DNA of 64,000 nt from Desulfuromonas acetoxidans DSM 684 (GTDB taxonomy: Bacteria; Desulfobacterota; Desulfuromonadia; Desulfuromonadales; Desulfuromonadaceae), in assembly GCF_000167355.1 (NCBI RefSeq), contig NZ_AAEW02000007.1, forward strand, positions 124,001-188,000. Direction: 5' to 3'. The notes under the pieces are model-generated. The model saw only the letters and a list, made by a program, of their open reading frames with translations. It ran no database searches and was not told where the DNA came from. Made by a program: the position numbers and the translations under genes. Positions within the stretch are counted from its first letter, which is position 1. Each line of letters opens with the position of its first letter. Below are positions 1 through 64,000 of the stretch, piece by piece.

Positions 1-191
1 AGCATATTGATTGACGCAACCTCGCTTTCGGCCTGGATAAACTCACCGCCAATTTTCAGAAACTCGCGGGAGATATATTCGGGAATATCACTCTGCGGAG
101 TGATCGGGTAGCCAAAGTAGTAACGGCATCCCGCCTCAATGGCTCCCATAGCAACCGCTTCGTTGCCTTTTACAAACAAACGTTTTGTCAC
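1..191 (-). CDS. 2-oxoacid:ferredoxin oxidoreductase, alpha subunit (VorB/KorA-like), 5' part only
   Basis: Only the first 63 codons are in the window; the gene runs off the left edge. The start is a GTG at 191 preceded by a strong GGAGG site. The protein begins TKRLFVKGNEAVAMGAIEAG and then reads YYFGYPITPQSDIPEY, the hallmark beginning of the alpha (pyrimidine-domain) subunit of 2-ketoisovalerate/2-oxoglutarate ferredoxin oxidoreductases. Known role of the family: CoA-dependent oxidative decarboxylation of 2-oxoacids with reduction of ferredoxin, in the cytoplasm. It follows the ferredoxin-like subunit gene by 20 bp, the normal vor/kor gene order. The exact substrate cannot be told from this fragment. 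Confidence 0.85.
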   Translation of the reverse strand, partial: MTKRLFVKGNEAVAMGAIEAGCRYYFGYPITPQSDIPEYISREFLKIGGEFIQAESEVASINM

Positions 192-211
192 AAGAATCCT
201 CCATAACAGGG

Positions 212-433
212 CTAAACGCCCCGATAAACCTCTATCGCTACATCCGGACACACCTGGGCACACAGAGTACAACCGCTACAACGTTCCATGTCCTCCGCCG
301 TAATCATCGCCGGGAGAAAGCCCTGTTTATTCAGTTCAGTACTCATTTTGATCAGCCCTTGCGGGCAGGCCACGGTACACAAGGCACAACCCTTACAGCG
401 CAGCTCGTTAATTTCTATCTTATTCTTCGCCAC
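212..433 (-). CDS. 2-oxoacid:ferredoxin oxidoreductase delta subunit, 2x[4Fe-4S] ferredoxin
   Basis: A 73-residue protein with two clusters of cysteines, CKGCALCTVACP near residues 14-25 and CSGCTLCAQVCP near 52-63, each the classic CxxCxxCxxxCP pattern binding a [4Fe-4S] cluster. Its size and position directly upstream of a VorB/KorA-like gene fit the small electron-transfer subunit (VorD/KorD), which passes electrons from the TPP subunit to ferredoxin. The start is a GTG at 433 with GGATGG upstream. It is probably the first gene of the operon, since the next 280 bp upstream are non-coding. Confidence 0.85.
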   Translation of the reverse strand: MAKNKIEINELRCKGCALCTVACPQGLIKMSTELNKQGFLPAMITAEDMERCSGCTLCAQVCPDVAIEVYRGV

Positions 434-713
434 GTTTTTCCATCCTTGCTAAATGGGGAAAATTTAAGTTGTTTCAAACTGTAGACACAATTTTTTGATC
501 TTATCAAAAACCAGAAAAGCTCGTCAAACCGAAAGACCACCGTCCGCCTGATTCCTGTCCATGAATCCCGTTACCAGGTAAAAGAAAGACGTCGTTTTCG
601 ATCAAAATGTTTGACTAATTAGGATCTATGCCTAGAATTCTATTTAAAGCCGGCTAATCATTGTCGCGCTGACACCCCCGCACATTGCCCAACTCTCACA
701 AAGGAAAAAAATC

Positions 714-1148
714 ATGGTGAAAAAATCATTCGTGTTGCTTGGTTGCGCCTTCACGGCATTGCTGTTCACAGCATGCTCTTCGTCATCGGATTCGAGCAAT
801 GTGAATCTGCAGGAAGGACGTTGGCAGATCACAACGGAAGTTAAAATGGCCAATCTCCCCTTTGCCATGCCACCGACATCGTACACCACCTGCCTGACCC
901 AGGATGATCTGGTTCCTGAGCAAGGAATACAACAGGACAACAATGCTTGTGAGATTACATCACAAAACGTTAAGGGCAATACCGTCAGCTGGACGATTAC
1001 CTGTCAAAGCGACCAGGGTGCAACAGTCAGCAACGGTTCCATCACCTATGCCGGTGACACATTCAACGGTAAAATTACGACCGAAATTCCCGGTGCAGGG
1101 ACGACTGAACAAGTACTGAGCGGTAAACGTATCGGTGACTGTCCATAA
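714..1148 (+). CDS. DUF3617-type lipoprotein
   Basis: A 144-residue protein with an N-terminal signal peptide ending in a lipobox-like LLFTAC, so probably a membrane-anchored periplasmic lipoprotein. After a serine-rich linker it reads EGRWQITTEVKM and contains PTSYTTCLTQDDLVP, a layout typical of DUF3617 proteins, which have conserved cysteines in a small beta-rich domain. Their function is unknown. It is a single gene: an AGGAAA-type RBS lies before the ATG and an intrinsic terminator follows 28 bp after the stop. Confidence 0.7.
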   Translation: MVKKSFVLLGCAFTALLFTACSSSSDSSNVNLQEGRWQITTEVKMANLPFAMPPTSYTTCLTQDDLVPEQGIQQDNNACEITSQNVKGNTVSWTITCQSDQGATVSNGSITYAGDTFNGKITTEIPGAGTTEQVLSGKRIGDCP

Positions 1149-1175
1149 GGCACGCAGACCACATCTCATGATCCC

Positions 1176-1226
1176 TCCCCGGTTTGAATCTTCTCTTACG
1201 AGAGCGACAAAAGCCGGGGATTTTTT
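1176..1226 (+). terminator. intrinsic terminator after the DUF3617 gene
   Basis: Stem TCCCCGG (1176-1182) pairs with CCGGGGA (1214-1220) and is followed by six T residues. The long loop holds a small inner stem (TCT/AGA). Confidence 0.65.
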
Positions 1227-1346
1227 GACCGTCGAGGGTTCTGACGCCCTTGGTTTCACTGCAATAATCCGTGGTCGAACGGCTCTTTTCTTCGCGTAAC
1301 AATCCTGTTATGATTCAGCCAATATTACCTATGAACGGAGAAAAAC

Positions 1347-2738
1347 ATGCGTTATATGAGTACCCGTGGTCAGGTTCGCGACCTGTCCTTTAAAGATGCT
1401 GTCATGATGGGATTGGCCAATGATGGCGGTCTGTTGTTGCCCAAGCAGATTCCTGCCATCGACACAACCCAGCTTGCCGCCTACCAGACCATGTCTTACC
1501 CGCAGATCGCTTTTGACATCATCTCCCGGTTTACCGGCGATGATTTCGATCAAAACGATCTGCGTGAGCTGATAGAGCGATCCTACGCCACCTTTGACCA
1601 TCCTGATGTCACTCCGGTCACAAAACAGGATGGTGTCTATATTCTTGAATTGTTTCACGGCCCGACCCTGGCCTTTAAAGATGTCGCTCTGCAGTTCCTC
1701 GGCAACCTGTTTGAGTATCTACTCGAAGAGCGCAACGAAAAGATGAACATTCTCGGTGCCACTTCTGGAGATACCGGTAGTGCCGCCATCTACGGCGTGC
1801 GCGGCAAGGACCGCATCAATATTTTCATCATGCATCCGGACGGTAAAGTGTCACCGATCCAGAAACTGCAGATGACCACGGTGACCGACGAAAACGTATT
1901 CAACCTAGCGATTCGCGGCACATTTGATGACGGCCAACGGATCGTCAAAGAAACCTTCAACGATCTTGACTTCAAAGCCAACTACAGCCTCGGTGCGGTG
2001 AACTCCATCAACTGGGCGCGAGTGCTTGCCCAGATCGTCTATTACTTTTATGCCTACAGCCGCGTTCAGCCTGAAACGGGCTGCGAAAAAATTGATTTCT
2101 CGGTGCCAACAGGTAACTTCGGCGATATCTTTGCCGGCTATATGGCCAAGCGCATGGGCCTGCCGGTAGACAAACTGATTCTTGCCACCAATGAAAACAA
2201 CATTCTGTCGCGCTTTGTTCTCAACGGCGATTACTCCGTCGGTGACGTGGTGGAAACCCTGTCGCCGTCCATGGATATCCAGATCGCCAGCAACTTTGAG
2301 CGCTATCTCTATTACCTGCTCGGTGAAGACAGTGAATCGCTGTGCGGCCTGATGGAAAGCTTTGCTACCAGTAAGAGTTTGCAATTTGATGGCCAACTAC
2401 AAGCCAAGGTTCGTGAGGACTTCGATTCCCTGACCGTGGATAAAGCCGCCACTGTCGACCAGATTCGTGATTTTCATCAACGTACCGGCTATGTGCTTGA
2501 CCCGCACACCGCTGTAGGCGTACGTGCCGGTGAGCGGCTCAGCGACCCGGATGTTCCGGTGGTGTGTCTGGCCACAGCCCATCCGGCCAAGTTCGGTGAT
2601 GCTGTGCAGCAGGCGATCGGTCAGGATCCCGAGCGTCCAGCATCTCTTGATGGGATTGAGCAACGTGATTCTCGTTGTGAGCTGATTGATGCTGAAACGG
2701 AGAAGGTTAAAGCCTATCTGGCACAACGGGCGCGTTAA
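1347..2738 (+). CDS. thrC: threonine synthase
   Basis: A 463-residue PLP enzyme converting O-phosphohomoserine to threonine, the last step of threonine synthesis. It opens MRYMSTRG and carries GPTLAFKD at 106-112, where K111 is the expected PLP lysine, followed by GATSGDTGSAA, the phosphate-binding loop of the long (type 2, about 460 aa) threonine synthases. The ATG at 1347 has GGAG 9 bp upstream. It is monocistronic, with a perfect intrinsic terminator 23 bp after the stop. No leader peptide or threonine attenuator was seen upstream. Confidence 0.95.
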   Translation: MRYMSTRGQVRDLSFKDAVMMGLANDGGLLLPKQIPAIDTTQLAAYQTMSYPQIAFDIISRFTGDDFDQNDLRELIERSYATFDHPDVTPVTKQDGVYILELFHGPTLAFKDVALQFLGNLFEYLLEERNEKMNILGATSGDTGSAAIYGVRGKDRINIFIMHPDGKVSPIQKLQMTTVTDENVFNLAIRGTFDDGQRIVKETFNDLDFKANYSLGAVNSINWARVLAQIVYYFYAYSRVQPETGCEKIDFSVPTGNFGDIFAGYMAKRMGLPVDKLILATNENNILSRFVLNGDYSVGDVVETLSPSMDIQIASNFERYLYYLLGEDSESLCGLMESFATSKSLQFDGQLQAKVREDFDSLTVDKAATVDQIRDFHQRTGYVLDPHTAVGVRAGERLSDPDVPVVCLATAHPAKFGDAVQQAIGQDPERPASLDGIEQRDSRCELIDAETEKVKAYLAQRAR

Positions 2739-2760
2739 TTCTTATGCGCCAAGTAAATGT

Positions 2761-2792
2761 AAAAAGGCTCCCCAATTCAGGGAGCCTTTTTT
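2761..2792 (+). terminator. intrinsic terminator of thrC
   Basis: GGCTCCC (2766-2772) pairs with GGGAGCC (2780-2786), extended by an A-run and a T-run. This symmetry could make it work in both directions. Confidence 0.9.
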
Positions 2793-2811
2793 ATTGCTCA
2801 CAGCTATGGGG

Positions 2812-3052
2812 TAAGATCAAGACTGCCGGGTTCCGCTCCGGCAGCCGACATACTTTTGACTGATCGCTCAAAAGTATGCAAAAACCAGCTGACACCTCCT
2901 GAAACGGAATCACCCGGCAATGGGTCTGCTTCCGTGGCACCGATTAAACAGGTGAGCATTGCCCACCTTGCCTGAGTTCATTCTTTAGCAGCCAAGCCCT
3001 CCCGTTCAGCAACACTGAACGCAATGAACGTCAGCGCGATGTAAGAGAATGG
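2812..3052 (-). repeat. truncated copy of the long dispersed repeat (family L)
   Basis: Read on the minus strand, this stretch matches the repeats at 56.04-57.6 kb almost word for word: GCTGAACGGGAGGGCTTGGC, the GCCACGGAAGCAGAC step, CAGCTGGTTTTTGCATACTT and GCTGCCGG..CCGGCAG. It contains two hairpins: CTGCCGG/CCGGCAG at 2823-2844, and an 11-bp perfect stem CATACTTTTGA/TCAAAAGTATG at 2849-2878. It holds no gene. Its 3052 end coincides with the broken end of the tetR relic. Confidence 0.75.
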
Positions 3053-3182
3053 TAGAAACTGCCTTTCTTCACTCCGGCGCGCTCACACATGGCATCAACG
3101 CCGACCGAACAATAGCTGTTTGCCAGATCAGTTCAATGGCAGCATTCAACAGCCATTCTTTTGCATTACTTGTGCGTCCCAT
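3048..3182 (-). pseudogene. TetR-family regulator, N-terminal relic
   Basis: From an ATG at 3182 the minus strand reads MGRTSNAKEWLLNAAIELIWQ. After a one-base deletion (CAAACAGC where CAAAACAGC would keep frame) it continues NSYCSVGVDAMCERAGVKKG and SFYH, a textbook TetR DNA-binding helix-turn-helix. Coding then stops because family L repeat sequence begins. Only about 45 of the usual 190 residues remain, so it is dead. The target of the original regulator is unknown; the palindrome just upstream is its likely operator. Confidence 0.75.
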
Positions 3183-3195
3183 GACCACAAAATAG

Positions 3196-3211
3196 TTGAC
3201 CGATCAGTCAA
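3196..3211. promoter_or_regulatory. putative orphan TetR operator
   Basis: TTGACCGATCAGTCAA is a 16-bp palindrome with one mismatched pair, 13 bp upstream of the tetR relic start, the usual place for a TetR autoregulatory site. With the regulator broken it may have no function now. Confidence 0.55.
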
Positions 3212-3236
3212 GTTTAAGTGAATTTTTGACGACATA

Positions 3237-3698
3237 TCAGCAAGACGACTGTTTTGTCAAACGGTGCCAGACCCGCCAAGTCCCAACGCCGTAGAGCAAA
3301 CCAACCACCAGACTGACCAGAGATGAGATCAGCATAAACTGCATGCTTGCTTGCAGTTCATTCAAATAGGCATGGTCGATAAGCAGCACCAGGGGGATGC
3401 CTGCCAAACCTCGCAGCAAATAGACCGTGCAAATCAGGATCAGAACAACTCTGCAGAATGGTAAGCGACGGATCATTTCAGCAGCGCAAAATGCGTAAGC
3501 TGAGCAAACAGCAAAAACCGTGGCCACACCTGCCGTAAGGAGCACCGGATAGATTGAGCCGTTCTCAGCCATGGTCGCCAGTTCTTCACCGGCACCGAAA
3601 AAACGATACCAATCAGCACCGGCAAAGATTATCGCGACATGAAGCACCGCTATGATCAGACTGCAGCTCCCGGCAATCACCAGAGTTTGATTTTTCAC
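3237..3698 (-). CDS. four-helix membrane protein, hypothetical
   Basis: A 153-residue protein not recognised from a named family. It shows about four hydrophobic segments (residues 5-25, 48-72, 80-105, 120-142) with short charged loops, so it is a small inner-membrane protein. The aromatic-rich loop ADWYRFFGAGEELATMAENG after helix 1 resembles small DoxX/DUF-type integral membrane proteins, but no catalytic motif is visible. It sits upstream of the tetR relic on the same strand and may once have been part of its operon or target set. Confidence 0.55.
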   Translation of the reverse strand: MKNQTLVIAGSCSLIIAVLHVAIIFAGADWYRFFGAGEELATMAENGSIYPVLLTAGVATVFAVCSAYAFCAAEMIRRLPFCRVVLILICTVYLLRGLAGIPLVLLIDHAYLNELQASMQFMLISSLVSLVVGLLYGVGTWRVWHRLTKQSSC

Positions 3699-3886
3699 GA
3701 CACCTCTCTATTTGTTAAGGATACTGAAGGGTTACATTCTGAAATCGAGGCAGGCACTATAGGAGTTTTTCAAATTTCTGTTACAATAAACGCCATGCGG
3801 GATGATGAATTTCATCGTTCACCTCGTCTGTCATAGCAGGATAAAAAACATTTACAATAGACACATCATCCCGGAAAGAGTTCACA

Positions 3887-5122
3887 ATGCTTGATGCTGC
3901 CCCGTTTTACCGCTGTATGTTTCGACTGGCCTTTATCCTGTTTTTGCCCATGCTCTTGGCTTTAAGTGGCTGTCAGTATTTTACAGCGGGCTTGCCAAAG
4001 TCAACGGAAACGCCGCTTGAAGAAAAAATCGGCCAGCTATTGCTGGTGGGATTTCGCGGCCAGACCCTGGAACAGGCCCCCACCCTGGTCAACGATATTC
4101 AAAAACGCCACCTCGGTGGTGTGATTCTGTTTGATTACGATGTTCAACTTCGCCAGTCAGGACGGAACATCGCCTCGCCCTCTCAACTCAAACAACTGAC
4201 ATCCGACCTTCAGGCATTATCCAATCTCCCGTTACTGATTGCCATTGATCAGGAAGGGGGACGCATTGCTCGTCTCAAACCGGCGCAAGGCTTTCCCGTC
4301 ACCTTGTCTCACCGAGAACTCGCCGAACAAGCGGATGTCCGGCTGACCTTTGAACACGGTAAAAAGCTGGCAACCACCCTAGCAACGTTTGGCATCAATC
4401 TCAATCTGGCGCCGGTGGTCGATTTGTGCAGCAATCCCGACAATCCGGTCATTGCCCGTCTGGATCGCTGTTTTTCAGCGACTCCTGATCAGGTCACTGA
4501 TCAGGCCGGGGCCTATATTGCCGGGCATCACCAGACAGCCGTTCTGACCTGCCTCAAACACTTTCCAGGCCATGGCAGTTCCACGACAGATTCACATCAG
4601 GGATTTACCGATATCACCCAGACCTGGAATGAAGAAGAACTGGTTCCCTACCGTGAGCTGATTCAACACGGCCGTGTCGATACCATCATGACGGCACATG
4701 TCTTCAATAGCCATCTGGATGCCAATGATCCAGCGACATTATCCCGACCAATCATTACCGGGTTATTGCGTGGGGTTTTGGGATATGAAGGGGTGGTAAT
4801 TTCCGACGATCTGCAGATGAAGGCGATCAGCGCTCATTACGGCCTGGAAACAGCCATCGAAAAAGCACTCAACGCCGGGGTGGATATGCTGGTGTTCGGC
4901 AACAACCTCAGCTACAACGAACACAGTGTCGAACAGGCCGTTACCATCATTCAACGCCTGATCAAACAAGGCAAGGTCAGCGAAGCCAGAATTGATGAAT
5001 CCTGGCGGCGCATCACTATGTTAAAGAGGCGCCTGACCGTTAAAGAACAGCGAAAACACTCAGACGATTTGCGCACCGTTGACGCTCACCTGCAAGGAAC
5101 CGTCAGCACTGAATCCGAGTGA
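3887..5122 (+). CDS. beta-N-acetylhexosaminidase, GH3 family lipoprotein (NagZ-like)
   Basis: A 411-residue glycoside hydrolase family 3 protein. Hallmarks are IAIDQEGGRIARL (119-130), KHFPGHG (224-230), the D-x-H element of NagZ-type enzymes (DSH at 235-237), and SDDLQMKAI at 306, the nucleophile region. The known NagZ reaction removes N-acetylglucosamine from muropeptides in cell-wall recycling. Here a signal peptide with lipobox LALSGC (Cys29) indicates a lipid-anchored periplasmic form, unlike the cytoplasmic NagZ of enterics. An internal Met at residue 11 (3917) is a possible alternative start. The 3' end overlaps the convergent next gene by 63 bp. Confidence 0.85.
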   Translation: MLDAAPFYRCMFRLAFILFLPMLLALSGCQYFTAGLPKSTETPLEEKIGQLLLVGFRGQTLEQAPTLVNDIQKRHLGGVILFDYDVQLRQSGRNIASPSQLKQLTSDLQALSNLPLLIAIDQEGGRIARLKPAQGFPVTLSHRELAEQADVRLTFEHGKKLATTLATFGINLNLAPVVDLCSNPDNPVIARLDRCFSATPDQVTDQAGAYIAGHHQTAVLTCLKHFPGHGSSTTDSHQGFTDITQTWNEEELVPYRELIQHGRVDTIMTAHVFNSHLDANDPATLSRPIITGLLRGVLGYEGVVISDDLQMKAISAHYGLETAIEKALNAGVDMLVFGNNLSYNEHSVEQAVTIIQRLIKQGKVSEARIDESWRRITMLKRRLTVKEQRKHSDDLRTVDAHLQGTVSTESE

Positions 5123-5785
5123 AAAGTCCCCGGCTGAGTGCTGACCGTCAAACAGGTCGCTATATTGATTCATCAGTGCCGCGATTTCACTATCCGACAT
5201 GCCCTCACTTGCCTCCTGAAATTCTGCAGCGCGCTGCATCCCGGCCAAGTGCGAAGACAGGGCATTTACCGTGCTCATTTCACGAGCAAATGACGGGTTT
5301 TCGTCAAGCATCTGGGTAAATTCTTCTGCATAGGGATAGTCGTTTGGTAACACAAGCTGGCCCTTTGTATCGTATTGGATTGTCTCCGGCGCAACGGGAA
5401 TGCCATAATCGCTCATCAATCCCGGCATGGTGCTGGAGATATGCTTGGCCAAGGCGTTAATATTGTTCTCGGTGGGAAACAGAAATGGCGGCAGCGAGTC
5501 AATGCCCCCGGAAAATGAGTTCTGCTTGGGAGAAAAATACGCCTCAATATCCATCTCGACATCGCCTTTGTTGGTATTAAACGTTGCGGTAGCAGCCGTC
5601 TTTACCTGCGACGTAGCCTGACTTGCCGCCAGCTCACGAGCCTGGGGAGAAAGTGTGACACTATCCTGAACCGTTGAGCTACCAGCCGAGGAGGCTTGGC
5701 TTTGATCTGTGACGGATGACAGTTGTGACACCGAGCGGTTCGTCATTCCATAAACATCATAGCCCTTGGCGGATAACACCTGCAT
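5060..5785 (-). CDS. hypothetical protein with DSVTLSPQAREL motif
   Basis: A 241-residue protein of unknown function with no signal peptide or membrane helix. The N-terminal 60 residues are Ser/Gln/Ala-rich and include DSVTLSPQARELAA, a motif also seen in FlgM-like and other small flagellar or secreted proteins, and in the unrelated protein at 49699-50376 (DTVQISAEARSLSA). The C-terminal half looks folded: helical ALSSHLAGMQRAAEF and GMSDSEIAALMNQY, then a beta end SADGSLQVSVNG. It is a single gene on the minus strand, convergent with the nagZ-like gene and overlapping its end. Confidence 0.6.
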   Translation of the reverse strand: MQVLSAKGYDVYGMTNRSVSQLSSVTDQSQASSAGSSTVQDSVTLSPQARELAASQATSQVKTAATATFNTNKGDVEMDIEAYFSPKQNSFSGGIDSLPPFLFPTENNINALAKHISSTMPGLMSDYGIPVAPETIQYDTKGQLVLPNDYPYAEEFTQMLDENPSFAREMSTVNALSSHLAGMQRAAEFQEASEGMSDSEIAALMNQYSDLFDGQHSAGDFSLGFSADGSLQVSVNGAQIV

Positions 5786-5960
5786 AGCATCTCCCTTTCC
5801 GAATAAAGTGGATCAAAAAAACACAATCAAATGATGAAATCTTTCTACTTATCGGATCTTTTAGACAAAAATTAAGTTATTTTTCATCGTGTTTTTGTAA
5901 AAATCCATCCGTGGTTTTTTACAAATTGAATCCCTTTTGTTGAGACGCTATGATCAGCAC

Positions 5961-6983
5961 ATGACTGTCTATTCACCACCGTTTTACCTGCGTAACGGCC
6001 ACCTGCAGACCATCTACCCGACGCTGTTTCGTAAACTCGGCATGCCCGCCTATCAGCGCGAACGGATCACCACTGCTGACGATGACTTTCTCGATCTCGA
6101 CTGGGCTTGTGTCGGCGGTAAAACGCTGGTCATTCTCTGTCATGGTCTGGAAGGTAATTCAACCCGGGACTACATCAAAGGGATGGTCAAAGCGGTCAAT
6201 GACCAGGGGTTGGATGCCCTGGCGTGGAACTATCGTGGCTGTAGCGCAGAACCCAACCGCCAGAAGATCATGTACCATAACGGTGCCACTTACGACCTCA
6301 ACACCGTCATTCAACACGCGGCAGGCACACAACACTATGCCCATATCTTTGTCATCGGTTTTTCCATGGGCGGCAATCTGGCTCTGCTTTATGCCGGGCA
6401 GCAGGCCGAAAACATCCATCACCTGATCCGCGGCATCATAGGCTTTTCCGTGCCCTGCGAACTGAGTCACAGCAGTCGCGCACTCGAGCATCCGGCCTGC
6501 ACCATCTACATGAAACGCTTCCTGATCAAGCTGCATAAAAAACTTCAGTCAAAAAGCAGTCAGTTCCCGAATGACATCATCATCGACAATTACCATCAGA
6601 TCAAAACCTTCAAGCAGTTTGATGATCGTTACACCGCTCCACTTCACGGCTTCACCGATGCTGAAGACTACTGGCACCGCTGTAGTTGCAACCGCCATCT
6701 AACTCACATCAGGGTACCGACTCTGATCGTCAACGCCTTAGACGACCCGTTCCTGCTCGACGATTGCTATCCCCATGCACTGGTTTCGGCCAACCATCAC
6801 CTGACGCTGGAAACCCCGAGCCACGGCGGTCATGTCGGTTTCATACTGCCGGGAACAACCTACTGGTCGGAACAACGCGCCCTGTCCTTCATTGAACAAC
6901 AGCTTCGTTCTCTCTCCACCTGTCTTACGACACCTCAAAACTCAGCAATCTCGCGGACATTGTCCGACTGTTGCGACGATTGA
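5961..6983 (+). CDS. alpha/beta hydrolase, YheT family
   Basis: A 340-residue protein starting MTVYSPPFYLRNGHLQTIYP. The 'NGHLQT' opening and the order CHGLEGNS (oxyanion region), NYRGCS, GFSMGGN (nucleophile elbow Ser), a DDP acid and SHGGHVGF (catalytic His) identify the YheT/COG0429 hydrolases, whose substrates are probably lipid-like esters but are unproven. The ATG at 5961 is preferred over an in-frame TTG at 5937 because homology starts there. The last 25 residues beyond the helix SFIEQQL look unconserved. Downstream DNA is a decayed region. Confidence 0.85.
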   Translation: MTVYSPPFYLRNGHLQTIYPTLFRKLGMPAYQRERITTADDDFLDLDWACVGGKTLVILCHGLEGNSTRDYIKGMVKAVNDQGLDALAWNYRGCSAEPNRQKIMYHNGATYDLNTVIQHAAGTQHYAHIFVIGFSMGGNLALLYAGQQAENIHHLIRGIIGFSVPCELSHSSRALEHPACTIYMKRFLIKLHKKLQSKSSQFPNDIIIDNYHQIKTFKQFDDRYTAPLHGFTDAEDYWHRCSCNRHLTHIRVPTLIVNALDDPFLLDDCYPHALVSANHHLTLETPSHGGHVGFILPGTTYWSEQRALSFIEQQLRSLSTCLTTPQNSAISRTLSDCCDD

Positions 6984-7032
6984 GCAAAAACATGGCGGTC
7001 ATAACTGGTGCGATCTTCTCACCGTCAACCTC

Positions 7033-7425
7033 TGCCAGCATCTGCGCCTGTTGATCAAGAGCTGGAATGACTGTACGTCTCTCCATAAAGCCATCAGCGG
7101 CAACGAACAACAGATGCGTTTCAAGTGGCAACATTCAGCACGGTTACCCGACCGTACCCACCACCAGCACCGTGATTACGGGACGGCCTGTCTATCGGCG
7201 GCCACCGTGGTGATTTCAACCAGCGTGGCAGGACGGTGCAGTAATCGCCATGTTGGCGGCGATCTTCTGCTGCCTGTTTGTCACCTTGAACGACCCAGTG
7301 CTCTTCATCAGAAAATTCGCTCTATTCACAGCAATTTCCATTATGATTGCCACGTGTTATCGGGTGGCAATCTTCCCGAGAGTGGACAGGCTTACCCCCC
7401 TGAGTGCGATCTGGAAAATCTGGTA
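7033..7425 (+). pseudogene. FUSC-family (aromatic acid efflux, AaeB-like) transporter relic
   Basis: Two reading frames carry consecutive pieces of a FUSC inner-membrane transporter. One reads LRLLIKSWNDCTSLHKAI and later HHQHRDYGTACLSAATVV; from 7226 another frame reads WQDGAVIAMLAAIFCCLFVT, then NDPVLFIRKFALFTAISIMI. The family has exactly this order (cytoplasmic LRxLIxxWxDC, then the second membrane block xxAAxxCCLFATLDDP). Stops and frameshifts separate the pieces and the N-terminal membrane block is missing, so it cannot make a pump. The open frame that continues to 7581 is not clearly related. Confidence 0.6.
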
Positions 7426-7652
7426 ACCACCAGACAACGGGAACTGATGCGACTGTTTTCACAGCGCCAGATGGATCGCCGGGCAGTACTTCCGCCCGAT
7501 TTATCACTGGCAGCCAGCGATTTTTTGCGCACGTTGCCGATCATCAGAGCAAACGCCGCAACAGCCATGCGCTCTGCGTAGAGGAAAGACACGTGGTTCA
7601 ACTTCGGGATCAAGCCTTGCCTCAATCCATCAAAACCTAATCAACACGTTCC

Positions 7653-7985
7653 CGTGTTGTTCAGGCTCTGATCAATACCGATTCGTTCTATGTGGCGGGT
7701 TATTTTGAGGAGATCAAGTTGGAGCGGATCCACATCGGCGATTCAGCCGTCATCTCACCGATGGGTAGTTCTTTCTCCGACGACCATGTCGAAAGCATTA
7801 CCTACGGCATCAATGATCGGGAACGTCGCCAGAACAGCTTACTGGTGGATATCAACCCGACCTTCTCCTAGGTATGGTTGGCGCAACGCATTCCGGTTCT
7901 CATTCATCTCAGCAGTGTTCCCCAAGCGGTCAAACTGGTTGCCGGGAGAACCGTCAGTGTCGCAATTATTGAAGGCAGTGGTTCC
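7653..7985 (+). pseudogene. membrane fusion protein (AaeA/EmrA-like) C-terminal relic
   Basis: One frame reads RVVQALINTDSFYVAGYFEE, IKLERIHIGDSAVI, DDHVESITYGINDRERR and NPTFS, the conserved C-terminal beta domain of HlyD/AaeA-type adaptors. A TAG at 7869-7871 replaces the tryptophan expected in the family's NPTFSWVxLAQRIPV, and the frame then continues VWLAQRIPVLIHL. The N-terminal anchor and coiled coil are absent. With the FUSC relic upstream this was an aromatic-acid or drug efflux operon. The point nonsense mutation suggests part of the decay is recent. Confidence 0.7.
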
Positions 7986-8024
7986 TGAAGAGACAACATC
8001 GCGGGGCAGTGACATTAAAAACCA

Positions 8025-8348
8025 TCACGCCGTATCGCGAAAAAAAACCGCCAGCCAGACAGTTAGCTGATCCGGGTCCGTGCGGGTGACTTTATGCCTC
8101 ACATGGGCAGGAATATGGATATAGTCTCCCCGGTGCAACACCACTTCACGACCATCTTCAAACAGCAGCGTCCCACATCCTTCGAGAACCATCACCCATT
8201 CATGGTCTTCCTGGTCATACCAGCCCTGTTGCGGCGAGCTGTGGCCTTTGGAAACAATGCGCTCAATACGAACACTGTCGGTTTTGAGCATGTCGCTGAA
8301 ATGTTCCTCGACAACAGCTTTCGGTAATTGATCAAAAAAATTCGGCAT
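8025..8348 (-). CDS. small cupin-domain protein
   Basis: A 107-residue single cupin. The start MPNFFDQLPKAVVEEHFSD at 8348 is chosen over longer frames because the family begins with this segment. Cupin motif 1 is HSSPQQGWYDQEDHEWVMVL and motif 2 HRGDYIHIPAHVRHKV; the histidines and glutamate (H..H/E..H) could bind a metal. The pattern is that of the YP_ small cupins annotated as 'cupin domain-containing', often involved in nucleotide-sugar or phosphomannose-type chemistry or in sensing; the true role is unknown. It lies 22 bp after the lipoprotein gene on the same strand, probably in one operon. Confidence 0.75.
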   Translation of the reverse strand: MPNFFDQLPKAVVEEHFSDMLKTDSVRIERIVSKGHSSPQQGWYDQEDHEWVMVLEGCGTLLFEDGREVVLHRGDYIHIPAHVRHKVTRTDPDQLTVWLAVFFRDTA

Positions 8349-8370
8349 GTCTGCTTTACTTCTCCAGAGA

Positions 8371-8799
8371 TCAGTGGAATTCAGGTCGATGACTGATGAT
8401 GGAATAGCCCTCAATAAGTGGCGTTGCATCAAGGTGCACCTGATCGACAAAGGTGCCGTATTTCCGCCTCAGCTTGAAGAAATAGACCAGCCCTCCTTGC
8501 AGATCAAGCCTGTATTGCTTACTCAAGACGCCGGGAATCTTTGCTTGAAGCACATGGTTGCCCGGTTTTAAAGAGAAACGCAGTGGCTGTTCGGCAATAA
8601 CATCGCCAACATTTGCACCATCAACCATCAGTTCAAAACGTTGTAAAGGCCCCTGTTTGACCGTCGCCGGGTAATACACGACAATCGTGGCGGTATCAAT
8701 CGCATACGGCATGGAATTAAGGGGCACATGCACGCGTTGAGCCGTCTTGACACAGCTGGACAACACCATCAAAGCACAGACTAAAACAAGAATTCGCAT
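8371..8799 (-). CDS. DUF2846-like lipoprotein
   Basis: A 142-residue protein starting MRILVLVCALMVLSSCVKT, a signal peptide with lipobox VLSSC, so an exported lipoprotein. The body (IVVYYPATVKQGPLQRFELM, LRFSLKPGNHVLQAKIPG, GLVYFFKLRRKYG) follows the DUF2846/PEGA-like beta-sandwich pattern seen in small lipoproteins that carry 'PGxHxL' turns. Function unknown. The ATG at 8799 has AAGGA upstream; the longer open frame before it has no RBS. Confidence 0.65.
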   Translation of the reverse strand: MRILVLVCALMVLSSCVKTAQRVHVPLNSMPYAIDTATIVVYYPATVKQGPLQRFELMVDGANVGDVIAEQPLRFSLKPGNHVLQAKIPGVLSKQYRLDLQGGLVYFFKLRRKYGTFVDQVHLDATPLIEGYSIISHRPEFH

Positions 8800-8939
8800 A
8801 AGTGTCCTTCTTGACAGCGTTGAAATTATTGTCGAAACGGCCAGTATTATCGGTGAACAACCAACCTGAGCACAAATAAAAAGTGGCACGTATGACCATG
8901 CCACTTTACATCAAGATTGCTGTCGAGTGCCTTTAAGGG

Positions 8940-9143
8940 TTACTCAAAAGCAGCCCCTGACTTCATTCCGATTTTTTTGAGAATTTTGACCAGAGGGCAA
9001 AACCCGGTAAATGATGCCTGGACCAGGTTGGCCCCGACAAACCCGGTAAACCACAGCCAGTGCAAATTGTGAAAAACGGCAAGCAACACACTGAAGAACA
9101 CCATAAATCCGGCAACCCGGATCAACATGCGATCAATGGTCAT
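8940..9143 (-). CDS. DUF2892 (YgaP-type) inner-membrane protein
   Basis: A 67-residue protein with two membrane segments (residues 8-25 and 29-50). It begins [19 protein letters not shown] and ends [19 protein letters not shown], which matches DUF2892, where the FCP sequence is conserved. Members are found alone or fused to rhodanese domains (YgaP) and are linked to sulfur handling, although a function is not proven for the stand-alone form. An AGGTGC-type RBS precedes the ATG. Confidence 0.8.
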
Positions 9144-9219
9144 AAAGCACCTCGCTTTCCGGTTATATCCCCCTAAAGACTGGCATCGTTATACCACTAA
9201 ACTGAAACATCCTTATCCA

Positions 9220-10026
9220 TCACCACTGAAAAGCAACCGAGCGTTTGCCGAGAATATAATCATCAAATATTTTCGTTGCCGGTCCTGCTGCCATGGCCAA
9301 GCAGGTATGGAGCGGCATCAGATGCTCTTCACGTGGATGGCAGTACCGTGCTCCCGGTGCTAACTGCCATTCCACCATGCGTTGCTCCCGATCCGGTTGT
9401 GAATAGTCGCCGGTGCATGTATCGATGAGCCAATCCTGAAACGCATCATTATGAGGATCAGGAGCACCCGCTCCCTGCCAATCGAATGCCTGCAGATTGT
9501 GGAAGGAAAATCCGGATCCGATCACCAGGATATTTTCCTGTTTCAACGCACGTAAAGCGCGGCCTAAAGCCAGATGCCCGGACGGATCGAGACCTTTCAC
9601 TAACGATAACTGCTGTGCCGGGATATCTGCCTCGGGATACATCAGCTTCAAAGGAATAAACACGCCATGATCAAAACCACGTTCGCAATCAATCGCGGCT
9701 GAAATTCCGGCCTGTTCCAACAACACTGTCACCTTTTCGGCCAGTGACGGATTACCGGGCGCCGGGTATTCGATGGTGTAGGCTTCGGCGGGAAACCCGT
9801 AATAATCATAGAACAGCGGCGGATTTTTCGCCCCCAGCACTGTGGCTTGTGTCTCCTCCCAATGGGCGCTAATCACCAGAATAGCTTCAGGACGATGCAG
9901 ACGGGAGGGCAGTTTTTTCATAAACTCGACCATCAACTGATGCGCGGTACCACCCAATAATGGCAACGGGCCCCCCCCGTGAGAAAAGTAGATGATTTGT
10001 CCTTGTTTGGGATGTGATGTCGTCAT
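9220..10026 (-). CDS. class III extradiol dioxygenase (LigB superfamily, YgiD-like)
   Basis: A 268-residue protein of the LigB/4,5-DOPA-dioxygenase family. The four family histidines are visible in YFSHGGGP, VISAHWEE, SFHNLQAF and REEHLMPLH, and the FDHGVFIPLKLMYP block is characteristic. Family role: metal-dependent ring cleavage of catechol-like compounds in the cytoplasm; the physiological substrate in most bacteria is unknown. The start MTTSHPKQG at 10026 is chosen for its AAAGGA site 9 bp upstream rather than the longer frame to 10065. The gene diverges from the TonB locus. Confidence 0.85.
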   Translation of the reverse strand: MTTSHPKQGQIIYFSHGGGPLPLLGGTAHQLMVEFMKKLPSRLHRPEAILVISAHWEETQATVLGAKNPPLFYDYYGFPAEAYTIEYPAPGNPSLAEKVTVLLEQAGISAAIDCERGFDHGVFIPLKLMYPEADIPAQQLSLVKGLDPSGHLALGRALRALKQENILVIGSGFSFHNLQAFDWQGAGAPDPHNDAFQDWLIDTCTGDYSQPDREQRMVEWQLAPGARYCHPREEHLMPLHTCLAMAAGPATKIFDDYILGKRSVAFQW

Positions 10027-10232
10027 GACGGTATCCTTTCGATAAACCAAAGATCCGTGGCACACCTATAACAGTACACCTCAACCTTGCAGAATCAAGA
10101 ATCTGTCGAGTTTTCTCTTCATCATGGTGAAATAACGCAGAAGGTTCTGTTGTGAAAATATTCTCACTCAGCTTTTCTCACTTTCTCCACTGAAAAAAAA
10201 CTCAAAATCGAAACACGCATCCCATTTACGAC

Positions 10233-10273
10233 CCGTATACATACCACATATGGTTTGCTTGTGATGTATACGG
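10233..10273. promoter_or_regulatory. inverted repeat upstream of the TonB locus
   Basis: CCGTATACAT (10233-10242) and ATGTATACGG (10264-10273) are a perfect 10-bp inverted repeat whose half-site centres are 31 bp apart, about three helical turns, in the shared upstream region of the dioxygenase and TonB-receptor genes. It may be a second regulator site. No family is assigned. Confidence 0.45.
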
Positions 10274-10302
10274 TAAGATACTGTTTTTATTAGTAATTTT
10301 TC

Positions 10303-10331
10303 TTGCACACCGTTATATACGCTGCTATATA
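10303..10331 (+). promoter_or_regulatory. sigma70-type promoter of the TonB receptor operon
   Basis: The -35 TTGCAC (10303-10308) and -10 TATATA (10326-10331) are separated by exactly 17 bp, predicting a start near 10338 and a leader of about 140 nt. The -10 hexamer is the right arm of the first Mo-box-like palindrome. Confidence 0.6.
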
Positions 10332-10334
10332 ACC
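10311..10334. promoter_or_regulatory. Mo-box-like ModE operator 1
   Basis: GTTATATA-CGCTGC-TATATAAC is a perfect 8-bp inverted repeat with a 6-bp spacer (10312-10333). It matches the published proteobacterial Mo-box layout, CGnTATATA-N6-TATATAnCG. It covers the promoter spacer and -10, so bound ModE-molybdate would be expected to block transcription when molybdate is plentiful. Confidence 0.7.
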
Positions 10335-10344
10335 AGCCTTATTC

Positions 10345-10368
10345 CGTTATGTTCTCGAGTATATAGCG
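10345..10368. promoter_or_regulatory. Mo-box-like ModE operator 2
   Basis: CGTTATGTT-CTCGAG-TATATAGCG, a weaker copy of the same 9-6-9 layout, centred 34 bp downstream of operator 1, just after the predicted transcription start. Tandem sites three turns apart suit cooperative repression. Confidence 0.6.
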
Positions 10369-10476
10369 CTTTGTTTTTTGCAATCCGTCCTGTCGATTCG
10401 CGCCCGAAGGACGCTATTGCAATCCCCCTGCCCTAGGTTTCGTCACTGTGGGCTTCTATCAGGAGTGAGGTTTAGA

Positions 10477-12456
10477 ATGTTTGCATCAAGATTAAAAATC
10501 GGCGGCATTGCTGTGCTGTTGTTTATGTCGACAACCGCTTGGTCGGCGACAAGCGTTAATGACGAAGCGGTATTTACGTTGGGAGAAGTCATTGTCACGG
10601 CGGAACAACAATCCGTCAACCTGGCCACTACGGTAACCGAAGTATCCACACAGGATCTACGGGATCGCGGCGCAGAAAACGTTGCTGAAGCGTTGCAATT
10701 TATGCCGGGTGTCGATGTCCAGACCGGCGGCAAAGGGCAATCCTATGTCAGCGTGCGCGGCTTTGAGCAGAGCGATCTGAAAGTGCTTGTCGACGGTGTT
10801 CCAGTGTATGAACAATATTTCCGTTCTCTGGACCTGTCACAGATTCCGGTTGACTCCATTGCTAAAATCACCGTCACCAAAGGGGCGTCATCCGTGCTTT
10901 ACGGCGCAAACACCATGGGCGGCGTTATCAATATCATCACCAAACGCGGAACCGCCACACCCCAGACCGACATCACCACCTCATTTGGTGATTACGGCAC
11001 CCAGAACTATTCCATCAGCCATGGCGGCAGCACCGATAAATTCAACTACTGGATGAACTACAGCTTCCGCGAAAGCGATGGTTTTCGTCTGTCGGATGAT
11101 TTTGACGAACACGGCAAGTTCGGCATCGACAGCTCCCTGGGTGAAGACGGCGGCAAGCGTGACGACAGCGGCTACATCAAACAGAGCGTCAACGCCAAAC
11201 TCGGCTACACCCCGACGGATGCGACCCAGGTCTACCTGACCATGAACTATATCAACGATGAAAAAGGGATTCCCGACAGCGACTGGTATTTCGACAACTG
11301 GCAGCAATGGATGGTCAGTCTGGTCGGTGAACACCGCTTTAACGAGCAATTGCGCATCAAGGCACGCACTTTTTATGTCGATCACGAAGACACCCTTAAA
11401 GACACCGACTACGCGTCCAGCGACTGGTTCTACAAGTCCGCTTACGACAACTACACCGTCGGCGGCGAAGTCCAGGCGTTCTGGGATCTTGGGTCGTACA
11501 GCTTCGTAAAAATGGGTGCCAATTTCACCCGCGATAACAGTAAACAGCAAGAGGTTCTCGCTCCGGGAGACAGTTGGCAGGATGCCGGTGACTTTGAGAG
11601 CGATACCTACAGCCTGTCGCTGGAAGATGAAATCACCGTCAATGACTGGTTGTCACTGGTGCTCGGCACCAGCTGGGATTACTACGACCCGCGAAAAGCG
11701 GATGATCAGCCGGTTCCCGACTCTGACGCGGTGTTCAACCCGCAATTGGGCATGGTATTTACCCTCAGCGACGCAACCTCAATCCATGCATCGGTTGGCA
11801 AAAAGACCCGTTTTCCCCATTTGAAAGAACTCTACAGCACCATGTCCGGCGGTAACCCTGACCTCAAGCCGCAAAAGACCATAGCTTACGAAATCGGCAT
11901 CACTCACGAGTTTACTAACCGCATCAACGGTTCCGTGGCCTATTTCTATAACGACGTTGAGGATCTAATCCAGAAAACCGGCGACAAAAAACTCAACACC
12001 GTTCACTACAGCAATGTGGCAGAAGCACGCATCCATGGTGTTGAAGCCACGCTGAATGCCAACCTGACTGAGCGATTTGAGGCGGTGTTCAACTACACGT
12101 ACATGCGTACCGAAGATAAACAGAACAACCGTGAGCTCGAAGGACGACCACGCCACCGCGCCAACCTCGATTTGCGCTACAACTTCCCGTTCGGTCTGCT
12201 GGTATCCACCCAGGCGTCCTACACCCAGCGCCAGTTTTACATCTATCAGGAGAGCAGAAAATCTCCGGAGATTTGGACGAAGGCACCGGATTATTTCCTG
12301 CTCAACCTGCGGCTGGAACAACAGCTGCCTGCGTTTGCCGGTATCGACAGTTCCCTGTTTTTGCAGGTCGACAACCTGACCGACAAAGATTACATCAATG
12401 TCGGTAACCTGATGCCCGGCCGTAACTTCCTGGTCGGTATGCACGCAAAATTCTAG
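10477..12456 (+). CDS. TonB-dependent outer-membrane receptor
   Basis: A 659-residue receptor with signal peptide MFASRLKIGGIAVLLFMSTT..AWSA and a TonB-box-like EVIVTA shortly after it. The plug domain follows (VTEVSTQDLRDRGAENVAEA, PGVDVQTGGKG, VRGFEQSDLKVLVDG, VTKGASSVLYGANTMGGVIN), then a 22-strand barrel ending in the terminal aromatic ...GMHAKF. The ATG at 10477 has AGGAGTGAGG upstream and is preferred to an in-frame TTG at 10378. The ligand is unknown. The Mo-box-like operators and the downstream genes suggest a molybdenum- or tungsten-containing complex, but homology alone would also allow a siderophore or haem. Confidence 0.9.
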   Translation: MFASRLKIGGIAVLLFMSTTAWSATSVNDEAVFTLGEVIVTAEQQSVNLATTVTEVSTQDLRDRGAENVAEALQFMPGVDVQTGGKGQSYVSVRGFEQSDLKVLVDGVPVYEQYFRSLDLSQIPVDSIAKITVTKGASSVLYGANTMGGVINIITKRGTATPQTDITTSFGDYGTQNYSISHGGSTDKFNYWMNYSFRESDGFRLSDDFDEHGKFGIDSSLGEDGGKRDDSGYIKQSVNAKLGYTPTDATQVYLTMNYINDEKGIPDSDWYFDNWQQWMVSLVGEHRFNEQLRIKARTFYVDHEDTLKDTDYASSDWFYKSAYDNYTVGGEVQAFWDLGSYSFVKMGANFTRDNSKQQEVLAPGDSWQDAGDFESDTYSLSLEDEITVNDWLSLVLGTSWDYYDPRKADDQPVPDSDAVFNPQLGMVFTLSDATSIHASVGKKTRFPHLKELYSTMSGGNPDLKPQKTIAYEIGITHEFTNRINGSVAYFYNDVEDLIQKTGDKKLNTVHYSNVAEARIHGVEATLNANLTERFEAVFNYTYMRTEDKQNNRELEGRPRHRANLDLRYNFPFGLLVSTQASYTQRQFYIYQESRKSPEIWTKAPDYFLLNLRLEQQLPAFAGIDSSLFLQVDNLTDKDYINVGNLMPGRNFLVGMHAKF

Positions 12457-12516
12457 TCTGATCCATTCCCCGGCGACGACTCACCACTGTCGCCGGGGCT
12501 TGTTTTGTGAGGAATC

Positions 12517-13353
12517 ATGGTTCTTAAACCTGTTTTCACCCTGTTGTTTCAGGGAGCGGCGGTCGTGTATTTGCTGGCCCTGCTTTTTTATGTGTTCAAA
12601 CAGTACCGTTGGGCGGGCTGGACAGTGACGTTTGGGCTGCTGGTTCACACCACCAGTCAGACTATCCGTTGTTGGCGTTACGGTTTCTTCACCCTGGAAG
12701 GGGCGTTTCATGCCGGTTTCTTTCTGCCCTGGTGTCTGGCCGCCCTCATCGTCGTCGCCTGGCAACGCAATAAGCGTCAAGACCACCACATCTTATCAGC
12801 ACTCTGGCCGCTGGTGGTTGTGATCGCGCTGGTGATTATCATCCCCCCCACCTGTCACAACCCGACGCCGTTTACCCCAACCTGGAGCGCCTATCTGTTC
12901 TTTATTTTTGAGAGTCTGGCCCACGCCTGCTTCATCATGAGCGGTTGGCTGGCGGTGCAATTTCTGCTTCAACGGCACCCCCAAGCCCCATTTCACGCCT
13001 ATGCCGTGTGGGGTTTCGTTTGTTTCAGTCTCGCTCAATTGGCCGGTTGCGCCTGGACCTATCTCGGCTGGGGCGGCTTGTTCCGCTGGGGCACCCGCCA
13101 CATGCATTCGGCAGCGTTGTGGTGTTTCTACTGCAGCTATCTGCATACGGCTTACCTGAAAAGATTTGGCCTGCGCAATAAAGCGCGTTTTGCCCTGGCC
13201 GGTACGCTGATCGCGTTGGTGCTGTTTTACGCCCTGCCGCTAATCCCGCGCCCCGGACGCACTCTGGCGAAACAGCAAACCGTGATGAATCATGCTCAAA
13301 CGGCTCCAGACCAAACCATATCGGCTATCTCATCCTCGCAGGAGGCCCTATGA
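12517..13353 (+). CDS. CcsA/ResC-like cytochrome c assembly membrane protein
   Basis: A 278-residue protein with about eight hydrophobic segments. The stretch YLGWGGLFRWGTRH near residues 184-197 resembles the tryptophan-rich haem-handling (WWD-like) region of CcsA/CcmC proteins, with histidines on either side (LLVHTTSQT, HMHSAALW, CSYLHTAY) that could be axial ligands. It partners a ResB-like protein, as in system II cytochrome c biogenesis, where the two export haem and attach it to CXXCH. It is shorter and more divergent than housekeeping CcsA. It follows the receptor by 60 bp and overlaps the next gene by 4 bp (ATGA), showing translational coupling. Confidence 0.75.
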   Translation: MVLKPVFTLLFQGAAVVYLLALLFYVFKQYRWAGWTVTFGLLVHTTSQTIRCWRYGFFTLEGAFHAGFFLPWCLAALIVVAWQRNKRQDHHILSALWPLVVVIALVIIIPPTCHNPTPFTPTWSAYLFFIFESLAHACFIMSGWLAVQFLLQRHPQAPFHAYAVWGFVCFSLAQLAGCAWTYLGWGGLFRWGTRHMHSAALWCFYCSYLHTAYLKRFGLRNKARFALAGTLIALVLFYALPLIPRPGRTLAKQQTVMNHAQTAPDQTISAISSSQEAL

Positions 13354-14114
13354 TCACCATGCTGTGGCAACGGCTTGCCAGCACCAAGCTGTGTTTCTGG
13401 ACACTCAATCTGTTATGTCTCAACCTGTTTATCGGCGGACTTTATGCCATGTTTGACGGTCGTTACCGACAACTGAACATGACGTTGTTCCCGCAATGGA
13501 TTCACGACAATTTCGACACCCAGTGCTGGTGGCTAATCACCCTGATGCTGGTGCTCGCGCTGCTCGGTGCCAACACTTTTGCCTGCTCTGTCCAACGCCT
13601 GCAGCAACTGTGGCAACGACGCCGGGCCAATAGCTGGCGCACCAATCTGGTGTTGCTCAGCCCGACGTTGATGCATCTGTGTTTTCTGCTGATTCTTTCC
13701 GGTCATGCCTTGACTGAATTTTCCGGATTAAAAGAGAATCTGCCCATCAGCACCGGTCAGCAACTGCATCTCGACAACACCGCCATTGAAGTGCTTTCGC
13801 AGAGCAACACCCTCTACGGCGACGGCCCGTTAAATGGTGTACTGCGACAAAGCCAAGCTCAACTGCGTTTCACCCGTAACGGCCAGCAGCATGAAACAAC
13901 GCTGCGGGTGCTGCACCCGGTCTACGACAATGGCGCCAGTTACCACCTGTTGCTGGCAAAAAAGCCGCGCCCCGGGCAACCACCCACACTTAAGATCGCC
14001 ATTAAAAAAGATCCCGGCCTGCCGCTGATCCTGCTCGGCAATGCGTTGATGAGCCTGTTGATGGCCATCTATTTTGTCACAATCCGTCACCATCGTTATG
14101 GAGGACAATCATGA
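13350..14114 (+). CDS. ResB-like cytochrome c biogenesis protein
   Basis: A 254-residue protein with N-terminal membrane segments (residues about 15-35, 60-82, 105-125), a periplasmic beta-rich stretch (LPISTGQQLHLDNTAIEVL, QAQLRFTRNGQQHETTLRV) and a last membrane helix near 222-245. This is the ResB/Ccs1 layout in miniature (housekeeping ResB is 350-550 aa). The opening LWQRLASTKLCFWTLNLLCL matches the 'LaSlklai.ll' start of ResB. It overlaps both neighbours by 4 bp, so expression is tightly coupled to the CcsA-like gene and the CXXCH protein that follows. Confidence 0.75.
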   Translation: MITMLWQRLASTKLCFWTLNLLCLNLFIGGLYAMFDGRYRQLNMTLFPQWIHDNFDTQCWWLITLMLVLALLGANTFACSVQRLQQLWQRRRANSWRTNLVLLSPTLMHLCFLLILSGHALTEFSGLKENLPISTGQQLHLDNTAIEVLSQSNTLYGDGPLNGVLRQSQAQLRFTRNGQQHETTLRVLHPVYDNGASYHLLLAKKPRPGQPPTLKIAIKKDPGLPLILLGNALMSLLMAIYFVTIRHHRYGGQS

Positions 14115-15199
14115 ATAAAACGCTATTCACCACCCTGGGCCTGCTGGCTGCTCTGTTGCTGTATGTGTTTATCAATCCGCACACATCGCCCACACCTGTG
14201 GCTGCTGAACCTGTCTCGCCAGCACCGGCTCCGGCTCCCACCCGGCCCAAAGTCCAGCCCGAGCCGATGCTCACCATCACCGGCTGTGTTAACCATCCAC
14301 TGCAACTGAGCTTGAGTGATCTGCAGCGCATGGAATCCACGGAAATTAAAATGAATGAAGTCACCAGCGACGGCAGTTTCCACGGCGTGTTTAATTACCG
14401 TGCCGTTCCCCTGCAGACTCTGCTCAACATGGCCGGACTGGAGCAGAAAGACTCGACGTTCAAAAAGCTTGTCGACGCCACCATCGTGCTCACTGACAAG
14501 CAGGGGAAAAAAGCCGTGCTGTCGTGGGGCGAGATCTACTACAGCAACCCGGCAGAGGTTACCCTGGCTTATCAGGTTGCGCCCATCTATCCGGTCAAGC
14601 GCAATTGTCAGAAATGCCATGATCCTGAGGATTACCGGTTTGCCATGGAACAACTTGGCCGCGACGTCCCGTTGCCGAAATTGCTGGTGACGGGTGACTT
14701 TTACACGGATCGTCTGCTCGAAGGGATTGTCACGATTGAGGTGATGGATGTGCGACCGAACATTGCCGTAGACCGTCAGGCGGCACTGCGTTCGGAGCGG
14801 ATCGAAATCAGCGGCGATCTGTCACGCCCCCTGACGCTTAACGATCTGTCCGGCTATCCCACCATCGATATCAACAAAAAGATTGTCGGCGTTGGTCGCG
14901 GCTATCACGGTCTGCACAGCTTTCGTGGCACCTCGCTGAGCAATGTGCTGACAGCAGCCGGTATCACACCGACGATCGACCAGGTGGTGATCGCCTGGGC
15001 ACCGGACGGCTATCGCGCCACCTTCTCCATGGGCGAGCTGTACTTGTCCGAGGCGGGTCGCAACATCATCCTCGCCGACATCAAGGACAATGCCGCTTTT
15101 GACACGGGCGGAAAAATGCGCATCATCGTCGGTCCCGATCATACCGATGATCGGGATGTTCAGGCTGTCACCAATATCGAAGTGATCAATCTGCAATAA
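14111..15199 (+). CDS. membrane-anchored protein with two molybdopterin-oxidoreductase-like domains and a c-haem motif
   Basis: A 362-residue protein: one N-terminal membrane anchor (5-22), a proline/alanine-rich linker (25-50), then two related domains. Domain 1 starts MLTITGCVNHPLQLSLSDLQ and domain 2 ERIEISGDLSRPLTLNDLSG; both then read like the small 'oxidoreductase molybdopterin-binding' fold (FNYRAVPLQTLLNMAGL; FRGTSLSNVLTAAGI). Domain 1 carries CQKCH at 166-170, a c-type haem attachment site. The cysteine that ligates Mo in sulfite oxidase is not evident, so cofactor binding is unproven. The ResB/CcsA pair directly upstream could serve this protein. It is expected in the periplasm. I know of no named family with this exact combination. 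Confidence 0.75.
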   Translation: MNKTLFTTLGLLAALLLYVFINPHTSPTPVAAEPVSPAPAPAPTRPKVQPEPMLTITGCVNHPLQLSLSDLQRMESTEIKMNEVTSDGSFHGVFNYRAVPLQTLLNMAGLEQKDSTFKKLVDATIVLTDKQGKKAVLSWGEIYYSNPAEVTLAYQVAPIYPVKRNCQKCHDPEDYRFAMEQLGRDVPLPKLLVTGDFYTDRLLEGIVTIEVMDVRPNIAVDRQAALRSERIEISGDLSRPLTLNDLSGYPTIDINKKIVGVGRGYHGLHSFRGTSLSNVLTAAGITPTIDQVVIAWAPDGYRATFSMGELYLSEAGRNIILADIKDNAAFDTGGKMRIIVGPDHTDDRDVQAVTNIEVINLQ

Positions 15200-15276
15200 C
15201 ACACCTGTCGGATGGGAGTGGAGAGTATCCAATATCTCCATATCCCGTCCGACATGTTCTAAAGAAAGGTTCCACC

Positions 15277-15711
15277 ATGGATTGGCTCAAACAAACCATC
15301 GACCTGGGCGTGATCGGGGTGCTGGTGACCATGAGCATCATTGCTCTGTCGGTCATCCTTGAGCGCGCACTGTTTTACCGCCAGCTCACCCTCACTGACT
15401 ACACCAGCAAGAAGGCGCTGGAATTAGCCCTGACCAGGCGACTGCACATCATCGCCACCATCGGCAGCAATGCCCCGTTTATCGGTTTGCTGGGCACAGT
15501 ACTGGGTATCATGCTGACCTTTTACACCATGGGCCAACAGGGCGCTGTCGATACCCACGCCATCATGACCGGCCTGGCCCTGGCGCTCAAAGTGACAGCC
15601 ATAGGCCTGGTGATCGCCATCCCGACAGTGGCGTTTTATAACGTACTGATCCGTCGCGCTAAAGAGATGCTGCTTGAATGGGAGATTCACCATGAACGAG
15701 AAGGAATTTGA
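15277..15711 (+). CDS. ExbB/TolQ-family proton channel, short form
   Basis: A 144-residue protein with three membrane helices. The family core is clear: IATIGSNAPFIGLLGTVLGIMLTF and later ALKVTAIGLVIAIPTVAFYN. The large cytoplasmic loop of E. coli ExbB (about 240 aa) is missing, as in the short ExbB forms of epsilon- and deltaproteobacteria. It forms the proton channel that energises TonB. The next gene, exbD, overlaps its end by 20 bp. It belongs to the operon begun by the receptor, after a 77-bp gap. Confidence 0.9.
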   Translation: MDWLKQTIDLGVIGVLVTMSIIALSVILERALFYRQLTLTDYTSKKALELALTRRLHIIATIGSNAPFIGLLGTVLGIMLTFYTMGQQGAVDTHAIMTGLALALKVTAIGLVIAIPTVAFYNVLIRRAKEMLLEWEIHHEREGI

Positions 15712-16069
15712 CGCCATCAACGTCATTCCGTTCATCGATATTCTGCTGGTGTTGCTGACCATTGTTCTGACGACATCGACCTTTATCACCACCGGTGCAT
15801 TACAGGTCAAACTGCCTCAGGCGACAGCAACGCAACCCAGTGTCGAAAAAACACTGTCGATCGTGATTAAAAAGGACGGACAGTTGTCGATTGACAAACA
15901 GCCCGTCGTCCTGTCGCAGATTGCCGAGCACTTAAACGGCATCAACCGTGACACGGCAGTGTTGCTTCATGCGGATCGTGACATCAATTTGCAACGCTTT
16001 GTTGAGGTGATGGCCGCCATCAAAGAGCAAGGCTTTCATCAGCTCAGCGTGCTGACCGAAAACCATTGA
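15692..16069 (+). CDS. ExbD/TolR-family protein
   Basis: A 125-residue protein starting [20 protein letters not shown]. The aspartate in the single membrane helix ([12 protein letters not shown]) is the conserved proton-path residue of ExbD. A periplasmic domain with [18 protein letters not shown] and [20 protein letters not shown] follows. The ATG at 15692 with GGGAG upstream is preferred to an in-frame ATG at 15674. It works with ExbB and TonB. Confidence 0.9.
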
Positions 16070-16077
16070 GGAGAACC

Positions 16078-16929
16078 ATGCGCCGGGAGATTCAGACTTT
16101 AATCCTCTCCACTGCCATCCATCTGAGCCTCGGGGCTGCTGTGGTGGGGTTATCCCAGCTACAACCAGCCCCAGCCCAAGAACTGCTGATCAGCCTGGAA
16201 GGGGTTGGTTTCAGCCGTGCTGTCACCACACAGCCGAAAAATTCCGCGGGTTATGCTGCGACGCCCTCGCCAACACCTCCTGAGACAAAGAGACAACCGA
16301 AGCTGCAACCGGAACCACAACCGGAACCACAACCGGAACCACAACCGGAACCACAACCGGAACCACAACCGGAACCACAACCGGAACCACAACCGGAGCC
16401 GCAACCAGAGCCGCAACCGGAACCGCAACCAGAGCCGCAACCGGAACCGCAACCAGAGCCGCAACCGGAACCGCAAAATGAAAACAATCTGGACCAGCGA
16501 CAGTCCGATCCCGTTGACCATCACCTTGAACAAAGCGCCATGAACACAGACACTTTGCACCGTGTTGAAACAGCGCCCCTGTCACCACAACAAGGCACGC
16601 CCGGTTCAGGCGGAGAAAGTCATGATAAAACGCAACGCGCAGAGGCATTAAACAACTATCTGGCCGCCCATTTCGCCTATATCAGCAAACAGATTCAGCG
16701 GGCCTTGCGCTATCCACGACAGGCACAACGCAAAGGGCTCGGCGGTCAGGTCAAAGTGCGCTTTAAGATCTGCTCGGATGGCAGCGTTCGGGACATTGAG
16801 GTGGTCGAAAGTTGTGGTCACAGCATCCTGGATAAAAATGCCGTCAAAACAGTCAGACGTGCAGCACCATTTCCCCCACCACCGATTGCAGCAGTGCTGG
16901 TGATGCCGGTTCGTTACCAGAACCACTAA
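16078..16929 (+). CDS. TonB-family protein with a long Gln-Pro-Glu-Pro spacer
   Basis: A 283-residue TonB protein. An N-terminal membrane anchor (about 5-27) is followed by a proline-rich periplasm-spanning segment made of some 14 QPEP repeats, then a C-terminal TonB domain: [20 protein letters not shown], then [20 protein letters not shown] and [20 protein letters not shown]. It transmits the ExbB-ExbD energy to outer-membrane receptors. Being last in the receptor operon it is probably dedicated to this receptor. The start is the ATG at 16078 with GAGGAG before it. Confidence 0.92.
16306..16474 (+). repeat. 12-bp tandem repeat encoding (QPEP)n
   Basis: About 14 units of CAACCGGAACCA and close variants (GAGCCG/GAACCG). 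The first seven or so units are nearly identical and the later ones diverge at third positions, so the number can change by slippage without breaking the frame. Confidence 0.9.
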
Positions 16930-16932
16930 TCC

Positions 16933-16958
16933 ATCCATCACACGCGAGTGTGATGGAT
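16933..16958. terminator. hairpin between the convergent tonB and MFS genes
   Basis: A perfect 11-bp stem ATCCATCACAC/GTGTGATGGAT closes a GCGA tetraloop between the two converging stops. There is no T-run on either strand, so termination is not certain. Confidence 0.5.
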
Positions 16959-16965
16959 GTTCGTC

Positions 16966-18141
16966 TCACGCAGACTTTTTTGTCACTGTGAATGCGAACA
17001 AGGCACTGCCGTAAATCACGGCAAAACAGATTCCGGCCAGAACCAGCGCCGTGCTCCATCCTGAGGCGTCACCGACCCAACCCATCACCGGAAACAAGGC
17101 CGCAAACAGCACATAGACCAGAAACATCCGCACCGACAGCACCGTAGCGCGCACCTGTGAGTCGGTCTGTTCGTTGATGTAGTTTTTCAGAATCGGCGTG
17201 GCCAATCCCCGGGTGCAGTAAAACAACACCAGTACCGCCATCGCCGGATAGGCAGGCAACACCCCGAGGGCAATAAAACTCGCTGACACCACGCTGCCAA
17301 TGATTGTCATAAAAAGGGGCGGATTTAGACGCTGCTCGATCTTGTAAGCATGATGGGAGAAAAACGCCGCGCTCAGGTTAAGCACACTCCAGAAAATCCC
17401 CAATTGCATGGCTGAGGAGGCAAACGAATCGTTGAACCAGTACGGGATCGCCTTGGCCATGGTGTAGGTGCCACCCCCGACCAGCGCGGCATAGATCACC
17501 AACAACAACAGGGTCCGGTCAAGCAACAGTGATCGTTTCAACGCGGGCAATAGATTTATCGAGGTACCGCGAATACGCGCTTCCTGCTCCGGAACCACCA
17601 GGGTCAATGCCGCGGGGAGCGCAATCAGCGCCACCACCGACTGAGCAACGAATGGATAGCGCAGACTGGCCACCGCCAGCAATCCGCCAAGTGGTGCGCC
17701 AATGGTCTCCATCAGGCTGCCCAGGGCAATCACCCGTCCTTCATAGCGGGAATATTCGCCGGTTCTGTTCATATCCACCAGGGTTTCGTAAAGCATGGCG
17801 GAATCCGATCCGGAAATAAGACTCTGACCAATCCCCAGCACCACCATAGCCACTAAAAACCCACTGAACGAAAACGACACGGAATAGATCACATACCCCA
17901 ATGCGCCAAGAATCGAACCGAGCACCAGTGTTTTCTTGCGACCGATGGCGTCGGCCAGATAGCCCGATGGCACCTCGAAAAAGACAATGGACAGAGCCTG
18001 GATTGATGCCAGTAAACCGTAACCACTCTTATCAATGCCGTTCTCGGCCATAAACAACGGCAAAAACGGCGTCGTCAGCATCAACCAACGTGCGGTTTTG
18101 ATAAGGTAGATCTTGAGAATATTGTGTTCGATGCGCGCCAT
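16966..18141 (-). CDS. MFS transporter
   Basis: A 391-residue major-facilitator protein with about 11-12 membrane helices. The signature loop between helices 2 and 3 is present (FFEVPSGYLADAIGRKKTLV), and helix 4 carries LISGSDSAMLYETL. It belongs to the same subgroup as the MFS gene at 45272 (VLLEVPSGALADLFGRRR, GSGADEALAYDTL). The substrate is unknown. It converges on the TonB operon, so any role with it is only positional. Confidence 0.85.
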   Translation of the reverse strand: MARIEHNILKIYLIKTARWLMLTTPFLPLFMAENGIDKSGYGLLASIQALSIVFFEVPSGYLADAIGRKKTLVLGSILGALGYVIYSVSFSFSGFLVAMVVLGIGQSLISGSDSAMLYETLVDMNRTGEYSRYEGRVIALGSLMETIGAPLGGLLAVASLRYPFVAQSVVALIALPAALTLVVPEQEARIRGTSINLLPALKRSLLLDRTLLLLVIYAALVGGGTYTMAKAIPYWFNDSFASSAMQLGIFWSVLNLSAAFFSHHAYKIEQRLNPPLFMTIIGSVVSASFIALGVLPAYPAMAVLVLFYCTRGLATPILKNYINEQTDSQVRATVLSVRMFLVYVLFAALFPVMGWVGDASGWSTALVLAGICFAVIYGSALFAFTVTKKSA

Positions 18142-18210
18142 GCTGAAACCATTCTGGGGCGGGTAAGGCTGGTGGCTCGTTCTGTCATAAACGGCTAAAG
18201 CGCCATTGTG

Positions 18211-18642
18211 TCAGAGAATATCATCAGAGCAAAGCAATTCTCTGACTCGTGCGTATTCCTCAAGTCGTGAAAAATCCTGCGCTGTAGGCTGGGCAATCCG
18301 ACTCATGTCCATATTATCGATGACATCCGCCAGCTTGACCTGGCGGGCAAGTGGGTTCTTTGTCGCTCGGCGAGCCGCCTGGAGACGGCTTTCGCCACAG
18401 CGTCGAGTCAATACATCCACAGCCGTAACAACCTCGGGTGAAAACCCCTTTCTACACAAGTCCTCAAGGGTCACGGACGAGTCTTCAACCACATCGTGCA
18501 AAACCGCCACAATCTGTGCTGCCTCACCTGAGACCGCAAACATCACCCGTAAAGGGTGAAACAGGTAAGGGGCGCCACCTTTATCCGTTGCCCCGGCATG
18601 GGCACGTGCGGCAATCTCAATCGCATGTTCTATGGTGTTCAT
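18211..18642 (-). CDS. HD-domain phosphohydrolase (small SpoT-like)
   Basis: A 143-residue protein starting MNTIEHAIEIAARAHAGATD at 18642. It has the HD-type metal site pattern of RelA/SpoT hydrolase domains: YLFHPLRVMFAV (His), VLHDVVEDS (HD), then KLADVIDNMDMSR (late Asp). These small proteins resemble Mesh1-like ppGpp or NADPH hydrolases; the reaction here is inferred. The open frame extends upstream to 18732, but homology begins at the chosen ATG. Confidence 0.8.
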   Translation of the reverse strand: MNTIEHAIEIAARAHAGATDKGGAPYLFHPLRVMFAVSGEAAQIVAVLHDVVEDSSVTLEDLCRKGFSPEVVTAVDVLTRRCGESRLQAARRATKNPLARQVKLADVIDNMDMSRIAQPTAQDFSRLEEYARVRELLCSDDIL

Positions 18643-18942
18643 GAATTTAGACTCCCCTCTCTCCGGCTTGGGGTTCCACAGGCCGTTTTTAAACAGCCTG
18701 CTATAAATTCGGTGATATCTTTTCACCATCAAACAGCTTATAGTGTCGGAATAGATGAGTATATGATTAGTGACAGTGTCGATTCAACCTGCCATACACA
18801 TCCATCCTGCACCTCCATCGCGTCACCATCTATTCGACGCGCTCCACATCCAGGCCCGGCTGCCCCTTTGCCAGGGCTGTTTTTACGTAGCGAATTCGCA
18901 TCCCGTTGATGCGTTGCGTACAAATTACACTGTGAGTATTTC

Positions 18943-19593
18943 ATGGCCATGTTTCGGGTCAAGTACCAAACCATTGAGTTTGGTGATGTGGACATCCATG
19001 TCCGCATCCTACGTGATCGCCAGCAATTCAATGACGATCAGGGCAAAGCCGAACAACTGGGTATCTCTTCCGCTGTTTGGCCGATCTTCGGTCAGGTGTG
19101 GCCTTCGGGCAATGTCCTTGCCCACTACATGTTTACCTATCCGCTGAAAAAACAGCGTATTCTTGAAGTGGGCTGCGGGATCGGTCTATCGAGCCTGGTT
19201 CTCAATCACCGTCATGCGGATATTACCGCCACCGACTATCACCCGGAAGTCGCGGGGTTCTTAGAAGAAAATACCCGGCTCAACGAAAACAAAGCAATCC
19301 CGTTTGTTCGTACAGGTTGGAATGATGATCAGAGCAATCTCGGCTTATTCGATTTGATTATCGGCAGCGACATTCTCTACGAGCACGAGCATGTCGAGCT
19401 GTTATCCGAATTTATCAACCAGCACGCCAGCCCCCACTGCACCATTATTTTGGTCGATCCAGGGCGTGGTCATCACGCCCGTTTCAGCAAAAAAATGGCC
19501 AGCCTGGGCTATGAGCACAGTCAGCACAAACCGGAGGACATCGATTATCTGGACGAACCGTTCAAAGGGGTGATTCTGAAATATGTCAGATAG
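18943..19593 (+). CDS. class I SAM-dependent methyltransferase (protein-lysine METTL21-like group)
   Basis: A 216-residue methyltransferase. Motif I is RILEVGCGIGLSSL and motif II ADITATDYHPEV; FDLIIGSDILYEHEHVELL is the post-I/IV region typical of the FAM86/METTL21 family, and DPGRGHHARFSKKM is a bacterial variant of its motif. These enzymes methylate protein lysines in eukaryotes; the bacterial substrate is unknown. Single gene, ATG with GTGAG before it. Confidence 0.8.
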   Translation: MAMFRVKYQTIEFGDVDIHVRILRDRQQFNDDQGKAEQLGISSAVWPIFGQVWPSGNVLAHYMFTYPLKKQRILEVGCGIGLSSLVLNHRHADITATDYHPEVAGFLEENTRLNENKAIPFVRTGWNDDQSNLGLFDLIIGSDILYEHEHVELLSEFINQHASPHCTIILVDPGRGHHARFSKKMASLGYEHSQHKPEDIDYLDEPFKGVILKYVR

Positions 19594-19645
19594 AGAGACA
19601 TGTTGATCACGGAGCGTAAAAGCGTGGACCACGCTGGACACATGG

Positions 19646-20227
19646 TCACTCGTAGGCAACACGCAACAAGCGGCTACCCGAACTCTGTAACGGGCCAAGA
19701 GGATTGCGCTCTTCATGAACCTTTTTGATGGCCGGAGTTCCGCTCCACAGCTTGTAAACGACCTTGTCGCGACTGAGAACCAGCAACATTTTAAACTGCC
19801 AGCCACGGATATCGGATTTGCGGTAAAAGTTGAAAAAATCGGCCCAGAAATTACCGACCCGTTTGGAGCGCAGGCGTTTCAGCTCATACACATATGCCTG
19901 GCACTCGTCAGGCTGTTCCAGACAACTTTGCAGCTGCGGAGCAAGACCAGCCTGAGGCGATGTCTGAAAGAGCAAAACAAGCTCCGTATAATTGAGACGC
20001 TGCATATTTGCCGTCTTTTCCAGATCAAACCCCAATTTCGTCAGATCCTCAACATTGCGGCCCGGCTCGATCTGGTCGTAAGCGGTTTTAATCTGACGAA
20101 AACTGTCCCATTTGGATAAAGTTACTTCCTCGGAGCGTGGCAATAATTTAGTGCATCCGGACAAGCTAACGACAGCCCATAAACACACCACAAGTATCCA
20201 CCATTTCCCTTGCAAGACTTTGATCAT
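19646..20227 (-). CDS. hypothetical lipoprotein
   Basis: A 193-residue protein with signal peptide and lipobox SLSGC (about residue 25). The mature part is helical and polar (KWDSFRQIKTAYDQIEPGRN, YTELVLLFQTSPQAGLAPQL) and ends with strands holding VVYKLWSGTPAIKKVHEERN. Two cysteines (SCLEQPDEC) may form a disulfide. Not recognised by family. It is a single gene that converges on the methyltransferase. Confidence 0.65.
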   Translation of the reverse strand: MIKVLQGKWWILVVCLWAVVSLSGCTKLLPRSEEVTLSKWDSFRQIKTAYDQIEPGRNVEDLTKLGFDLEKTANMQRLNYTELVLLFQTSPQAGLAPQLQSCLEQPDECQAYVYELKRLRSKRVGNFWADFFNFYRKSDIRGWQFKMLLVLSRDKVVYKLWSGTPAIKKVHEERNPLGPLQSSGSRLLRVAYE

Positions 20228-20337
20228 CGTCAGCCACCTGTCTGCAAATAAACCGACCGTTTTAACAGTGATATTCTTATAAAAGCATAGAACATCAAAG
20301 GGCTATCGACAAGCTGACGAAAAAAACAAAAGGACAA

Positions 20338-20868
20338 TTACAGGCAGAGCACCACAACAAACTGCGCCGACTTTTCAGCGGTCCACACCTGACAGGTTGC
20401 TGTCGCGTCCAGATAGATCGAATCACCGCCGGTCAGCTCAATACTCTCTCCAACAACTTCAACCGTCACACTGGCGGTTTTGACAAACAGAAATTTATCC
20501 CGTCCGTTATCCGGCAAGCGGTAATGGTAATCTTCTGGAGAAAGTGTGATGGAAAAAGCCTTCAGGTGTTTGTTTAATTTGTCGCCGACCAGAGACTTGT
20601 AAATAAAATGGGGATTGTTGGTGGTATAGCCTTTATCGGCCCTTACCACCTCATAACGAGCGAGGGCTTCATCTTCAAAGAAATACCCTATTTTGACATC
20701 AAAAAACTCTGACAGGCGCGCCAAAGTGGCAATAGGAGGAGTGATATTGTTGTTTTCTATCTGAGAAATCAAAGCGGCAGAAAAACCGGTCTGATTGGCA
20801 ACATACTGTAACGTAATGCCCCTGTTTTTCCGAAGTTCTCTTATTTTTGTTCCTATGTCATAGCTCAT
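20338..20868 (-). CDS. XRE-family regulator with C-terminal cupin
   Basis: A 176-residue protein with an N-terminal helix-turn-helix (IRELRKNRGITLQYVANQTG, SAALISQIENN) followed by a C-terminal cupin (FSITLSPEDYHYRL, ESIELTGGDSIYLDATATCQ). This is the PuuR/SutR-like layout in which the cupin senses a small molecule. Start at 20868 (MSYDIGTKIRELRKN). The message appears to begin with a cobalamin riboswitch-like leader, which is unusual for a regulator gene. The regulated genes are not evident. Confidence 0.85.
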   Translation of the reverse strand: MSYDIGTKIRELRKNRGITLQYVANQTGFSAALISQIENNNITPPIATLARLSEFFDVKIGYFFEDEALARYEVVRADKGYTTNNPHFIYKSLVGDKLNKHLKAFSITLSPEDYHYRLPDNGRDKFLFVKTASVTVEVVGESIELTGGDSIYLDATATCQVWTAEKSAQFVVVLCL

Positions 20869-20992
20869 GCTGCCCCTCACAATGCTCCGATCCACAAAAT
20901 TGAGAAAGCTGCAACAACTCCGGTCGATGTGGCGTCAGATGCGAGGAAAGATGTGTCACAAACACACGCATACGACTGACGCAGCCGTTCAT
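20858..20992 (-). CDS. possible 44-residue leader ORF between riboswitch and XRE gene
   Basis: An ATG at 20992 opens a 44-codon frame (MNGCVSRMRVFVTHLSSHLT...) that ends by overlapping the start of the XRE gene (ATGAGCTATGA). The overlap would couple translation. No good RBS is seen before this ATG and no homologue is recognised. It could be the remains of a lost riboswitch-controlled gene. Confidence 0.25.
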   Translation of the reverse strand: MNGCVSRMRVFVTHLSSHLTPHRPELLQLSQFCGSEHCEGQHEL

Positions 20993-21049
20993 CACAAAAC
21001 GGCATAATCAGCCCAACATGTGGTGCTATTCCCTGTCTGAGAACCCGTA

Positions 21050-21205
21050 TCCGCGAGGTGCAGCCAGTTATAGCCGGTGACATAAGTATCTGACTTGGAA
21101 AGGTAAGCTTTCCTCACAGTGGCGGGTCCGCGACGGATTTGCACCGTCTTCCTTAAGTCACAAGCCGTTTTTTGAGATAAAACACTGCAGGGAGTAGAAA
21201 ACAAT
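21050..21205 (-). ncRNA. cobalamin riboswitch-like element
   Basis: On the minus strand the conserved core is present in order: GGAAGACGGTGCAAATCCGT, CGCGGACCCGCCACTGTGAG (B12 box) and AAGTCAGATAC, with a closing pair at the ends. The form is short between the B12 box and the GTCAGA segment. The nearest downstream genes are the 44-codon frame and the XRE-cupin regulator. No clear terminator follows, so the control mechanism is open. Ends are approximate. Confidence 0.8.
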
Positions 21206-21277
21206 CGCCGGTGTTTTTCAAGAAAATTATCACAAGGAGCCCAACATCCAGTCCTGCAGGATGCGGTTCAAGTCAAA

Positions 21278-21649
21278 TTATTTGCCATCCCCCGGCTTGT
21301 AAATGATCGGTGAAAACGACAATCCACGCTTCGCCTGAGCTGCCGGTTTGAGATCTAAACCACAATGAACACACTGACTCTCACCCACGGCCGGTTTCAG
21401 CATCGGCGTCAGAATAGCGTTACCGCAATTGGGACAAGGTAATTTCCTGAAGTTCTTATTAAGCCGATAGAGACAAAACAGAAATAATCCCGCATAAAAA
21501 AACGACAGCCAACCATTTAAAAAATGACCAACCGGTACGACAATCAAAATACAATAAGGAATCAGAAGAAAAATAGAGGCAACAAGGAGTTTCTTTCTTC
21601 GCTGAATTTCCTGACGACCACGTTCAATATTCATTTGCTTCTCAGTCAT
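21278..21649 (-). CDS. small membrane protein with C-terminal zinc ribbon
   Basis: A 123-residue protein. It has a basic N-terminus, then two membrane segments (21-40 and 46-62) and a four-cysteine ribbon CPNCGNAILTPM...SQCVHCG near residues 72-97. Function unknown; the zinc ribbon would face the cytoplasm. It lies divergent from nothing obvious and just upstream of the riboswitch leader on the same strand. Confidence 0.6.
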   Translation of the reverse strand: MTEKQMNIERGRQEIQRRKKLLVASIFLLIPYCILIVVPVGHFLNGWLSFFYAGLFLFCLYRLNKNFRKLPCPNCGNAILTPMLKPAVGESQCVHCGLDLKPAAQAKRGLSFSPIIYKPGDGK

Positions 21650-21718
21650 CGTAACTCTTCAACGGGTAATACCGTCAAATCCTTTTTAGATAAAATTTAC
21701 AATTCATTAATACAATAG

Positions 21719-22072
21719 CCACATCTTATAATTGCCGCGCAAGACATGTCAATATCTGATGTGAAACAGGTCGATAAAGACACCAGCCAATCAGGAATGC
21801 TCAAACAGGCTTTGAACCCTGCATATACGGGATATCCAGCTTGTGCTTAGTGGTTTATACGAACAGAATATTACAGCCTTACGAAGAAACTTGCCCTCGA
21901 CCCTGCTGCGTTCTGGAAGCTCATCATTTCTGTTGCATCCAGGTATTGCATCGATCGCTGCAGGCATGAATGCCTACAGCAAAACAAGAAAAAACAAACA
22001 ATTTAAATATTTGGTTCTTTATATTTTTGTCTTGTGAAATTATTTTAAGCGAAAGCAAATCGGCAAAAAAAA
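21719..22072. other. intergenic region without a recognisable gene
   Basis: About 350 bp of AT-rich sequence. The open frames here are short, lack ribosome sites and show no family likeness. No repeat or RNA was recognised apart from the terminator at its right end. Confidence 0.6.
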
Positions 22073-22096
22073 AGCGTTGCCACAGGTGGCAACGCT
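22073..22096 (-). terminator. intrinsic terminator of the DUF900 gene
   Basis: AGCGTTGCCAC/GTGGCAACGCT forms a long stem with a tiny loop, followed on the minus strand by nine T residues. It lies 27 bp after the stop of the hydrolase gene. Confidence 0.9.
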
Positions 22097-22122
22097 CAAC
22101 AAAACCAGCACACAGTCTGATA

Positions 22123-23232
22123 TCACTCATCGCTGTCAAACACCATCTGCCAGTAAGCAGCAGGCCGTCCCGGAACATGGCGCAGATAACGTTTCTCCGG
22201 TGGAACACTTTCGATCACCAGGTCATGAATATCGTTAAGCAGCGTCCGCGTTGAAGAGTAGTAGGAATGCCCCAGTGTACTCGGGTCGACCCCGGTTGAA
22301 TCGATGGTATCCAGCCCTGGCACAATGGTCAGGAATTCGCCAGATTCGCCGAGACGTGACTGATCATGCAACACACGTGACGCCATCAGGGCCTTGTCTT
22401 CAGAAGAAGCATACAACGTAAAGTGCCGGGCTTTTCCCGCCATCCGCGGAAAGATATTCTCCTTGAACACCTTAGCATCGACATCGGGCGCTGCCAGAAT
22501 AATCTGATTAAACACCGCCTGAGGCGCTTCCTTTTCAATCTCGGCAATGGTCCTGGTCATCAGGCGATTGCCCATGCTGTGGGCAATAATATTGATGCGA
22601 GCACCGTCCGCATTGCGAACAACATCAAGAAGAAACTGTTTCAGATAAGGAATCGATTGGCGGACATAGTCTTCATCGCGGTAATAATTGGCCACCGAAA
22701 AAGCCCCCTGTGAGGGCCAGCTATAGGTCATGGCAATGCCGGGGAAGCCAAGATCGTAACAAAGTTGCCCGGTTCGTCGTACCGACTCATCAAACGTATT
22801 GCTGAAACCATGAATGAAAATCAGGATATCTTCCGTGTTCATCTCCTGGCGCGCCACGCTAAACACTGTGGCGAATTCATCACGGCTCAAATGACGCAAG
22901 GTACGAATCGTCACATGCTTGACCGGATCTTCGCTAAACTCAAACTTATACCATTCAGGTCGCTCAATTTCGCCCGGCGCATGGGTTGCCGGGATCGTCA
23001 CTTGGCACACCCCATAACGCAGATCACCCAATTGGGTGCCAAAAACGTGGTTGGGACCCACCTCACCGGTAGCTTTTCGATTAGTGCCATAGAACACGTC
23101 AACCGTGGTCCAGGGCGTTACCACCGGCCTGGGTGCCATTGTGGTCGGAGGTGGTGCGGCACAGCTTGCCAGCATGCAGAGAAAAATGACCGCGAGACAG
23201 CGACAAAACAGGATATGAAAGGCGTTTATCAT
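22123..23232 (-). CDS. DUF900 alpha/beta hydrolase lipoprotein
   Basis: A 369-residue exported protein with lipobox LASC near residue 24. DUF900 marks: VDVFYGTNRKATGE, ILIFIHGFSNTFDESVRRTG, AMTYSWPSQG, and the nucleophile elbow IIAHSMGNRLM, with an acid in LAAPDVDAKVF and a late histidine (LGHSYYSS). A periplasmic serine hydrolase with unknown substrate. Single gene with its own terminator. Confidence 0.85.
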   Translation of the reverse strand: MINAFHILFCRCLAVIFLCMLASCAAPPPTTMAPRPVVTPWTTVDVFYGTNRKATGEVGPNHVFGTQLGDLRYGVCQVTIPATHAPGEIERPEWYKFEFSEDPVKHVTIRTLRHLSRDEFATVFSVARQEMNTEDILIFIHGFSNTFDESVRRTGQLCYDLGFPGIAMTYSWPSQGAFSVANYYRDEDYVRQSIPYLKQFLLDVVRNADGARINIIAHSMGNRLMTRTIAEIEKEAPQAVFNQIILAAPDVDAKVFKENIFPRMAGKARHFTLYASSEDKALMASRVLHDQSRLGESGEFLTIVPGLDTIDSTGVDPSTLGHSYYSSTRTLLNDIHDLVIESVPPEKRYLRHVPGRPAAYWQMVFDSDE

Positions 23233-23497
23233 CTGGAAACTTCCTCAAATTGATCACTAAAAACATCGTTACGTAAATTGCCAACGATTAAAGATTATAC
23301 ACAGTTGTGGATCATTTTTGTTTTTTGGATAAAAAATATTCTCCTCAGCAAGCCGAACAATTCAGGGCTATTGATATTACCGCACAGAAACTATTGACAT
23401 CCATAGGCGTGCCTGATAGACACAATCACAAAATTCGATCCATGACTCATTACGGTTTGATGGATCGACAACAAACGATTTCAGATGCTCTCACGAG

Positions 23498-23640
23498 CTT
23501 AATAGGGAACCCTGTGTAATTCAGGGACGGGCCCGCCGCTGTAACCGAGGACGAAAGCCGCTTGATGTCACTGCCGAAATTCGGTGGGAAGACGTGGCCG
23601 GTAGGATGATCCGGAAGTCAGAAGACCTGTCTGAAATTTG
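23498..23640 (+). ncRNA. cobalamin riboswitch upstream of the btuB-like receptor
   Basis: Canonical order of conserved parts: AATAGGGAACCCTGTGTAAT, GGGACGGGCCCGCCGCTGTA (B12 box), CACTGCCGAAATTCGGTGGG (P-stem) and GTCAGAAGACCTGTCTG. It is followed by a terminator hairpin, then the receptor gene, the normal layout for B12-repressed outer-membrane cobalamin uptake. Confidence 0.95.
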
Positions 23641-23699
23641 GTAATGCGCGCTCCTAAGGCAGGGAGACGTATTGAATGTCTTGTGGATAGAAAAGGGAT

Positions 23700-23735
23700 A
23701 TCCCAGGTCGATGTGTATTCGGTCTGGGATTTTTT
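23700..23735 (+). terminator. riboswitch expression-platform terminator
   Basis: ATCCCAG (23700-23706) pairs with CTGGGAT (23724-23730), followed by T5. It lies between the aptamer and the receptor ATG, so bound cobalamin would favour premature termination. Confidence 0.8.
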
Positions 23736-23775
23736 ACGCCCGGACCCCAGGAAGATTTTGGGAGGAGCGTACCCC

Positions 23776-25662
23776 ATGAAAACAATGCAATGGAATATCC
23801 TGATGGCTGCCCTGCTGTGCGTCATCATGGCCGGGACCGGCAGCGTGTGGGCCGAAGAAGCAGACCAGGAGTATGATCTCGGTCAGATCATTGTCACTGC
23901 TGACCGTTATCCGGTCAACGAACAGAAAAGTGCCCGCTTTGTCACGGTGCTGACGGCAGAGCAGTTGGAAGAATCCGGAGGGAACAACGTCATTGATGCC
24001 CTCAAGCGCAGTGGCACGCTATCGTACAAATCGTTAGCGCCGCTCGGAGTCAGTCGCATGGGTATGAAAAGCGAAGTCAGCATCCGCGGTTTGGAAGATG
24101 GCGAGCTGGTATTAATCAACGGCGTGCCGATTCAAAGCGCCTCCGGAGGCAGTTACGACCTCAACGCCATCGGCCTTGATCAGATCGAGCGGGTTGAAAT
24201 CCTCAGTGGAGCCGCATCGACCCTGTACGGTGCCGATGCCATGACCGGTGTCATCAACATCATCACCCGCCAACCCGGCCAACAATGTTCCCCCTACGCC
24301 AGCGTCGAATTAGGCGAACTCGGTTATCAGAACCACAGCGTCGGTCTGACCAGCGAAAAGCTCAACCTCGGAGCCCGCTATCAGCGCCTTGACGGCATCG
24401 ATACCATCTATCGTAAATTTTCAGCCAAGAGTCCCTACCGCTATGACATGCAGGCCACCGATCAGCTCTCGGCCAGCCTCAATTACCGTCCGGCAGAGCA
24501 CTGGACCATCGACTACTTGGTAACAACCATTGAAACCGGCTTTGTTAAACGCTATGACAGTCCGAGCAAGGAGCCGATTTTCTATGATCAAGATCAGGAA
24601 AAGCACTTTGCCGACATCCGCTACGAGGCAGACAATGTTGCCGTCAAAGGTTTCTATTCCTTTGATGAGCTGACCAAAAACCAAACATCACCCAGTGCCC
24701 CGGAGGAAAAACGCCGCAACTACAACTACGGTTTCAGTGGCGATTACCGTTTTAACGCCTTCAGCCTGAAGCAAACCATCGGTGCAGACATCACCCGCCG
24801 GGTGGCCGATTACGACTACTCCTACGGTCGCCACGCCCGTGATGACAGTGCTCTGTTCTGGCAGGTGAAGCGCCCTTTCTTTGAGCGCCTGCTCGTCAGT
24901 GCCGGAGCGCGGGAACAATGGATTAATGGCTACGATGGTGCCCGCAACTACAGTCGTTTTCTGCCCAGTGCCGGACTCAACTTCGAGGTAACATCGGCTT
25001 TACACCTGTTTGCCAATGCCGGTAAAGCATTTCGCGCCCCCAGTTTCAATGATCAGTATTATTCCACGGCAACCCGCGTCGGCAACCCCGACCTGGAACC
25101 TGAAGAGGGTTGGACCTATGAAGCCGGGATGAAATACGACCACCCTGCCATCCATCTGCGTGTGGCAGTGTTCCTGATGAAGTTCGAAGACAAAATCATT
25201 TCGTACGAACGCGCTGATGGGATGAACAGCTATTACAACGCCGGTGATTACGAAAACCAGGGCATCGAATGGAAACTGGTCTTCGCTCCCTTTCATCAGG
25301 GACAAGGTGTCTGGAAAAATCTGTCTTTTTCAGCGCGCGGTTTTGTCGCCAACCCAAAAGCCGACGATAGCGACGGTGTCCTGACCCAGGTGGGGCCACG
25401 GGTCCAGACCGCCTTTGGCATAAAATATCTGGGCCGTCTGTTCACATTCAATGTCGATCTCATCAATCTTAATGACCGCGAAGACGACTTGGAAAGTGAA
25501 ATCACCGTCAACCTGTACAGCCGGTATCAACTACCGGTGGGTGCTCTCACCTTCAGCGTCGACAACCTGTTCGATGAAGAGGTTGTTACCGGAGGCTCCA
25601 CCACATCGGAATACTATGGGTTGGGCCGCCTGATCAAAGCAGGCTACGAAATTCGTTTATAG
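23776..25662 (+). CDS. TonB-dependent receptor, BtuB-like (cobalamin uptake)
   Basis: A 628-residue outer-membrane receptor. Signal peptide ends near VWAEEAD; a TonB-box-like QIIVTADRYPV follows. Plug motifs are VTVLTAEQLEESGGNNVIDA, SIRGLEDGELVLINGVPIQS and EILSGAASTLYGADAMTGVI; the barrel ends ...AGYEIRL. The B12 riboswitch directly upstream supports cobalamin or another corrinoid as ligand. The ATG at 23776 has GGAGGAG upstream; an in-frame ATG at 23638 lies inside the riboswitch and is rejected. No BtuCDF genes follow, so the inner-membrane system must be elsewhere. Confidence 0.88.
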   Translation: MKTMQWNILMAALLCVIMAGTGSVWAEEADQEYDLGQIIVTADRYPVNEQKSARFVTVLTAEQLEESGGNNVIDALKRSGTLSYKSLAPLGVSRMGMKSEVSIRGLEDGELVLINGVPIQSASGGSYDLNAIGLDQIERVEILSGAASTLYGADAMTGVINIITRQPGQQCSPYASVELGELGYQNHSVGLTSEKLNLGARYQRLDGIDTIYRKFSAKSPYRYDMQATDQLSASLNYRPAEHWTIDYLVTTIETGFVKRYDSPSKEPIFYDQDQEKHFADIRYEADNVAVKGFYSFDELTKNQTSPSAPEEKRRNYNYGFSGDYRFNAFSLKQTIGADITRRVADYDYSYGRHARDDSALFWQVKRPFFERLLVSAGAREQWINGYDGARNYSRFLPSAGLNFEVTSALHLFANAGKAFRAPSFNDQYYSTATRVGNPDLEPEEGWTYEAGMKYDHPAIHLRVAVFLMKFEDKIISYERADGMNSYYNAGDYENQGIEWKLVFAPFHQGQGVWKNLSFSARGFVANPKADDSDGVLTQVGPRVQTAFGIKYLGRLFTFNVDLINLNDREDDLESEITVNLYSRYQLPVGALTFSVDNLFDEEVVTGGSTTSEYYGLGRLIKAGYEIRL

Positions 25663-25778
25663 CAGGCCAATTCCCGCCTGGCCATGCGCACTTCTGCCCG
25701 CATCGGATTCAGCCATAGGCAATCCGGTGCGGGCACGCTATACTGACGAAGAAATCGCCAACAGAAAAGGTGTGATTC

Positions 25779-26321
25779 ATGGAAGAGATGAATATCCATA
25801 CGGCCTTTACCCTGCTTGAACCCGGCCCCGTCATCCTGGTAACCACCAACGATGGCCACAAAAACAACATCATGACCATCTCGTGGACCATGGTCATGGA
25901 CTTCACCCCCAGTTTCGCCCTTACCACCGGTCCATGGAACCATTCTTACGCTGCTTTGAGGCAAACCAGAGAGTGCGTTCTATCCATCCCCACAGTTGAC
26001 CTGCTTGATCAGGTTATCGGTGTCGGAACCTGTTCAGGCCGCACCACAGACAAATTTTCCGCCTTCGGCCTCACACCTGTTCAAGCGGAGTGTGTCAAAG
26101 CACCGTTGATCAAGGAGTGCCTGGCTAATATCGAATGCCGCGTGACGGAAATCATGGAAGATCAACACATTGTTGTCCTCGAAGGTCTCAAAGCCTGGTT
26201 CGATAAAGAACGGGAAGAAACACGCACGCTGCACGCAATTGGCGATGGCACGTTTATCGTCGATGGTCAGAGACTGGATCGCCGCGAGATGATGCAACCC
26301 AAGCTTCCCGATGGTGTGTAA
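25779..26321 (+). CDS. flavin reductase-like FMN-binding split-barrel protein
   Basis: A 180-residue protein with the flavoredoxin/flavin-reductase split-barrel pattern: PGPVILVTTNDGHKNNIMTI, SWTMVMDFTPSFALTTGPWN and RECVLSIPTVDLLDQVIGVG, then CSGRTTDKFSAFGLTP. Such proteins bind FMN and pass electrons between NAD(P)H or ferredoxin and acceptors in anaerobes. The start has AAAAGGTGTG upstream. Single gene. Confidence 0.85.
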   Translation: MEEMNIHTAFTLLEPGPVILVTTNDGHKNNIMTISWTMVMDFTPSFALTTGPWNHSYAALRQTRECVLSIPTVDLLDQVIGVGTCSGRTTDKFSAFGLTPVQAECVKAPLIKECLANIECRVTEIMEDQHIVVLEGLKAWFDKEREETRTLHAIGDGTFIVDGQRLDRREMMQPKLPDGV

Positions 26322-26513
26322 CGCTGCTGGGGCAAAGAAAATCGGGCCATAAAAGCCATTAAAAACCGTCCACAAGCCTGTCGATTTTTTTAACACAAAA
26401 CGACATGCGCCTAACCACACTAACAAAATCCCTTTCAAATAAACCAGTTACATCTCGGGCATACTTATTGCTAAAATCTATAAATATGATTTTTTTATCT
26501 ATGGAGGGGCGCA

Positions 26514-27134
26514 ATGAAAAAACTGGTTTTGAGCTTATCTGTCTTCGTGTTATGTGCAATCACTTCTGGAGCAAATGCTTATCTCATCAACCCGTTAACA
26601 ATTACCGCATCAGATCCTTCGACCTTCAATGGTGATCTCAATTATCTGACCGATAGTTCCTTTCCTTCGGAATGGGGCTACTGGAAAACCAACACCGTGT
26701 GGTGGTCACCTGGCCACACAAATGTACCCTACCTTGATATTGACCTTGGAGGGACGTTCCGTATCACTGACGTCGTCATTTCAGTCGACAACAATGATGG
26801 CTACACCCTTGATTACCTTGGCAGTGGTTCAACATGGACAAATGCCTTTACAATCGCCAGCACAATGGGTGAGGTCGGCAGCGGCATGGACACCATGAGT
26901 ACAAAAGACTGGGAAGGGGAATATATCTCTCTGATCGATTTCGCCGCATTTGAAACTCAGGCGTTGCGACTGACCGGCGTTACCCCTTCCGACTATAATT
27001 ATTCAGTGGGAGAAATTCAAATATTCGGCACCGAAGTCGCGCCGGCACCTGTTCCCGAGCCCTCAACCCTTCTTCTGTTGTGTGGCGGCCTGTTCTGTCT
27101 CATCTGTTACAGTCGCAAACACATAAAAAGCTAA
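26514..27134 (+). CDS. PEP-CTERM exported protein, discoidin-like
   Basis: A 206-residue secreted protein with N-terminal signal peptide. The middle is a beta-rich domain (YLDIDLGGTFRITDVVISVD, then YTLDYLGSGSTWTNAFTIAS, VGEIQIFG) resembling F5/8 type C (discoidin) carbohydrate-binding folds. The C-terminal tail VPEPSTLLLLCGGLFCLICY then SRKH is a textbook PEP-CTERM sorting signal (VPEP, one membrane helix, basic end). These proteins are processed by exosortase and released with exopolysaccharide. No exosortase gene is in the window. GGAGGGG upstream of the ATG is a strong RBS. Confidence 0.85.
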   Translation: MKKLVLSLSVFVLCAITSGANAYLINPLTITASDPSTFNGDLNYLTDSSFPSEWGYWKTNTVWWSPGHTNVPYLDIDLGGTFRITDVVISVDNNDGYTLDYLGSGSTWTNAFTIASTMGEVGSGMDTMSTKDWEGEYISLIDFAAFETQALRLTGVTPSDYNYSVGEIQIFGTEVAPAPVPEPSTLLLLCGGLFCLICYSRKHIKS

Positions 27135-27161
27135 AATTGTAAATTTTTTCGACACACACCC

Positions 27162-27194
27162 AAAAAGCGGAGCCGAACCTGGCTCCGCTTTTTT
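27162..27194 (+). terminator. intrinsic terminator of the PEP-CTERM gene
   Basis: AGCGGAGCC/GGCTCCGCT with flanking A-run and T6, loop GAACCT; a strong bidirectional-looking hairpin. Confidence 0.92.
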
Positions 27195-27334
27195 CAGTTT
27201 CAGGAACATCACTACTCCACCCCACCATGAGTATGAACTATCCAAGATTAAAGAATCTCCTGTAACCTGTCGATAAAACGTAGAATAGCACTCGTTTAAC
27301 AACAGGGAGATGGCATTTTGAGCCAGAGTTCGTC

Positions 27335-28060
27335 ATGGCGAAACGTATTGAGCCACACACCCCTAAGTGGGTAGAACCGATCATTGAGTATCAACGTCTT
27401 GCCGACAGATATCAAACAGTCGAAGAGCGCGCGGAAAACGAGCGAAAAAAAAGTAACGCCTCAAAACGTCCGGAACGACGCTTTATTGCCCTGCGCAAGC
27501 TGGTGAGCACGCTGAAAAAAAATCACAGTTTTTCCCGCCTCGACTACCCGAGTGCCGAAAGCGAGATTCGCCGGCTTGGAGTGGAAAAAATTCAAAACGA
27601 CCTGGCGGACCTTCTCACGGGCCTCGAACTTACACCAGCAGCGGCCACACAGATCGTTCAACGCGTTTTAGAGCATTCGTCCCTCTTTCAGTTGATACCA
27701 ACCACTGCGACCGCACAACTGGACCATCTGCTGTATGTCAACCTCAGCCCGGGGTTAAAGGTCCTAAGCTTAATGGTGACCGGCATCACAATCCCGCTTA
27801 TCGACTTATCGTGTCTCGCTTTGGTTGAACGCTGCCAGAAAGGGCGTCTCATGGCCAGTCATAACAATTTATTACTGACCGTCAGTCACAAAGAGACCCC
27901 ATCAAACAAGATTAAACTTCAAGAAAGCTTCGAGATAAGCCTTTCGATTGCCACCGGTGTGATCGAAATCGACGACAGCAGTCGTCGGGCCTTTGTGTTC
28001 CAACGAGGCGACACCTCTTTTGCGCTGTACGCCGACAAACAGATCAATATCGAAATTTAG
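27335..28060 (+). CDS. hypothetical protein
   Basis: A 241-residue soluble protein of unknown function. Residues 1-60 are charged and helical (EYQRLADRYQTVEERAENER), the middle is helical (ESEIRRLGVEKIQNDLADLL), and the last 100 residues alternate strands (GLKVLSLMVTGITIPLIDLS, SFEISLSIATGVIEIDDSS). No motif recognised. Its TAG stop coincides with the first bases of a MITE-like repeat, so the original C-terminus may have been longer. Confidence 0.55.
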   Translation: MAKRIEPHTPKWVEPIIEYQRLADRYQTVEERAENERKKSNASKRPERRFIALRKLVSTLKKNHSFSRLDYPSAESEIRRLGVEKIQNDLADLLTGLELTPAAATQIVQRVLEHSSLFQLIPTTATAQLDHLLYVNLSPGLKVLSLMVTGITIPLIDLSCLALVERCQKGRLMASHNNLLLTVSHKETPSNKIKLQESFEISLSIATGVIEIDDSSRRAFVFQRGDTSFALYADKQINIEI

Positions 28061-28216
28061 CAGGCTGTTGAAAAACAGCCTGTGGAGCCCATGGATGGGC
28101 AACCAAAATCAAGGACAGGTTTTCAAATCCTTGATTTTGTAAGCAAGACGGAAATCGCATTTTCGACTTGCGTCATTGAAAAGGCCCCGGATGGGACTTT
28201 TTCAACATCCTGTTAG
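28059..28216. repeat. MITE-like repeat (family S), copy 1
   Basis: A 158-bp element that opens AGCAGGCTGTTGAAAAACAG and closes TTTTTCAACATCCTGTTAG, so the ends are inverted repeats of about 18 bp. The same element is at 33788-33930 (5' end lost) and 35519-35678. It holds no gene. Internal sequence includes GTAAGCAAGACGGAAATCGC in all copies. Confidence 0.8.
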
Positions 28217-28313
28217 TCGTCACGTAGTGGTTCCCATTCTTTTCGAAATCGGTGTAGACTGAAAGCACATGAACCCTCACCATCTCCCGCCAAATAAAAG
28301 GGAATCACGACCC

Positions 28314-29087
28314 ATGTACATTGTTGCCATCCATCACGTTCAAGGCAGTGGCGAAGAACTGGCTCGTTCTCTTGCTTGTGTCCTCGGCATCACCCCCTAT
28401 GAAGCGCGTCCGCGTGTCACAACACCCGGCGGCGGCCCCGCGATTGTCACCAGTTTCGCTGCAACCGACCAGGCGCATGATTGCGCCATCAAATTGCAGG
28501 CTGGCGGTTTTACCCCTGTGCTGATCGACTCCGAGCAAATGGAAACCGACCGGAGCCGCCTTCTGGTCAGACAGGTGCAATTCACCCCGGAGGCGCTGCA
28601 CGTTGTCACCCAGGCGGAGCAACAGATCAGCCTGCCCTATGGTGAAATCAACCTGTTGCTGCGCGGTGCCGGTATCATCAGCACCATTGAACTTGAAACC
28701 ACGACGAAGAAAAAGTTTGCTCTGGGTCGGGCCGTGGCCACCGGTGGACTGATGATGCGCAAAAAAGTTAAAACCGTCACCGCAACGGCCAATCAGGACC
28801 GCGAGCCATTCTGTCATCTCTACACCACCGGACAGCCCCCGCTGGTGCTGCGACAAGCCGACCTCGATTATTCTACCCTGGGCGAAAACCGCCAGATCAG
28901 TCGTGATGCCAATTTCACCTGGATCTGCACAGAACTGCGCCACCGCTGCACAAACGCACTCTGGGATGATCGCCTGCAAACCCGACCCGGCCTTGCTCAA
29001 GTGTTAGGTCCGTCCTTCGATCCCGAGCGCCACCTTGATCTGGCCATTACTCTAATTGCTCAATCACTACTCCAGCCCTCTGGCTGA
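28314..29087 (+). CDS. hypothetical protein
   Basis: A 257-residue soluble protein starting MYIVAIHHVQGSGEELARSL. The first 75 residues (ARSLACVLGITPYEARPRVT, GGPAIVTSFAATDQAHDCAI, GGFTPVLIDS) resemble an ACT/ClpS-like alpha-beta fold that recurs in deltaproteobacterial hypothetical proteins. The rest has ALHVVTQAEQQISLPYGEIN and a basic segment TTKKKFALGRAVATGGLMMR. No signal peptide. Function unknown. The next gene follows after 20 bp, so they may be co-transcribed. Confidence 0.55.
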   Translation: MYIVAIHHVQGSGEELARSLACVLGITPYEARPRVTTPGGGPAIVTSFAATDQAHDCAIKLQAGGFTPVLIDSEQMETDRSRLLVRQVQFTPEALHVVTQAEQQISLPYGEINLLLRGAGIISTIELETTTKKKFALGRAVATGGLMMRKKVKTVTATANQDREPFCHLYTTGQPPLVLRQADLDYSTLGENRQISRDANFTWICTELRHRCTNALWDDRLQTRPGLAQVLGPSFDPERHLDLAITLIAQSLLQPSG

Positions 29088-29107
29088 CAACAAAAACAGG
29101 AGTCGAA

Positions 29108-29512
29108 ATGGACACCAAAACCACCGGATCATGTCTGTGCGGTGAAGTCACTTTTGAAATAACCGGCCCGTTCACAACGTTCTTTCTCTGTCATTGTGAG
29201 CGCTGTCGTAAAGACACTGGTTCTGCCCATGCTTCCAACCTCTTTTCTACATCAGCCAAACTGACCTGGCTTAGCGGAGAAAATAAAGTCACAACCTTCA
29301 CCCTGCCGGAAACACGCCACAGTAAAAGTTTTTGCACCATCTGCGGGTCTGCTTTGCCCATCCAACTCAATGAAAAGCTGATCCAGGTTCCTGCCGGCTG
29401 CCTGGACAGTGATGTGACCATGCGCCCCACAGCGCACATTTTTCTTTCCGACAAAGCCAACTGGGATCACGATCTGGACACCGTTGCCAAGTTTGACGCT
29501 TTGCCACACTAA
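29108..29512 (+). CDS. GFA/CENP-V family zinc protein
   Basis: A 134-residue protein with the cysteine set of the GFA family (glutathione-dependent formaldehyde-activating enzyme-like, Mss4 fold): GSCLCGEVTFEI, FFLCHCERCRKDTGSAHAS and SFCTICGSALP. They bind zinc; most have no proven catalytic activity. Preceded by AGGAG 8 bp upstream of the ATG. Confidence 0.85.
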   Translation: MDTKTTGSCLCGEVTFEITGPFTTFFLCHCERCRKDTGSAHASNLFSTSAKLTWLSGENKVTTFTLPETRHSKSFCTICGSALPIQLNEKLIQVPAGCLDSDVTMRPTAHIFLSDKANWDHDLDTVAKFDALPH

Positions 29513-29587
29513 GAACCCATTTCATACGCTTGACGAACAAATGAGCACCTGTTAGCGTACGAAAAACAACAGAAAGGAGTTATTGAC

Positions 29588-29635
29588 ATGGAGATTGTGA
29601 GTTTGTCTGGGGCAAAGAGAGGACGCGTGGCTTAA
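29588..29635 (+). CDS. possible 15-codon ORF upstream of rsgA
   Basis: ATG at 29588 opens a 15-codon frame (MEIVSLSGAKRGRVA) with an excellent AAAGGAG site 11 bp before it and a stop at 29635, 158 bp before the rsgA start. It might be a leader peptide or a chance frame; no regulatory hairpin was identified with it. Confidence 0.3.
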   Translation: MEIVSLSGAKRGRVA

Positions 29636-29792
29636 CGCTCGCGATTCACCTGCCCACACCCTCCACCTCTTTGCCCGGTTGACGCCGGGTTTCAAAGCAA
29701 AAATCAGAAACCCACTTCATTTGTGCAGACGACACAGTAAGACACTATTCCTGCGCCTGCAGAACGCCACTCACGTATCAAAAGGGGTTTCC

Positions 29793-30872
29793 ATGTCTTA
29801 CGACACTAACTCACCGGTAAAATCACTCCCACAACTGGGATGGAGTCATTTTTTTCAACAACAACTCGACCTCTATGAATGGGAAAACACCCTTCCCTGT
29901 CGCGTCGCCGCAGTCCATGGCCAGCACATTGATGTGTTCTCCAATCACGGCCAACACCAACTCAGCCTACCCGGATCATGGCAGCAGTTAGACATCATTG
30001 ACCGCCCTACAGTAGGTGACTGGCTGCTTGTGGAGCACGACACGCTGAAACCTCAACGCTTGCTACAACGCACCAGCTTGTTTCGCCGCAAAGCCGCCGG
30101 TTTAGAGGCAAAGCAACAACTTATTGCCGCCAACATCGACACGCTGTTTATCGTCACCTCCTGTAATCAGGACTTCAACCCATCGCGCCTGGAACGCTAT
30201 CTGGCGCTGGCTTACGATGCTGAAATGCAGCCGATTGTCGTACTGACCAAAACAGACCTGGTGAACGATGTATCGCCCTTTATCACTGAGGCACGCAGCC
30301 TGAAACACGATCTGCTGGTTGAAGCCGTCAATAGCCTTGACCACCACTCCTGCGAAGCACTTCTCACCTGGTGCGGACCCGGCCAGACCGTCGCCCTCAC
30401 CGGCTCATCTGGCGTCGGCAAATCGACTCTGATAAATACCCTGTGTGGCCACTCGGATCAGGCCACCGCCGCCATCCGCGAAGATGATGCCAAAGGGCGT
30501 CACACAACCACAGCGCGATCACTGCATTTCCTGCCCGAGGGCGGCATTCTCATCGATAATCCGGGTATGCGCGAACTGCAACTGGCCGACTGTGAGGACG
30601 GCATTGCCAACCTGTTTGAGGAGATCGAGCAATTGGCTCGAAACTGCAAGTTTAACGATTGCAGCCACCAGGGCGAACACGGTTGTGCCGTGAGCAAAGC
30701 CGTGGAAAGTGGCTCACTCGAACCGCGCAGACTGAGCAGTTACCTCAAACTCAAGGCCGAGCAACAAAGGAACAGTGAGACGATTGCTGAACGACGTAGC
30801 CGAGAAAAAAGCTTTCGCAAGATGTGTCGCACTGTTACATCCGACAAACGTAAGCGGCAGGAGGATCATTGA
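29793..30872 (+). CDS. rsgA: ribosome small subunit-dependent GTPase A
   Basis: A 359-residue circularly permuted GTPase that helps late maturation of the 30S subunit. N-terminal OB domain with PTVGDWLLVE; then G4 VVLTKTDLV, G1 LTGSSGVGKSTLINTLCG, a switch segment KGRHTTTARSLHFL, G3 as LIDNPGMRELQL (Asn for the more usual Thr in DTPG), and a C-terminal zinc-binding CKFNDCSHQGEHGCAV. The start MSYDTNSPVKSLPQLGWSHF at 29793 is preferred; the frame is open further upstream without an RBS. Length is normal for the long proteobacterial form. Confidence 0.93.
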   Translation: MSYDTNSPVKSLPQLGWSHFFQQQLDLYEWENTLPCRVAAVHGQHIDVFSNHGQHQLSLPGSWQQLDIIDRPTVGDWLLVEHDTLKPQRLLQRTSLFRRKAAGLEAKQQLIAANIDTLFIVTSCNQDFNPSRLERYLALAYDAEMQPIVVLTKTDLVNDVSPFITEARSLKHDLLVEAVNSLDHHSCEALLTWCGPGQTVALTGSSGVGKSTLINTLCGHSDQATAAIREDDAKGRHTTTARSLHFLPEGGILIDNPGMRELQLADCEDGIANLFEEIEQLARNCKFNDCSHQGEHGCAVSKAVESGSLEPRRLSSYLKLKAEQQRNSETIAERRSREKSFRKMCRTVTSDKRKRQEDH

Positions 30873-30894
30873 TAAAATAAGGCACAAACAAAAA

Positions 30895-30923
30895 GCCCGG
30901 ACTCTTGCATTGAGAGTCCGGGC
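30895..30923. terminator. shared terminator between rsgA and the convergent gene
   Basis: GCCCGGACTCT/AGAGTCCGGGC with a 7-nt loop. The minus-strand side is followed by five T residues, so it is strongest for the minus-strand gene at 30955. Confidence 0.85.
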
Positions 30924-30954
30924 GTTGTTTCTTGAACGATAAAATTCTGGCGAA

Positions 30955-31392
30955 CTATTTACCCAAGAAACCACCCAGGGCAGATTTGGTTTTCTCGTTA
31001 GCGCTGTCAATGGTCGAATTCGATGTCTCTGAAGCCGCATCAGATGCACTATCCACGTAGCCATCCACCATTGATGTCGCTGTTGATTCAGCCGTCTCAG
31101 CAGTGTTTTCTGTACCAACATAGCTGTTCAAAACGGATTTCGTCTTAGTGTTGGCGCTGTCAATCGTGCTATCCGCGGCGTCGGCAGCTTTTTGCGTTGT
31201 GGCATCAACAAGTCCATCCACGACACTGGTGGTCGAAGTGGTCGCACTATCCGCAACAGAAGTCGCCGAATCGGTCACCGCCGCCGTCGAACTGTCCACC
31301 AGACTTTGCGCTGTGGTCGTTGCTGTACTCGCCCAACAACTGCCTGCCACACCAAATAACATGGTCATCAAAACAACAACTTTTTTGTTCAT
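30955..31392 (-). CDS. secreted Ala/Ser/Thr-rich repeat protein
   Basis: A 145-residue protein with a signal peptide (cleavage near CWAST). The mature part is low in complexity and made mostly of A, S, T, D and V. It has two copies of a 20-residue unit, DSTIDSANTKTKSVLNSYVG and NSTIDSANEKTKSALGGFLG, separated by a VDG(L/Y)VDA/S spacer. No known domain; it may be an envelope or matrix protein. Single gene. Confidence 0.6.
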   Translation of the reverse strand: MNKKVVVLMTMLFGVAGSCWASTATTTAQSLVDSSTAAVTDSATSVADSATTSTTSVVDGLVDATTQKAADAADSTIDSANTKTKSVLNSYVGTENTAETAESTATSMVDGYVDSASDAASETSNSTIDSANEKTKSALGGFLGK

Positions 31393-31519
31393 AACAGTGT
31401 CCTCTCATTGCACATAATAATGATCTCTATTCGCTGAGCCATGCACTCAATTAAAAAATCGAACAGATCAATATCAGGATTCAGTTAATAAATACAATGA
31501 ATTATTCAAGAAAACAATT

Positions 31520-31879
31520 TCAGGAAGGAGAAACAGGCCTCTTAGATTTCGGCAGCCCCTGAACCACCAGATCATACGAATCATCAATCATCGAAAAGAT
31601 CTCATCGTCAGCAATCGAACCGTCAAGAATCACCGTATTCCAGTGGCGCTTATTCATGTGATAGCCGGGGATGATTGCGGGAAACAACTCGCGCAAAACC
31701 TCCGCTTTATCAGGGTCGCATTTCAAATTTATCCGCAACGGATCACCATGAATATTCAACAAAGCAAACATTTTGCCGCAAACCTTCAGCACCAATGTCT
31801 CTTCATCGAAAGGGAAGGTTTCAACGGCTGCTGGTTTGGATAACAGGTAGCTGCGTAAGGTTTCGAAATTCATCATCAA
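31520..31879 (-). CDS. MmcQ/YjbR family protein
   Basis: A 119-residue protein of the MmcQ/YjbR (CyaY-like fold) family: AAVETFPFDEETLVLKVCGK near the start, then FALLNIHGDPLRINLKCDP, PGYHMNKRHWNTVILDG and LVVQGLPKSKR. Members are described as DNA-binding-like, but the role is unclear. Starts at 31879; two ATGs follow in frame. The next gene upstream ends 2 bp before it, so they may be co-transcribed. Confidence 0.85.
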   Translation of the reverse strand: MMMNFETLRSYLLSKPAAVETFPFDEETLVLKVCGKMFALLNIHGDPLRINLKCDPDKAEVLRELFPAIIPGYHMNKRHWNTVILDGSIADDEIFSMIDDSYDLVVQGLPKSKRPVSPS

Positions 31880-31880
31880 C

Positions 31881-32825
31881 CTACTTCACAAAATAAAACC
31901 CAGGCGACAACAGCTCAACACCAACTTCACCGGTCAGCTCTTCCTTTATCTGAGCTTTGTCCGCCTCAACAACTTCAACATCATTATCATTCACCAAATA
32001 TGCTTTGTTACCATGCTCAGAAAAGCTGATCAGTTGATAGTCATCAGTGCCAATTGGCAGGTAATAAAGAGAGACACCGTTGATCGCCTGACAAGAAAGC
32101 TGGCTTGCGTCCATGGGCAATGTGCCGTTATCCATGTAATAGTCACTCACCCGCTGCTGGCAGGTTGTCAGTGCCGTGCTAGCCGCAACGTTACCCGCCT
32201 TCTGCCGATAAGCAACATACTGAGGAATGGCAATGGCCGCTAAAATGCCGACGATGGCGAGCAGAACAGGCACAAGCAGGACGATGAAAATTCCACCGGT
32301 ACTGGTCTCAGGATACTTCTCCTGTAACTCAGGCTCGCTCTTGCAGGCATAAATAATGAACTCAATAAACGCCACCAGCGTCGGAATATAAGTCCAAAAG
32401 AACAAGAGATACAATACCCCTTGCAGATTTTTCTTCAGATAAAATTTATGCCCACCAAGCCCACCAAGGAAAAACGTGATCACCAGCAAGGCAACCTTGT
32501 TCACCACATTACGTGGCGGAGCTACACGCACCCCACACTTCGGACAAATTTCCGCTTTAATGTGAATCTGGCTGCCACAGGTTGAGCAAAACTTGTGCTG
32601 AGGAGCGTCTTCTGTTTCTGATGCTGCTTTCGGGCTGGCTTCAGGTTCGATAATGGGCTGCTCAGGTTGGGCAGGTGGTACAGGAGGAACTGAGTCTGAT
32701 GCAACAAAAGGAAATGCCTTCTTGCACTTTGGGCAGGTCACTGTCTTGCCATGCAACAAGGCAGGGTCACGTTCAACATCTTTACTGAAACTACAGTGTG
32801 GACAGGTAATGGTGCAGCGACTCAT
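31881..32825 (-). CDS. mosaic protein: zinc ribbons, TM2 domain and pilin-like C-terminus
   Basis: A 314-residue protein. Order: N-terminal MJ0042-type zinc finger (ITCPHCSFSK..VTCPKCKKAFPF), a proline-rich linker, a second ribbon (FCSTCGSQIHIKAEICPKCG), a TM2 domain (VALLVITFFLGGLGGHKFYL, then GVLYLLFFWTYIPTLVAFIE), and a third membrane segment VLLAIVGILAAIAIPQYVAY leading into a pilin-like globular domain (AASTALTTCQQRVSDYYMDN). The last part looks like a type IV pilin without its GFTLIE processing site. Start at 32825 (MSRCTITCPHC). Function unknown. Confidence 0.75.
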   Translation of the reverse strand: MSRCTITCPHCSFSKDVERDPALLHGKTVTCPKCKKAFPFVASDSVPPVPPAQPEQPIIEPEASPKAASETEDAPQHKFCSTCGSQIHIKAEICPKCGVRVAPPRNVVNKVALLVITFFLGGLGGHKFYLKKNLQGVLYLLFFWTYIPTLVAFIEFIIYACKSEPELQEKYPETSTGGIFIVLLVPVLLAIVGILAAIAIPQYVAYRQKAGNVAASTALTTCQQRVSDYYMDNGTLPMDASQLSCQAINGVSLYYLPIGTDDYQLISFSEHGNKAYLVNDNDVEVVEADKAQIKEELTGEVGVELLSPGFYFVK

Positions 32826-32925
32826 GTATCCTCCTGAAAAGGGAACGAAATAATTCAACACTCGCGATTACATTTGGCCCAAGCACTGATCAATCTTTAC
32901 TTCAACGGGAAAAACAGACCTTGAG

Positions 32926-33708
32926 TTATAAATAGATTTGAGGTTTTTTCGGCGTAGAGCAGTTCTTCATCAGAAACTCTCTGATCCCTTCAATCATCGG
33001 GTGATTCAAAGACCGTGCGCCCATTTTACATGCCTTCACACAGGCACAGCACATAATGCACGGTTCTGCCTGTGTTGTAACCGAATCGGCTACCGTCACA
33101 ATGCCAACAGGGCACACCTCAGCACAGGTCCCGCAAAGCGTACATTTTTCAGCATCTGTTTCCGGCGCGATTCCACCAAACGCCACCCTGTCCCGGTAAG
33201 GGTGATTGCCGTCAATGACGGGCGTATCAAAACAATCCCGTTCAATTTTGTCTACAATCTGTTGTCCAAAAGACTCCGCCAGACTCAAATCATTCGCATC
33301 AGGTCGACCTACGGCAACAGGATGCGATGAGGTCGCATAGGAATGCTCACCAATAAAAGCCCCAGCCGCAACCACGTTAAAGCCCTTTTCAGAGGTGATG
33401 TCCTGCAACTCAACCAAGGCATCTTCAAATTCACGGTTGCCATACAGAGCCACTAAAATAGTGGGAATCTGGTTCGCTGAAAAATTCGCCAGCCTGTCCA
33501 GGCAACCAACAGGCACACGCCCTGCGTAAACAGGGATACCAATAACTGCAATACCTTCCGACAAGAACTGTTCCTGCGGTGTCTGAGAGAGCGTTAAATC
33601 GTAACGACTGATTTTTTCAGCCGCCATCCCTGCGGCAATCGCGTCGATAACTTTGCGCGTGGTTCCGGTCGGTGAAAAGTAGATAAGATGAACATGGTTT
33701 ATTTTCAT
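32926..33708 (-). CDS. EFR1-type protein: flavodoxin domain plus two [4Fe-4S] clusters
   Basis: A 260-residue protein. The N-terminal 160 residues form a flavodoxin-like domain with the FMN loop YFSPTGTTRKVIDAIA and IGIPVYAGRVPV. The C-terminus has CTLCGTCAEVCPVGIV and CIMCCACVKACKMGAR, two ferredoxin-type clusters. EFR1-family proteins are cytoplasmic electron carriers of anaerobes; partner unknown. The start MKINHVHLIYFSPTGTT at 33708 is chosen over an upstream extension that reads through repeat DNA. Single gene. Confidence 0.88.
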   Translation of the reverse strand: MKINHVHLIYFSPTGTTRKVIDAIAAGMAAEKISRYDLTLSQTPQEQFLSEGIAVIGIPVYAGRVPVGCLDRLANFSANQIPTILVALYGNREFEDALVELQDITSEKGFNVVAAGAFIGEHSYATSSHPVAVGRPDANDLSLAESFGQQIVDKIERDCFDTPVIDGNHPYRDRVAFGGIAPETDAEKCTLCGTCAEVCPVGIVTVADSVTTQAEPCIMCCACVKACKMGARSLNHPMIEGIREFLMKNCSTPKKPQIYL

Positions 33709-33787
33709 GGTTTTCCCTTGAAAAAACAGACGATGGATTGATTCTTTGAAAGTTAGCGTAAAATATTTTTCAACCCCTCTTCCCGAT

Positions 33788-33930
33788 CTAACAGACTGTG
33801 GAGCCCATGGACGGGCGCCTAAAATCAAGGACAGGTTTTTAAGTGCTTAATTTTGTAAGCAAGACGGAAATCGCATTTTCGGCTTGCGTCGTTGAAAATC
33901 CCCGGACGGGACTTTTTCAACATCCTGCTA
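33788..33930. repeat. MITE-like repeat (family S), copy 2, left end lost
   Basis: Matches copy 1 from GACTGTGGAGCCCATGG to TTTTTCAACATCCTGCTA. The first terminal hairpin is reduced to AACAGACTG. It abuts the end of the RAYT relic. Confidence 0.8.
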
Positions 33931-33938
33931 AAACCCTT

Positions 33939-34315
33939 TTATCCGCGTTGAACAGCACGACGTACTGCGGAAAGAGTGTAGCACAAAGCCTTCCAAACAG
34001 CATATCCCGTCGTCAGGTAGAAACAAATGGTCACATCGCAAAGCACGGCCTTGGCGGTACTCACCTTCCGGGCCTTGCGTGCCGCACTCTTCTTATCGGC
34101 AAACAGGGATAAAACGTTATCATCGTTTACAAGACGATATTCTCCCCTTCCGATCATTTGACAATATCGGTCCCGCGATAACCTGCTAGAGCATCCACGT
34201 CCGTAACCTTACCTGCACACACCGGGTTGAGATGAATATGGCAGACAGTCCCAGCAGATATGCATCTGCCTTCACAGACAATCGATTTATAGAGATTTTG
34301 CACGTTTTCAAAATA
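33939..34315 (-). pseudogene. RAYT (REP-associated tyrosine transposase) relic
   Basis: Two frames carry pieces of the intact RAYT at 37733-38698. They read NLYKSIVCEGRCIS..., HIHLNPVCAGKVTDVDALAG, then after a frameshift GEYRLVNDDNVLSLFADKKS and, joined at an internal deletion of about 100 codons, ARKVSTAKAVLCDVTICFYL, TTGYAVWKALCYTLSAVRRA. The catalytic HUH region at the N-terminus is gone. It is an old, dead copy and borders a family S repeat. Confidence 0.8.
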
Positions 34316-34320
34316 AACTA

Positions 34321-35430
34321 TCAGGGGGTTGAATGGTTCTGCCCTAACCAACTGACAAAGCGGCCGGTCGACCCTTTGGCCAATATCCGCTTAAAAGTTT
34401 CCTGATCGTAGAGATACAGGCAATGCCTGATCACAGTATAAGGGCTGAAGGTGCTTTCAGGGTTTCCTTCAATGAAATGATCGCGATACTCTTTGACGAT
34501 TTTCAGGTTTTCGACCAAGCTTTTATGAAGGGCCGACTTTTGAAAACCGTTATCCAACCGCAGTATATCCTGGACAAAGTTATCAACCTTGTAGTCTTCA
34601 AACTCAAAATCCTTGAAGAAATGCCCGGCGACCCGCAGAAAATGGAAAACATTGAACGCTTTTCCACCGGTTTCCGTTGCAGCGGACCCTGGAGCTTCAC
34701 AGTTGTCTTCAAGAACATCGCCGAGCGGCGAAACTGTCGCCTGTTGGATCAACTCGGTGGTGGCGTTGCGGATCTCTTTAAATTCTCGGTCGGCCAGCTC
34801 GAACAGGGCGGAAAGAACATTGATCCTGCGCTTAAGATCATTGGGGATCGATTTCTTGTATTTGATTTTGTGGTCCAGCACACTCCAAGCGTCCTGAATC
34901 AATGACCTGATCTGAACTTCAAAGGGATACTCTGCAAATGGCTGATTTTTGGGCAAGGCAGCCATCTCTTTGGCAAACGACAGATCCATATGCAACCCTT
35001 TATAACCGAACAAATCCTCGGTGCTCTCAATAGCCGCGATTTTATCCGAAACGTCAATGATCTTGAAATGATTCTTCAAGAGTTTCGAGACGTCCGCAAT
35101 CTGGTCTTCATAGAGACAGACGATGCGAAGCCCAATCAAATCAGAGAGATAGTTTTTGATCTCATAGGGCTGGTCAGCTGCTTCGAGTTTGTCTTGGTAT
35201 TTGCGCTGAAACTTTTTAATGCACTCTTCTTTATTCTTGACCCGGCCTTCGACCTTAGTCACTTCGCCGACATCAGCCTGTTTAATCAGTGATTTGATCA
35301 CACTGATATAAGCGTTTTTGGCCTCCTCAAAAAGGGGCCTGTTGTTCTCGTAATATTTTGTAAAATTATGCTTTTCAAGCTCGAAATCCAGAGAGGCCAA
35401 TGGCAATCTCCTTTCGTGTGGTAATGACAT
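34321..35430 (-). CDS. RelA/SpoT-domain protein with long C-terminal extension (possible toxSAS)
   Basis: A 369-residue protein. Residues about 40-215 form a RelA/SpoT nucleotidyl-transferase domain: VEGRVKNKEECIKKFQRKYQ, LSDLIGLRIVCLYEDQIADV, GYKGLHMDLSF and FEVQIRSLIQDAWSVLDHKI. It has no HD hydrolase domain. The C-terminal 150 residues (from FKEIRNATTELIQQ to the end) are helical and unlike TGS/ACT domains. Single-domain synthetases make (p)ppGpp; related toxSAS enzymes make ppApp or pyrophosphorylate tRNA and can act in phage defence. Which applies here is unknown. It lies between two family S repeats and beside a transposase relic, suggesting transfer. No separate antitoxin gene is apparent. 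Confidence 0.8.
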   Translation of the reverse strand: MSLPHERRLPLASLDFELEKHNFTKYYENNRPLFEEAKNAYISVIKSLIKQADVGEVTKVEGRVKNKEECIKKFQRKYQDKLEAADQPYEIKNYLSDLIGLRIVCLYEDQIADVSKLLKNHFKIIDVSDKIAAIESTEDLFGYKGLHMDLSFAKEMAALPKNQPFAEYPFEVQIRSLIQDAWSVLDHKIKYKKSIPNDLKRRINVLSALFELADREFKEIRNATTELIQQATVSPLGDVLEDNCEAPGSAATETGGKAFNVFHFLRVAGHFFKDFEFEDYKVDNFVQDILRLDNGFQKSALHKSLVENLKIVKEYRDHFIEGNPESTFSPYTVIRHCLYLYDQETFKRILAKGSTGRFVSWLGQNHSTP

Positions 35431-35518
35431 GAAGTTGGCTGAAAAAGGTGAGCAAAGAGACTGGGAGAGGATTAAAGCTGGGATCAGGTATATTGAAGGG
35501 ATTATTACCTTTTGACCT

Positions 35519-35678
35519 GGCAGGCTGTTGAAAAACAGCCTGTGGAACCCATAGACGGGCGACCAAAATCAAGGACATATATTTTTAAGTGCTTGATTCT
35601 GTAAGCAAGACAGAAATCGCATTTTCGGCTTGCGTCTTTGAAAAGCCCCAGGATGGAACTGTTTCAACAGCCTGCTAG
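35519..35678. repeat. MITE-like repeat (family S), copy 3
   Basis: 160 bp, from GGCAGGCTGTTGAAAAACAG to TGTTTCAACAGCCTGCTAG, with the best-kept terminal inverted repeats of the three copies. Its right end supplies the stop codon of the small lysine-rich gene on the minus strand. Confidence 0.82.
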
Positions 35679-35812
35679 TCTTGGTCCAAGGTCTCCAAGG
35701 GGGTGTCTTGTGGGTCCTGCTCCAATTTACGTTTTTTCTTTTCTTCCTTTTTAGCTTTTTTTGCGAGTTCTTTCTGGCGTTTTTCATAACCGTAATTCGG
35801 TTTTTTGGCCAT
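35675..35812 (-). CDS. small lysine-rich conserved protein (45 aa)
   Basis: From an ATG at 35812 (GGAGC upstream) the minus strand encodes MAKKPNYGYEKRQKELAKKA then KKEEKKKRKLEQDPQDTPLE and TLDQD. This 'MAKKPNYGxEKRQKELAxKxKKEEK' opening is found in many short conserved hypothetical proteins of proteobacteria. About 40% of residues are charged and the protein is helical. Its TAG stop lies in the end of a family S repeat, so the native tail may have been changed by that insertion. Confidence 0.75.
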   Translation of the reverse strand: MAKKPNYGYEKRQKELAKKAKKEEKKKRKLEQDPQDTPLETLDQD

Positions 35813-35890
35813 CGCGCTGCTCCTTCTATCAGGTTGTTCGCTCACACTGCTGAAGTGAGCAGATAGTTAGCGGTCTTACTATCAAGAAAA

Positions 35891-35920
35891 AGGCCCCGCA
35901 AATAACTGCGAGGCCCCTTT
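35891..35920 (-). terminator. terminator of the first cold-shock gene
   Basis: GGCCCCGCA/TGCGAGGCC with one mismatch, followed on the minus strand by T5, 23 bp after the stop. Confidence 0.8.
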
Positions 35921-35942
35921 GCTGATCTATGAAAAATCCGAA

Positions 35943-36143
35943 CTAAATTCTGCGCACGTTCGCAGATTGGGGACCTTTTTGACCATCGGTCACGTCGAAA
36001 GAGACGCGGTCGCCCTCAGCCAGAGACTTAAAGCCGTCGCCTTGAATTGCTGAGAAATGGACGAATACATCAGGACCATTGTCCTGTTCGATAAAACCAA
36101 AGCCCTTCGAATCGTTAAACCACTTTACTGAACCTTCTGCCAT
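35943..36143 (-). CDS. cold-shock protein (CspA family)
   Basis: A 66-residue OB-fold RNA chaperone: [20 protein letters not shown] (RNP1 KGFGFI) then DVFVHFSAI (RNP2) and the end [13 protein letters not shown]. The ATG at 36143 is chosen because homology starts there; upstream frames run through the leader. It is a paralogue of the gene at 47693 (about 90% identical), and the two leaders share structure, so they are likely under the same control. Confidence 0.95.
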
Positions 36144-36174
36144 TTTTTTCTCCATGTTCCTTCTGGAACCTTTT

Positions 36175-36238
36175 TGTTGTACAAATCCCGCCCTATCAAA
36201 AAACAAAAAAACACACACCCAAGAGGGCCTGTGTTTTT
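36175..36238 (-). promoter_or_regulatory. cold-shock leader with terminator-like hairpin, copy 1
   Basis: On the minus strand: AACACAGGCCCTCTTGGGTG then TGTGTTTTTTT, a hairpin followed by T7, placed about 65 bp before the ATG. Next to the start is GGTTCCAGAAGGAAC, a short hairpin. Both parts recur in the leader of the second csp gene. Confidence 0.65.
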
Positions 36239-36599
36239 GATCCAGATCGACACCTTGTCCACCTGGCGAGCGATAAAAATTTCCACAAACTTAGCTTAAG
36301 TAGTCAAACAGTAACACGCTTAGCTTCCGAATAGCAAGGCCTATGTCGCTGTTGCACTTTCAGCACGGAGAAAACATTCTATTTTCCAAGGTAAAAAGAT
36401 AAGTATACTGTCCCCGGAACTCCCGGGAACTCCCGTCCTCGGAACTCCTAGTGGTGAGGATTGTTTGGAATTACGAGGCGGGCTGATCGAGGCATAGTGG
36501 TTTTTTATCCTGAGTTATGAGTATCTGGAATAAAATAAATCGGAATAAAATAAATCCGTCCCCTTTTCTCTGCATAAATTTTTTACCAGGCTATTAATG
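36239..36599. other. intergenic region without gene
   Basis: About 360 bp. Holds short REP-like scraps: TATACTGTCCCCGGAACTCC with repeated GGAACTCC words near 36411-36450, and a doubled GGAATAAAATAAATC at 36526-36557 followed by CCGTCCCCTTTTCTC. No open frame of interest. Confidence 0.55.
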
Positions 36600-37487
36600 T
36601 TAAAACCTCATTATTGCTTCAGCAACAGACACAACGCGACCACCGACTTCGATCCCCTCCTGCCCTCTGTCTCCGTGAATGTGAACGTGCAATATACTTC
36701 GACGCCCCATTTTTGTCCCCTGTTCGCTTGTAAGCCTTGTACCAGCGGTGCATGCAACAAGCCCATGCTGCATCATGTATGCGGCAAGCGGGCCTGTTGA
36801 GCTTCCAGTTGCCGGATCTTCTGCAATGCCGTACTCAGGAGCGAACATTCGGGAGTAGGCTCCATCAGGAGTCGGTGTAAACACAAAGACACACATAGGT
36901 TCAGGATAGTCTTTTCTGAGAGCAGCGGAGCCACGAGAATCGAGCCAAGCGCGATCGACTGCGTCTCTGTCTTTCAACGCTATGAATACTGTAGGGTTAC
37001 CCGCACTCAGGAGTTGGGGGGTGACAGGAAGGAGATCGCTTGTATTAAGCCCCAATGCAAGAGAGCAGGCAGTCCGGTCGAAAGTTATTCCCCTGCTGAT
37101 AGGAGGAGTTTGTAGCCAAATCAACGGACGTATGCCCGTGTCAACACGGACCGGTACGGGACCGACTTTTTCCTCAAGCACGAAGTGCTCGCTGTCTGCT
37201 GGTATGATTCCCTCGTCCAGAAGAACAAAACTTGTGCCAATAGTAGGATGGCCAGCAAAATCCATCTCTTTCGAAGGTGTAAATATCCGTACGCCCACCG
37301 AGCAGTTAGTCCGGGTTGCCGGAATGACGAAGCTCGTTTCTGACAGATTTAGTTCTTTGGCGATCTTCTGCATGGTTATATCGTCGATTCCAGAAGCATC
37401 TGGAAATACGGCAAGAGCGTTTCCTTCCATTGCCTGATCCGTAAAAACATCAACGACTCGATAACGGTATGAGCGAGCACTACTCAT
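36600..37487 (-). CDS. PhzF-family isomerase/epimerase
   Basis: A 295-residue PhzF-like protein (diaminopimelate-epimerase fold): VVDVFTDQAMEGNALAVFPD, where the first conserved 'F...GNPLAV' element is intact, NLSETSFVIPA with the catalytic Glu region, IRIFTP-like VRIFTPSKEMDFAGHPTIGT and the second-half EYGIAEDPATGSSTGPLAAY. The usual substrate of PhzF is an intermediate of phenazine synthesis, but most family members act on unknown metabolites. The start at 37487 (MSSARSYRYRVVDVFT) fits homology. An attC-like GCGTTAGATG core lies 28 bp upstream (minus strand), so it may itself be an integron cassette gene. Confidence 0.88.
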   Translation of the reverse strand: MSSARSYRYRVVDVFTDQAMEGNALAVFPDASGIDDITMQKIAKELNLSETSFVIPATRTNCSVGVRIFTPSKEMDFAGHPTIGTSFVLLDEGIIPADSEHFVLEEKVGPVPVRVDTGIRPLIWLQTPPISRGITFDRTACSLALGLNTSDLLPVTPQLLSAGNPTVFIALKDRDAVDRAWLDSRGSAALRKDYPEPMCVFVFTPTPDGAYSRMFAPEYGIAEDPATGSSTGPLAAYMMQHGLVACTAGTRLTSEQGTKMGRRSILHVHIHGDRGQEGIEVGGRVVSVAEAIMRF

Positions 37488-37703
37488 TGTTTTTTCTCGT
37501 GTTCTGACATCTAACGCGTCCCTCTCAAAGCGGTTGTTCGCTGTCTTTATCATTCCAACCCAGAAAACATCTTAAAATCTCGTTTAATTTTTCAGGATCA
37601 CCGTGCCCGTGAAAGTTTTGTCTTCGATTTTGCAAGAAATCCAATCATTGTCATCTAGCTCGGAATCCTTCCCAATCCCATATTCAATCACAGGAAAGGA
37701 GCA

Positions 37704-37734
37704 CATAGGGGACGTAGTTGATTTTTTGATATTT
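37704..37734. repeat. REP-like end of the RAYT element, left
   Basis: CATAGGGGACGTAGTTGATT then TTTTGATATTT, the inverted copy of the sequence at 38716-38746. The two bracket the transposase gene. Confidence 0.75.
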
Positions 37735-38698
37735 AGGATAAAATATCTCTCAAACGGGCATCCCCATCAAATACCTTTTGACCTCGTTGAACGGCACGGC
37801 TCACTGCTGAAGGAGTGTAGCACAAAGCCTTGCCGACAGCATATCCCGTCATCCGGTAGTGACGAATGGCCACATAGCAAAGCACAGCCTTAGCCGTACT
37901 TACCCTGCGAGCCTTGTTCGGCAAGACCAACTCTGTGACATCCAACTCAAAATAACCTACAACGACTTTTTTGAGCTCATCAAATGACCGACTTGCCTCA
38001 ACCGGCTTCTCTTCACCAAGCACCCGCTCGACAAATGAACCACCGCCAAGAATACGATCATCATAGCTGTCTTCATCCGTTAACGAATCGTCCAGAGACT
38101 GGCTGACCCGCCTACCGCCCATGGACAGTGGAGAAACTTTCTGGAGTAATCCGTCAGCAAGAAACTGATAATAGGCCTTACGTGCCACGCTCTTCTTACC
38201 GGAAAAAAGGGATAAAACGTCCTCATCCTTTACAAGACAGAGTTCCTTCCTGCCGAGAATCTGCCGATGACCGCTCCAGTGATAATCAGCCAGGGCGTTC
38301 ATATCCGTAACCTTACCAGCACGAACAGGGTTGAGATGGATATAGCGCACCAGTTCCAGCAGATAGACATCACTATCACAGACAATCGATTTATAGCGAT
38401 TTTGGAACAGGTGTCCGGCACGTTTATGGCGCAGATTAAAGCTGACGGCGTAGCCAGTTAGAAGGCGACGCATCAGGATGGAAAGGGAGATTTCTGTCGG
38501 TATCAATAACAGGTGGACGTGATTATCGAGAAGAGCCCAGGCATAACAAGCCGTTGAGGTTTCTTCTAGTAGGCCAGATAAACGTCGGACAAAATCTTCG
38601 CGATCGTCGTCAGTGATAAAAATATCGCGACGTTCGATTCCTCTGACAATCACATGTTGCAAGAGTCCGGGTATGTCGATTCGGGCATGACGTGGCAT
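37733..38698 (-). CDS. REP-associated tyrosine transposase (IS200-like Y1, RAYT) with DnaA-type HTH tail
   Basis: A 321-residue protein. N-terminal Y1 transposase domain: MPRHARIDIPGLLQHVIVRG opening, HUH motif in LLDNHVHLLLIP, and FQNRYKSIVCDSDVYLLELV then RYIHLNPVRAGKV. The C-terminal 90 residues (ARRVSTAKAVLCYVAIRHYR, TGYAVGKALCYTPSAVSRAV) match the DnaA C-terminal helix-turn-helix often fused to RAYTs. These enzymes nick and move REP palindromes as single strands. It appears intact and is flanked by matching inverted REP sequences. Confidence 0.92.
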   Translation of the reverse strand: MPRHARIDIPGLLQHVIVRGIERRDIFITDDDREDFVRRLSGLLEETSTACYAWALLDNHVHLLLIPTEISLSILMRRLLTGYAVSFNLRHKRAGHLFQNRYKSIVCDSDVYLLELVRYIHLNPVRAGKVTDMNALADYHWSGHRQILGRKELCLVKDEDVLSLFSGKKSVARKAYYQFLADGLLQKVSPLSMGGRRVSQSLDDSLTDEDSYDDRILGGGSFVERVLGEEKPVEASRSFDELKKVVVGYFELDVTELVLPNKARRVSTAKAVLCYVAIRHYRMTGYAVGKALCYTPSAVSRAVQRGQKVFDGDARLRDILS

Positions 38699-38951
38699 AA
38701 GTGAAGGGTAACCGAGAATGTCAAAATATCAACTACGTCCCCTATGGTCCGTCGAGGTTTCTTCTAGTAGGCCAGATAAACGTCGGACAAAATCTTCGCG
38801 ATCGTCGTCAGTGATAAAAATATCGCGACGTTCGATTCCTCTGACAATCACATGTTGCAAGAGTCCGGGTATGTCGATTCGGGCATGACGTGGCATAAGT
38901 GAAGGGTAACCGAGAATGTCAAAATATCAACTACGTCCCCTATGGTCCGTC
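38556..38951. repeat. 198-bp exact-looking tandem duplication at the 5' end of the RAYT gene
   Basis: 38556-38753 is repeated at 38754-38951, both starting GAGGTTTCTTCTAGTAGGCC and ending ATGGTCCGTC. Copy 1 holds the first 47 codons of the transposase and its upstream REP; copy 2 is an orphan duplicate of the same with a second REP at 38914-38944. Confidence 0.93.
38716..38746. repeat. REP-like end of the RAYT element, right (duplicated at 38914-38944)
   Basis: GAATGTCAAAATATCAACTA then CGTCCCCTATG; inverted relative to 37704-37734. A diverged single copy is at 43797-43823. Confidence 0.75.
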
Positions 38952-39012
38952 CGGAATTCACGGAATTCACGCGCTTAGGTCTATTCCGTCCGGTTGATGC
39001 GCTTGTTAGCCC
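38952..39012. other. attC-like recombination site, damaged (cassette end 1)
   Basis: On the minus strand GGGCTAACAAGCGCATCAAC is the expected first core of an attC site, starting inside the stop codon of the DUF1294 gene. The second core is not recognisable; the RAYT-associated duplication begins at the point where it should be. Confidence 0.5.
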
Positions 39013-39629
39013 AACGAAATATTTTGCAATAGAGACTTCAGAAATTTTGAACCATTGGCGCTGAACAGCCAGATTAAAACAAAAAGATTCAGCGCAGAGG
39101 TCACCCAAAAAACGAATCGAAAAGATTCTTTTTGGTTTTTATGACGTAATATCTGTTGAGCTATCAATGCACCAGGCCAACCTCCAGCCATAGAAAACAG
39201 ATGCAGTGTACTTTCTTGCGTTCTCCATGCACCTTTTTGCGCAGCAGATTTGTCAAAAGCATAGGTAAAATAAGTAATTATGCTCAATGCAATGTAGGCA
39301 ATGAAAATATATATTGGCAAATCCCCCACAAAAACTGATGCGGCGACAACTCCTAAAAATAATATCGCTATCGTTATAGGTAATTTTGCAGCTTTTTTAC
39401 TTCCGATCTTTTCTGTTCCATCTCCTACGCGAGTTGCATTTATGGCACAAGGACGGCCTTGTCTGTCTACGGACTCACTATAATTAACTAATTGCTCAAC
39501 TTCAGGTTGGCGATGCCGATTGCTGAAGTCTTTAATATGGACAAATATTTGTTTTGAACCTGAGTTCGGTAAAATAAAGCCGTATCCCTTGTCTTTATTC
39601 CATGATGTAATCGTTCCTCTTTTGCGCAT
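39006..39629 (-). CDS. cold-shock domain fused to DUF1294 membrane domain
   Basis: A 207-residue protein. Residues 1-70 are a cold-shock-like OB fold (MRKRGTITSWNKDKGYGFIL, IFVHIKDFSNRHRQP). A basic linker and then DUF1294 with four membrane segments follow (YIFIAYIALSIITYFTYAFD, KSAAQKGAWRTQESTLHLFS, GGWPGALIAQQILRHKNQKE). This fusion occurs in many proteobacteria; function unknown. It lies between two attC-like sites, so it is a gene cassette. The stop TAA lies within the attC core. Confidence 0.88.
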   Translation of the reverse strand: MRKRGTITSWNKDKGYGFILPNSGSKQIFVHIKDFSNRHRQPEVEQLVNYSESVDRQGRPCAINATRVGDGTEKIGSKKAAKLPITIAILFLGVVAASVFVGDLPIYIFIAYIALSIITYFTYAFDKSAAQKGAWRTQESTLHLFSMAGGWPGALIAQQILRHKNQKESFRFVFWVTSALNLFVLIWLFSANGSKFLKSLLQNISLG

Positions 39630-39644
39630 TTCAAATCTTCTATT

Positions 39645-39710
39645 GGCCAACGCCCGGGCTCAAGGACGGCGGCGCGTCGGCGCTGACGTCCCGTGGAGCC
39701 CATTGTTAGA
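39645..39710. other. attC-like recombination site 2
   Basis: Minus strand: TCTAACAATGGGCTCCACGG at one end and GAGCCCGGGCGTTGGCC at the other, with imperfect inverted arms (GGGCTC...GAGCCC, GGACG...CGTCC). This is the standard layout of an integron attC of about 66 bp. The end of the upstream gene (NGLHGTSAPTRRRP) is translated from the site itself. Confidence 0.75.
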
Positions 39711-40637
39711 CCTGTTCTTGCCTGAGACACGTATTCCTTTGTCCGCAAGTACGCCCAGACTCACGGGATCTTTAACTTTTGAGCACACTCTACGAAACCG
39801 GAAGTCGTTATTGCGCTGAAAATAATCAATACATAGTGCATAAACTTCCATGTTATTTGTGATTTGCATAATCTGTAGCATGATATCCCTAGCTTCTTTG
39901 CTGCAACTATTGGATAGGAGACTTACGACTTGTGAGCCTTGATGCTGTACATCAATTTTTCCAGAATTAATATTGCGGATGATTTCCTTAACCTTGGCTG
40001 GAGATAATGAAGAGAAGAAATCAGCATCGATGGCGCCTGAAGCAATCATTTTCTTAAATTCTCGCTTAACCCCATAGGACTCGCCCACAACTGAAAATAT
40101 TGAAGCAATAAAAGCTAGGTCAATTGTCAGATTGGCCGCATATGCATATGTTTGTGCAAAAATACCTTGCATTTGAATATTGGACAAATTAATTGAATAT
40201 GACCCAAAAAGACCAAAAGTAATGCCATCTATGATTGATTGAATAAGGAATAAGAGCATCCCATAGAATGTTATTTGGCCAAATCCAAACATTGGAGATG
40301 CCGTGGCAATAACTGTACCAACGTGAGCAAATATAAAAACAAATAACGAATTAAATGCAAGAACACCCCATACCGAGTATGCTTCGAAATAGTATTCTTT
40401 ATGATGTGAGTAGTCATCTGTCAGCAACCTAAATCTGCTAAAATAAGTAAAGTAATACATGCCAAGTGACGCACAAAGAAAAGCACAAATTAAAATTGAA
40501 ATATATAAATAATGAGGCATAATGGCTATGCTAATAGCCAACAAAAACGACAAAGCCACAAAAAGAAATAAGGAAAAATGTTCTTTATATATGCGCTTTA
40601 TTCGCGCAATGTGTCTTACCATATTTATAGTGCGCAT
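39660..40637 (-). CDS. membrane protein of an integron cassette, hypothetical
   Basis: A 325-residue protein with about five membrane segments (24-42, 45-65, 92-112, 122-145, 165-185) followed by a soluble C-terminal half (FKKMIASGAIDADFFSSLSP, AKVKEIIRNINSGKIDVQ). No family recognised. Its last 15 codons lie within an attC-like site. AT-rich compared with neighbouring core genes. It starts 2 bp after the stop of the zinc-ribbon gene, so both belong to one cassette. Confidence 0.6.
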   Translation of the reverse strand: MRTINMVRHIARIKRIYKEHFSLFLFVALSFLLAISIAIMPHYLYISILICAFLCASLGMYYFTYFSRFRLLTDDYSHHKEYYFEAYSVWGVLAFNSLFVFIFAHVGTVIATASPMFGFGQITFYGMLLFLIQSIIDGITFGLFGSYSINLSNIQMQGIFAQTYAYAANLTIDLAFIASIFSVVGESYGVKREFKKMIASGAIDADFFSSLSPAKVKEIIRNINSGKIDVQHQGSQVVSLLSNSCSKEARDIMLQIMQITNNMEVYALCIDYFQRNNDFRFRRVCSKVKDPVSLGVLADKGIRVSGKNRSNNGLHGTSAPTRRRP

Positions 40638-40639
40638 TA

Positions 40640-40948
40640 TTAAAAGAGGAACAAACTAGTAATCGCAATACTAGGTAATATAATGAGCAACACAAAAAAT
40701 CCTAGGCAACCAGAAGGTTGTTTGCTGGTCTGCTTTTCACGCCACTGCCCATGACAGGATTTGCAATAAAAGCTTCTTGCCCCCTTTTCCCACGCGGAGA
40801 CCGTGCGGCGGTTGTGCTTTACTTGAACACCGCACCCGGAACATGCATACGGATCGCCTAGATTGGGTTTCGAAGCTTTAGATGCACCTCCTTTAAGCAG
40901 GGCATATACAATCACAGCAATTACAACTAAAACTATCAGTCCTTCCAT
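40640..40948 (-). CDS. small zinc-ribbon membrane protein in cassette
   Basis: A 102-residue protein with membrane helices at both ends (1-18 and 80-101). Between them is a four-cysteine ribbon: YACSGCGVQVKHNRRTVSAW then FYCKSCHGQWREKQ. Function unknown. It is the first of two genes of the cassette lying between attC sites 2 and 3. Confidence 0.6.
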   Translation of the reverse strand: MEGLIVLVVIAVIVYALLKGGASKASKPNLGDPYACSGCGVQVKHNRRTVSAWEKGARSFYCKSCHGQWREKQTSKQPSGCLGFFVLLIILPSIAITSLFLF

Positions 40949-40981
40949 TCTTAAATTATCCTCTTTGTGTTATTTGTACTG

Positions 40982-41043
40982 TTCTAACGCCTGCGTAATA
41001 GGCGCGAGCTTGCGAGCGTCCTAATTGACGCACTTGTTAGCAG
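40982..41043. other. attC-like recombination site 3
   Basis: Minus strand: TGCTAACAAGTGCGTCAATT ... TTACGCAGGCGTTAGAAC, with complementary arms (TGCGTCAA/TTACGCA) around an inner palindrome GCTCGCAAGCTCGCGCC. A well-formed attC of 62 bp, just after the stop of the interrupted cassette gene. Confidence 0.85.
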
Positions 41044-41048
41044 TTGCC

Positions 41049-41486
41049 TCATAGCGATAATGGAGCCCCTGCCGCAATTAGTACTTTTCTCGCAACGTAC
41101 TGCATTAACTCGATGTCAAAAAATAGCAACTCAGCCTCTTTAGAAAACGGCAACAATAATTCAACTTCACCTTCAGAGCTTTCGCCTTTTGTATGGACAA
41201 TTTTACAGCGAATATCGTATATGAGATCTGCCACAGGAGCTCGTAGATCAGCACCAGAGTTATTCAAGGGTAATTTATGATCAGTTAGACCTTTCTGTTT
41301 GGCGGAGAAAAATTCAGCGCGCTGCTCATCTTCTTGCAGAAACTCTCTTAAATCATTGGTATCAACGCAAGCATTAATCGTAGCCCTTAACTGAGAGCGC
41401 TCATCACCAAACCCCCTTCCGTGCCCGGAAACTGCCGTGAGCACTTTTCCAATATCGCCATCTCGATCAGTTCTAAATGTTGGGTC
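41049..41486 (-). pseudogene. 3' part of the IS-interrupted cassette gene (possible HEPN domain)
   Basis: Reading from the IS junction on the minus strand: PTFRTDRDGDIGKVLTAVSG, HGRGFGDERSQLRATINACV ... ADLIYDIRCKIVHTKGESSE and so to the stop at 41049. RCKIVH fits the Rx4-6H motif of HEPN RNase domains. Joining 42712 to 41482, leaving out the IS and one copy of the GGTC duplication, restores one frame of about 435 codons with the 5' part. Function of the whole is unknown. Confidence 0.75.
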
Positions 41487-41502
41487 GGGTTATACCCCGT
41501 TT

Positions 41503-42315
41503 CTACGGACGGTTTGAAAACAACTGAAACTCCATATCACGTCTAGCAATCCTTTTCCTCATTCGTGGATTATGGAAGCGTTCAATATAGTTGAATAGAT
41601 CCGCTTTGGCGGCATCCATTGTCGGATATCTCATCCGATTTGTGCGTTCTCGCTTGAGAACACCAAAGAATCCCTCGCAGGCTGCGTTATCTCCACAATG
41701 ACCAACAGCACTCATGGAGCAAACCAGGGCGTTCTCCTTCAAGAATCTTTGGTAGTCCGTGCTGCGAAATTGACTGCCGCGATCCGAATGCAAAATCACA
41801 TGGTTACTTTCTTGACGTTGCCACACGGCCATTTCAACGGCACGGATCACCATCTGCCGGTCTTGGCGATGGTGCATTGACCAGCCAACGACCAACTTGC
41901 TGAACAGATCGATGACAACACACAGATAAAGTTTTCCTTCGCCGGTCTTGAGTTCTGTGATGTCTGTGACCCATTTTTGTTCTGGTTCCAATGCCTTAAA
42001 ATCACGCTGCAACTGATTCTGAACATCGGCAGGGACTACAACTGGTGTGTGATATCGACCTCGTTTTTTCTTTCGCGGCCAGCCTTGAAGTCCGGCTGAA
42101 GCCATCAAACGAGCAATGCGATTTTTACTTGCAGTCTCTCCGGTTTCCCGAAGGTCTTCATGCATACGCGGAACACCAATGGCACCGTTGCTGTCTTCAT
42201 GGATTTCACGAATGCGCTTCAGTAGACGCTCGTTGTCAATCTGTCGTGTGCTGGGGGATCTTTTCTCCCAGTCATAATAACCACTGTGAGAAACTTTGAG
42301 GCAACGACACATCAA
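41503..42315 (-). CDS. IS3-family transposase OrfB (DDE integrase core)
   Basis: A 270-residue frame; conserved signals include the HTH_21 segment [20 protein letters not shown] and the rve catalytic core [20 protein letters not shown] (D1), [16 protein letters not shown] (D2) and [12 protein letters not shown] (E). The frame stays open upstream to near 42362 ([20 protein letters not shown]), overlapping orfA's end in the -1 frame, so OrfAB is made by ribosomal frameshifting as in other IS3 elements. Confidence 0.93.
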
Positions 42316-42359
42316 GCGAATAGGAAATTCATTGCGACAACGTTGAACCGCCTGATACT

Positions 42360-42653
42360 TCAGGACGACTCCCTGGCAAAGAACGTTGCCGCTTCGCGTA
42401 AAAAATCCCGTTCCTTTTTTACCCGGGCTAATTCACGTTTAAGAGCTGCAACCTCATCATCTCTGGGATTTCCAGTCCCGCCAAAGGCATGGCGGCCCTC
42501 TGCCTCAGCCTCTCGCTTCCACCGTGAAAGCAGGTTGGCATTGATACCGAGTTCTCTTGCAACCTGAGCGCAACTGACATTAGGCTGGCAAGCCTGTTCT
42601 ACTGCCCCACGTTTAAATTCCTGACTGAATTTTCTTCTCTTAGACATAAACAC
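42360..42653 (-). CDS. IS3-family transposase OrfA (HTH)
   Basis: A 97-residue protein: [40 protein letters not shown], and a leucine-zipper-like end [20 protein letters not shown]. This is the HTH_Tnp_1 DNA-binding subunit of IS3-type transposases. The start is the first or second Met (MFM). Confidence 0.92.
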
Positions 42654-42708
42654 TCCTTTAGCCCACTATAGGCTTTTTTGAAGTGTCCGTAAATTCGGGG
42701 TAGAACCC

Positions 42709-43582
42709 GGTCTTTCAAAATTGACCTAATTCTTCGCCTCGCTTCTTCTTGGGAATAAGTGGGGTAGTAATACTCAATTACCTGATAGAAAGCTAAGAAC
42801 TGAAGAAGTGGCATACCTAACGCACTTCTACCATACCAATAAAGAGAGCTTGGCCCTTCATCAAATTCTATTTTAGGGAATTCCAACTCTGCACGCTCAT
42901 GTGGTCTGCGACGAGGTCTATGACCTGGACGTCGAGTGTGCCTTCTATCTCGCACAAGAGAAAGCGCAAACCCATCTTGAAGATCAAGCTGAAAAAACAA
43001 AGAATCGCTTAGCTTTCGTAGAATTTGTAGACTTTGATTATGCTGTGAAATGTTTATGCCAGAAATCTTTACTGATAATGCGCCATTGCGACCAAACGGT
43101 CCTCTAGCGAGCATACGCATAGCACCAGAGGCTTCGCCTATTTCAATTTTAATGGATCGACCAAGGTAATTTTCTTCTAGCACGATGGGCTCGATTTCTT
43201 CGCCCTCTGATACTTCTCCAAATATTCTTCTTTGAAGAAAATGACGAGGCATACCATTAATGGGACGAATTACAGCCTCAATTAAATTTTCTGAATAGTT
43301 AGCTATAGCTACAAACTCTCCAAGAAAGGTATATTTCTCGAAGTCAAAACTGAGTATTTCAGTTATTGCTTCTGAAGAACTAAATGAAGTCCACCTTTTA
43401 TCTCTTCCGTTAGGCATGCCCACTGCAACGTAAGTATCACCATCAAAATACTCACGTAATTCAGCCTCAATACCAGCATCATTGCAGCGTTTAATAAGTT
43501 TTTGCTGAAGATCCAAAAGCACTTCAGGATTTTCTTGCTCTTCTATATCTTCTATATCATCTACGGTTAAATCTTCAGACAT
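42709..43582 (-). pseudogene. 5' part of the IS-interrupted cassette gene
   Basis: Starts at 43582 (MSEDLTVDDIEDIEEQENPE, RBS AAGGAA) and runs 291 codons to the IS; the frame then reads 37 codons of IS sequence before stopping at 42599. The genuine part is acidic at the start and has a basic patch DRRHTRRPGHRPRRRPHERA, then YYPTYSQEEARRRIRSILKD. No known domain recognised here. With the 3' part it formed one protein of about 435 residues. Confidence 0.75.
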
Positions 43583-44036
43583 TCTCGTTCCTTGTAGTGA
43601 CTGCTAACAATAAATGGACAGTTTCTGTATAAAGCTGCAAACACAGAAGGTCCGAGCTATATATAATTCCACGCTAACATACTGATGACTCTTCCGTTAC
43701 CATACATTTCAATATGTTACAACCGTTATGGCCAATACCCTTCACGGGATAGGCAGATCTGCCTATCCCGGCTCAAAGTCTATCTAAGGGACAGCAGGGG
43801 ACGTTGTTAACATTTTGACATTCGCACAAACGCCAAAATCTCATATCTCAGGACCATCCCATCATTTGCAATCAAAACAGGCCTTTGTTTTCTTTTCCCT
43901 TTTTCCGACCCCTTCAAACATGTTATGGAATCGGGAACTTTTGATTCTTAGCAAACAATAGCAGCCACATTACCACCACGCCTTCTAATGATAAAGTCAC
44001 ACATTGACCTAATTTAAATTTAGCGGAGTTCCATAC
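43583..44036. other. intergenic boundary of the cassette region: half attC, palindrome, REP
   Basis: No gene. A half attC core (minus strand TTGTTAGCAG) is at 43601-43610. A perfect 26-bp palindrome CGGGATAGGCAGA/TCTGCCTATCCCG is at 43745-43770. A REP-like GGGGACGTTGTTAACATTTT GACATTC is at 43797-43823. GGAG precedes the ATG of the nucleoside transporter. No integrase gene is present. Confidence 0.6.
43745..43770. terminator. 26-bp perfect palindrome
   Basis: CGGGATAGGCAGATCTGCCT then ATCCCG; can form a 13-bp stem without a loop or an 11-bp stem with GATC loop. No T-run follows on either strand, so a role as terminator, binding site or mobile-element end is undecided. Confidence 0.4.
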
Positions 44037-45275
44037 ATGCCCCTCCAACCTCTTCTCGGCCTCGGCGTATTCATCCTCATCGCCTGGCTGATCAGCGAAC
44101 AGCGCCGCCGTTTTCCAGTACGACTGGTCATCATCGGCCTGGTGCTGCAACTCATCCTCGCTGCCCTGCTCTTTCATGTGCCCTGGTTCCAAAGCCTGTT
44201 TCTGGTACTGAACAAAGTGGTGCTGGCGTTAGAAAACGCCACGGCTGCCGGAACCAGTATGGTGTTCGGCTATCTGGGCGGTGGTGCTTTGCCGTTTCAG
44301 GAGCCTTTTCCCGGTAGTGCGTATATCCTCGCCTTTCGCGGTTTGCCACTGGTACTGTTGATCAGTGCGTTATCCTCGTTGCTGTTTTACTGGCGGCTGT
44401 TGCCACGCATCGTGCAGGGCTGTTCGTGGCTGTTGCAGAAAAGCCTGAGCATTGGCGGGGCTGAAGGTCTGGGCGTGGCGGCGAATATCTTTGTCGGCAT
44501 GGTGGAATCACCGTTGATCATCCGTCCGTACATTCAGCAGATGACACGCAGCGAGCTGTTCACTTTGATGAGCTGCGGCATGGCGACCATTGCGGGGACG
44601 GTGATGGTGCTCTATGCCAGCATTCTCAGTTCGGTGTTGCCGGACATCATGGGCCACATCCTCACCGCGTCGCTGATCAGCGCCCCGGCGTCGGTAGTGA
44701 TTGCTAAGATCATGGTGCCGGAAAAGGACGACACCACCCATGCGACCATGGTGCCGGACACCAATGTGCGCAGCAGTATGGATGCCATCACTCAGGGCAC
44801 GGTGCAGGGTGTGCAGTTGCTGATCAATATTGTGGCGATGATTATTGTCATGGTGGCGTTGATTGCCTTGATCAACAGCCTGCTTGGCGTATTCTTTGAG
44901 GGAGTGACCTTGCAGAGTGTGCTTGGTACGCTGCTGGCTCCGGTGGTCTGGCTGTTGGGCGTGCCGTGGCAGGAAGCTCCGGCGGCAGGTGCGCTGTTTG
45001 GCACCAAGACGGTGATCAACGAGTTTGTCGCCTATCTGAATATGACCCAATTGCCGGAGGGCACCTTGAGCCAGCGCAGCCTGTACATCATGACCTATGC
45101 CCTGTGCGGCTTTGCCAACCCCGGCAGCCTCGGCATTATGATCGGTGGCATGGGAGCCATGGCCCCGGAGCGCCGTCATGAGATCGTCGGTCTCGGGGTA
45201 AAATCGCTGCTGGCCGGAACGCTGGCCACCAGCATGACCGCCGCCATTGCGGCCCTGATGTTGCCGACTCTATGA
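44037..45275 (+). CDS. concentrative nucleoside transporter (CNT/NupC family)
   Basis: A 412-residue inner-membrane protein. CNT hallmarks: SMVFGYLGGGALPF, EGLGVAANIFVGMVESPLII, the gate-like MSCGMATIAGTVMVLYASIL and, near the end, GALFGTKTVINEFVAYLNMT then YALCGFANPGSLGIMIGGMG. The family takes up nucleosides with Na+ or H+. Start ATG with GGAG 9 bp upstream. It overlaps the MFS gene by 4 bp (ATGA). Confidence 0.92.
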   Translation: MPLQPLLGLGVFILIAWLISEQRRRFPVRLVIIGLVLQLILAALLFHVPWFQSLFLVLNKVVLALENATAAGTSMVFGYLGGGALPFQEPFPGSAYILAFRGLPLVLLISALSSLLFYWRLLPRIVQGCSWLLQKSLSIGGAEGLGVAANIFVGMVESPLIIRPYIQQMTRSELFTLMSCGMATIAGTVMVLYASILSSVLPDIMGHILTASLISAPASVVIAKIMVPEKDDTTHATMVPDTNVRSSMDAITQGTVQGVQLLINIVAMIIVMVALIALINSLLGVFFEGVTLQSVLGTLLAPVVWLLGVPWQEAPAAGALFGTKTVINEFVAYLNMTQLPEGTLSQRSLYIMTYALCGFANPGSLGIMIGGMGAMAPERRHEIVGLGVKSLLAGTLATSMTAAIAALMLPTL

Positions 45276-46645
45276 TCAAACGTTTTGGAAACGCACCGTT
45301 TAACCACGCCAACATCCGGTTGTTTATCGCCTTCCGGGTGTTTTACAACGCGCGGTTTTACTACCCCGTTTTCACCATTCTATTTCTCGACTTTGGCCTG
45401 ACTCTGGAGCAGTTCACCCTGCTCAACGTGGTGTGGGCCATGACCATCGTACTGCTGGAAGTACCGTCTGGCGCGTTGGCTGACCTGTTCGGTCGTCGCC
45501 GCCTGCTCATCGCCACGTCACTGCTGATGATTGCTGAATTGTCGCTGATCAGTTTTGCGCCCAGCACCCAGCCGGAGTGGATCTTTTACCTGTTTCTGGC
45601 CAACCGACTGCTTAGCGGTGCGTCGGAAGCCATGGGCAGCGGCGCGGATGAAGCCCTGGCCTACGATACGCTGGTGGCTGCCGGGCAAAAGGACTTGTGG
45701 CCCAAAGTGCTCGACGTGCAGCTCAAGGTGCAGCAGATCGGCTTTATCGTTGCCATGACGCTCGGTGCATTGGTCTACGACCCGGAGCTGCTTAACCGCA
45801 TTGCCGGATGGATCGGCTTCAACGGCGAGCTGACGTTACGCAACACCATGCGCTATCCATTACTGCTGACCCTTGGTTCAGCCCTGGTCACGCTGGTGCT
45901 GACCCTGAAAATGACCGAACCACCTAATGCCGACCAACCCGAACAGCAGGGCTTTTTCGCCACAGCCTTTGCGACGACCCGGTTGATCATCGACAGCGCC
46001 AAGTGGATCTGGCACACGCCGTTTGCCCTCGGCATCATTCTGTTTACCATGCTGTTTGATCACATCATCCGCATGCTGCTGACTCTCAACAGCCAGTATT
46101 ACCGCATGATCGACATTCCCGAGGCGCTGTTCGGCGTGATCGGCTCGTCCATGTCGGTGATGGCTTATTTCATCCCGCCACTGGCGGTATATGCCGCCAG
46201 TCGCTTCCGCCCGGTGGCGAATCTGAGCTGGATGAGCGTGTTGATGATGATCGGTTGCGCCACTTTTGCCCTGTTTATCCCTTGGTACGGGGTGTTGCCC
46301 ATGGCGCTGGTATTTGTGGTGTTTATGTTCAACATGTTTTTCGGCAGCCATTATCTCAATCAGGTCACGCCGTCCCACATGCGCGCTACTGTGCTGAGTT
46401 TTCGTGGCCTGAGTTTTAATCTGGCCTATGCCGGAATCAGCCTCGCTTACACCGGAGCCTATGCCTGGTTCAAACAACGCGCACCATCAACATTGAATGA
46501 AGCGCAACTGGAACGCCACACGTTCATGGTCACTTCGGAGCAATTTGTCTGGTATTTTGTTATGCTGTTGATTGTATTAAGTGGTGTCGTGTTCATTGCG
46601 CAACGCACAGCTCGCCACAGAAACAACGAATCGCAAAGCTCATAA
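45272..46645 (+). CDS. MFS transporter
   Basis: A 457-residue MFS protein with about 12 helices. Signature: VLLEVPSGALADLFGRRRLL after helix 2, and RLLSGASEAMGSGADEALAY in helix 4. It is of the same subgroup as the transporter at 16966. Coupled to the nucleoside transporter by ATGA overlap, so it might export or import a related compound; the substrate is unknown. Confidence 0.88.
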   Translation: MIKRFGNAPFNHANIRLFIAFRVFYNARFYYPVFTILFLDFGLTLEQFTLLNVVWAMTIVLLEVPSGALADLFGRRRLLIATSLLMIAELSLISFAPSTQPEWIFYLFLANRLLSGASEAMGSGADEALAYDTLVAAGQKDLWPKVLDVQLKVQQIGFIVAMTLGALVYDPELLNRIAGWIGFNGELTLRNTMRYPLLLTLGSALVTLVLTLKMTEPPNADQPEQQGFFATAFATTRLIIDSAKWIWHTPFALGIILFTMLFDHIIRMLLTLNSQYYRMIDIPEALFGVIGSSMSVMAYFIPPLAVYAASRFRPVANLSWMSVLMMIGCATFALFIPWYGVLPMALVFVVFMFNMFFGSHYLNQVTPSHMRATVLSFRGLSFNLAYAGISLAYTGAYAWFKQRAPSTLNEAQLERHTFMVTSEQFVWYFVMLLIVLSGVVFIAQRTARHRNNESQSS

Positions 46646-46655
46646 GGACAACGTT

Positions 46656-47051
46656 ATGTTGAAATATTTCACTTTGGGCCTACTGCTTACGGTCCTGCTG
46701 TTTGGCTGTAACTCACAAACCGACGATCTTCCGACTCCGGTGAACCCCATCCCGGAAAAACCCGCCACTCCGCCCGAGGAGTCTCCGCGTCCAGCACCCA
46801 TTGTACCTAAAGAAGTTCCGATTCCTACACCGTCTCCAGTTAAACTGGAGGTGCAAGAACAAACCTTGGAAACACTAGCTCAACCCAAAGACACCTCTCT
46901 GCATGACGAAGCCCCCACCAAGCAGACCAAGGCCGCGAAAGCGGATAAAAAAGTCAATGTCAGTGGTGGAGTGCTGATGGATGAGAAGGTGGAAAAGCTT
47001 CAAGACAGTGTCAGTGGTGGAGAAGTGAAGGTAGATATCAAACTGGATTAA
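46656..47051 (+). CDS. proline-rich lipoprotein, hypothetical
   Basis: A 131-residue protein with signal peptide and lipobox LLFGC (Cys18). The mature part is proline-rich (PTPVNPIPEKPATPPEESPR) and then has the twice-used segment VNVSGGVLMDEKVEKLQDSV / SVSGGEVKVDIKLD. No domain recognised. It follows the MFS gene by 10 bp with AAGGA before its ATG, so it is the third gene of the operon. Confidence 0.7.
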   Translation: MLKYFTLGLLLTVLLFGCNSQTDDLPTPVNPIPEKPATPPEESPRPAPIVPKEVPIPTPSPVKLEVQEQTLETLAQPKDTSLHDEAPTKQTKAAKADKKVNVSGGVLMDEKVEKLQDSVSGGEVKVDIKLD

Positions 47052-47065
47052 TCATTTTATCTTTA

Positions 47066-47350
47066 CATGCAAAATCAAGGTCGCCGGGAAGCATCCTGGC
47101 AGGTGCCATCCTTTTATAAGCCGACTAAAGGATGCAAAACCGGCTTTTGGAAACGGCCCTCCGGGGGTCGCAAACCCACCGACAATGAATCACTTTACGT
47201 TGTGCTTCACGGGTTCGGCTCGCCGCCTTTTCTTATTATCGCAGCGTAAGCGAGTGGAGTGAGGGAACTCGCAGGGCGCAATGGTCGGGAGTCGATTGCG
47301 CTACTCTTGTCGACACAAAAGCAGCCCGACGGGTGGGCGCGGAAACCCAC
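47066..47350 (-). repeat. diverged copy of long repeat family L
   Basis: Shares with the 56-57 kb repeats, in inverse orientation, AATCAAGGTCGCCGGG...CC(C/T)GGCAG, the hairpin CATCCTTT/AAAGGATG, GTGCTTCACGGGTTCGGCTC GCCGCC, and AACTCGCAGGGCGCAATG. It is more diverged than the others. No gene inside. Confidence 0.6.
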
Positions 47351-47692
47351 GTCACGTGCCTACTAAGCCACAAAAACAGATGAACTTCGCCAAAGCAATC
47401 AGCAAGATACCGACAGATTTTAAATTTGCGTGAGGGATCATGTATCAAATCCCCCCAATACACACGAGAAAAACGCACTAAAAAACAACTTACAGCTTGC
47501 ACTACCTTGTCGCCCATGCTAGTGTTACTGCATCTTAAGTAAGTTTGTGTCGCTAATTTAGCTCTCACCAGCCTGACAAGGTGTCAGTCTGGCTCATAAA
47601 AGCACAGGCCCTTTGGGCGTGTGTTTTTTTATTATTGTCGAGAGCAGACACACTGAAGCAAGTTCCCACGGGAACACAATGGAGAAAAGAAC
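47351..47692. other. upstream region of the second cold-shock gene
   Basis: About 340 bp holding the tail of the repeat and the long csp leader. No open frame that looks real. Confidence 0.5.
47601..47678 (+). promoter_or_regulatory. cold-shock leader with terminator-like hairpin, copy 2
   Basis: AGCACAGGCCCTTTGGGCGT then GTGTTTTTTT: a hairpin (GCACaGGCCC/GGGcgTGTG-like) followed by T7, about 63 bp before the ATG. AGTTCCCACGGGAAC lies close to the start. Both match the leader of the first csp gene. Confidence 0.65.
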
Positions 47693-47893
47693 ATGGCAGA
47701 AGGTACAGTAAAATGGTTTAACGACACTAAGGGTTTTGGATTCATCGAGCAGGACAACGGTCCTGACGTATTCGTGCATTTCTCTGCGATCCAAAGCGAA
47801 GGTTTCAAATCCCTGGCTGAAGGCGACCGCGTCTCTTTTGACGTAACTGAAGGTCAAAAAGGTCCCCAATCAGCAAACGTGTGCAAAATCTAA
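47693..47893 (+). CDS. cold-shock protein (CspA family), second copy
   Basis: A 66-residue RNA chaperone: [40 protein letters not shown] and the end [10 protein letters not shown]. It differs from the gene at 35943 at about seven positions, including a cysteine near the C-terminus. RBS GGAG upstream. Own terminator. Confidence 0.95.
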
Positions 47894-47921
47894 ATCATTT
47901 TGACACTGTTTGATTGTTTAA

Positions 47922-47951
47922 AAGCCCCGCACATTGTGTGGGGCTTTTTTT
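47922..47951 (+). terminator. terminator of the second cold-shock gene
   Basis: AAGCCCC (47922-47928) and GGGGCTT (47940-47946) flank an inner CAC/GTG pair; T7 follows. Confidence 0.9.
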
Positions 47952-48464
47952 GTTTTGGCCACAGACAAACCAGACAAAGTCGGACCTAACAAAAGAAAAC
48001 CTGAATCTCTGCTCTTGGAACAGCCTGGAGATTTCTGACTTTTTCGGTGGCTAAAGAAAGTTTAGCTTTTGCCTCTCCTCTTTGTTTCAGCGTCTCAACA
48101 GCACGCAAACTTCATCACACAAATCTACCGCATAAAAAAATATACAATCCCTCCTTTGGCGTATGGATTTATCATACTGTCGTTAACCCATTGAGATCAT
48201 TTGCCCCAACTCAATTTTAGACATCCGCCTTGGATGAATTATTTCTAAATGTGCATATTTTATCTATACACTCACAGTGGTTATCACCACCCCAGCCCTC
48301 ACAAAAACATTCGAGATTCTCTTTTACAATCAGCATCTTAGAGACATAAAACATCACAGTTTAATTCTTGGCACGTCTCTCGCTATATCAGAAAGGCAAG
48401 AACAACGCACAACACTCAATAACGAGTACAAGCAGCGAACATTGCATAACCATAGGAGGACGTC
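47952..48464. other. intergenic region without recognisable gene
   Basis: About 510 bp, AT-rich in its right half. No family-like open frame. The last 15 bp hold AGGAGG before the next ATG; a promoter for the small membrane proteins must be here but no clear -35/-10 pair was chosen. Confidence 0.5.
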
Positions 48465-48695
48465 ATGAAAGCCCTGAAAAAAATCGCCACCAGCCTGATA
48501 CTTCTCGCAATCGCAGCCGTTCCGGCCTTTGCCGGACAGGAATCTTCCGACAGTGGTCTGCTGACCTGGTTGTTCCTCGGCTTTATCGGTCTGATCGTGG
48601 TCGGTCAACTCATCCCGGCCCTGGTCATGGGCTTCGGTATGGTCAAGGGCGTTCTCGGACACTCCGACGATCACAGCCATAAGCACAACGCTTAA
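48465..48695 (+). CDS. small single-span membrane protein A
   Basis: A 76-residue protein with a signal-like N-terminus (MKALKKIATSLILLAIAAVP..AFA), then SGLLTWLFLGFIGLIVVGQL and a histidine-rich tail HSDDHSHKHNA that could bind metal. Function unknown. Strong AGGAGG RBS. It is a close relative of the next gene. Confidence 0.7.
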   Translation: MKALKKIATSLILLAIAAVPAFAGQESSDSGLLTWLFLGFIGLIVVGQLIPALVMGFGMVKGVLGHSDDHSHKHNA

Positions 48696-48745
48696 CTCTT
48701 TATTTAATGTCATTCACAGCACAAAACACGAAAGGAACCAAAACC

Positions 48746-48982
48746 ATGAAAGCACTTAAAAACATCACTCTGACTGCTCTGTTGACCCTGATGATGGCGT
48801 CACCTTCTCTGGCCGCAACCACTGCCGGCCGCGTCGACAACAGTGGATTTCTGGTCTGGGCGTTTCTCGGCTTCTGCGCCCTGATCGTTGTCGCTCAACT
48901 GGTCCCGGCTGTTCTGGTGATGTTCGGCATCGTCAAAGCTGTTGCCAGCCCCAAAGAGCACGCCGAACAGAAATCGCATTAA
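48746..48982 (+). CDS. small single-span membrane protein B (paralogue of A)
   Basis: A 78-residue protein, MKALKNITLTALLTLMMASP..LAA, then SGFLVWAFLGFCALIVVAQL and a charged tail. Alignment with protein A is direct over its whole length (MKALK, SG(L/F)L.W.FLGF..LIVV.QL.PA), so the pair arose by tandem duplication. Start at 48746 has AAAGGAACC upstream. Function unknown. Confidence 0.7.
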   Translation: MKALKNITLTALLTLMMASPSLAATTAGRVDNSGFLVWAFLGFCALIVVAQLVPAVLVMFGIVKAVASPKEHAEQKSH

Positions 48983-49063
48983 GCGTGCTTTTGAGGTTAG
49001 CGTTGCACTGGATGCCCCGGCTCCCACAACCGGGGCATCGCCTCTCACACAGGAGAGCGACCC

Positions 49064-49492
49064 ATGTTACCCGTGATTATTGCTTACCAGTCTCCTGCTG
49101 AAACCGACGCACTGATGCAGTGTGTTGAAAAGGCCGGGTGTGTTGCCAAACCCGTCGCCACACTCAATGAAGCCATTGATGCGTTGCGCGAAGAGGAGAC
49201 GGCGATCATGCTGCTGGGCAAAACCTTTGACGGCAGTTGCGTGCTGGATGTCATCCCGATCTTCCGCTATCTGCAGAAGCATCTGAAAATCATCCTGCTG
49301 GCTGACGATGCACAGATGGGCTTTTTGCGCCAGGCGCGTGCCGCAGGGATTTTCTATCACGCCATGGAGCCGCACGACGAAGAGGATTGCCACGAGTTGC
49401 AACTGGCCCTGGAATGCGCCCGTGAGGTGTGTGAAAAACAGGGCAGGAGTATCTGGAAGAAACTGGCACCGGTTTTTGGTGGTGCCAACTGA
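49064..49492 (+). CDS. pseudo-receiver (CheY-like) protein
   Basis: A 142-residue protein with the alternating strands and helices of a response-regulator receiver (LPVIIAYQSPAETDALMQCV, EAIDALREEETAIMLLGKTF, KIILLADDAQMGFLRQARAA). The aspartate expected at the end of strand 3 is replaced (AIMLLGKTFDG), and the acidic pocket near the N-terminus is absent, so it is probably not phosphorylated. No output domain. It follows the two small membrane proteins and has a terminator after it, so the three may be one unit. Confidence 0.65.
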   Translation: MLPVIIAYQSPAETDALMQCVEKAGCVAKPVATLNEAIDALREEETAIMLLGKTFDGSCVLDVIPIFRYLQKHLKIILLADDAQMGFLRQARAAGIFYHAMEPHDEEDCHELQLALECAREVCEKQGRSIWKKLAPVFGGAN

Positions 49493-49561
49493 GTTAAAAA
49501 CCACGTTTGCCTAACGCGACCAAACTATTTTGATATTTGACATGCTGTGATGAATGTGTCC

Positions 49562-49591
49562 GGCGCTCCCGATAAGGAGCGCCTTTTTTTT
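49562..49591 (+). terminator. intrinsic terminator after the pseudo-receiver gene
   Basis: GGCGCTCC/GGAGCGCC, 6-nt loop, followed by eight T residues. Confidence 0.93.
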
Positions 49592-49639
49592 ATTCAAAAT
49601 AACCTCAAGCATATCGGTCATGTTGATCTACACACACAA

Positions 49640-49667
49640 AAAAGGGTCGCCGAATAATCGACGACCC
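49640..49667 (-). terminator. terminator of the minus-strand gene at 49699
   Basis: GGGTCGcCGA/TCGaCGACCC stem; the minus-strand side is followed by six T residues. Confidence 0.8.
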
Positions 49668-49698
49668 ACGAAAGAGTGATGGCTGGCAGGGCCAGTCG

Positions 49699-50376
49699 TC
49701 ACCGCAGAGGACTTCCTGAAACGCTTTCGAGCTGGAACAACTCGACCATCAACTCAGAAAGCTCGGTTTTCTTGTCGTGCAACTCTTCGCGAATGGTTTC
49801 GTTAATGGCTGCTCGACCAACCAGAAAGGTGATATCACGACGGACACCACCTATTTCAGACTGCACATCCCGAATCTGAATTTCGTTTTTATTTTCTTCC
49901 TCAACAGTCTGTTGCTCCTCGTCTGCCTGCTTTTGCATCTGCTGTAACGGAGACATCTCCTGTTCATCCTCCGGCTGTTCCTGCTGCTGCACTGCCTGAT
50001 TGGAGGAATTTTGTGTGACAACAGGAGTTTCCTCTTGCGTGCTTACAGCCTGTTGCGATAGAGCTTCGGCTTCCTCAGGGGTGGATGTTTCACCACGTGA
50101 GACCAGACGTAACGGCGATGCGGTTGTCTGGGTTAGATTATCTGCAGAGTTGGATCGGGATGTTGTGCGCGGCGCGAGCGTTGTCGGCGTTGAGGTGACC
50201 GGTGGCATTTGAGCAGAAAGTGAACGTGCTTCAGCGGAGATCTGCACCGTATCCCCAGAAGGGAGAACCGTCAGACGGGTTTCAGGCTGGCGTGATTGTG
50301 CCGCCTGAGTATCGACCACATTAACAGACGCCTGAGAGACGCTGGTTGTGGTACCGCTGAGTGCTGAGACATTCAT
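49699..50376 (-). CDS. hypothetical coiled-coil protein with DTVQISAEARSLSA motif
   Basis: A 225-residue protein with no signal peptide. The first 130 residues are Ser/Thr/Gln-rich and probably unfolded, and contain DTVQISAEARSLSA, which echoes the motif of the protein at 5060-5785. The last 80 residues are a coiled coil (QKQADEEQQTVEEENKNEIQ, RDVQSEIGGVRRDITFLVGR, HDKKTELSELMVELFQ). It resembles small proteins from flagellar or secretion gene sets, but there are no such genes nearby. Single gene. Confidence 0.6.
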   Translation of the reverse strand: MNVSALSGTTTSVSQASVNVVDTQAAQSRQPETRLTVLPSGDTVQISAEARSLSAQMPPVTSTPTTLAPRTTSRSNSADNLTQTTASPLRLVSRGETSTPEEAEALSQQAVSTQEETPVVTQNSSNQAVQQQEQPEDEQEMSPLQQMQKQADEEQQTVEEENKNEIQIRDVQSEIGGVRRDITFLVGRAAINETIREELHDKKTELSELMVELFQLESVSGSPLR

Positions 50377-50772
50377 AACCGACTCCCGCGAACAGGTCTT
50401 GACGGACCTGATACTGCGTAATGCACACGATGGATAAATAGTAGCGTAATTTAGTGAAAACTCAAGTCATGTAAATCAACATTACAATATTACAACAGTT
50501 TCCAAGTATTTGACAATAGGTTGGAAACAATCTTTTTGATAATTCTTTTCCTTTAAAACAGCATGCATGTGTACAAACAACGCTCCGCTGAAAAAAAAGA
50601 GTTATTAATTTTATCATGGTTCGATCTGACTTCTGTTTACTGAACCTGTTGCTTATTTCTTCCTCTAAAGTTAGACAACGTATAACTATTCAAATTTACG
50701 TAATATTTCTCTAAAAAAATCTCCCAAGAACCTAGCGGTGTTTAACCGAAGCAGAAAAACAGTTTGCCTTTC
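50377..50772. other. divergent upstream region, no gene
   Basis: About 400 bp, strongly AT-rich, between the coiled-coil gene and the radical SAM gene. Only promoter-like AT sequence was seen. Confidence 0.5.
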
Positions 50773-50805
50773 TAGAGTAAATACTCTATTAGAGTAATAA
50801 CTCTA
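50773..50805. promoter_or_regulatory. tandem 16-bp operators upstream of the radical SAM gene
   Basis: TAGAGTAAATACTCTA (50773-50788; 7-bp perfect arms) and TAGAGTAATAACTCTA (50790-50805; 6-bp arms), 17 bp apart start to start and 25 bp before the ATG. They are probably bound by the TetR regulator encoded by the second gene of this operon. Confidence 0.75.
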
Positions 50806-50829
50806 ACGCCAAAAAGACAGGGGGATACA

Positions 50830-52188
50830 ATGAAAATCTTACTGATCCAACCGACCGGCCACGAACCACTCATGGACCAGATTTATCTGTTTGAGCCTTT
50901 GGCATTGGAATATCTGGCCGCAGGACTGCTGCTCGACAATCATGACGTGCGCATTATCGATGCACGTATCGAACCTGATATTAAAGCAATAGCCAATGAT
51001 TGGAACCCGGATATCGTGGGTTTGACGGCATTTACCAGTCACGTGAACATCGCCCGTTCTCTGGCCCTGCAGTCGCATCAGCTATGGCCGGATTGTTTCG
51101 TGGTTATCGGTGGCCACCACGCCACAGTGCAACCAGAGGACTTTAACGACGATTGTTTTGATGCGGTGGTGATTGGCGAAGGTGTTTTTACCCTGCGCGA
51201 AATTGTCACAGCAATCGAGCACGGCGGAGCTCTGATTGATATTCCCGGAATTGCCCTGCCATGTGACGAAGGGATGATCTATTCGGAAACGCGACCCTAT
51301 ACAGACCTTAATGCCCTCCCTTTTCCGGCACGAGAGCTGACAAAGCATTATCGTGCTCACTATTTCAGTGAATGGTTCAAGCCTCTGGCATCTGTGCGCA
51401 CCTCTCTCGGCTGTACGGCACGCTGCAATTTCTGTGCGTTGTGGTCGATTACCGCTGGTAAATACCTGCGGCGTGACCCGGATCAGGTGGTTGAAGAACT
51501 AAAAGGGATCGACGAACCCAACGTGTTCTTTTGCGATGACGAGTCGATGTGTGACAGCAAACGAATGGCCACACTGGCGACAAAAATCCATCAGGCGGGC
51601 ATCCGCAAAAACTATTTTCTCTATGCGCGGGTAGACACCATTGTGCGTCAACCTGAGCTGTTTCGCCAGTGGGCAGCTATTGGTCTCAAACAGGTCTTTG
51701 TCGGTATGGAGGCTTGTTCCGATGAACGGTTGCAGCGGATGAACAAAGGTGTGACGGTGGCCGAGCAGGAACAGGCTGTGGCGATCCTCAAAAAAATTGG
51801 TGTAATAATGTACGCATCATTTATGGTTGATCCGGACTATTCGCATCAGGACTTTGACGCTTTGATCCGTTATATCCGCCGTCTGAAACTGACTTATGCA
51901 ACGTTCACCGTGATGACACCGTTACCGGGCACGCAACTCTACCGCGACCGAAAGGCTGAATTAATTTCTCATCAACCGGAAATGTTCGACATGTTGCACA
52001 GTCTTTTCGCCACCCACTTACCGGACAAAGAATTCTATCATCAGATGGCTCGACTCTATGAAAAGGCTGTGCCCCTGTATCGGGTGTTACCGGCGTTGGC
52101 GAAATTCGGAGTCCACGGACTGGTGCTGCGGATAAAACTGTTTCAGCGTTTTCTCAAGCGACTGCGTCGAGCACATCTTGATTACTGA
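50830..52188 (+). CDS. B12-binding radical SAM enzyme
   Basis: A 452-residue protein. Residues 1-140 form a cobalamin-binding Rossmann domain (MKILLIQPTG, DIVGLTAFTSHVNIARSLAL, FVVIGGHHATVQPE); residues 185-400 are a radical SAM barrel with CTARCNFC at 195-202 (the CxxxCxxC [4Fe-4S] ligand). The C-terminal 60 residues are basic and helical. The family (BchE/HpnJ-type class B) makes methylations or ring changes on lipids and cofactors. No substrate is clear. It is paired with a TetR gene and has tandem operators. Confidence 0.9.
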   Translation: MKILLIQPTGHEPLMDQIYLFEPLALEYLAAGLLLDNHDVRIIDARIEPDIKAIANDWNPDIVGLTAFTSHVNIARSLALQSHQLWPDCFVVIGGHHATVQPEDFNDDCFDAVVIGEGVFTLREIVTAIEHGGALIDIPGIALPCDEGMIYSETRPYTDLNALPFPARELTKHYRAHYFSEWFKPLASVRTSLGCTARCNFCALWSITAGKYLRRDPDQVVEELKGIDEPNVFFCDDESMCDSKRMATLATKIHQAGIRKNYFLYARVDTIVRQPELFRQWAAIGLKQVFVGMEACSDERLQRMNKGVTVAEQEQAVAILKKIGVIMYASFMVDPDYSHQDFDALIRYIRRLKLTYATFTVMTPLPGTQLYRDRKAELISHQPEMFDMLHSLFATHLPDKEFYHQMARLYEKAVPLYRVLPALAKFGVHGLVLRIKLFQRFLKRLRRAHLDY

Positions 52189-52213
52189 AGACAACCGGCG
52201 TATTCTTTCTAAC

Positions 52214-52861
52214 ATGAACACCAAACAGCGCATTATCGAAACCGCCGTGACTCTGTTCAACGATCAGGGAACCAAAGCGGTCACCACCAACCATATCGCT
52301 GCGGCCATGGGCATCAGTCCCGGAAATCTCTATTACCATTTTCGCAACAAAGAAGAGATCATCCGGGCGATTTTCGAGCAAATGGACGTCGTGGGGATGG
52401 AACAATACCAGAAGATCATTGCCAAGGTTCCAGCTGGGTCGCTACAGGCGATGGAAGAAACCTTTGCAATGATCCAACGCTTCAACTGGCAATACCGTTT
52501 TTTCAAGCGGGAACTGACCGCCCTGCTGCTCAATGATTCGCAACTGAAAGAACGATACATCACGACACACCGTACGTTGCGCGCCATAGTACGCCATTCC
52601 ATTGAAAGTAGTGTCGCCCAAGGGATTCTCCAACCGATGTCAGATGAGGAACTCGACCTGTTTGTCGAAGAGGTGTGGTTAGTCACGTTGTTCTGGCTCA
52701 ATTATCTGGAAGTTGGCGGGGAGCAAGTTACCGAGGCTGCTCTGACGCGGGGCAACAGTGTCGTTCGCCAGGCAGTTCGCTGTCGTTTGACGGAAAAAGG
52801 GCTAGCCTTGCTGGAAAACTATCTGTCGTCATTACCGCAGGATGATTCAACCACCCCATAA
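52214..52861 (+). CDS. TetR-family regulator
   Basis: A 215-residue protein: MNTKQRIIETAVTLFNDQGT, then the helix-turn-helix TTNHIAAAMGISPGNLYYHF RNKEEI. The C-terminal ligand domain is of the YesS/TetR_C 'PF13972-like' sort (QYRFFKRELTALLLNDSQLK). Start at 52214; an in-frame TTG at 52178 overlaps the upstream stop. It is the second gene after the radical SAM gene, so the operators at 50773-50805 would let it control its own operon. Its end overlaps the convergent permease gene by 43 bp. Confidence 0.88.
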   Translation: MNTKQRIIETAVTLFNDQGTKAVTTNHIAAAMGISPGNLYYHFRNKEEIIRAIFEQMDVVGMEQYQKIIAKVPAGSLQAMEETFAMIQRFNWQYRFFKRELTALLLNDSQLKERYITTHRTLRAIVRHSIESSVAQGILQPMSDEELDLFVEEVWLVTLFWLNYLEVGGEQVTEAALTRGNSVVRQAVRCRLTEKGLALLENYLSSLPQDDSTTP

Positions 52862-53364
52862 CGGCGATTAAGAAACTGCATCACCACCCCCTGCAGCCAG
52901 GCGGCAATGAGGATGTAGACCTCAAGGGTCACGGTGAACAACAGGCCGAAATAATCAACCATTAACGGCAGCAAAGGCACCTTGACGGCTCGGGCATAAA
53001 AATACGTGACCAACACGCCTTCCGGCACCCCGCCACGACGCAGGTCCGACAACATCGGATACCACAGATACATGGGCCCATGGCTCATGATCCCAGCAAT
53101 CATAGCAATCCCCCAACCGCGTCGCGCTCCGTGCTTTTTGAACAAATGCACCATTTTCTTCGGCGGCAACCACCAGTTGATCAGAGCGTTAATGACCACC
53201 ACCAGGGCAATAATCGGTAGAATTTGTGCAAGAATCTGCCCGGCACGCTGCAGCGATAGCCACGCCTGCTCATCATGCGTTACGACCAAGGAAACATAGG
53301 AGATTGCCACCAGCGATAAAAAACGCAGGCCTTTGAATTTAAAGGGGGGATTCTGTGCAGTCAT
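52819..53364 (-). CDS. permease half, C-terminal (DUF318/ArsP-like)
   Basis: A 181-residue membrane protein with four to five helices: QILAQILPIIALVVVINALI NWWLP, the signature AMIAGIMSHGPMYLWYPMLS DLRRGGVPEG, and FYARAVKVPLLPLMVDYFGL. This matches one half of the permease family annotated DUF318/ArsP, organic-arsenical or metal exporters. Start at 53364 by ATGA overlap with the first half. It acts together with the next gene product. Confidence 0.75.
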   Translation of the reverse strand: MTAQNPPFKFKGLRFLSLVAISYVSLVVTHDEQAWLSLQRAGQILAQILPIIALVVVINALINWWLPPKKMVHLFKKHGARRGWGIAMIAGIMSHGPMYLWYPMLSDLRRGGVPEGVLVTYFYARAVKVPLLPLMVDYFGLLFTVTLEVYILIAAWLQGVVMQFLNRRYGVVESSCGNDDR

Positions 53365-53774
53365 TGCCACCATCCCACAGTCCAACTGGTGAGCGTTGCT
53401 ACAGCCAGAGTACCGACAAACGCCAGCAGATTCCGAATCAGGGTAAAACGACCACCAAAAGCTTCGACCTCCATGGGAATTTGAATGAAACCGAGGGTCA
53501 CCCAGGCCAGAATAAAGGCGGTCACCGCATACAGTGAGACCCCCTGGCCCAACATTTCGCCGCCGAGCAGATAACTGACAATTGGATTGCCGGCCGCGAC
53601 GGCACCACAGCCAGTCCCGATCAGCGTATCAACAAAGGCATTCCCGGTAAAAAAGCCAACCAGACGTTGTGGTGGAATCAGCGTTTGCAGCATGGCCACC
53701 AGCCCCACCACACCGAAAATCATCGGCATCATTGCGGCAAACGAAAGAACACTTTTCTTTAAACTATGGCGCAT
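53361..53774 (-). CDS. permease half, N-terminal (DUF318/ArsP-like)
   Basis: A 137-residue membrane protein: MMPMIFGVVGLVAMLQTLIP, then GFFTGNAFVDTLIGTGCGAV AAGNPIVSYLLGGEMLGQGV, with GCGAVAAGNPIVSYLLGGE the family's conserved reentrant motif (often GaxxPlCSCgvvP in full-length ArsP). The usual single-chain permease of about 320 aa is here two genes overlapping by ATGA, seen also in other bacteria. Cargo unknown. Confidence 0.75.
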   Translation of the reverse strand: MRHSLKKSVLSFAAMMPMIFGVVGLVAMLQTLIPPQRLVGFFTGNAFVDTLIGTGCGAVAAGNPIVSYLLGGEMLGQGVSLYAVTAFILAWVTLGFIQIPMEVEAFGGRFTLIRNLLAFVGTLAVATLTSWTVGWWQ

Positions 53775-53987
53775 AACTTTCCTATTGAGAACAACGGGTT
53801 GAACCTCATCGTTTGGAGGACCCGTGAAGACATGGGAGCGTATAAGCTACCACAACACCTTACGGGATCAGGCCCAAAAAGCAAAATGGTTGCGTGCATA
53901 GTCATTTTTTTAAAATGGTGCTACGATGCAAAACCTTGCAACCATGGCGTCAGCTGCACAACACTATTCGTTTGACATGGAGTGCGA

Positions 53988-55355
53988 ATGTCATACAACT
54001 CACTGAAATCACTCACACCAGCCCAGGCCCTAGTCCTTTATTATGGAGTCGCCATTCTCGCCGGAGCACTGCTGCTCTGTACCCCGTTGGCAGCGGTCGG
54101 GCCTCACCTTTCGTTCCTGGATGCGCTGTTTACAGCAACTTCGGCCCAATGTGTTACCGGTCTGAGTGTCGTCGATACCGGCACCCGGTTATCGGGGTTT
54201 GGCCAGGGGGTCGTGCTGGCCCTAATTCAGGTGGGTGGTCTGGGTATTACCACCTTTTCCGTGTATCTCTTCATTTATCTACGCGTCGGCGTCAGTATCC
54301 GCGGTCGCTGGATCATCAATGAAACTCTGTTGCCAACACCGGTCAGCTCATGGCGCGATCTGATTCGCAGTATCTTCTTGACCACGTTGATCATCGAGAC
54401 CTTGGGGGCACTGTTGCTGTCCTTTGTGTTTGTGCCGGATCTCGGTTTGAAACAGGGGATCTACTCTGCCGTTTTTCACTCAATTTCAGCGTTCTGCAAT
54501 GCTGGTTTTTCGCTGTTTCCCGACAGTCTGATCGGTTACCGCAACAATCCTTTGGTCAATGTAACGATCATGGCATTGATCATTCTTGGCGGTATCGGTT
54601 TTCTCGTCATCCGCGAGTTAGCCGACGCCTGCAAACCACGGCAAAACCCGTTGCAACCACGCCGTTTTTCGCTGCACACCAAGCTGGTCATCTTAACCAC
54701 AGTGTTTCTGATCATCTATGGTGCCGTCACCATCGGCTGGTTGGAGCGCCATGACGCCCTGGCACACATGTCCACTGGTGAAGCGGCCTGGACGGCGTTA
54801 TTTCAATCGGTGTCGGCGCGGACCGCCGGCTTCAACACCATTGATCTGGATCTGCTTCGTGTGCCGACATTGTTCCTGATGATCTTCCTGATGTTCATCG
54901 GTGCGTCACCGGGTTCAGCAGGCGGCGGTGTTAAAACCACCTGTCTGGCGTTGCTGTTTATTCTGTTTTACAACCGTTTAAAGGGCAACCCCAACACCAA
55001 TGCATTTGGCCGCACCATACCGGAAGACGTTATTTCCAGGGCGCTATCACTGTTTCTGCTGGCCATGATTGTTATCGGCTTGGCGCTGTTCGGCTTGCTG
55101 ATTGCCCAAAGCCCGGATTGGGCGCATGAAAATCCACGCGAATTTCTTGGCTTTATGTTTGAAACCGTCTCGGCCTTCGGTACGGTTGGTCTATCCATGG
55201 GCTCCACGGGCCAACTTAACATCGCCAGCAAATGCATTGTCATTGCCCTGATGTTTATCGGCCGGGTTGGTCTGTTGACCATGGCGTTTGCCATTGCCAG
55301 ACGCACCCGGTCGACAGCACCACGTTATGCCGAAGAAAATATCATGATCGGCTAA
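53988..55355 (+). CDS. potassium uptake protein, TrkH/KtrB family
   Basis: A 455-residue membrane protein with the four-fold pore of K+ uptake channels. The selectivity-filter glycines are in SAQCVTGLSVVDTG, SISAFCNAGFSLFPD, SVSARTAGFNTIDLD and VSAFGTVGLSMGSTG. Length and motifs fit KtrB rather than the longer E. coli TrkH. It partners the TrkA/KtrA gene 11 bp downstream. The start is taken at 53988 for its GGAG spacing (an in-frame GTG is at 53982). Confidence 0.92.
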   Translation: MSYNSLKSLTPAQALVLYYGVAILAGALLLCTPLAAVGPHLSFLDALFTATSAQCVTGLSVVDTGTRLSGFGQGVVLALIQVGGLGITTFSVYLFIYLRVGVSIRGRWIINETLLPTPVSSWRDLIRSIFLTTLIIETLGALLLSFVFVPDLGLKQGIYSAVFHSISAFCNAGFSLFPDSLIGYRNNPLVNVTIMALIILGGIGFLVIRELADACKPRQNPLQPRRFSLHTKLVILTTVFLIIYGAVTIGWLERHDALAHMSTGEAAWTALFQSVSARTAGFNTIDLDLLRVPTLFLMIFLMFIGASPGSAGGGVKTTCLALLFILFYNRLKGNPNTNAFGRTIPEDVISRALSLFLLAMIVIGLALFGLLIAQSPDWAHENPREFLGFMFETVSAFGTVGLSMGSTGQLNIASKCIVIALMFIGRVGLLTMAFAIARRTRSTAPRYAEENIMIG

Positions 55356-55366
55356 GGGAGAGAATT

Positions 55367-56029
55367 ATGCCGCAAAAGAAAAAGTTCTGTGTCATCGGTT
55401 TGGGTAATTTTGGTTTTCACGTCGCTTCCAGCCTCTATGCACAAGGCCACGAAGTAATGGCCATCGACTCGGATAAAGAAAAGGTTCAGACCGTGAAAGA
55501 CCTGTGTTCTTACGCCATTCTCGGTGACGCCGCCAGCAAGGATTTTCTTGATGGACAGGGGATGAGCGAGATGGACGCGGTGATTATTGCTACGGGTGAG
55601 CGCTCCCACCTGTCAACACTGATCACCTTGTATCTCAAAGAACTCAATGTGCCACGTATCCTGGTCAAGGCGATCAATGAGGACCATGGCCGCATTCTGG
55701 AAAAAGTCGGTGCCAGCGAGGTAATCTATCCGGAGAAACATATGGCGCAACGCATCGCTCACAGTTTATCAAGTCCCAATCTACTTGAGTTTATTCCTCT
55801 GGCAGAGGATTATTCCCTGTCGGAAACAGCTCCGCCACGTGAGTTTATCGGCAAGACACTGGTTGATCTCAACCTGCGCCAACGTTTTCATGTGACGGTG
55901 ATTGCCATCAAGGATGTGATTTCCGATCAGTTTATTGTCGCTCCTCAGCCAATGCACACCATCAAGGATAGTGATGTACTGGTATTGATTGGTAAGACGG
56001 AGGATGTGAAGAAGGCTCTGAATTCATAG
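55367..56029 (+). CDS. potassium uptake regulatory protein, TrkA/KtrA family
   Basis: A 220-residue cytoplasmic RCK protein: KFCVIGLGNFGFHVASSLYA (GxGxxG nucleotide-binding loop), DAVIIATGERSHLSTLITLY, then a TrkA_C domain (PPREFIGKTLVDLNLRQRFH). It binds nucleotides and gates the TrkH/KtrB pore. RBS GGGAGAG. Second gene of the K+ uptake operon. Confidence 0.93.
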   Translation: MPQKKKFCVIGLGNFGFHVASSLYAQGHEVMAIDSDKEKVQTVKDLCSYAILGDAASKDFLDGQGMSEMDAVIIATGERSHLSTLITLYLKELNVPRILVKAINEDHGRILEKVGASEVIYPEKHMAQRIAHSLSSPNLLEFIPLAEDYSLSETAPPREFIGKTLVDLNLRQRFHVTVIAIKDVISDQFIVAPQPMHTIKDSDVLVLIGKTEDVKKALNS

Positions 56030-56040
56030 AATTGAGGCTG

Positions 56041-56620
56041 GGCTGCTCAATAACAGACTAATGGAGGGTGGGCACCGCCCCACCCGGTAGAGTGGTGCCA
56101 CGGAAGAAATAAAGTAAGTCATAAGATTGTTATCACCGTTTTACGCCACAGGCGATAAGTTGCACGATTCGTCGACCTAAAGGGCGGCGAGCCGAATCCG
56201 TGAAGCATCACGGAAACAGACACAGTGTCGGTGGATTCAGGTTCAGGAGAAGTTCAAGCTGGTTTTTGCCTTTTGAGCGGCCAGTCAAAAGGGTGTCGGC
56301 TGCCGGGACGAAACCCGGCGACCTTGACTTTGATCTTGAGTGGTTCGTAATACGCAACGAATCGCTCTGGCGAACTTCATCCGTTCTCATAGTTGGTACC
56401 CACATGACGCGGGCTTCCGCGCCCGCTCGTCGGGGCACTTTTGCGTCGACAAAAGTACCGCAAAATCGACTCCCGTCATTGCACCCTTACGGGTTCCCTC
56501 TCTCCATTCTCTTACATCGCAATGTCGGCAAAACTCGCTGACGCTCAAACAGGTTGCCGACAACCATTGCGCTGACGTTCATTGCGTTCGGTGCTGCTGA
56601 ACGGGAGGGCTTGGCTGCTC
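56041..56620. repeat. long dispersed repeat (family L), cluster unit 1
   Basis: Order of shared blocks: GGGTGGGCACCGCCCCACCC, GTTATCACCGTTTTACGCCA, TCGTCGACCTAAAGGGCGGC, ATCACGGAAACAGAC, CAAGCTGGTTTTTGC, CTTTTGAGCGGCCAGTCAAAA, GCTGCCGGGACGAAACCCGG, CTTCATCCGTTC, GGGCACTTTTGCGTCGACAA, ATGTCGGCAAAACTCGC, and GCTGAACGGGAGGGCTTGGC. Short frames across it are not conserved as genes. Confidence 0.8.
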
Positions 56621-57366
56621 AATAACAAACCCAGGCAAGGGTGGGCACCGTCCCACCCGTTTGAGCGGGGCCACGGAAGAAATAAAGTGCAGCTTCAATT
56701 GGTTATCAACGTTTTACGCCAAAGATGATGAGTTGCACGATTCGCCGACCTAAAGGGCGGCGAGCCGAATACGTGACGCATGACGGAAACAGACTCAGTG
56801 TCGGTTGATCTAGGTTCAGGAGGTGTTCAAGCTGGTTTTTGCATACTTTTGAGCGGCCAATCAAAAGGATGTCGACTGCCGGGACGAAACCCGGCGACCT
56901 TGACTCTGACCTTGACCTTCAGTGGTTCGAAATCCGAAAACTGATCGTTCTGGCGAACTTCATCCGTTCGCGATGGTGGTGCCCACATGACACGGGCTTC
57001 CGCGCCCGCACGTCGGGGCACTTTTGCGTCGACAAAAGTACCGCAAAATCGACTCCCAAGGGGTTGTCATCAATCAGCCTTCACGGAGTTGTTGCGGATC
57101 TTTTTCACGTCAGCTGCGTTATCGGTCGTCGCCATAGAACGACTATAGCTCCTCCCTCTGCCTTGCTGACGCAAAAAATCTCACGCAACACCTCTCGTTC
57201 ATCTGATCAATAACAACCCCATTGCATCCTTACGGGTTCCCTCTCTGCGTTCACTAACACCACGATGTCGGCAAAACTCGCCCAGTCGGCATCAGTCCTC
57301 AAACAGGTTGCCGACGATCATCGCGCTGACATTCACTGCGTTCGGCGCTGCTGAACGGGGGAGCTT
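56621..57366. repeat. long dispersed repeat (family L), cluster unit 2
   Basis: The same blocks in the same order, with an extra stretch at 57055-57225. The hairpin region here reads TTTTGCATACTTTTGAGCGG, as in the copy at 2812-3052. No gene. Confidence 0.8.
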
Positions 57367-57592
57367 GGTTGATAAATGACAAACCCAGGCAAGGGTGGGC
57401 ACCGTCCCACCCGTTTGATCGGGGCCACACCAGAGATAGAGCGCGACTGAAGATTGTTATCACCGTTTTACGCCACAGGAGATGAGTTGCACGATTCGTC
57501 GACCTAAAGGGCGGCGAACCGAATCTGTGACGCATCACGGAAACAGACCCATTGTCGGTGGATTTAGGTTCAGGAGGTGTTCAAGCTGGTTT
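57367..57592. repeat. long dispersed repeat (family L), cluster unit 3, truncated
   Basis: Matches units 1 and 2 up to TTCAAGCTGGTTTTTT and then stops abruptly; the following AAGCGCGTCGCGAAAAATAA is unlike the other units. This is the probable left junction of the prophage. Confidence 0.75.
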
Positions 57593-57681
57593 TTTGAAGC
57601 GCGTCGCGAAAAATAAGCGCGAAAAATTGCGATAAATCGCCGTCAGATTCCTTTTGACACAATCAAAGCATATTTGACAAA

Positions 57682-58489
57682 TCAAAATAATCCTGCCTGC
57701 TGGCCGCGAATCTCCGTTCCAAATCCTCCCCATGATCCATAGATCAATTCAACGCAATCACTTGGTTGATCTGCTCCACCGACAGTGTATTGATAATCGA
57801 CTTCAACAACAGGAAGATCTGCGAATAATTCCCTGATCTCTGGATGGCCATTAATGCTGATGATCATCTTACCTTTGATCGTGCGAGCAAGATCCAGGAG
57901 CCGCTCATAATGCTTCCAATCGAATTCAACGCCATAGCCTTCGACTTGCCAATATGGTGGGTCACAATAAAAAAGCGTGTGTTGACGATCATATTTGGCG
58001 ACAACTTGGTCCCACGGCAAGTGCTCAATCGTTGTTTGTGACAAACGGAAATGCGCATCGGCGAGGTCATCCTCTATCGTCATATAGTTGAATCGTGGCC
58101 GCGATGTTGTTGAGGTGCCGAATGTTTGCCCATCAACCTTTCCTCCGAAAGCCAGCTTCTGCAAATACAAAAAAACGGGCCGCACGTTGGACATCGGTTA
58201 AGGTGTCGATGGGTGTCCGTTTCAAGCGATCCCAATTCTCCCGGCTGGTCAACACCCACTTAAATTGTTTATACAGCTCCTCGACGTGTAGCTGGACGAT
58301 CCGATAAAGATTAACCAGGTCGCCATTAATATCGTTGATTATTTCCACCTGGCTTGGCTGTTTCATAAAGAAGAGTGCCGCCGCGCCACAGAATGGCTCG
58401 ACATAACACTGATGGTCGGGGAACAAGGGAAAAATTCGGTCAGCAAGTTTACGCTTACCACCGATCCAAGGAATGATTGGCTTTGTCAT
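57682..58489 (-). pseudogene. phage DNA adenine methylase (Dam, D12 class), frameshifted
   Basis: The first frame (58489 down) starts MTKPIIPWIGGKRKLADRIF with the SAM-binding GGK motif and runs to DVQRAARFF, then goes out of frame. The second frame picks up YLQKLAFGGKVDGQTFGTST and carries the catalytic FYCDPPYW. Removing one G (58168 on the plus strand), which sits next to a run of seven A/T bases (58169-58175), restores ARFFYLQKLAFGG, the family sequence. The whole would be about 268 residues and methylate GATC. It may be off by phase variation, dead, or a sequencing error. Confidence 0.85.
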
Positions 58490-58593
58490 GTGAGTAGCCC
58501 CTTATCAAATCTGTTTTGATGTGATATTTTTTCCCTGCCGTGTACATGGCGGGGAAGCCTTGGCCTTGCTCACAGGTCTGGTCTGTGGGTTGG

Positions 58594-58629
58594 GCGGCCG
58601 GGCGGTAGCTCCAACTATCTCCCGGCCGC
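58594..58629. terminator. inverted repeat between dam and the tail genes
   Basis: GCGGCCGGG/CCCGGCCGC, 9-bp perfect arms with an 18-nt loop, 15 bp after the stop of the gene at 58644 (minus strand). No T-run; possible terminator of the tail operon. Confidence 0.45.
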
Positions 58630-58643
58630 TTCCTCTTCTACCT

Positions 58644-58976
58644 TTACACTCCGGTAATCTCGATCTGATCCTCAACGACGTTGCCGTCTGATGTTGCGGC
58701 GTAGAACTTCAGGGTGTAGCGGCGTCGTGAGACCACGTTGTAGACTCTGGCCATGATCTGCTGACCTTCGTAGCTGAAGCTGCCGGTCTCGATCATGGCT
58801 TCAGAAACGTCGCTGCCGGTATCGTCATAGATCTCGGCGCGGGTGGTGCCGCGATTATTGTTGGCGACGATGGTTTCTCCGTCCGGGATCTCGTCGGATT
58901 CCGTCCAGTCAATGGCCAGCATCATGGCTTCTCCCGGCTTCATATCAATTTCGTTGGGCGGGTCCTGGTTACGCAT
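58644..58976 (-). CDS. prophage structural protein, hypothetical
   Basis: A 110-residue protein starting MRNQDPPNEIDMKPGEAMML, mostly beta strands (IYDDTGSDVSEAMIETGSFS, RVYNVVSRRRYTLKFYAATS). Its start overlaps the stop of the upstream gene by 8 bp, so they are translated together. The fold resembles short accessory proteins at the distal end of tail-fibre operons. Function unknown. Confidence 0.6.
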   Translation of the reverse strand: MRNQDPPNEIDMKPGEAMMLAIDWTESDEIPDGETIVANNNRGTTRAEIYDDTGSDVSEAMIETGSFSYEGQQIMARVYNVVSRRRYTLKFYAATSDGNVVEDQIEITGV

Positions 58977-59436
58977 AATCCACCGCCAGCTCTCCAGCGT
59001 CATTGCTGGTATTCGTTGCACCAGCCGTGATAATTCTCTTCAGCCACAGACGACAGCTACTCCCTACCGGGATATCCGGCAGGGTCAATTTGCTTGCTGT
59101 ATTGTAGTGGCCAAATGTCACTGTGGTGGGCGCGGTGGATTCGTCGGCGATGGATTTTGTAGAATCGATAGCGTTAGCCGGTGTGTCCTCGATACCGGCA
59201 TCCAGGCTGGAATCGGCGCTGGACGTTTCGGTATTCATGTAGAACTCCGCCTCGACGGCTGCCTCATCGCCATTGTTGTAAATATCGACAGCGCGATACT
59301 CTATATCGCCCGCCGCCGCTTCCTCCTTTGTTACCTTGTCAAATAGATTGTAGAGCGCGGTGGCGGATAATTCTGTCGCCGTGGCTGCGCCGCCCAGACC
59401 GCTGGTTGTTTCACGAAAGATCAAAGTTGCAGGCAT
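58969..59436 (-). CDS. prophage tail-associated protein, hypothetical
   Basis: A 155-residue protein, MPATLIFRETTSGLGGAATA, with DIYNNGDEAAVEAEFYMNTE and VGSSCRLWLKRIITAGATNT; beta-rich, no signal peptide. Similar small proteins follow fibre genes in Geobacter/Desulfuromonas-type prophages (recollection of pattern, not a search). It starts 11 bp after the AWRI-repeat gene. Confidence 0.6.
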   Translation of the reverse strand: MPATLIFRETTSGLGGAATATELSATALYNLFDKVTKEEAAAGDIEYRAVDIYNNGDEAAVEAEFYMNTETSSADSSLDAGIEDTPANAIDSTKSIADESTAPTTVTFGHYNTASKLTLPDIPVGSSCRLWLKRIITAGATNTSNDAGELAVDYA

Positions 59437-59446
59437 GGATACCTCC

Positions 59447-61405
59447 TTAGTCTGCGAGGAAAATGAGAGTGCGATTGGTCGCGTTGAACGCCAGCCGCCG
59501 GTTATCTGCGGTAAAGAGTGTGGTGCGGTTGGTGGCCAAGAATGTCTTGATCGGGGCCGGTATATCTTCAGAGTCTATATCCCAGGCCGTGGCGAGTTCT
59601 TCCGCCGTGAGAATGCGCCAGGCCGTGTCTTTTTCCAGCTCAGCCTGGATACGCCAGGCCACGTCCTGACCAGTGACTGTCAAGACCCGCCATGCGGTAT
59701 CCTGTTCAACGGAATTCTGTACACGCCAGGCGGTATCATTGGTGATTGTATGTTGGATGCGCCAGGCGGTTTCCTTGCTCGCCGCCTCGGCAATGCGCCA
59801 GGCTAGATCATTTTCAACACCGGCCTGAATGCGATAGGCGGTTTCTTTTGTGGCGGTGCCTTCGATGCGCCAGGCGGTGTTTAAGGTGAGAAAACCGCCG
59901 GTGAGGATCTGCCAGGCTGTTTCGACGTTGGTGGCATTAAGAATGCGCCAGGCCGTGGCCCGGTCGATGCCGCCCAGAACGCGCCAGCCGGTTTCTTTGT
60001 CGGCTACGGTCAGAATCCGCCATGCGGTATCTGCCGCCGCTGTAGCGCGAATGGTCCAGGCGCTGTCCTTGACAGATTCTGCGAAGATACGCCAGGCTGT
60101 TTCCAGTGGGGAGGTGGCGTTGTGGATGCGCCAGCCGGTTGTTTTAACGGCAGCAGATTGGATGCGCCAGGCGAGTTGTTTCTCCGTTATGGTTTCAATA
60201 CGCCAGGAGGTATCCAAAGTAAGAGATAGCCCTCCGGCACTCTCGGTGTAGGTGGCGTAAATGGAGTAATAATACGCCGCCGAGCTATACCCACCTGGGA
60301 AGGTTGAAGGCAATGCACTTGAATATGTGTACGCAGAATTCCTGAACCGCACGCCGCCGGAATCATAATAAATATTCATCGCGCCGCCAAGTAAAGCAGC
60401 CAACCAATAACTCGCCGCCGAAGATACAGATACGCCGACCTGAGCAGATCCACCTTCTCCAACCGCTGTGGCATTATTATTTGTGCCGGTGAGTTCGCCC
60501 GTATAGTCGATGAGCGTCCCAGGGTAAGATGAATCATTGTCATAAAGGCCAAGGACAAAATTATCACCACCCGTCAGGCTACTTATGAATGTGATCGCGT
60601 CTAAGGTGCCGCTTACTGCCGGGGAGAATGGGCCAGTAGAAAACAGATAATTAGCCGTTGAAGCGACAGAACTGGCACCAGTCGTTTCGTAACCGAGGAC
60701 AGGATCAAGCGTGACCGGCCACACTGCCGCATCAAGCCATTCTTGCGGCGGAAGATAGCAGCGTAATTCCCCATCAATAAAGTCCTGATCGCCCCAGTAG
60801 ACATTCTCTTCAGCATCAATCCATTTTGGGCGCTTTATGTGGCAAAATTTACCCGTTTCATAGTTGACTAGTTCTTCACCGGCGGCGTTTAAATAGCGGC
60901 CAGACTGGTCCCAGTAGAGGGCATAGCTATTGATGATGTCTTCTGGCCGATCACAGCCCGCCGCGATTTCTTCGACGGTTAGTTCAAGTTGCTTATGCCA
61001 GGTCAAACCTGCAGGGAATTCAGCAGTAAAGACTTCATAGTCAGCTGGCAACGCCGCAGACGTCGCATATTCAATATCCCATTCGACCGACCCTTCACTA
61101 ATTTTGTGCTTGCGGCCCGTTGCACTGACGGGGATCTCAACTCCGGCTCCGCCTTTGGCGTTAACAAAATCTTTGGCAGTGTCCTGTTGTCTTACATGGT
61201 TCACGTCTGCATGGGATATTTTAAGCCAACACTCTCCTCCCCATTTCTGACTGTGGACTTCAGGCAAAACAACTGCAGACGGCAAAGCCTGTTCAGCACG
61301 ACCTATCAGGATCTCGGCAGCATGCTGGGCCATGCGGTACTGCGCCGCTCCCGCGATTTTTGCGAGTGCCTGATCCGGTATTTTATCAACACGCTGTCTC
61401 GCCAT
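59447..61405 (-). CDS. prophage fibre-like protein with 12-residue AWRI repeats
   Basis: A 652-residue protein. Residues 1-230 form a phage-type N-terminal region ending WLDAAVWPVTLDPVLGYETT, common in tail proteins. Residues 235-400 are a beta-rich, Gly/Ser/Tyr-rich domain. From about residue 398 to 610 come about 18 copies of a 12-residue unit, consensus (D/E)TAWRIxxxxxx, for example DTAWRVQNSVEQ and DTAWRVLTVTGQ. The C-terminus has FLATNRTTLFTADNRRLAFN. Regular short repeats suggest an elongated beta or fibrous shaft. Start MARQRVDKIPDQALAKIAGA at 61405. Confidence 0.75.
   Translation of the reverse strand: MARQRVDKIPDQALAKIAGAAQYRMAQHAAEILIGRAEQALPSAVVLPEVHSQKWGGECWLKISHADVNHVRQQDTAKDFVNAKGGAGVEIPVSATGRKHKISEGSVEWDIEYATSAALPADYEVFTAEFPAGLTWHKQLELTVEEIAAGCDRPEDIINSYALYWDQSGRYLNAAGEELVNYETGKFCHIKRPKWIDAEENVYWGDQDFIDGELRCYLPPQEWLDAAVWPVTLDPVLGYETTGASSVASTANYLFSTGPFSPAVSGTLDAITFISSLTGGDNFVLGLYDNDSSYPGTLIDYTGELTGTNNNATAVGEGGSAQVGVSVSSAASYWLAALLGGAMNIYYDSGGVRFRNSAYTYSSALPSTFPGGYSSAAYYYSIYATYTESAGGLSLTLDTSWRIETITEKQLAWRIQSAAVKTTGWRIHNATSPLETAWRIFAESVKDSAWTIRATAAADTAWRILTVADKETGWRVLGGIDRATAWRILNATNVETAWQILTGGFLTLNTAWRIEGTATKETAYRIQAGVENDLAWRIAEAASKETAWRIQHTITNDTAWRVQNSVEQDTAWRVLTVTGQDVAWRIQAELEKDTAWRILTAEELATAWDIDSEDIPAPIKTFLATNRTTLFTADNRRLAFNATNRTLIFLAD
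59577..60215 (-). repeat. 36-bp tandem repeat array encoding AWRI units
   Basis: About 18 units of 36 bp; each holds a GC-rich core (minus strand) GCCTGGCGCAT or close variant encoding AWRI. Units share the core only; the other half is free to vary. Confidence 0.85.
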
Positions 61406-61407
61406 AA

Positions 61408-61641
61408 TCAATCCCTACGCCGCCACCGGCCACGAAACAGCGGCGGTGGAAAATTACCTAAGTCATCCTTACGCGGCACATACTCAATCGCCCGACCAGA
61501 CACCAGCCGCACATAACAATGCGGTGCCTTAAATCGCCACCAATACCGACGGCGGGTCATTTCAAATACCAGCTCGGCACCTTCATGGCGATGACGCCGC
61601 CAGGCGATATATCCGGCAATCCAGCAGTTGCTGGGCATCAT
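61408..61641 (-). CDS. small basic prophage protein, hypothetical
   Basis: A 77-residue, strongly basic and Trp-rich protein (MMPSNCWIAGYIAWRRHRHE, TRRRYWWRFKAPHCYVRLVS). No domain recognised. Its stop is 2 bp before the start of the AWRI-repeat gene, so it is probably co-translated. Could be a small accessory gene of the tail module. Confidence 0.5.
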   Translation of the reverse strand: MMPSNCWIAGYIAWRRHRHEGAELVFEMTRRRYWWRFKAPHCYVRLVSGRAIEYVPRKDDLGNFPPPLFRGRWRRRD

Positions 61642-61648
61642 TCATCCG

Positions 61649-61987
61649 CTACGATATCGGCGCGTACACCGTATCGAAGTAGGTTTTCAAAAACGCTTTG
61701 AGATCAGACAACGACACTGTGACCAGAGTGTTACTGTCTTCACTGTCCAGAGCAGCCAGCAGATCCCCATCCACCAGGGCGGTTTTAGCCGTAGCCGCTG
61801 CCACGGCGGATTGTGTTTTGTCTGCCCCGGACGCAATGCCATTCAGCTTTCCTACCTGGGTTGCCGTCATTAACCCTTTCTGGGTGGCTGTTGCCGCCTG
61901 AATATCATCCGCGCCGCCGGTGTGGCTTGAGGCATGTGCCTTTGGCGGGTGCAGTTCATCTCCGGCCAGATCTTTATGAGTTGGCAT
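61649..61987 (-). CDS. prophage tail-fibre type protein
   Basis: A 112-residue protein starting MPTHKDLAGDELHPPKAHAS. The segment AHASSHTGGADDIQAATATQ then KGLMTATQVGKLNGIASGAD is typical of phage tail-fibre and tail-collar proteins. It is a short form or one segment of a fibre. It lies 9 bp after the J-like gene. Confidence 0.8.
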   Translation of the reverse strand: MPTHKDLAGDELHPPKAHASSHTGGADDIQAATATQKGLMTATQVGKLNGIASGADKTQSAVAAATAKTALVDGDLLAALDSEDSNTLVTVSLSDLKAFLKTYFDTVYAPIS

Positions 61988-61996
61988 AGTTCCTCC

Positions 61997-64000
61997 CTAT
62001 GTCGTGACGATGTCACCGGACGAGGTCAACACAACTTCTCCGGTTGATGTGGTAATAATTTCATGGGTGATACCGGCAATTGTTTCCGGCGTGATCGGCA
62101 GCGCTGCCGAGAACACCAGATCTGCCGGTTCTGAATAGTAGATGTTGCGACCTGCAACTTTGAGATAATAATCTTGCGACAAATCGAGGCCGCTGATCGA
62201 TGACGACAATGCCGACACCGTAGCAACAACGTTAGTCGATGCCGGAGTGAAATCCGTTGTTGTACCGAGGCACACCAGATAACTGGTAGCACCATCTATC
62301 GCATCCCATGAGATTGTCACGGCACTCTCGGCGACAGACTGCAAAACGAGATTTATAGGAGCTATTAGCGGATCGAGACTAACGTCCAAGGTGGATACAG
62401 CGTTGATCACATGATCGACACCGGCGACGGTAATTGTCTTAATAACTGTGACCTGAATGGTAAAGCTAGTCCATGGCCCACCGAGCAGCGCGATCTGAGT
62501 GCCACTGATTGTTGCAGTGGTCACGCCGGGGTCAATGTCCTGGCCTGTAATCTCCTCACCGGCAACCAACAGCTCAACATCATACGATTCAGCTCCACTA
62601 TAAGCATCCCAGGAAACAACTATTCCTGCATCATCAGCAGAAACCAGTGTCAATCCGGTTGGACCGACCATAAACTCATACGCAGCAGTTTCTATGTAAG
62701 TCGTTGACAACGTGTTTTCATCTTCATAAGCCGTAATTTGAACAGTCACGTTTTCTGCTGTTGTCTCGAATGTAAGAGCATGGTCAGAATAATGATCTTC
62801 CAGAGTTGTATAACCGGAAAAATCTTGGTTTATTTCAATCAACACTTCAGCCGCAGCTCCAGCCCATGTTACGCAAAGAGCCTGACCGGTCTCTGTTTCC
62901 TGTAAATAACTCAAAGAAATATCACTCAGAAGTATCGTCGCGGTCTCTCCCCATGTTCCATCTCTATCTGGTGCATTTCCTTGGTTGGCATAAACTTCAT
63001 CATGAACCACGACACCGGATATTTTTATTTTGCGATTACCTCTAGGGGTGATGCTTTTGACCTGAACAGCCAATGGTTCAACTGAACTTGGTGCAAACAG
63101 ATATCGTGTTGCCAACACATTATCTGCTTGAATGGTTTTTATCGAGGCGATGTTCCCTGAAACACGATGGGCATAATCCGTCGGAGTGACAATATAAGGC
63201 CCGGCAACGGCACCATCTTCGGTGGATACATACATCACCCCTTCAGTTTCATCCTGAAAATCCACTGGTTCAGATAACCATATATCTGTTCCTTCAGCCG
63301 CAGCGATCACGCCAGATTGGCCAGATCCAGTAAAGCGACATGGAACGATAATCTTTGAGAACAATTTCGGAATTCGTCCAAGCAATCCTGTTTCAAATTC
63401 AACAGCTTCCCGTCTATACCGATCAGCTAAATAGATTTGCATACCGACTTCGTATGCCTGCTGCCGACTTCCGACTGCCAGGCTGACCTCTTGTGGTTTA
63501 TCTGTACTACCGCCAAGAGCGAGGCAGGTAACCGGAACGTCATCCCAAGACTCCTGATCAACATAAGTTGCATCAACGCAAGTCATTGCGTCGGCAGTAC
63601 GTGGGGCAGAAACGATCTTTAATTTATCCAGTGCATCTTCGTTATAGGCACAACTATATGTTGCCTGATATTTGTCTCGTACCAGACTAAACAAACCGCC
63701 TGGCAAATACGGGACAGAGAGACCACAGTCAGCCGCCTTTGCTGTTGCGTCCATTACATTGGTTTGTCGATCAAAACTGTAGTCAAATGTGTAATCAAGA
63801 GTCGAAAACTCTGTGCGCAATTCATATAGTTCTTCAAAATCAAGTAGGGAGGTATCCTGATTGCCACCGTTATTTGCAACGACCATATAAGCCACAGCGT
63901 CAACAATAGAACGAGTCGCCTGCCTTGACGTACCAAATCCTGTTGCCGTAACCGGAGTGAGTTTACGTGTCTGAATCGTATTAATTTCCGAGCCAGTACC
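61997..64000 (-). CDS. prophage tail-tip (J-like) protein with fibronectin III domains, 5' end missing
   Basis: At least 667 residues; the frame is open to the window edge, so the N-terminus lies outside. The early part (QTRKLTPVTATGFGTSRQAT, SIVDAVAYMVV, LDYTFDYSFDRQTNVMDATA, RTADAMTCVD, WLSEPVDFQDETEGVMYVST) matches the central region of host-specificity protein J. From about the middle come three fibronectin type III-like domains (GLTLVSADDAGIVVSWDAYS, LVLQSVAESAVTISWDAIDG). It sits at the tip of the tail and helps choose the host. Confidence 0.8.
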   Translation of the reverse strand, partial: GTGSEINTIQTRKLTPVTATGFGTSRQATRSIVDAVAYMVVANNGGNQDTSLLDFEELYELRTEFSTLDYTFDYSFDRQTNVMDATAKAADCGLSVPYLPGGLFSLVRDKYQATYSCAYNEDALDKLKIVSAPRTADAMTCVDATYVDQESWDDVPVTCLALGGSTDKPQEVSLAVGSRQQAYEVGMQIYLADRYRREAVEFETGLLGRIPKLFSKIIVPCRFTGSGQSGVIAAAEGTDIWLSEPVDFQDETEGVMYVSTEDGAVAGPYIVTPTDYAHRVSGNIASIKTIQADNVLATRYLFAPSSVEPLAVQVKSITPRGNRKIKISGVVVHDEVYANQGNAPDRDGTWGETATILLSDISLSYLQETETGQALCVTWAGAAAEVLIEINQDFSGYTTLEDHYSDHALTFETTAENVTVQITAYEDENTLSTTYIETAAYEFMVGPTGLTLVSADDAGIVVSWDAYSGAESYDVELLVAGEEITGQDIDPGVTTATISGTQIALLGGPWTSFTIQVTVIKTITVAGVDHVINAVSTLDVSLDPLIAPINLVLQSVAESAVTISWDAIDGATSYLVCLGTTTDFTPASTNVVATVSALSSSISGLDLSQDYYLKVAGRNIYYSEPADLVFSAALPITPETIAGITHEIITTSTGEVVLTSSGDIVTT

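Follow-up and report, generated by a model that had tools for sequence, protein, structure and literature searches.

Molybdenum and tungsten are usually assumed to diffuse through the outer membrane as oxyanions, and active uptake is assumed to take place only at the inner membrane. A 64-kb stretch of the Desulfuromonas acetoxidans DSM 684 genome, which we refer to as the window, contains an operon that is headed by a TonB-dependent outer-membrane receptor gene and that is preceded by what the initial annotation described as operators of the ModE regulator. This raises the questions whether the operon belongs to the ModE regulon and, if so, which substrate its products bring across the outer membrane.

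Two predicted ModE boxes overlap and follow the promoter of the operon

Predicted ModE box 1 (positions 10312-10333, plus strand) is the perfect inverted repeat GTTATATA-N6-TATATAAC. Predicted box 2 (10346-10367, plus strand) begins 34 bp downstream of box 1 and has three mismatches with respect to the same palindrome. The repeat at the promoter and the spacing of its second copy are therefore as initially annotated. The consensus of the E. coli-type Mo-box, as far as it is quoted in PMC545781 from Studholme and Pau (2003), is CGnTATATA-N6-TATATAnCG. Two matches with at most three mismatches were observed in the window, compared with 0.03 expected from shuffled windows, and in the entire 3.8-Mb genome no site other than box 1 matches with at most two mismatches.

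The window was also scored with a weight matrix trained on 11 boxes located upstream of modE in other families; ten of these are matches with at most two mismatches found in 147 related genomes, positioned 0-130 bp before or at the modE start, the eleventh is one additional modE promoter, and no TonB site was included. Box 2 ranked first (28.0 bits) and box 1 second (23.9 bits), whereas the third-best match in the window scored 9.4 bits and the top score over 60 shuffles was 14.5 bits. The Mo-box layout proposed initially is thus supported by a profile derived from independent modE promoters; the view that the downstream copy is the weaker one is not, since box 2 outscores box 1 when the flanking CG is counted. 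A match at C10:21825 was rejected as a ModE box because it is located within a coding region and scored only 4.6 bits.

An alignment of the promoter region of five Desulfuromonas species revealed that both palindromes have been kept despite single-base changes within them; in one species (G009) box 2 is near-perfect and box 1 is weaker. In addition, we searched ten whole Desulfuromonas genomes with profile R1, which is based on the same modE-promoter sites and on which the genome-wide ranking of the boxes depends. Boxes 1 and 2 were the top matches in each of the five genomes that contain the operon; a matrix scan of the genome had been suggested earlier as a check.

The putative promoter (10303-10331, plus strand) consists of a -35 sequence TTGCAC at 10303, which has three of the six consensus bases, a 17-bp spacer and the -10 sequence TATATA. 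The -10 may be either TATATA (10326-10331) or TATAAC (10328-10333), and both candidates are located inside box 1. Box 2 lies directly 3' of the inferred transcription start (~10338). We consider this promoter weak because it was absent from the listing of a promoter scan; the position of the -10 within box 1 stands, but the earlier description of a good promoter was overstated. No Moco or cobalamin riboswitch was detected with Rfam in the operon leader. Two cobalamin riboswitches are present elsewhere in the window (21032-21179, minus strand, and 23466-23648, plus strand), and the latter precedes another TonB receptor gene (23638-25662) that likely encodes a B12 receptor. Upstream of the promoter we observed a perfect 10-bp inverted repeat, CCGTATACAT-N21-ATGTATACGG (10233-10242 and 10264-10273), both arms of which are recognisable in four of the five Desulfuromonas species; it may be bound by a second regulator.

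The idea that the boxes are chance AT-rich sequences, or the operator of some other regulator, can draw on this unexplained upstream repeat. It can hardly be reconciled, however, with the expected frequency of such matches per window or with the top genome-wide ranking of the boxes in five species by an independent profile, and we regard it as very remote. At the level of sequence, the assignment of both boxes to the ModE regulon is supported: the palindrome is better than expected by chance and is kept in relatives that possess modE, although binding data are lacking.

ModE and its predicted targets in the genome

In agreement with this assignment, modE, whose absence would have spoken against the initial annotation, is present. 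The genome encodes one full-length ModE protein, with a Helix-Turn-Helix and two molybdate-binding domains, and its gene adjoins mobB. The residues of the recognition helix and the wing are those of E. coli ModE (SYKSAWDA..MN and TGG..GGG).

Boxes were found at two of the 13 TonB receptors of the genome, the window receptor and one on contig C3 (17.7 bits; the C3 receptor); none of the others scored above 0.7 bits. No ModE box was found at the modE, modCB and modA loci of this genome (the modA loci scored at most 0.2 bits). This agrees with Rodionov et al. (2004), who reported a full-length modE in Desulfuromonas without an E. coli-type site at the mod operons (PMC545781). Because boxes are present at two receptors and at none of the molybdate ABC genes examined, a ModE that seemed orphan in 2004 may have its targets in the receptor operons. 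If true, the Desulfuromonas regulator would gain its missing targets. The regulon would then resemble that of E. coli in its consensus and in the recognition helix of its full-length ModE, but would differ from it in that the target is a TonB-receptor operon and that the examined mod genes, the usual position of the box, are without one.

The C3 receptor gene heads an ECF-transporter operon (L018:5762-11152), which also encodes an S-like component without a Pfam hit and an IDDTD protein (methanogenesis marker 11/TiaS-like).

The operon encodes a receptor, its energising proteins and a SUOX-fold protein

The operon spans positions 10480-16929 and comprises seven genes, all on the plus strand. 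The receptor (10480-12456) contains a plug (PF07715) and a barrel (PF00593) domain, both over the cut-off, and its N-terminal region contains a motif, EVIVTA, that resembles a TonB box. By sequence, its nearest solved structures are those of BtuB, but the receptor failed the BtuB family test (TIGR01779, 165.9 versus a cut-off of 599.7 bits). The operon also encodes ExbB (15277-15711; TIGR02805, over the cut-off), ExbD (15674-16069) and TonB (16066-16929). No ABC importer genes of the ModABC, WtpABC or TupABC types are present in the region 10480-16929.

Two membrane proteins are encoded directly downstream of the receptor gene, a CcsA/HemX-like protein (12517-13353; Cytochrom_C_asm) and a short ResB-like protein (13350-14114), the latter below the Pfam cut-off for ResB (21.7 versus 24.6 bits). 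The test for System II cytochrome c biogenesis failed, as TIGR03144 scored 36.9 versus 187.6 bits and ResB was also below its cut-off. These proteins may mature the CxxCH-containing protein described next.

The gene at 14111-15199 encodes a periplasmic protein with two sulfite-oxidase-fold (SUOX) domains according to its structure, which is predicted with good confidence (pLDDT 82). This model is structurally most similar to sulfite dehydrogenases and to PruR, a pterin-binding protein (Z ~14-15 for PruR). Of the two features of the sulfite oxidase family, the fold is thus present in the prediction but the conserved Mo-ligating cysteine is not: no cysteine is invariant among the SUOX-like proteins, and the only cysteines of the window protein are C59 and the pair of a single CxxCH haem motif. 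This motif is found in 33 of the 39 proteins of the branch to which the window protein belongs and in none of the 33 proteins of the other branch. The window protein resembles PruR in that it has a SUOX fold, lacks the Mo-ligand cysteine and is secreted. It differs in having two domains and a haem motif and in being encoded in an uptake operon, whereas PruR is a single domain of ~170 aa that is paired with DcpA. The pocket of PruR is truncated and is thought unable to take Moco (PMC13259868).

Plasmid records contained no match to the SUOX-like protein. At L159:7914-9716 and at other f4 and Geobacter loci, the secreted protein combines the SUOX fold with a fused tetrapyrrole-methylase domain (PF00590, 1.8e-37), which is odd in a periplasmic protein.

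Relatives of the operon are associated with molybdate and tungstate transport genes

SUOX-like relatives were found at 78 loci, 47 of which contain a TonB receptor gene and 22 a Mod, Wtp or Tup gene. At L175 the genes for the receptor, CcsA, ResB and the SUOX-like protein are in the same order as in the window operon and are divergent from tupAB, and at L180 the gene order is receptor, SUOX, tupABC. Several Bacteroidales loci (L208 and others) have the order modE, wtpA, two small genes, receptor, SUOX, wtpB, wtpC and moeA. In these assignments WtpA scored over the NCBIfam cut-off, WtpB, WtpC and TupA were best hits below the cut-off, and TupB and TupC were second-best hits. The context with molybdate or tungstate transport genes that a Mo/W uptake system is expected to have in independent lineages is therefore present, and the Mo/W uptake role suggested in the initial annotation is supported in so far as gene neighbourhoods can do so.

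In the receptor tree, the window receptor, the tup-linked receptors and the receptors of the C3/ECF type form one clade (support 98/96), apart from the other receptors of the genome; Wtp-linked and FecBCD-linked receptors fall outside it. The tree does not support the Bacteroidales receptors as orthologues of the window receptor, and since they are not members of its clade the link to the Bacteroidales depends on the SUOX-like protein.

Additional associations were observed. In G059, the receptor-ECF operon begins with modE, in front of which lies a box, and in G006 such an operon follows moaA. In two relatives from another family (G139 and G140), boxes occur together with TonB receptors and transporter genes of the FecB/FecCD type, a transporter type (type II) that includes the molybdate importer MolBC-A. 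Each of the 17 relatives in which a SUOX-like match was found contains modE, versus 93 of 147 overall, without correction for relatedness. Family f4 operons at first appeared to be without boxes, but this impression was revised as weaker boxes (8.5-18 bits) were found upstream in most f4 loci.

A second modE adjoins a nifH-like nitrogenase cluster at L125, L127 and L133 (G002, G008 and G007, respectively). In G008, ~14 kb separate the second modE from a TonB receptor gene that is accompanied by FecB/FecCD-type genes and a box with three mismatches.

Proposed function and alternative explanations

The explanation that we favour, with a probability of about three in four, is that the operon, under ModE control, serves the TonB-dependent acquisition of molybdenum and/or tungsten; binding, expression and transport remain undemonstrated. 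The boxes and their conservation, the presence of ModE, the order of the genes and their context are supported by computation; repression, the class of substrate and what the SUOX-fold and CcsA/ResB-like proteins do are inferred. The central claim of the initial annotation is thereby upheld, on stronger evidence than was stated there. Because the -10 lies within box 1 and the inferred start just ahead of box 2, repression by molybdate-loaded ModE appears likeliest: when molybdate is ample, ModE dimers on both boxes would block transcription, and a shortage of Mo or W would allow it. ExbB, ExbD and TonB from the same operon would then energise the receptor, which would import into the periplasm a compound of Mo or W whose size or dilution rules out entry through porins. 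There, the two-domain SUOX-fold haem protein would probably bind or process this compound; the oxyanion would be carried inward by ABC importers of the molybdate type, whose genes are located elsewhere in the genome. As TonB-dependent transport is costly, the bare oxyanion is a less plausible cargo than a chelate, a thiometallate or a metal-pterin; the inferred substrate is probably chelated Mo or W, scavenged when scarce.

The main rival is that the ModE-controlled operon takes up an iron chelate or a tetrapyrrole, i.e. haem or a corrinoid, that is needed more when Mo is low, for instance upon a switch of enzymes. The CcsA/ResB-like genes, the CxxCH motif and the tetrapyrrole-methylase fusion in relatives would also fit such a substrate, and BtuB is the nearest solved receptor. 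Conversely, the window receptor scores far below the B12-receptor cut-off, the leader lacks the cobalamin riboswitch that the window has twice elsewhere, and relatives of the operon are located within tungstate and molybdate transporter loci, so that we consider this rival improbable, though not negligible. Less credible still is that ModE acts as an activator and switches the operon on at plentiful molybdate in the service of periplasmic molybdoenzyme assembly. ModE does activate some promoters and a SUOX-fold protein is encoded in the operon, but this protein lacks the ligand cysteine and the positions of both boxes suit repression.

Within the favoured Mo/W acquisition reading, the cargo might be pterin-bound, i.e. 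free molybdopterin or tungstopterin or Moco from lysed cells, with the SUOX-fold protein as its periplasmic carrier. Two cysteine-less domains structurally near PruR point in this direction, and a large cargo would suit a TonB receptor; the truncated PruR pocket and the oxyanion importers that neighbour the relatives do not, and pterin binding has not been demonstrated beyond similarity of fold. We therefore regard this special case as possible but rather unlikely. Several observations also weigh against Mo/W acquisition as such: there are no binding or expression data, the window operon is without a Mo/W importer gene of its own, the boxes of f4 are weak and the Bacteroidales receptors lie outside the window-receptor clade.

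Relation to known uptake systems

The known molybdate and tungstate importers ModABC, WtpABC and TupABC are covered in PMC6147048, in which TonB is unmentioned. The present system is related to them in that relatives of the receptor and of the SUOX-like protein are located inside or beside such operons, but the window operon encodes an outer-membrane step and no ABC importer. With BtuB and siderophore receptors it has in common the plug, the barrel and energisation by TonB; unlike BtuB, it is combined with ModE boxes. We found no earlier description of TonB-dependent molybdate or tungstate uptake in the open literature, subscription papers, RegPrecise and similar regulon databases being outside the scope of the search. 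With its relatives among Mo and W transport genes, the operon is indicative of an active route for Mo/W across the outer membrane that has not been described so far. If this is true, an energised step there would mean that in metal-poor, sulfidic sediments the real substrate is a chelated or thiolated form or a cofactor. In our estimation it is an even bet that anaerobic bacteria possess a set of dedicated Mo/W TonB-dependent transporters that are ModE-controlled and joined to Mod/Wtp/Tup, FecBCD-type ABC or ECF importers. In this reading, a SUOX-fold protein that lacks the cysteine, and that in the present case bears haem, would carry a thiometallate, a metal-pterin or a chelate of Mo or W through the periplasm.

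Other features of the window and genome

A gene for a LigB-type extradiol dioxygenase (9220-10065, minus strand) is divergent from the operon. This arrangement is kept in three other species, and such an enzyme is strange for an anaerobe. Elsewhere in the genome, a locus without a ModE box (L019:3853-9444, C6) encodes an XRE-PBP_like regulator, modA, a Mop protein and a TonB receptor with a FecB-like protein; it is maybe a second Mo-responsive system under another regulator.
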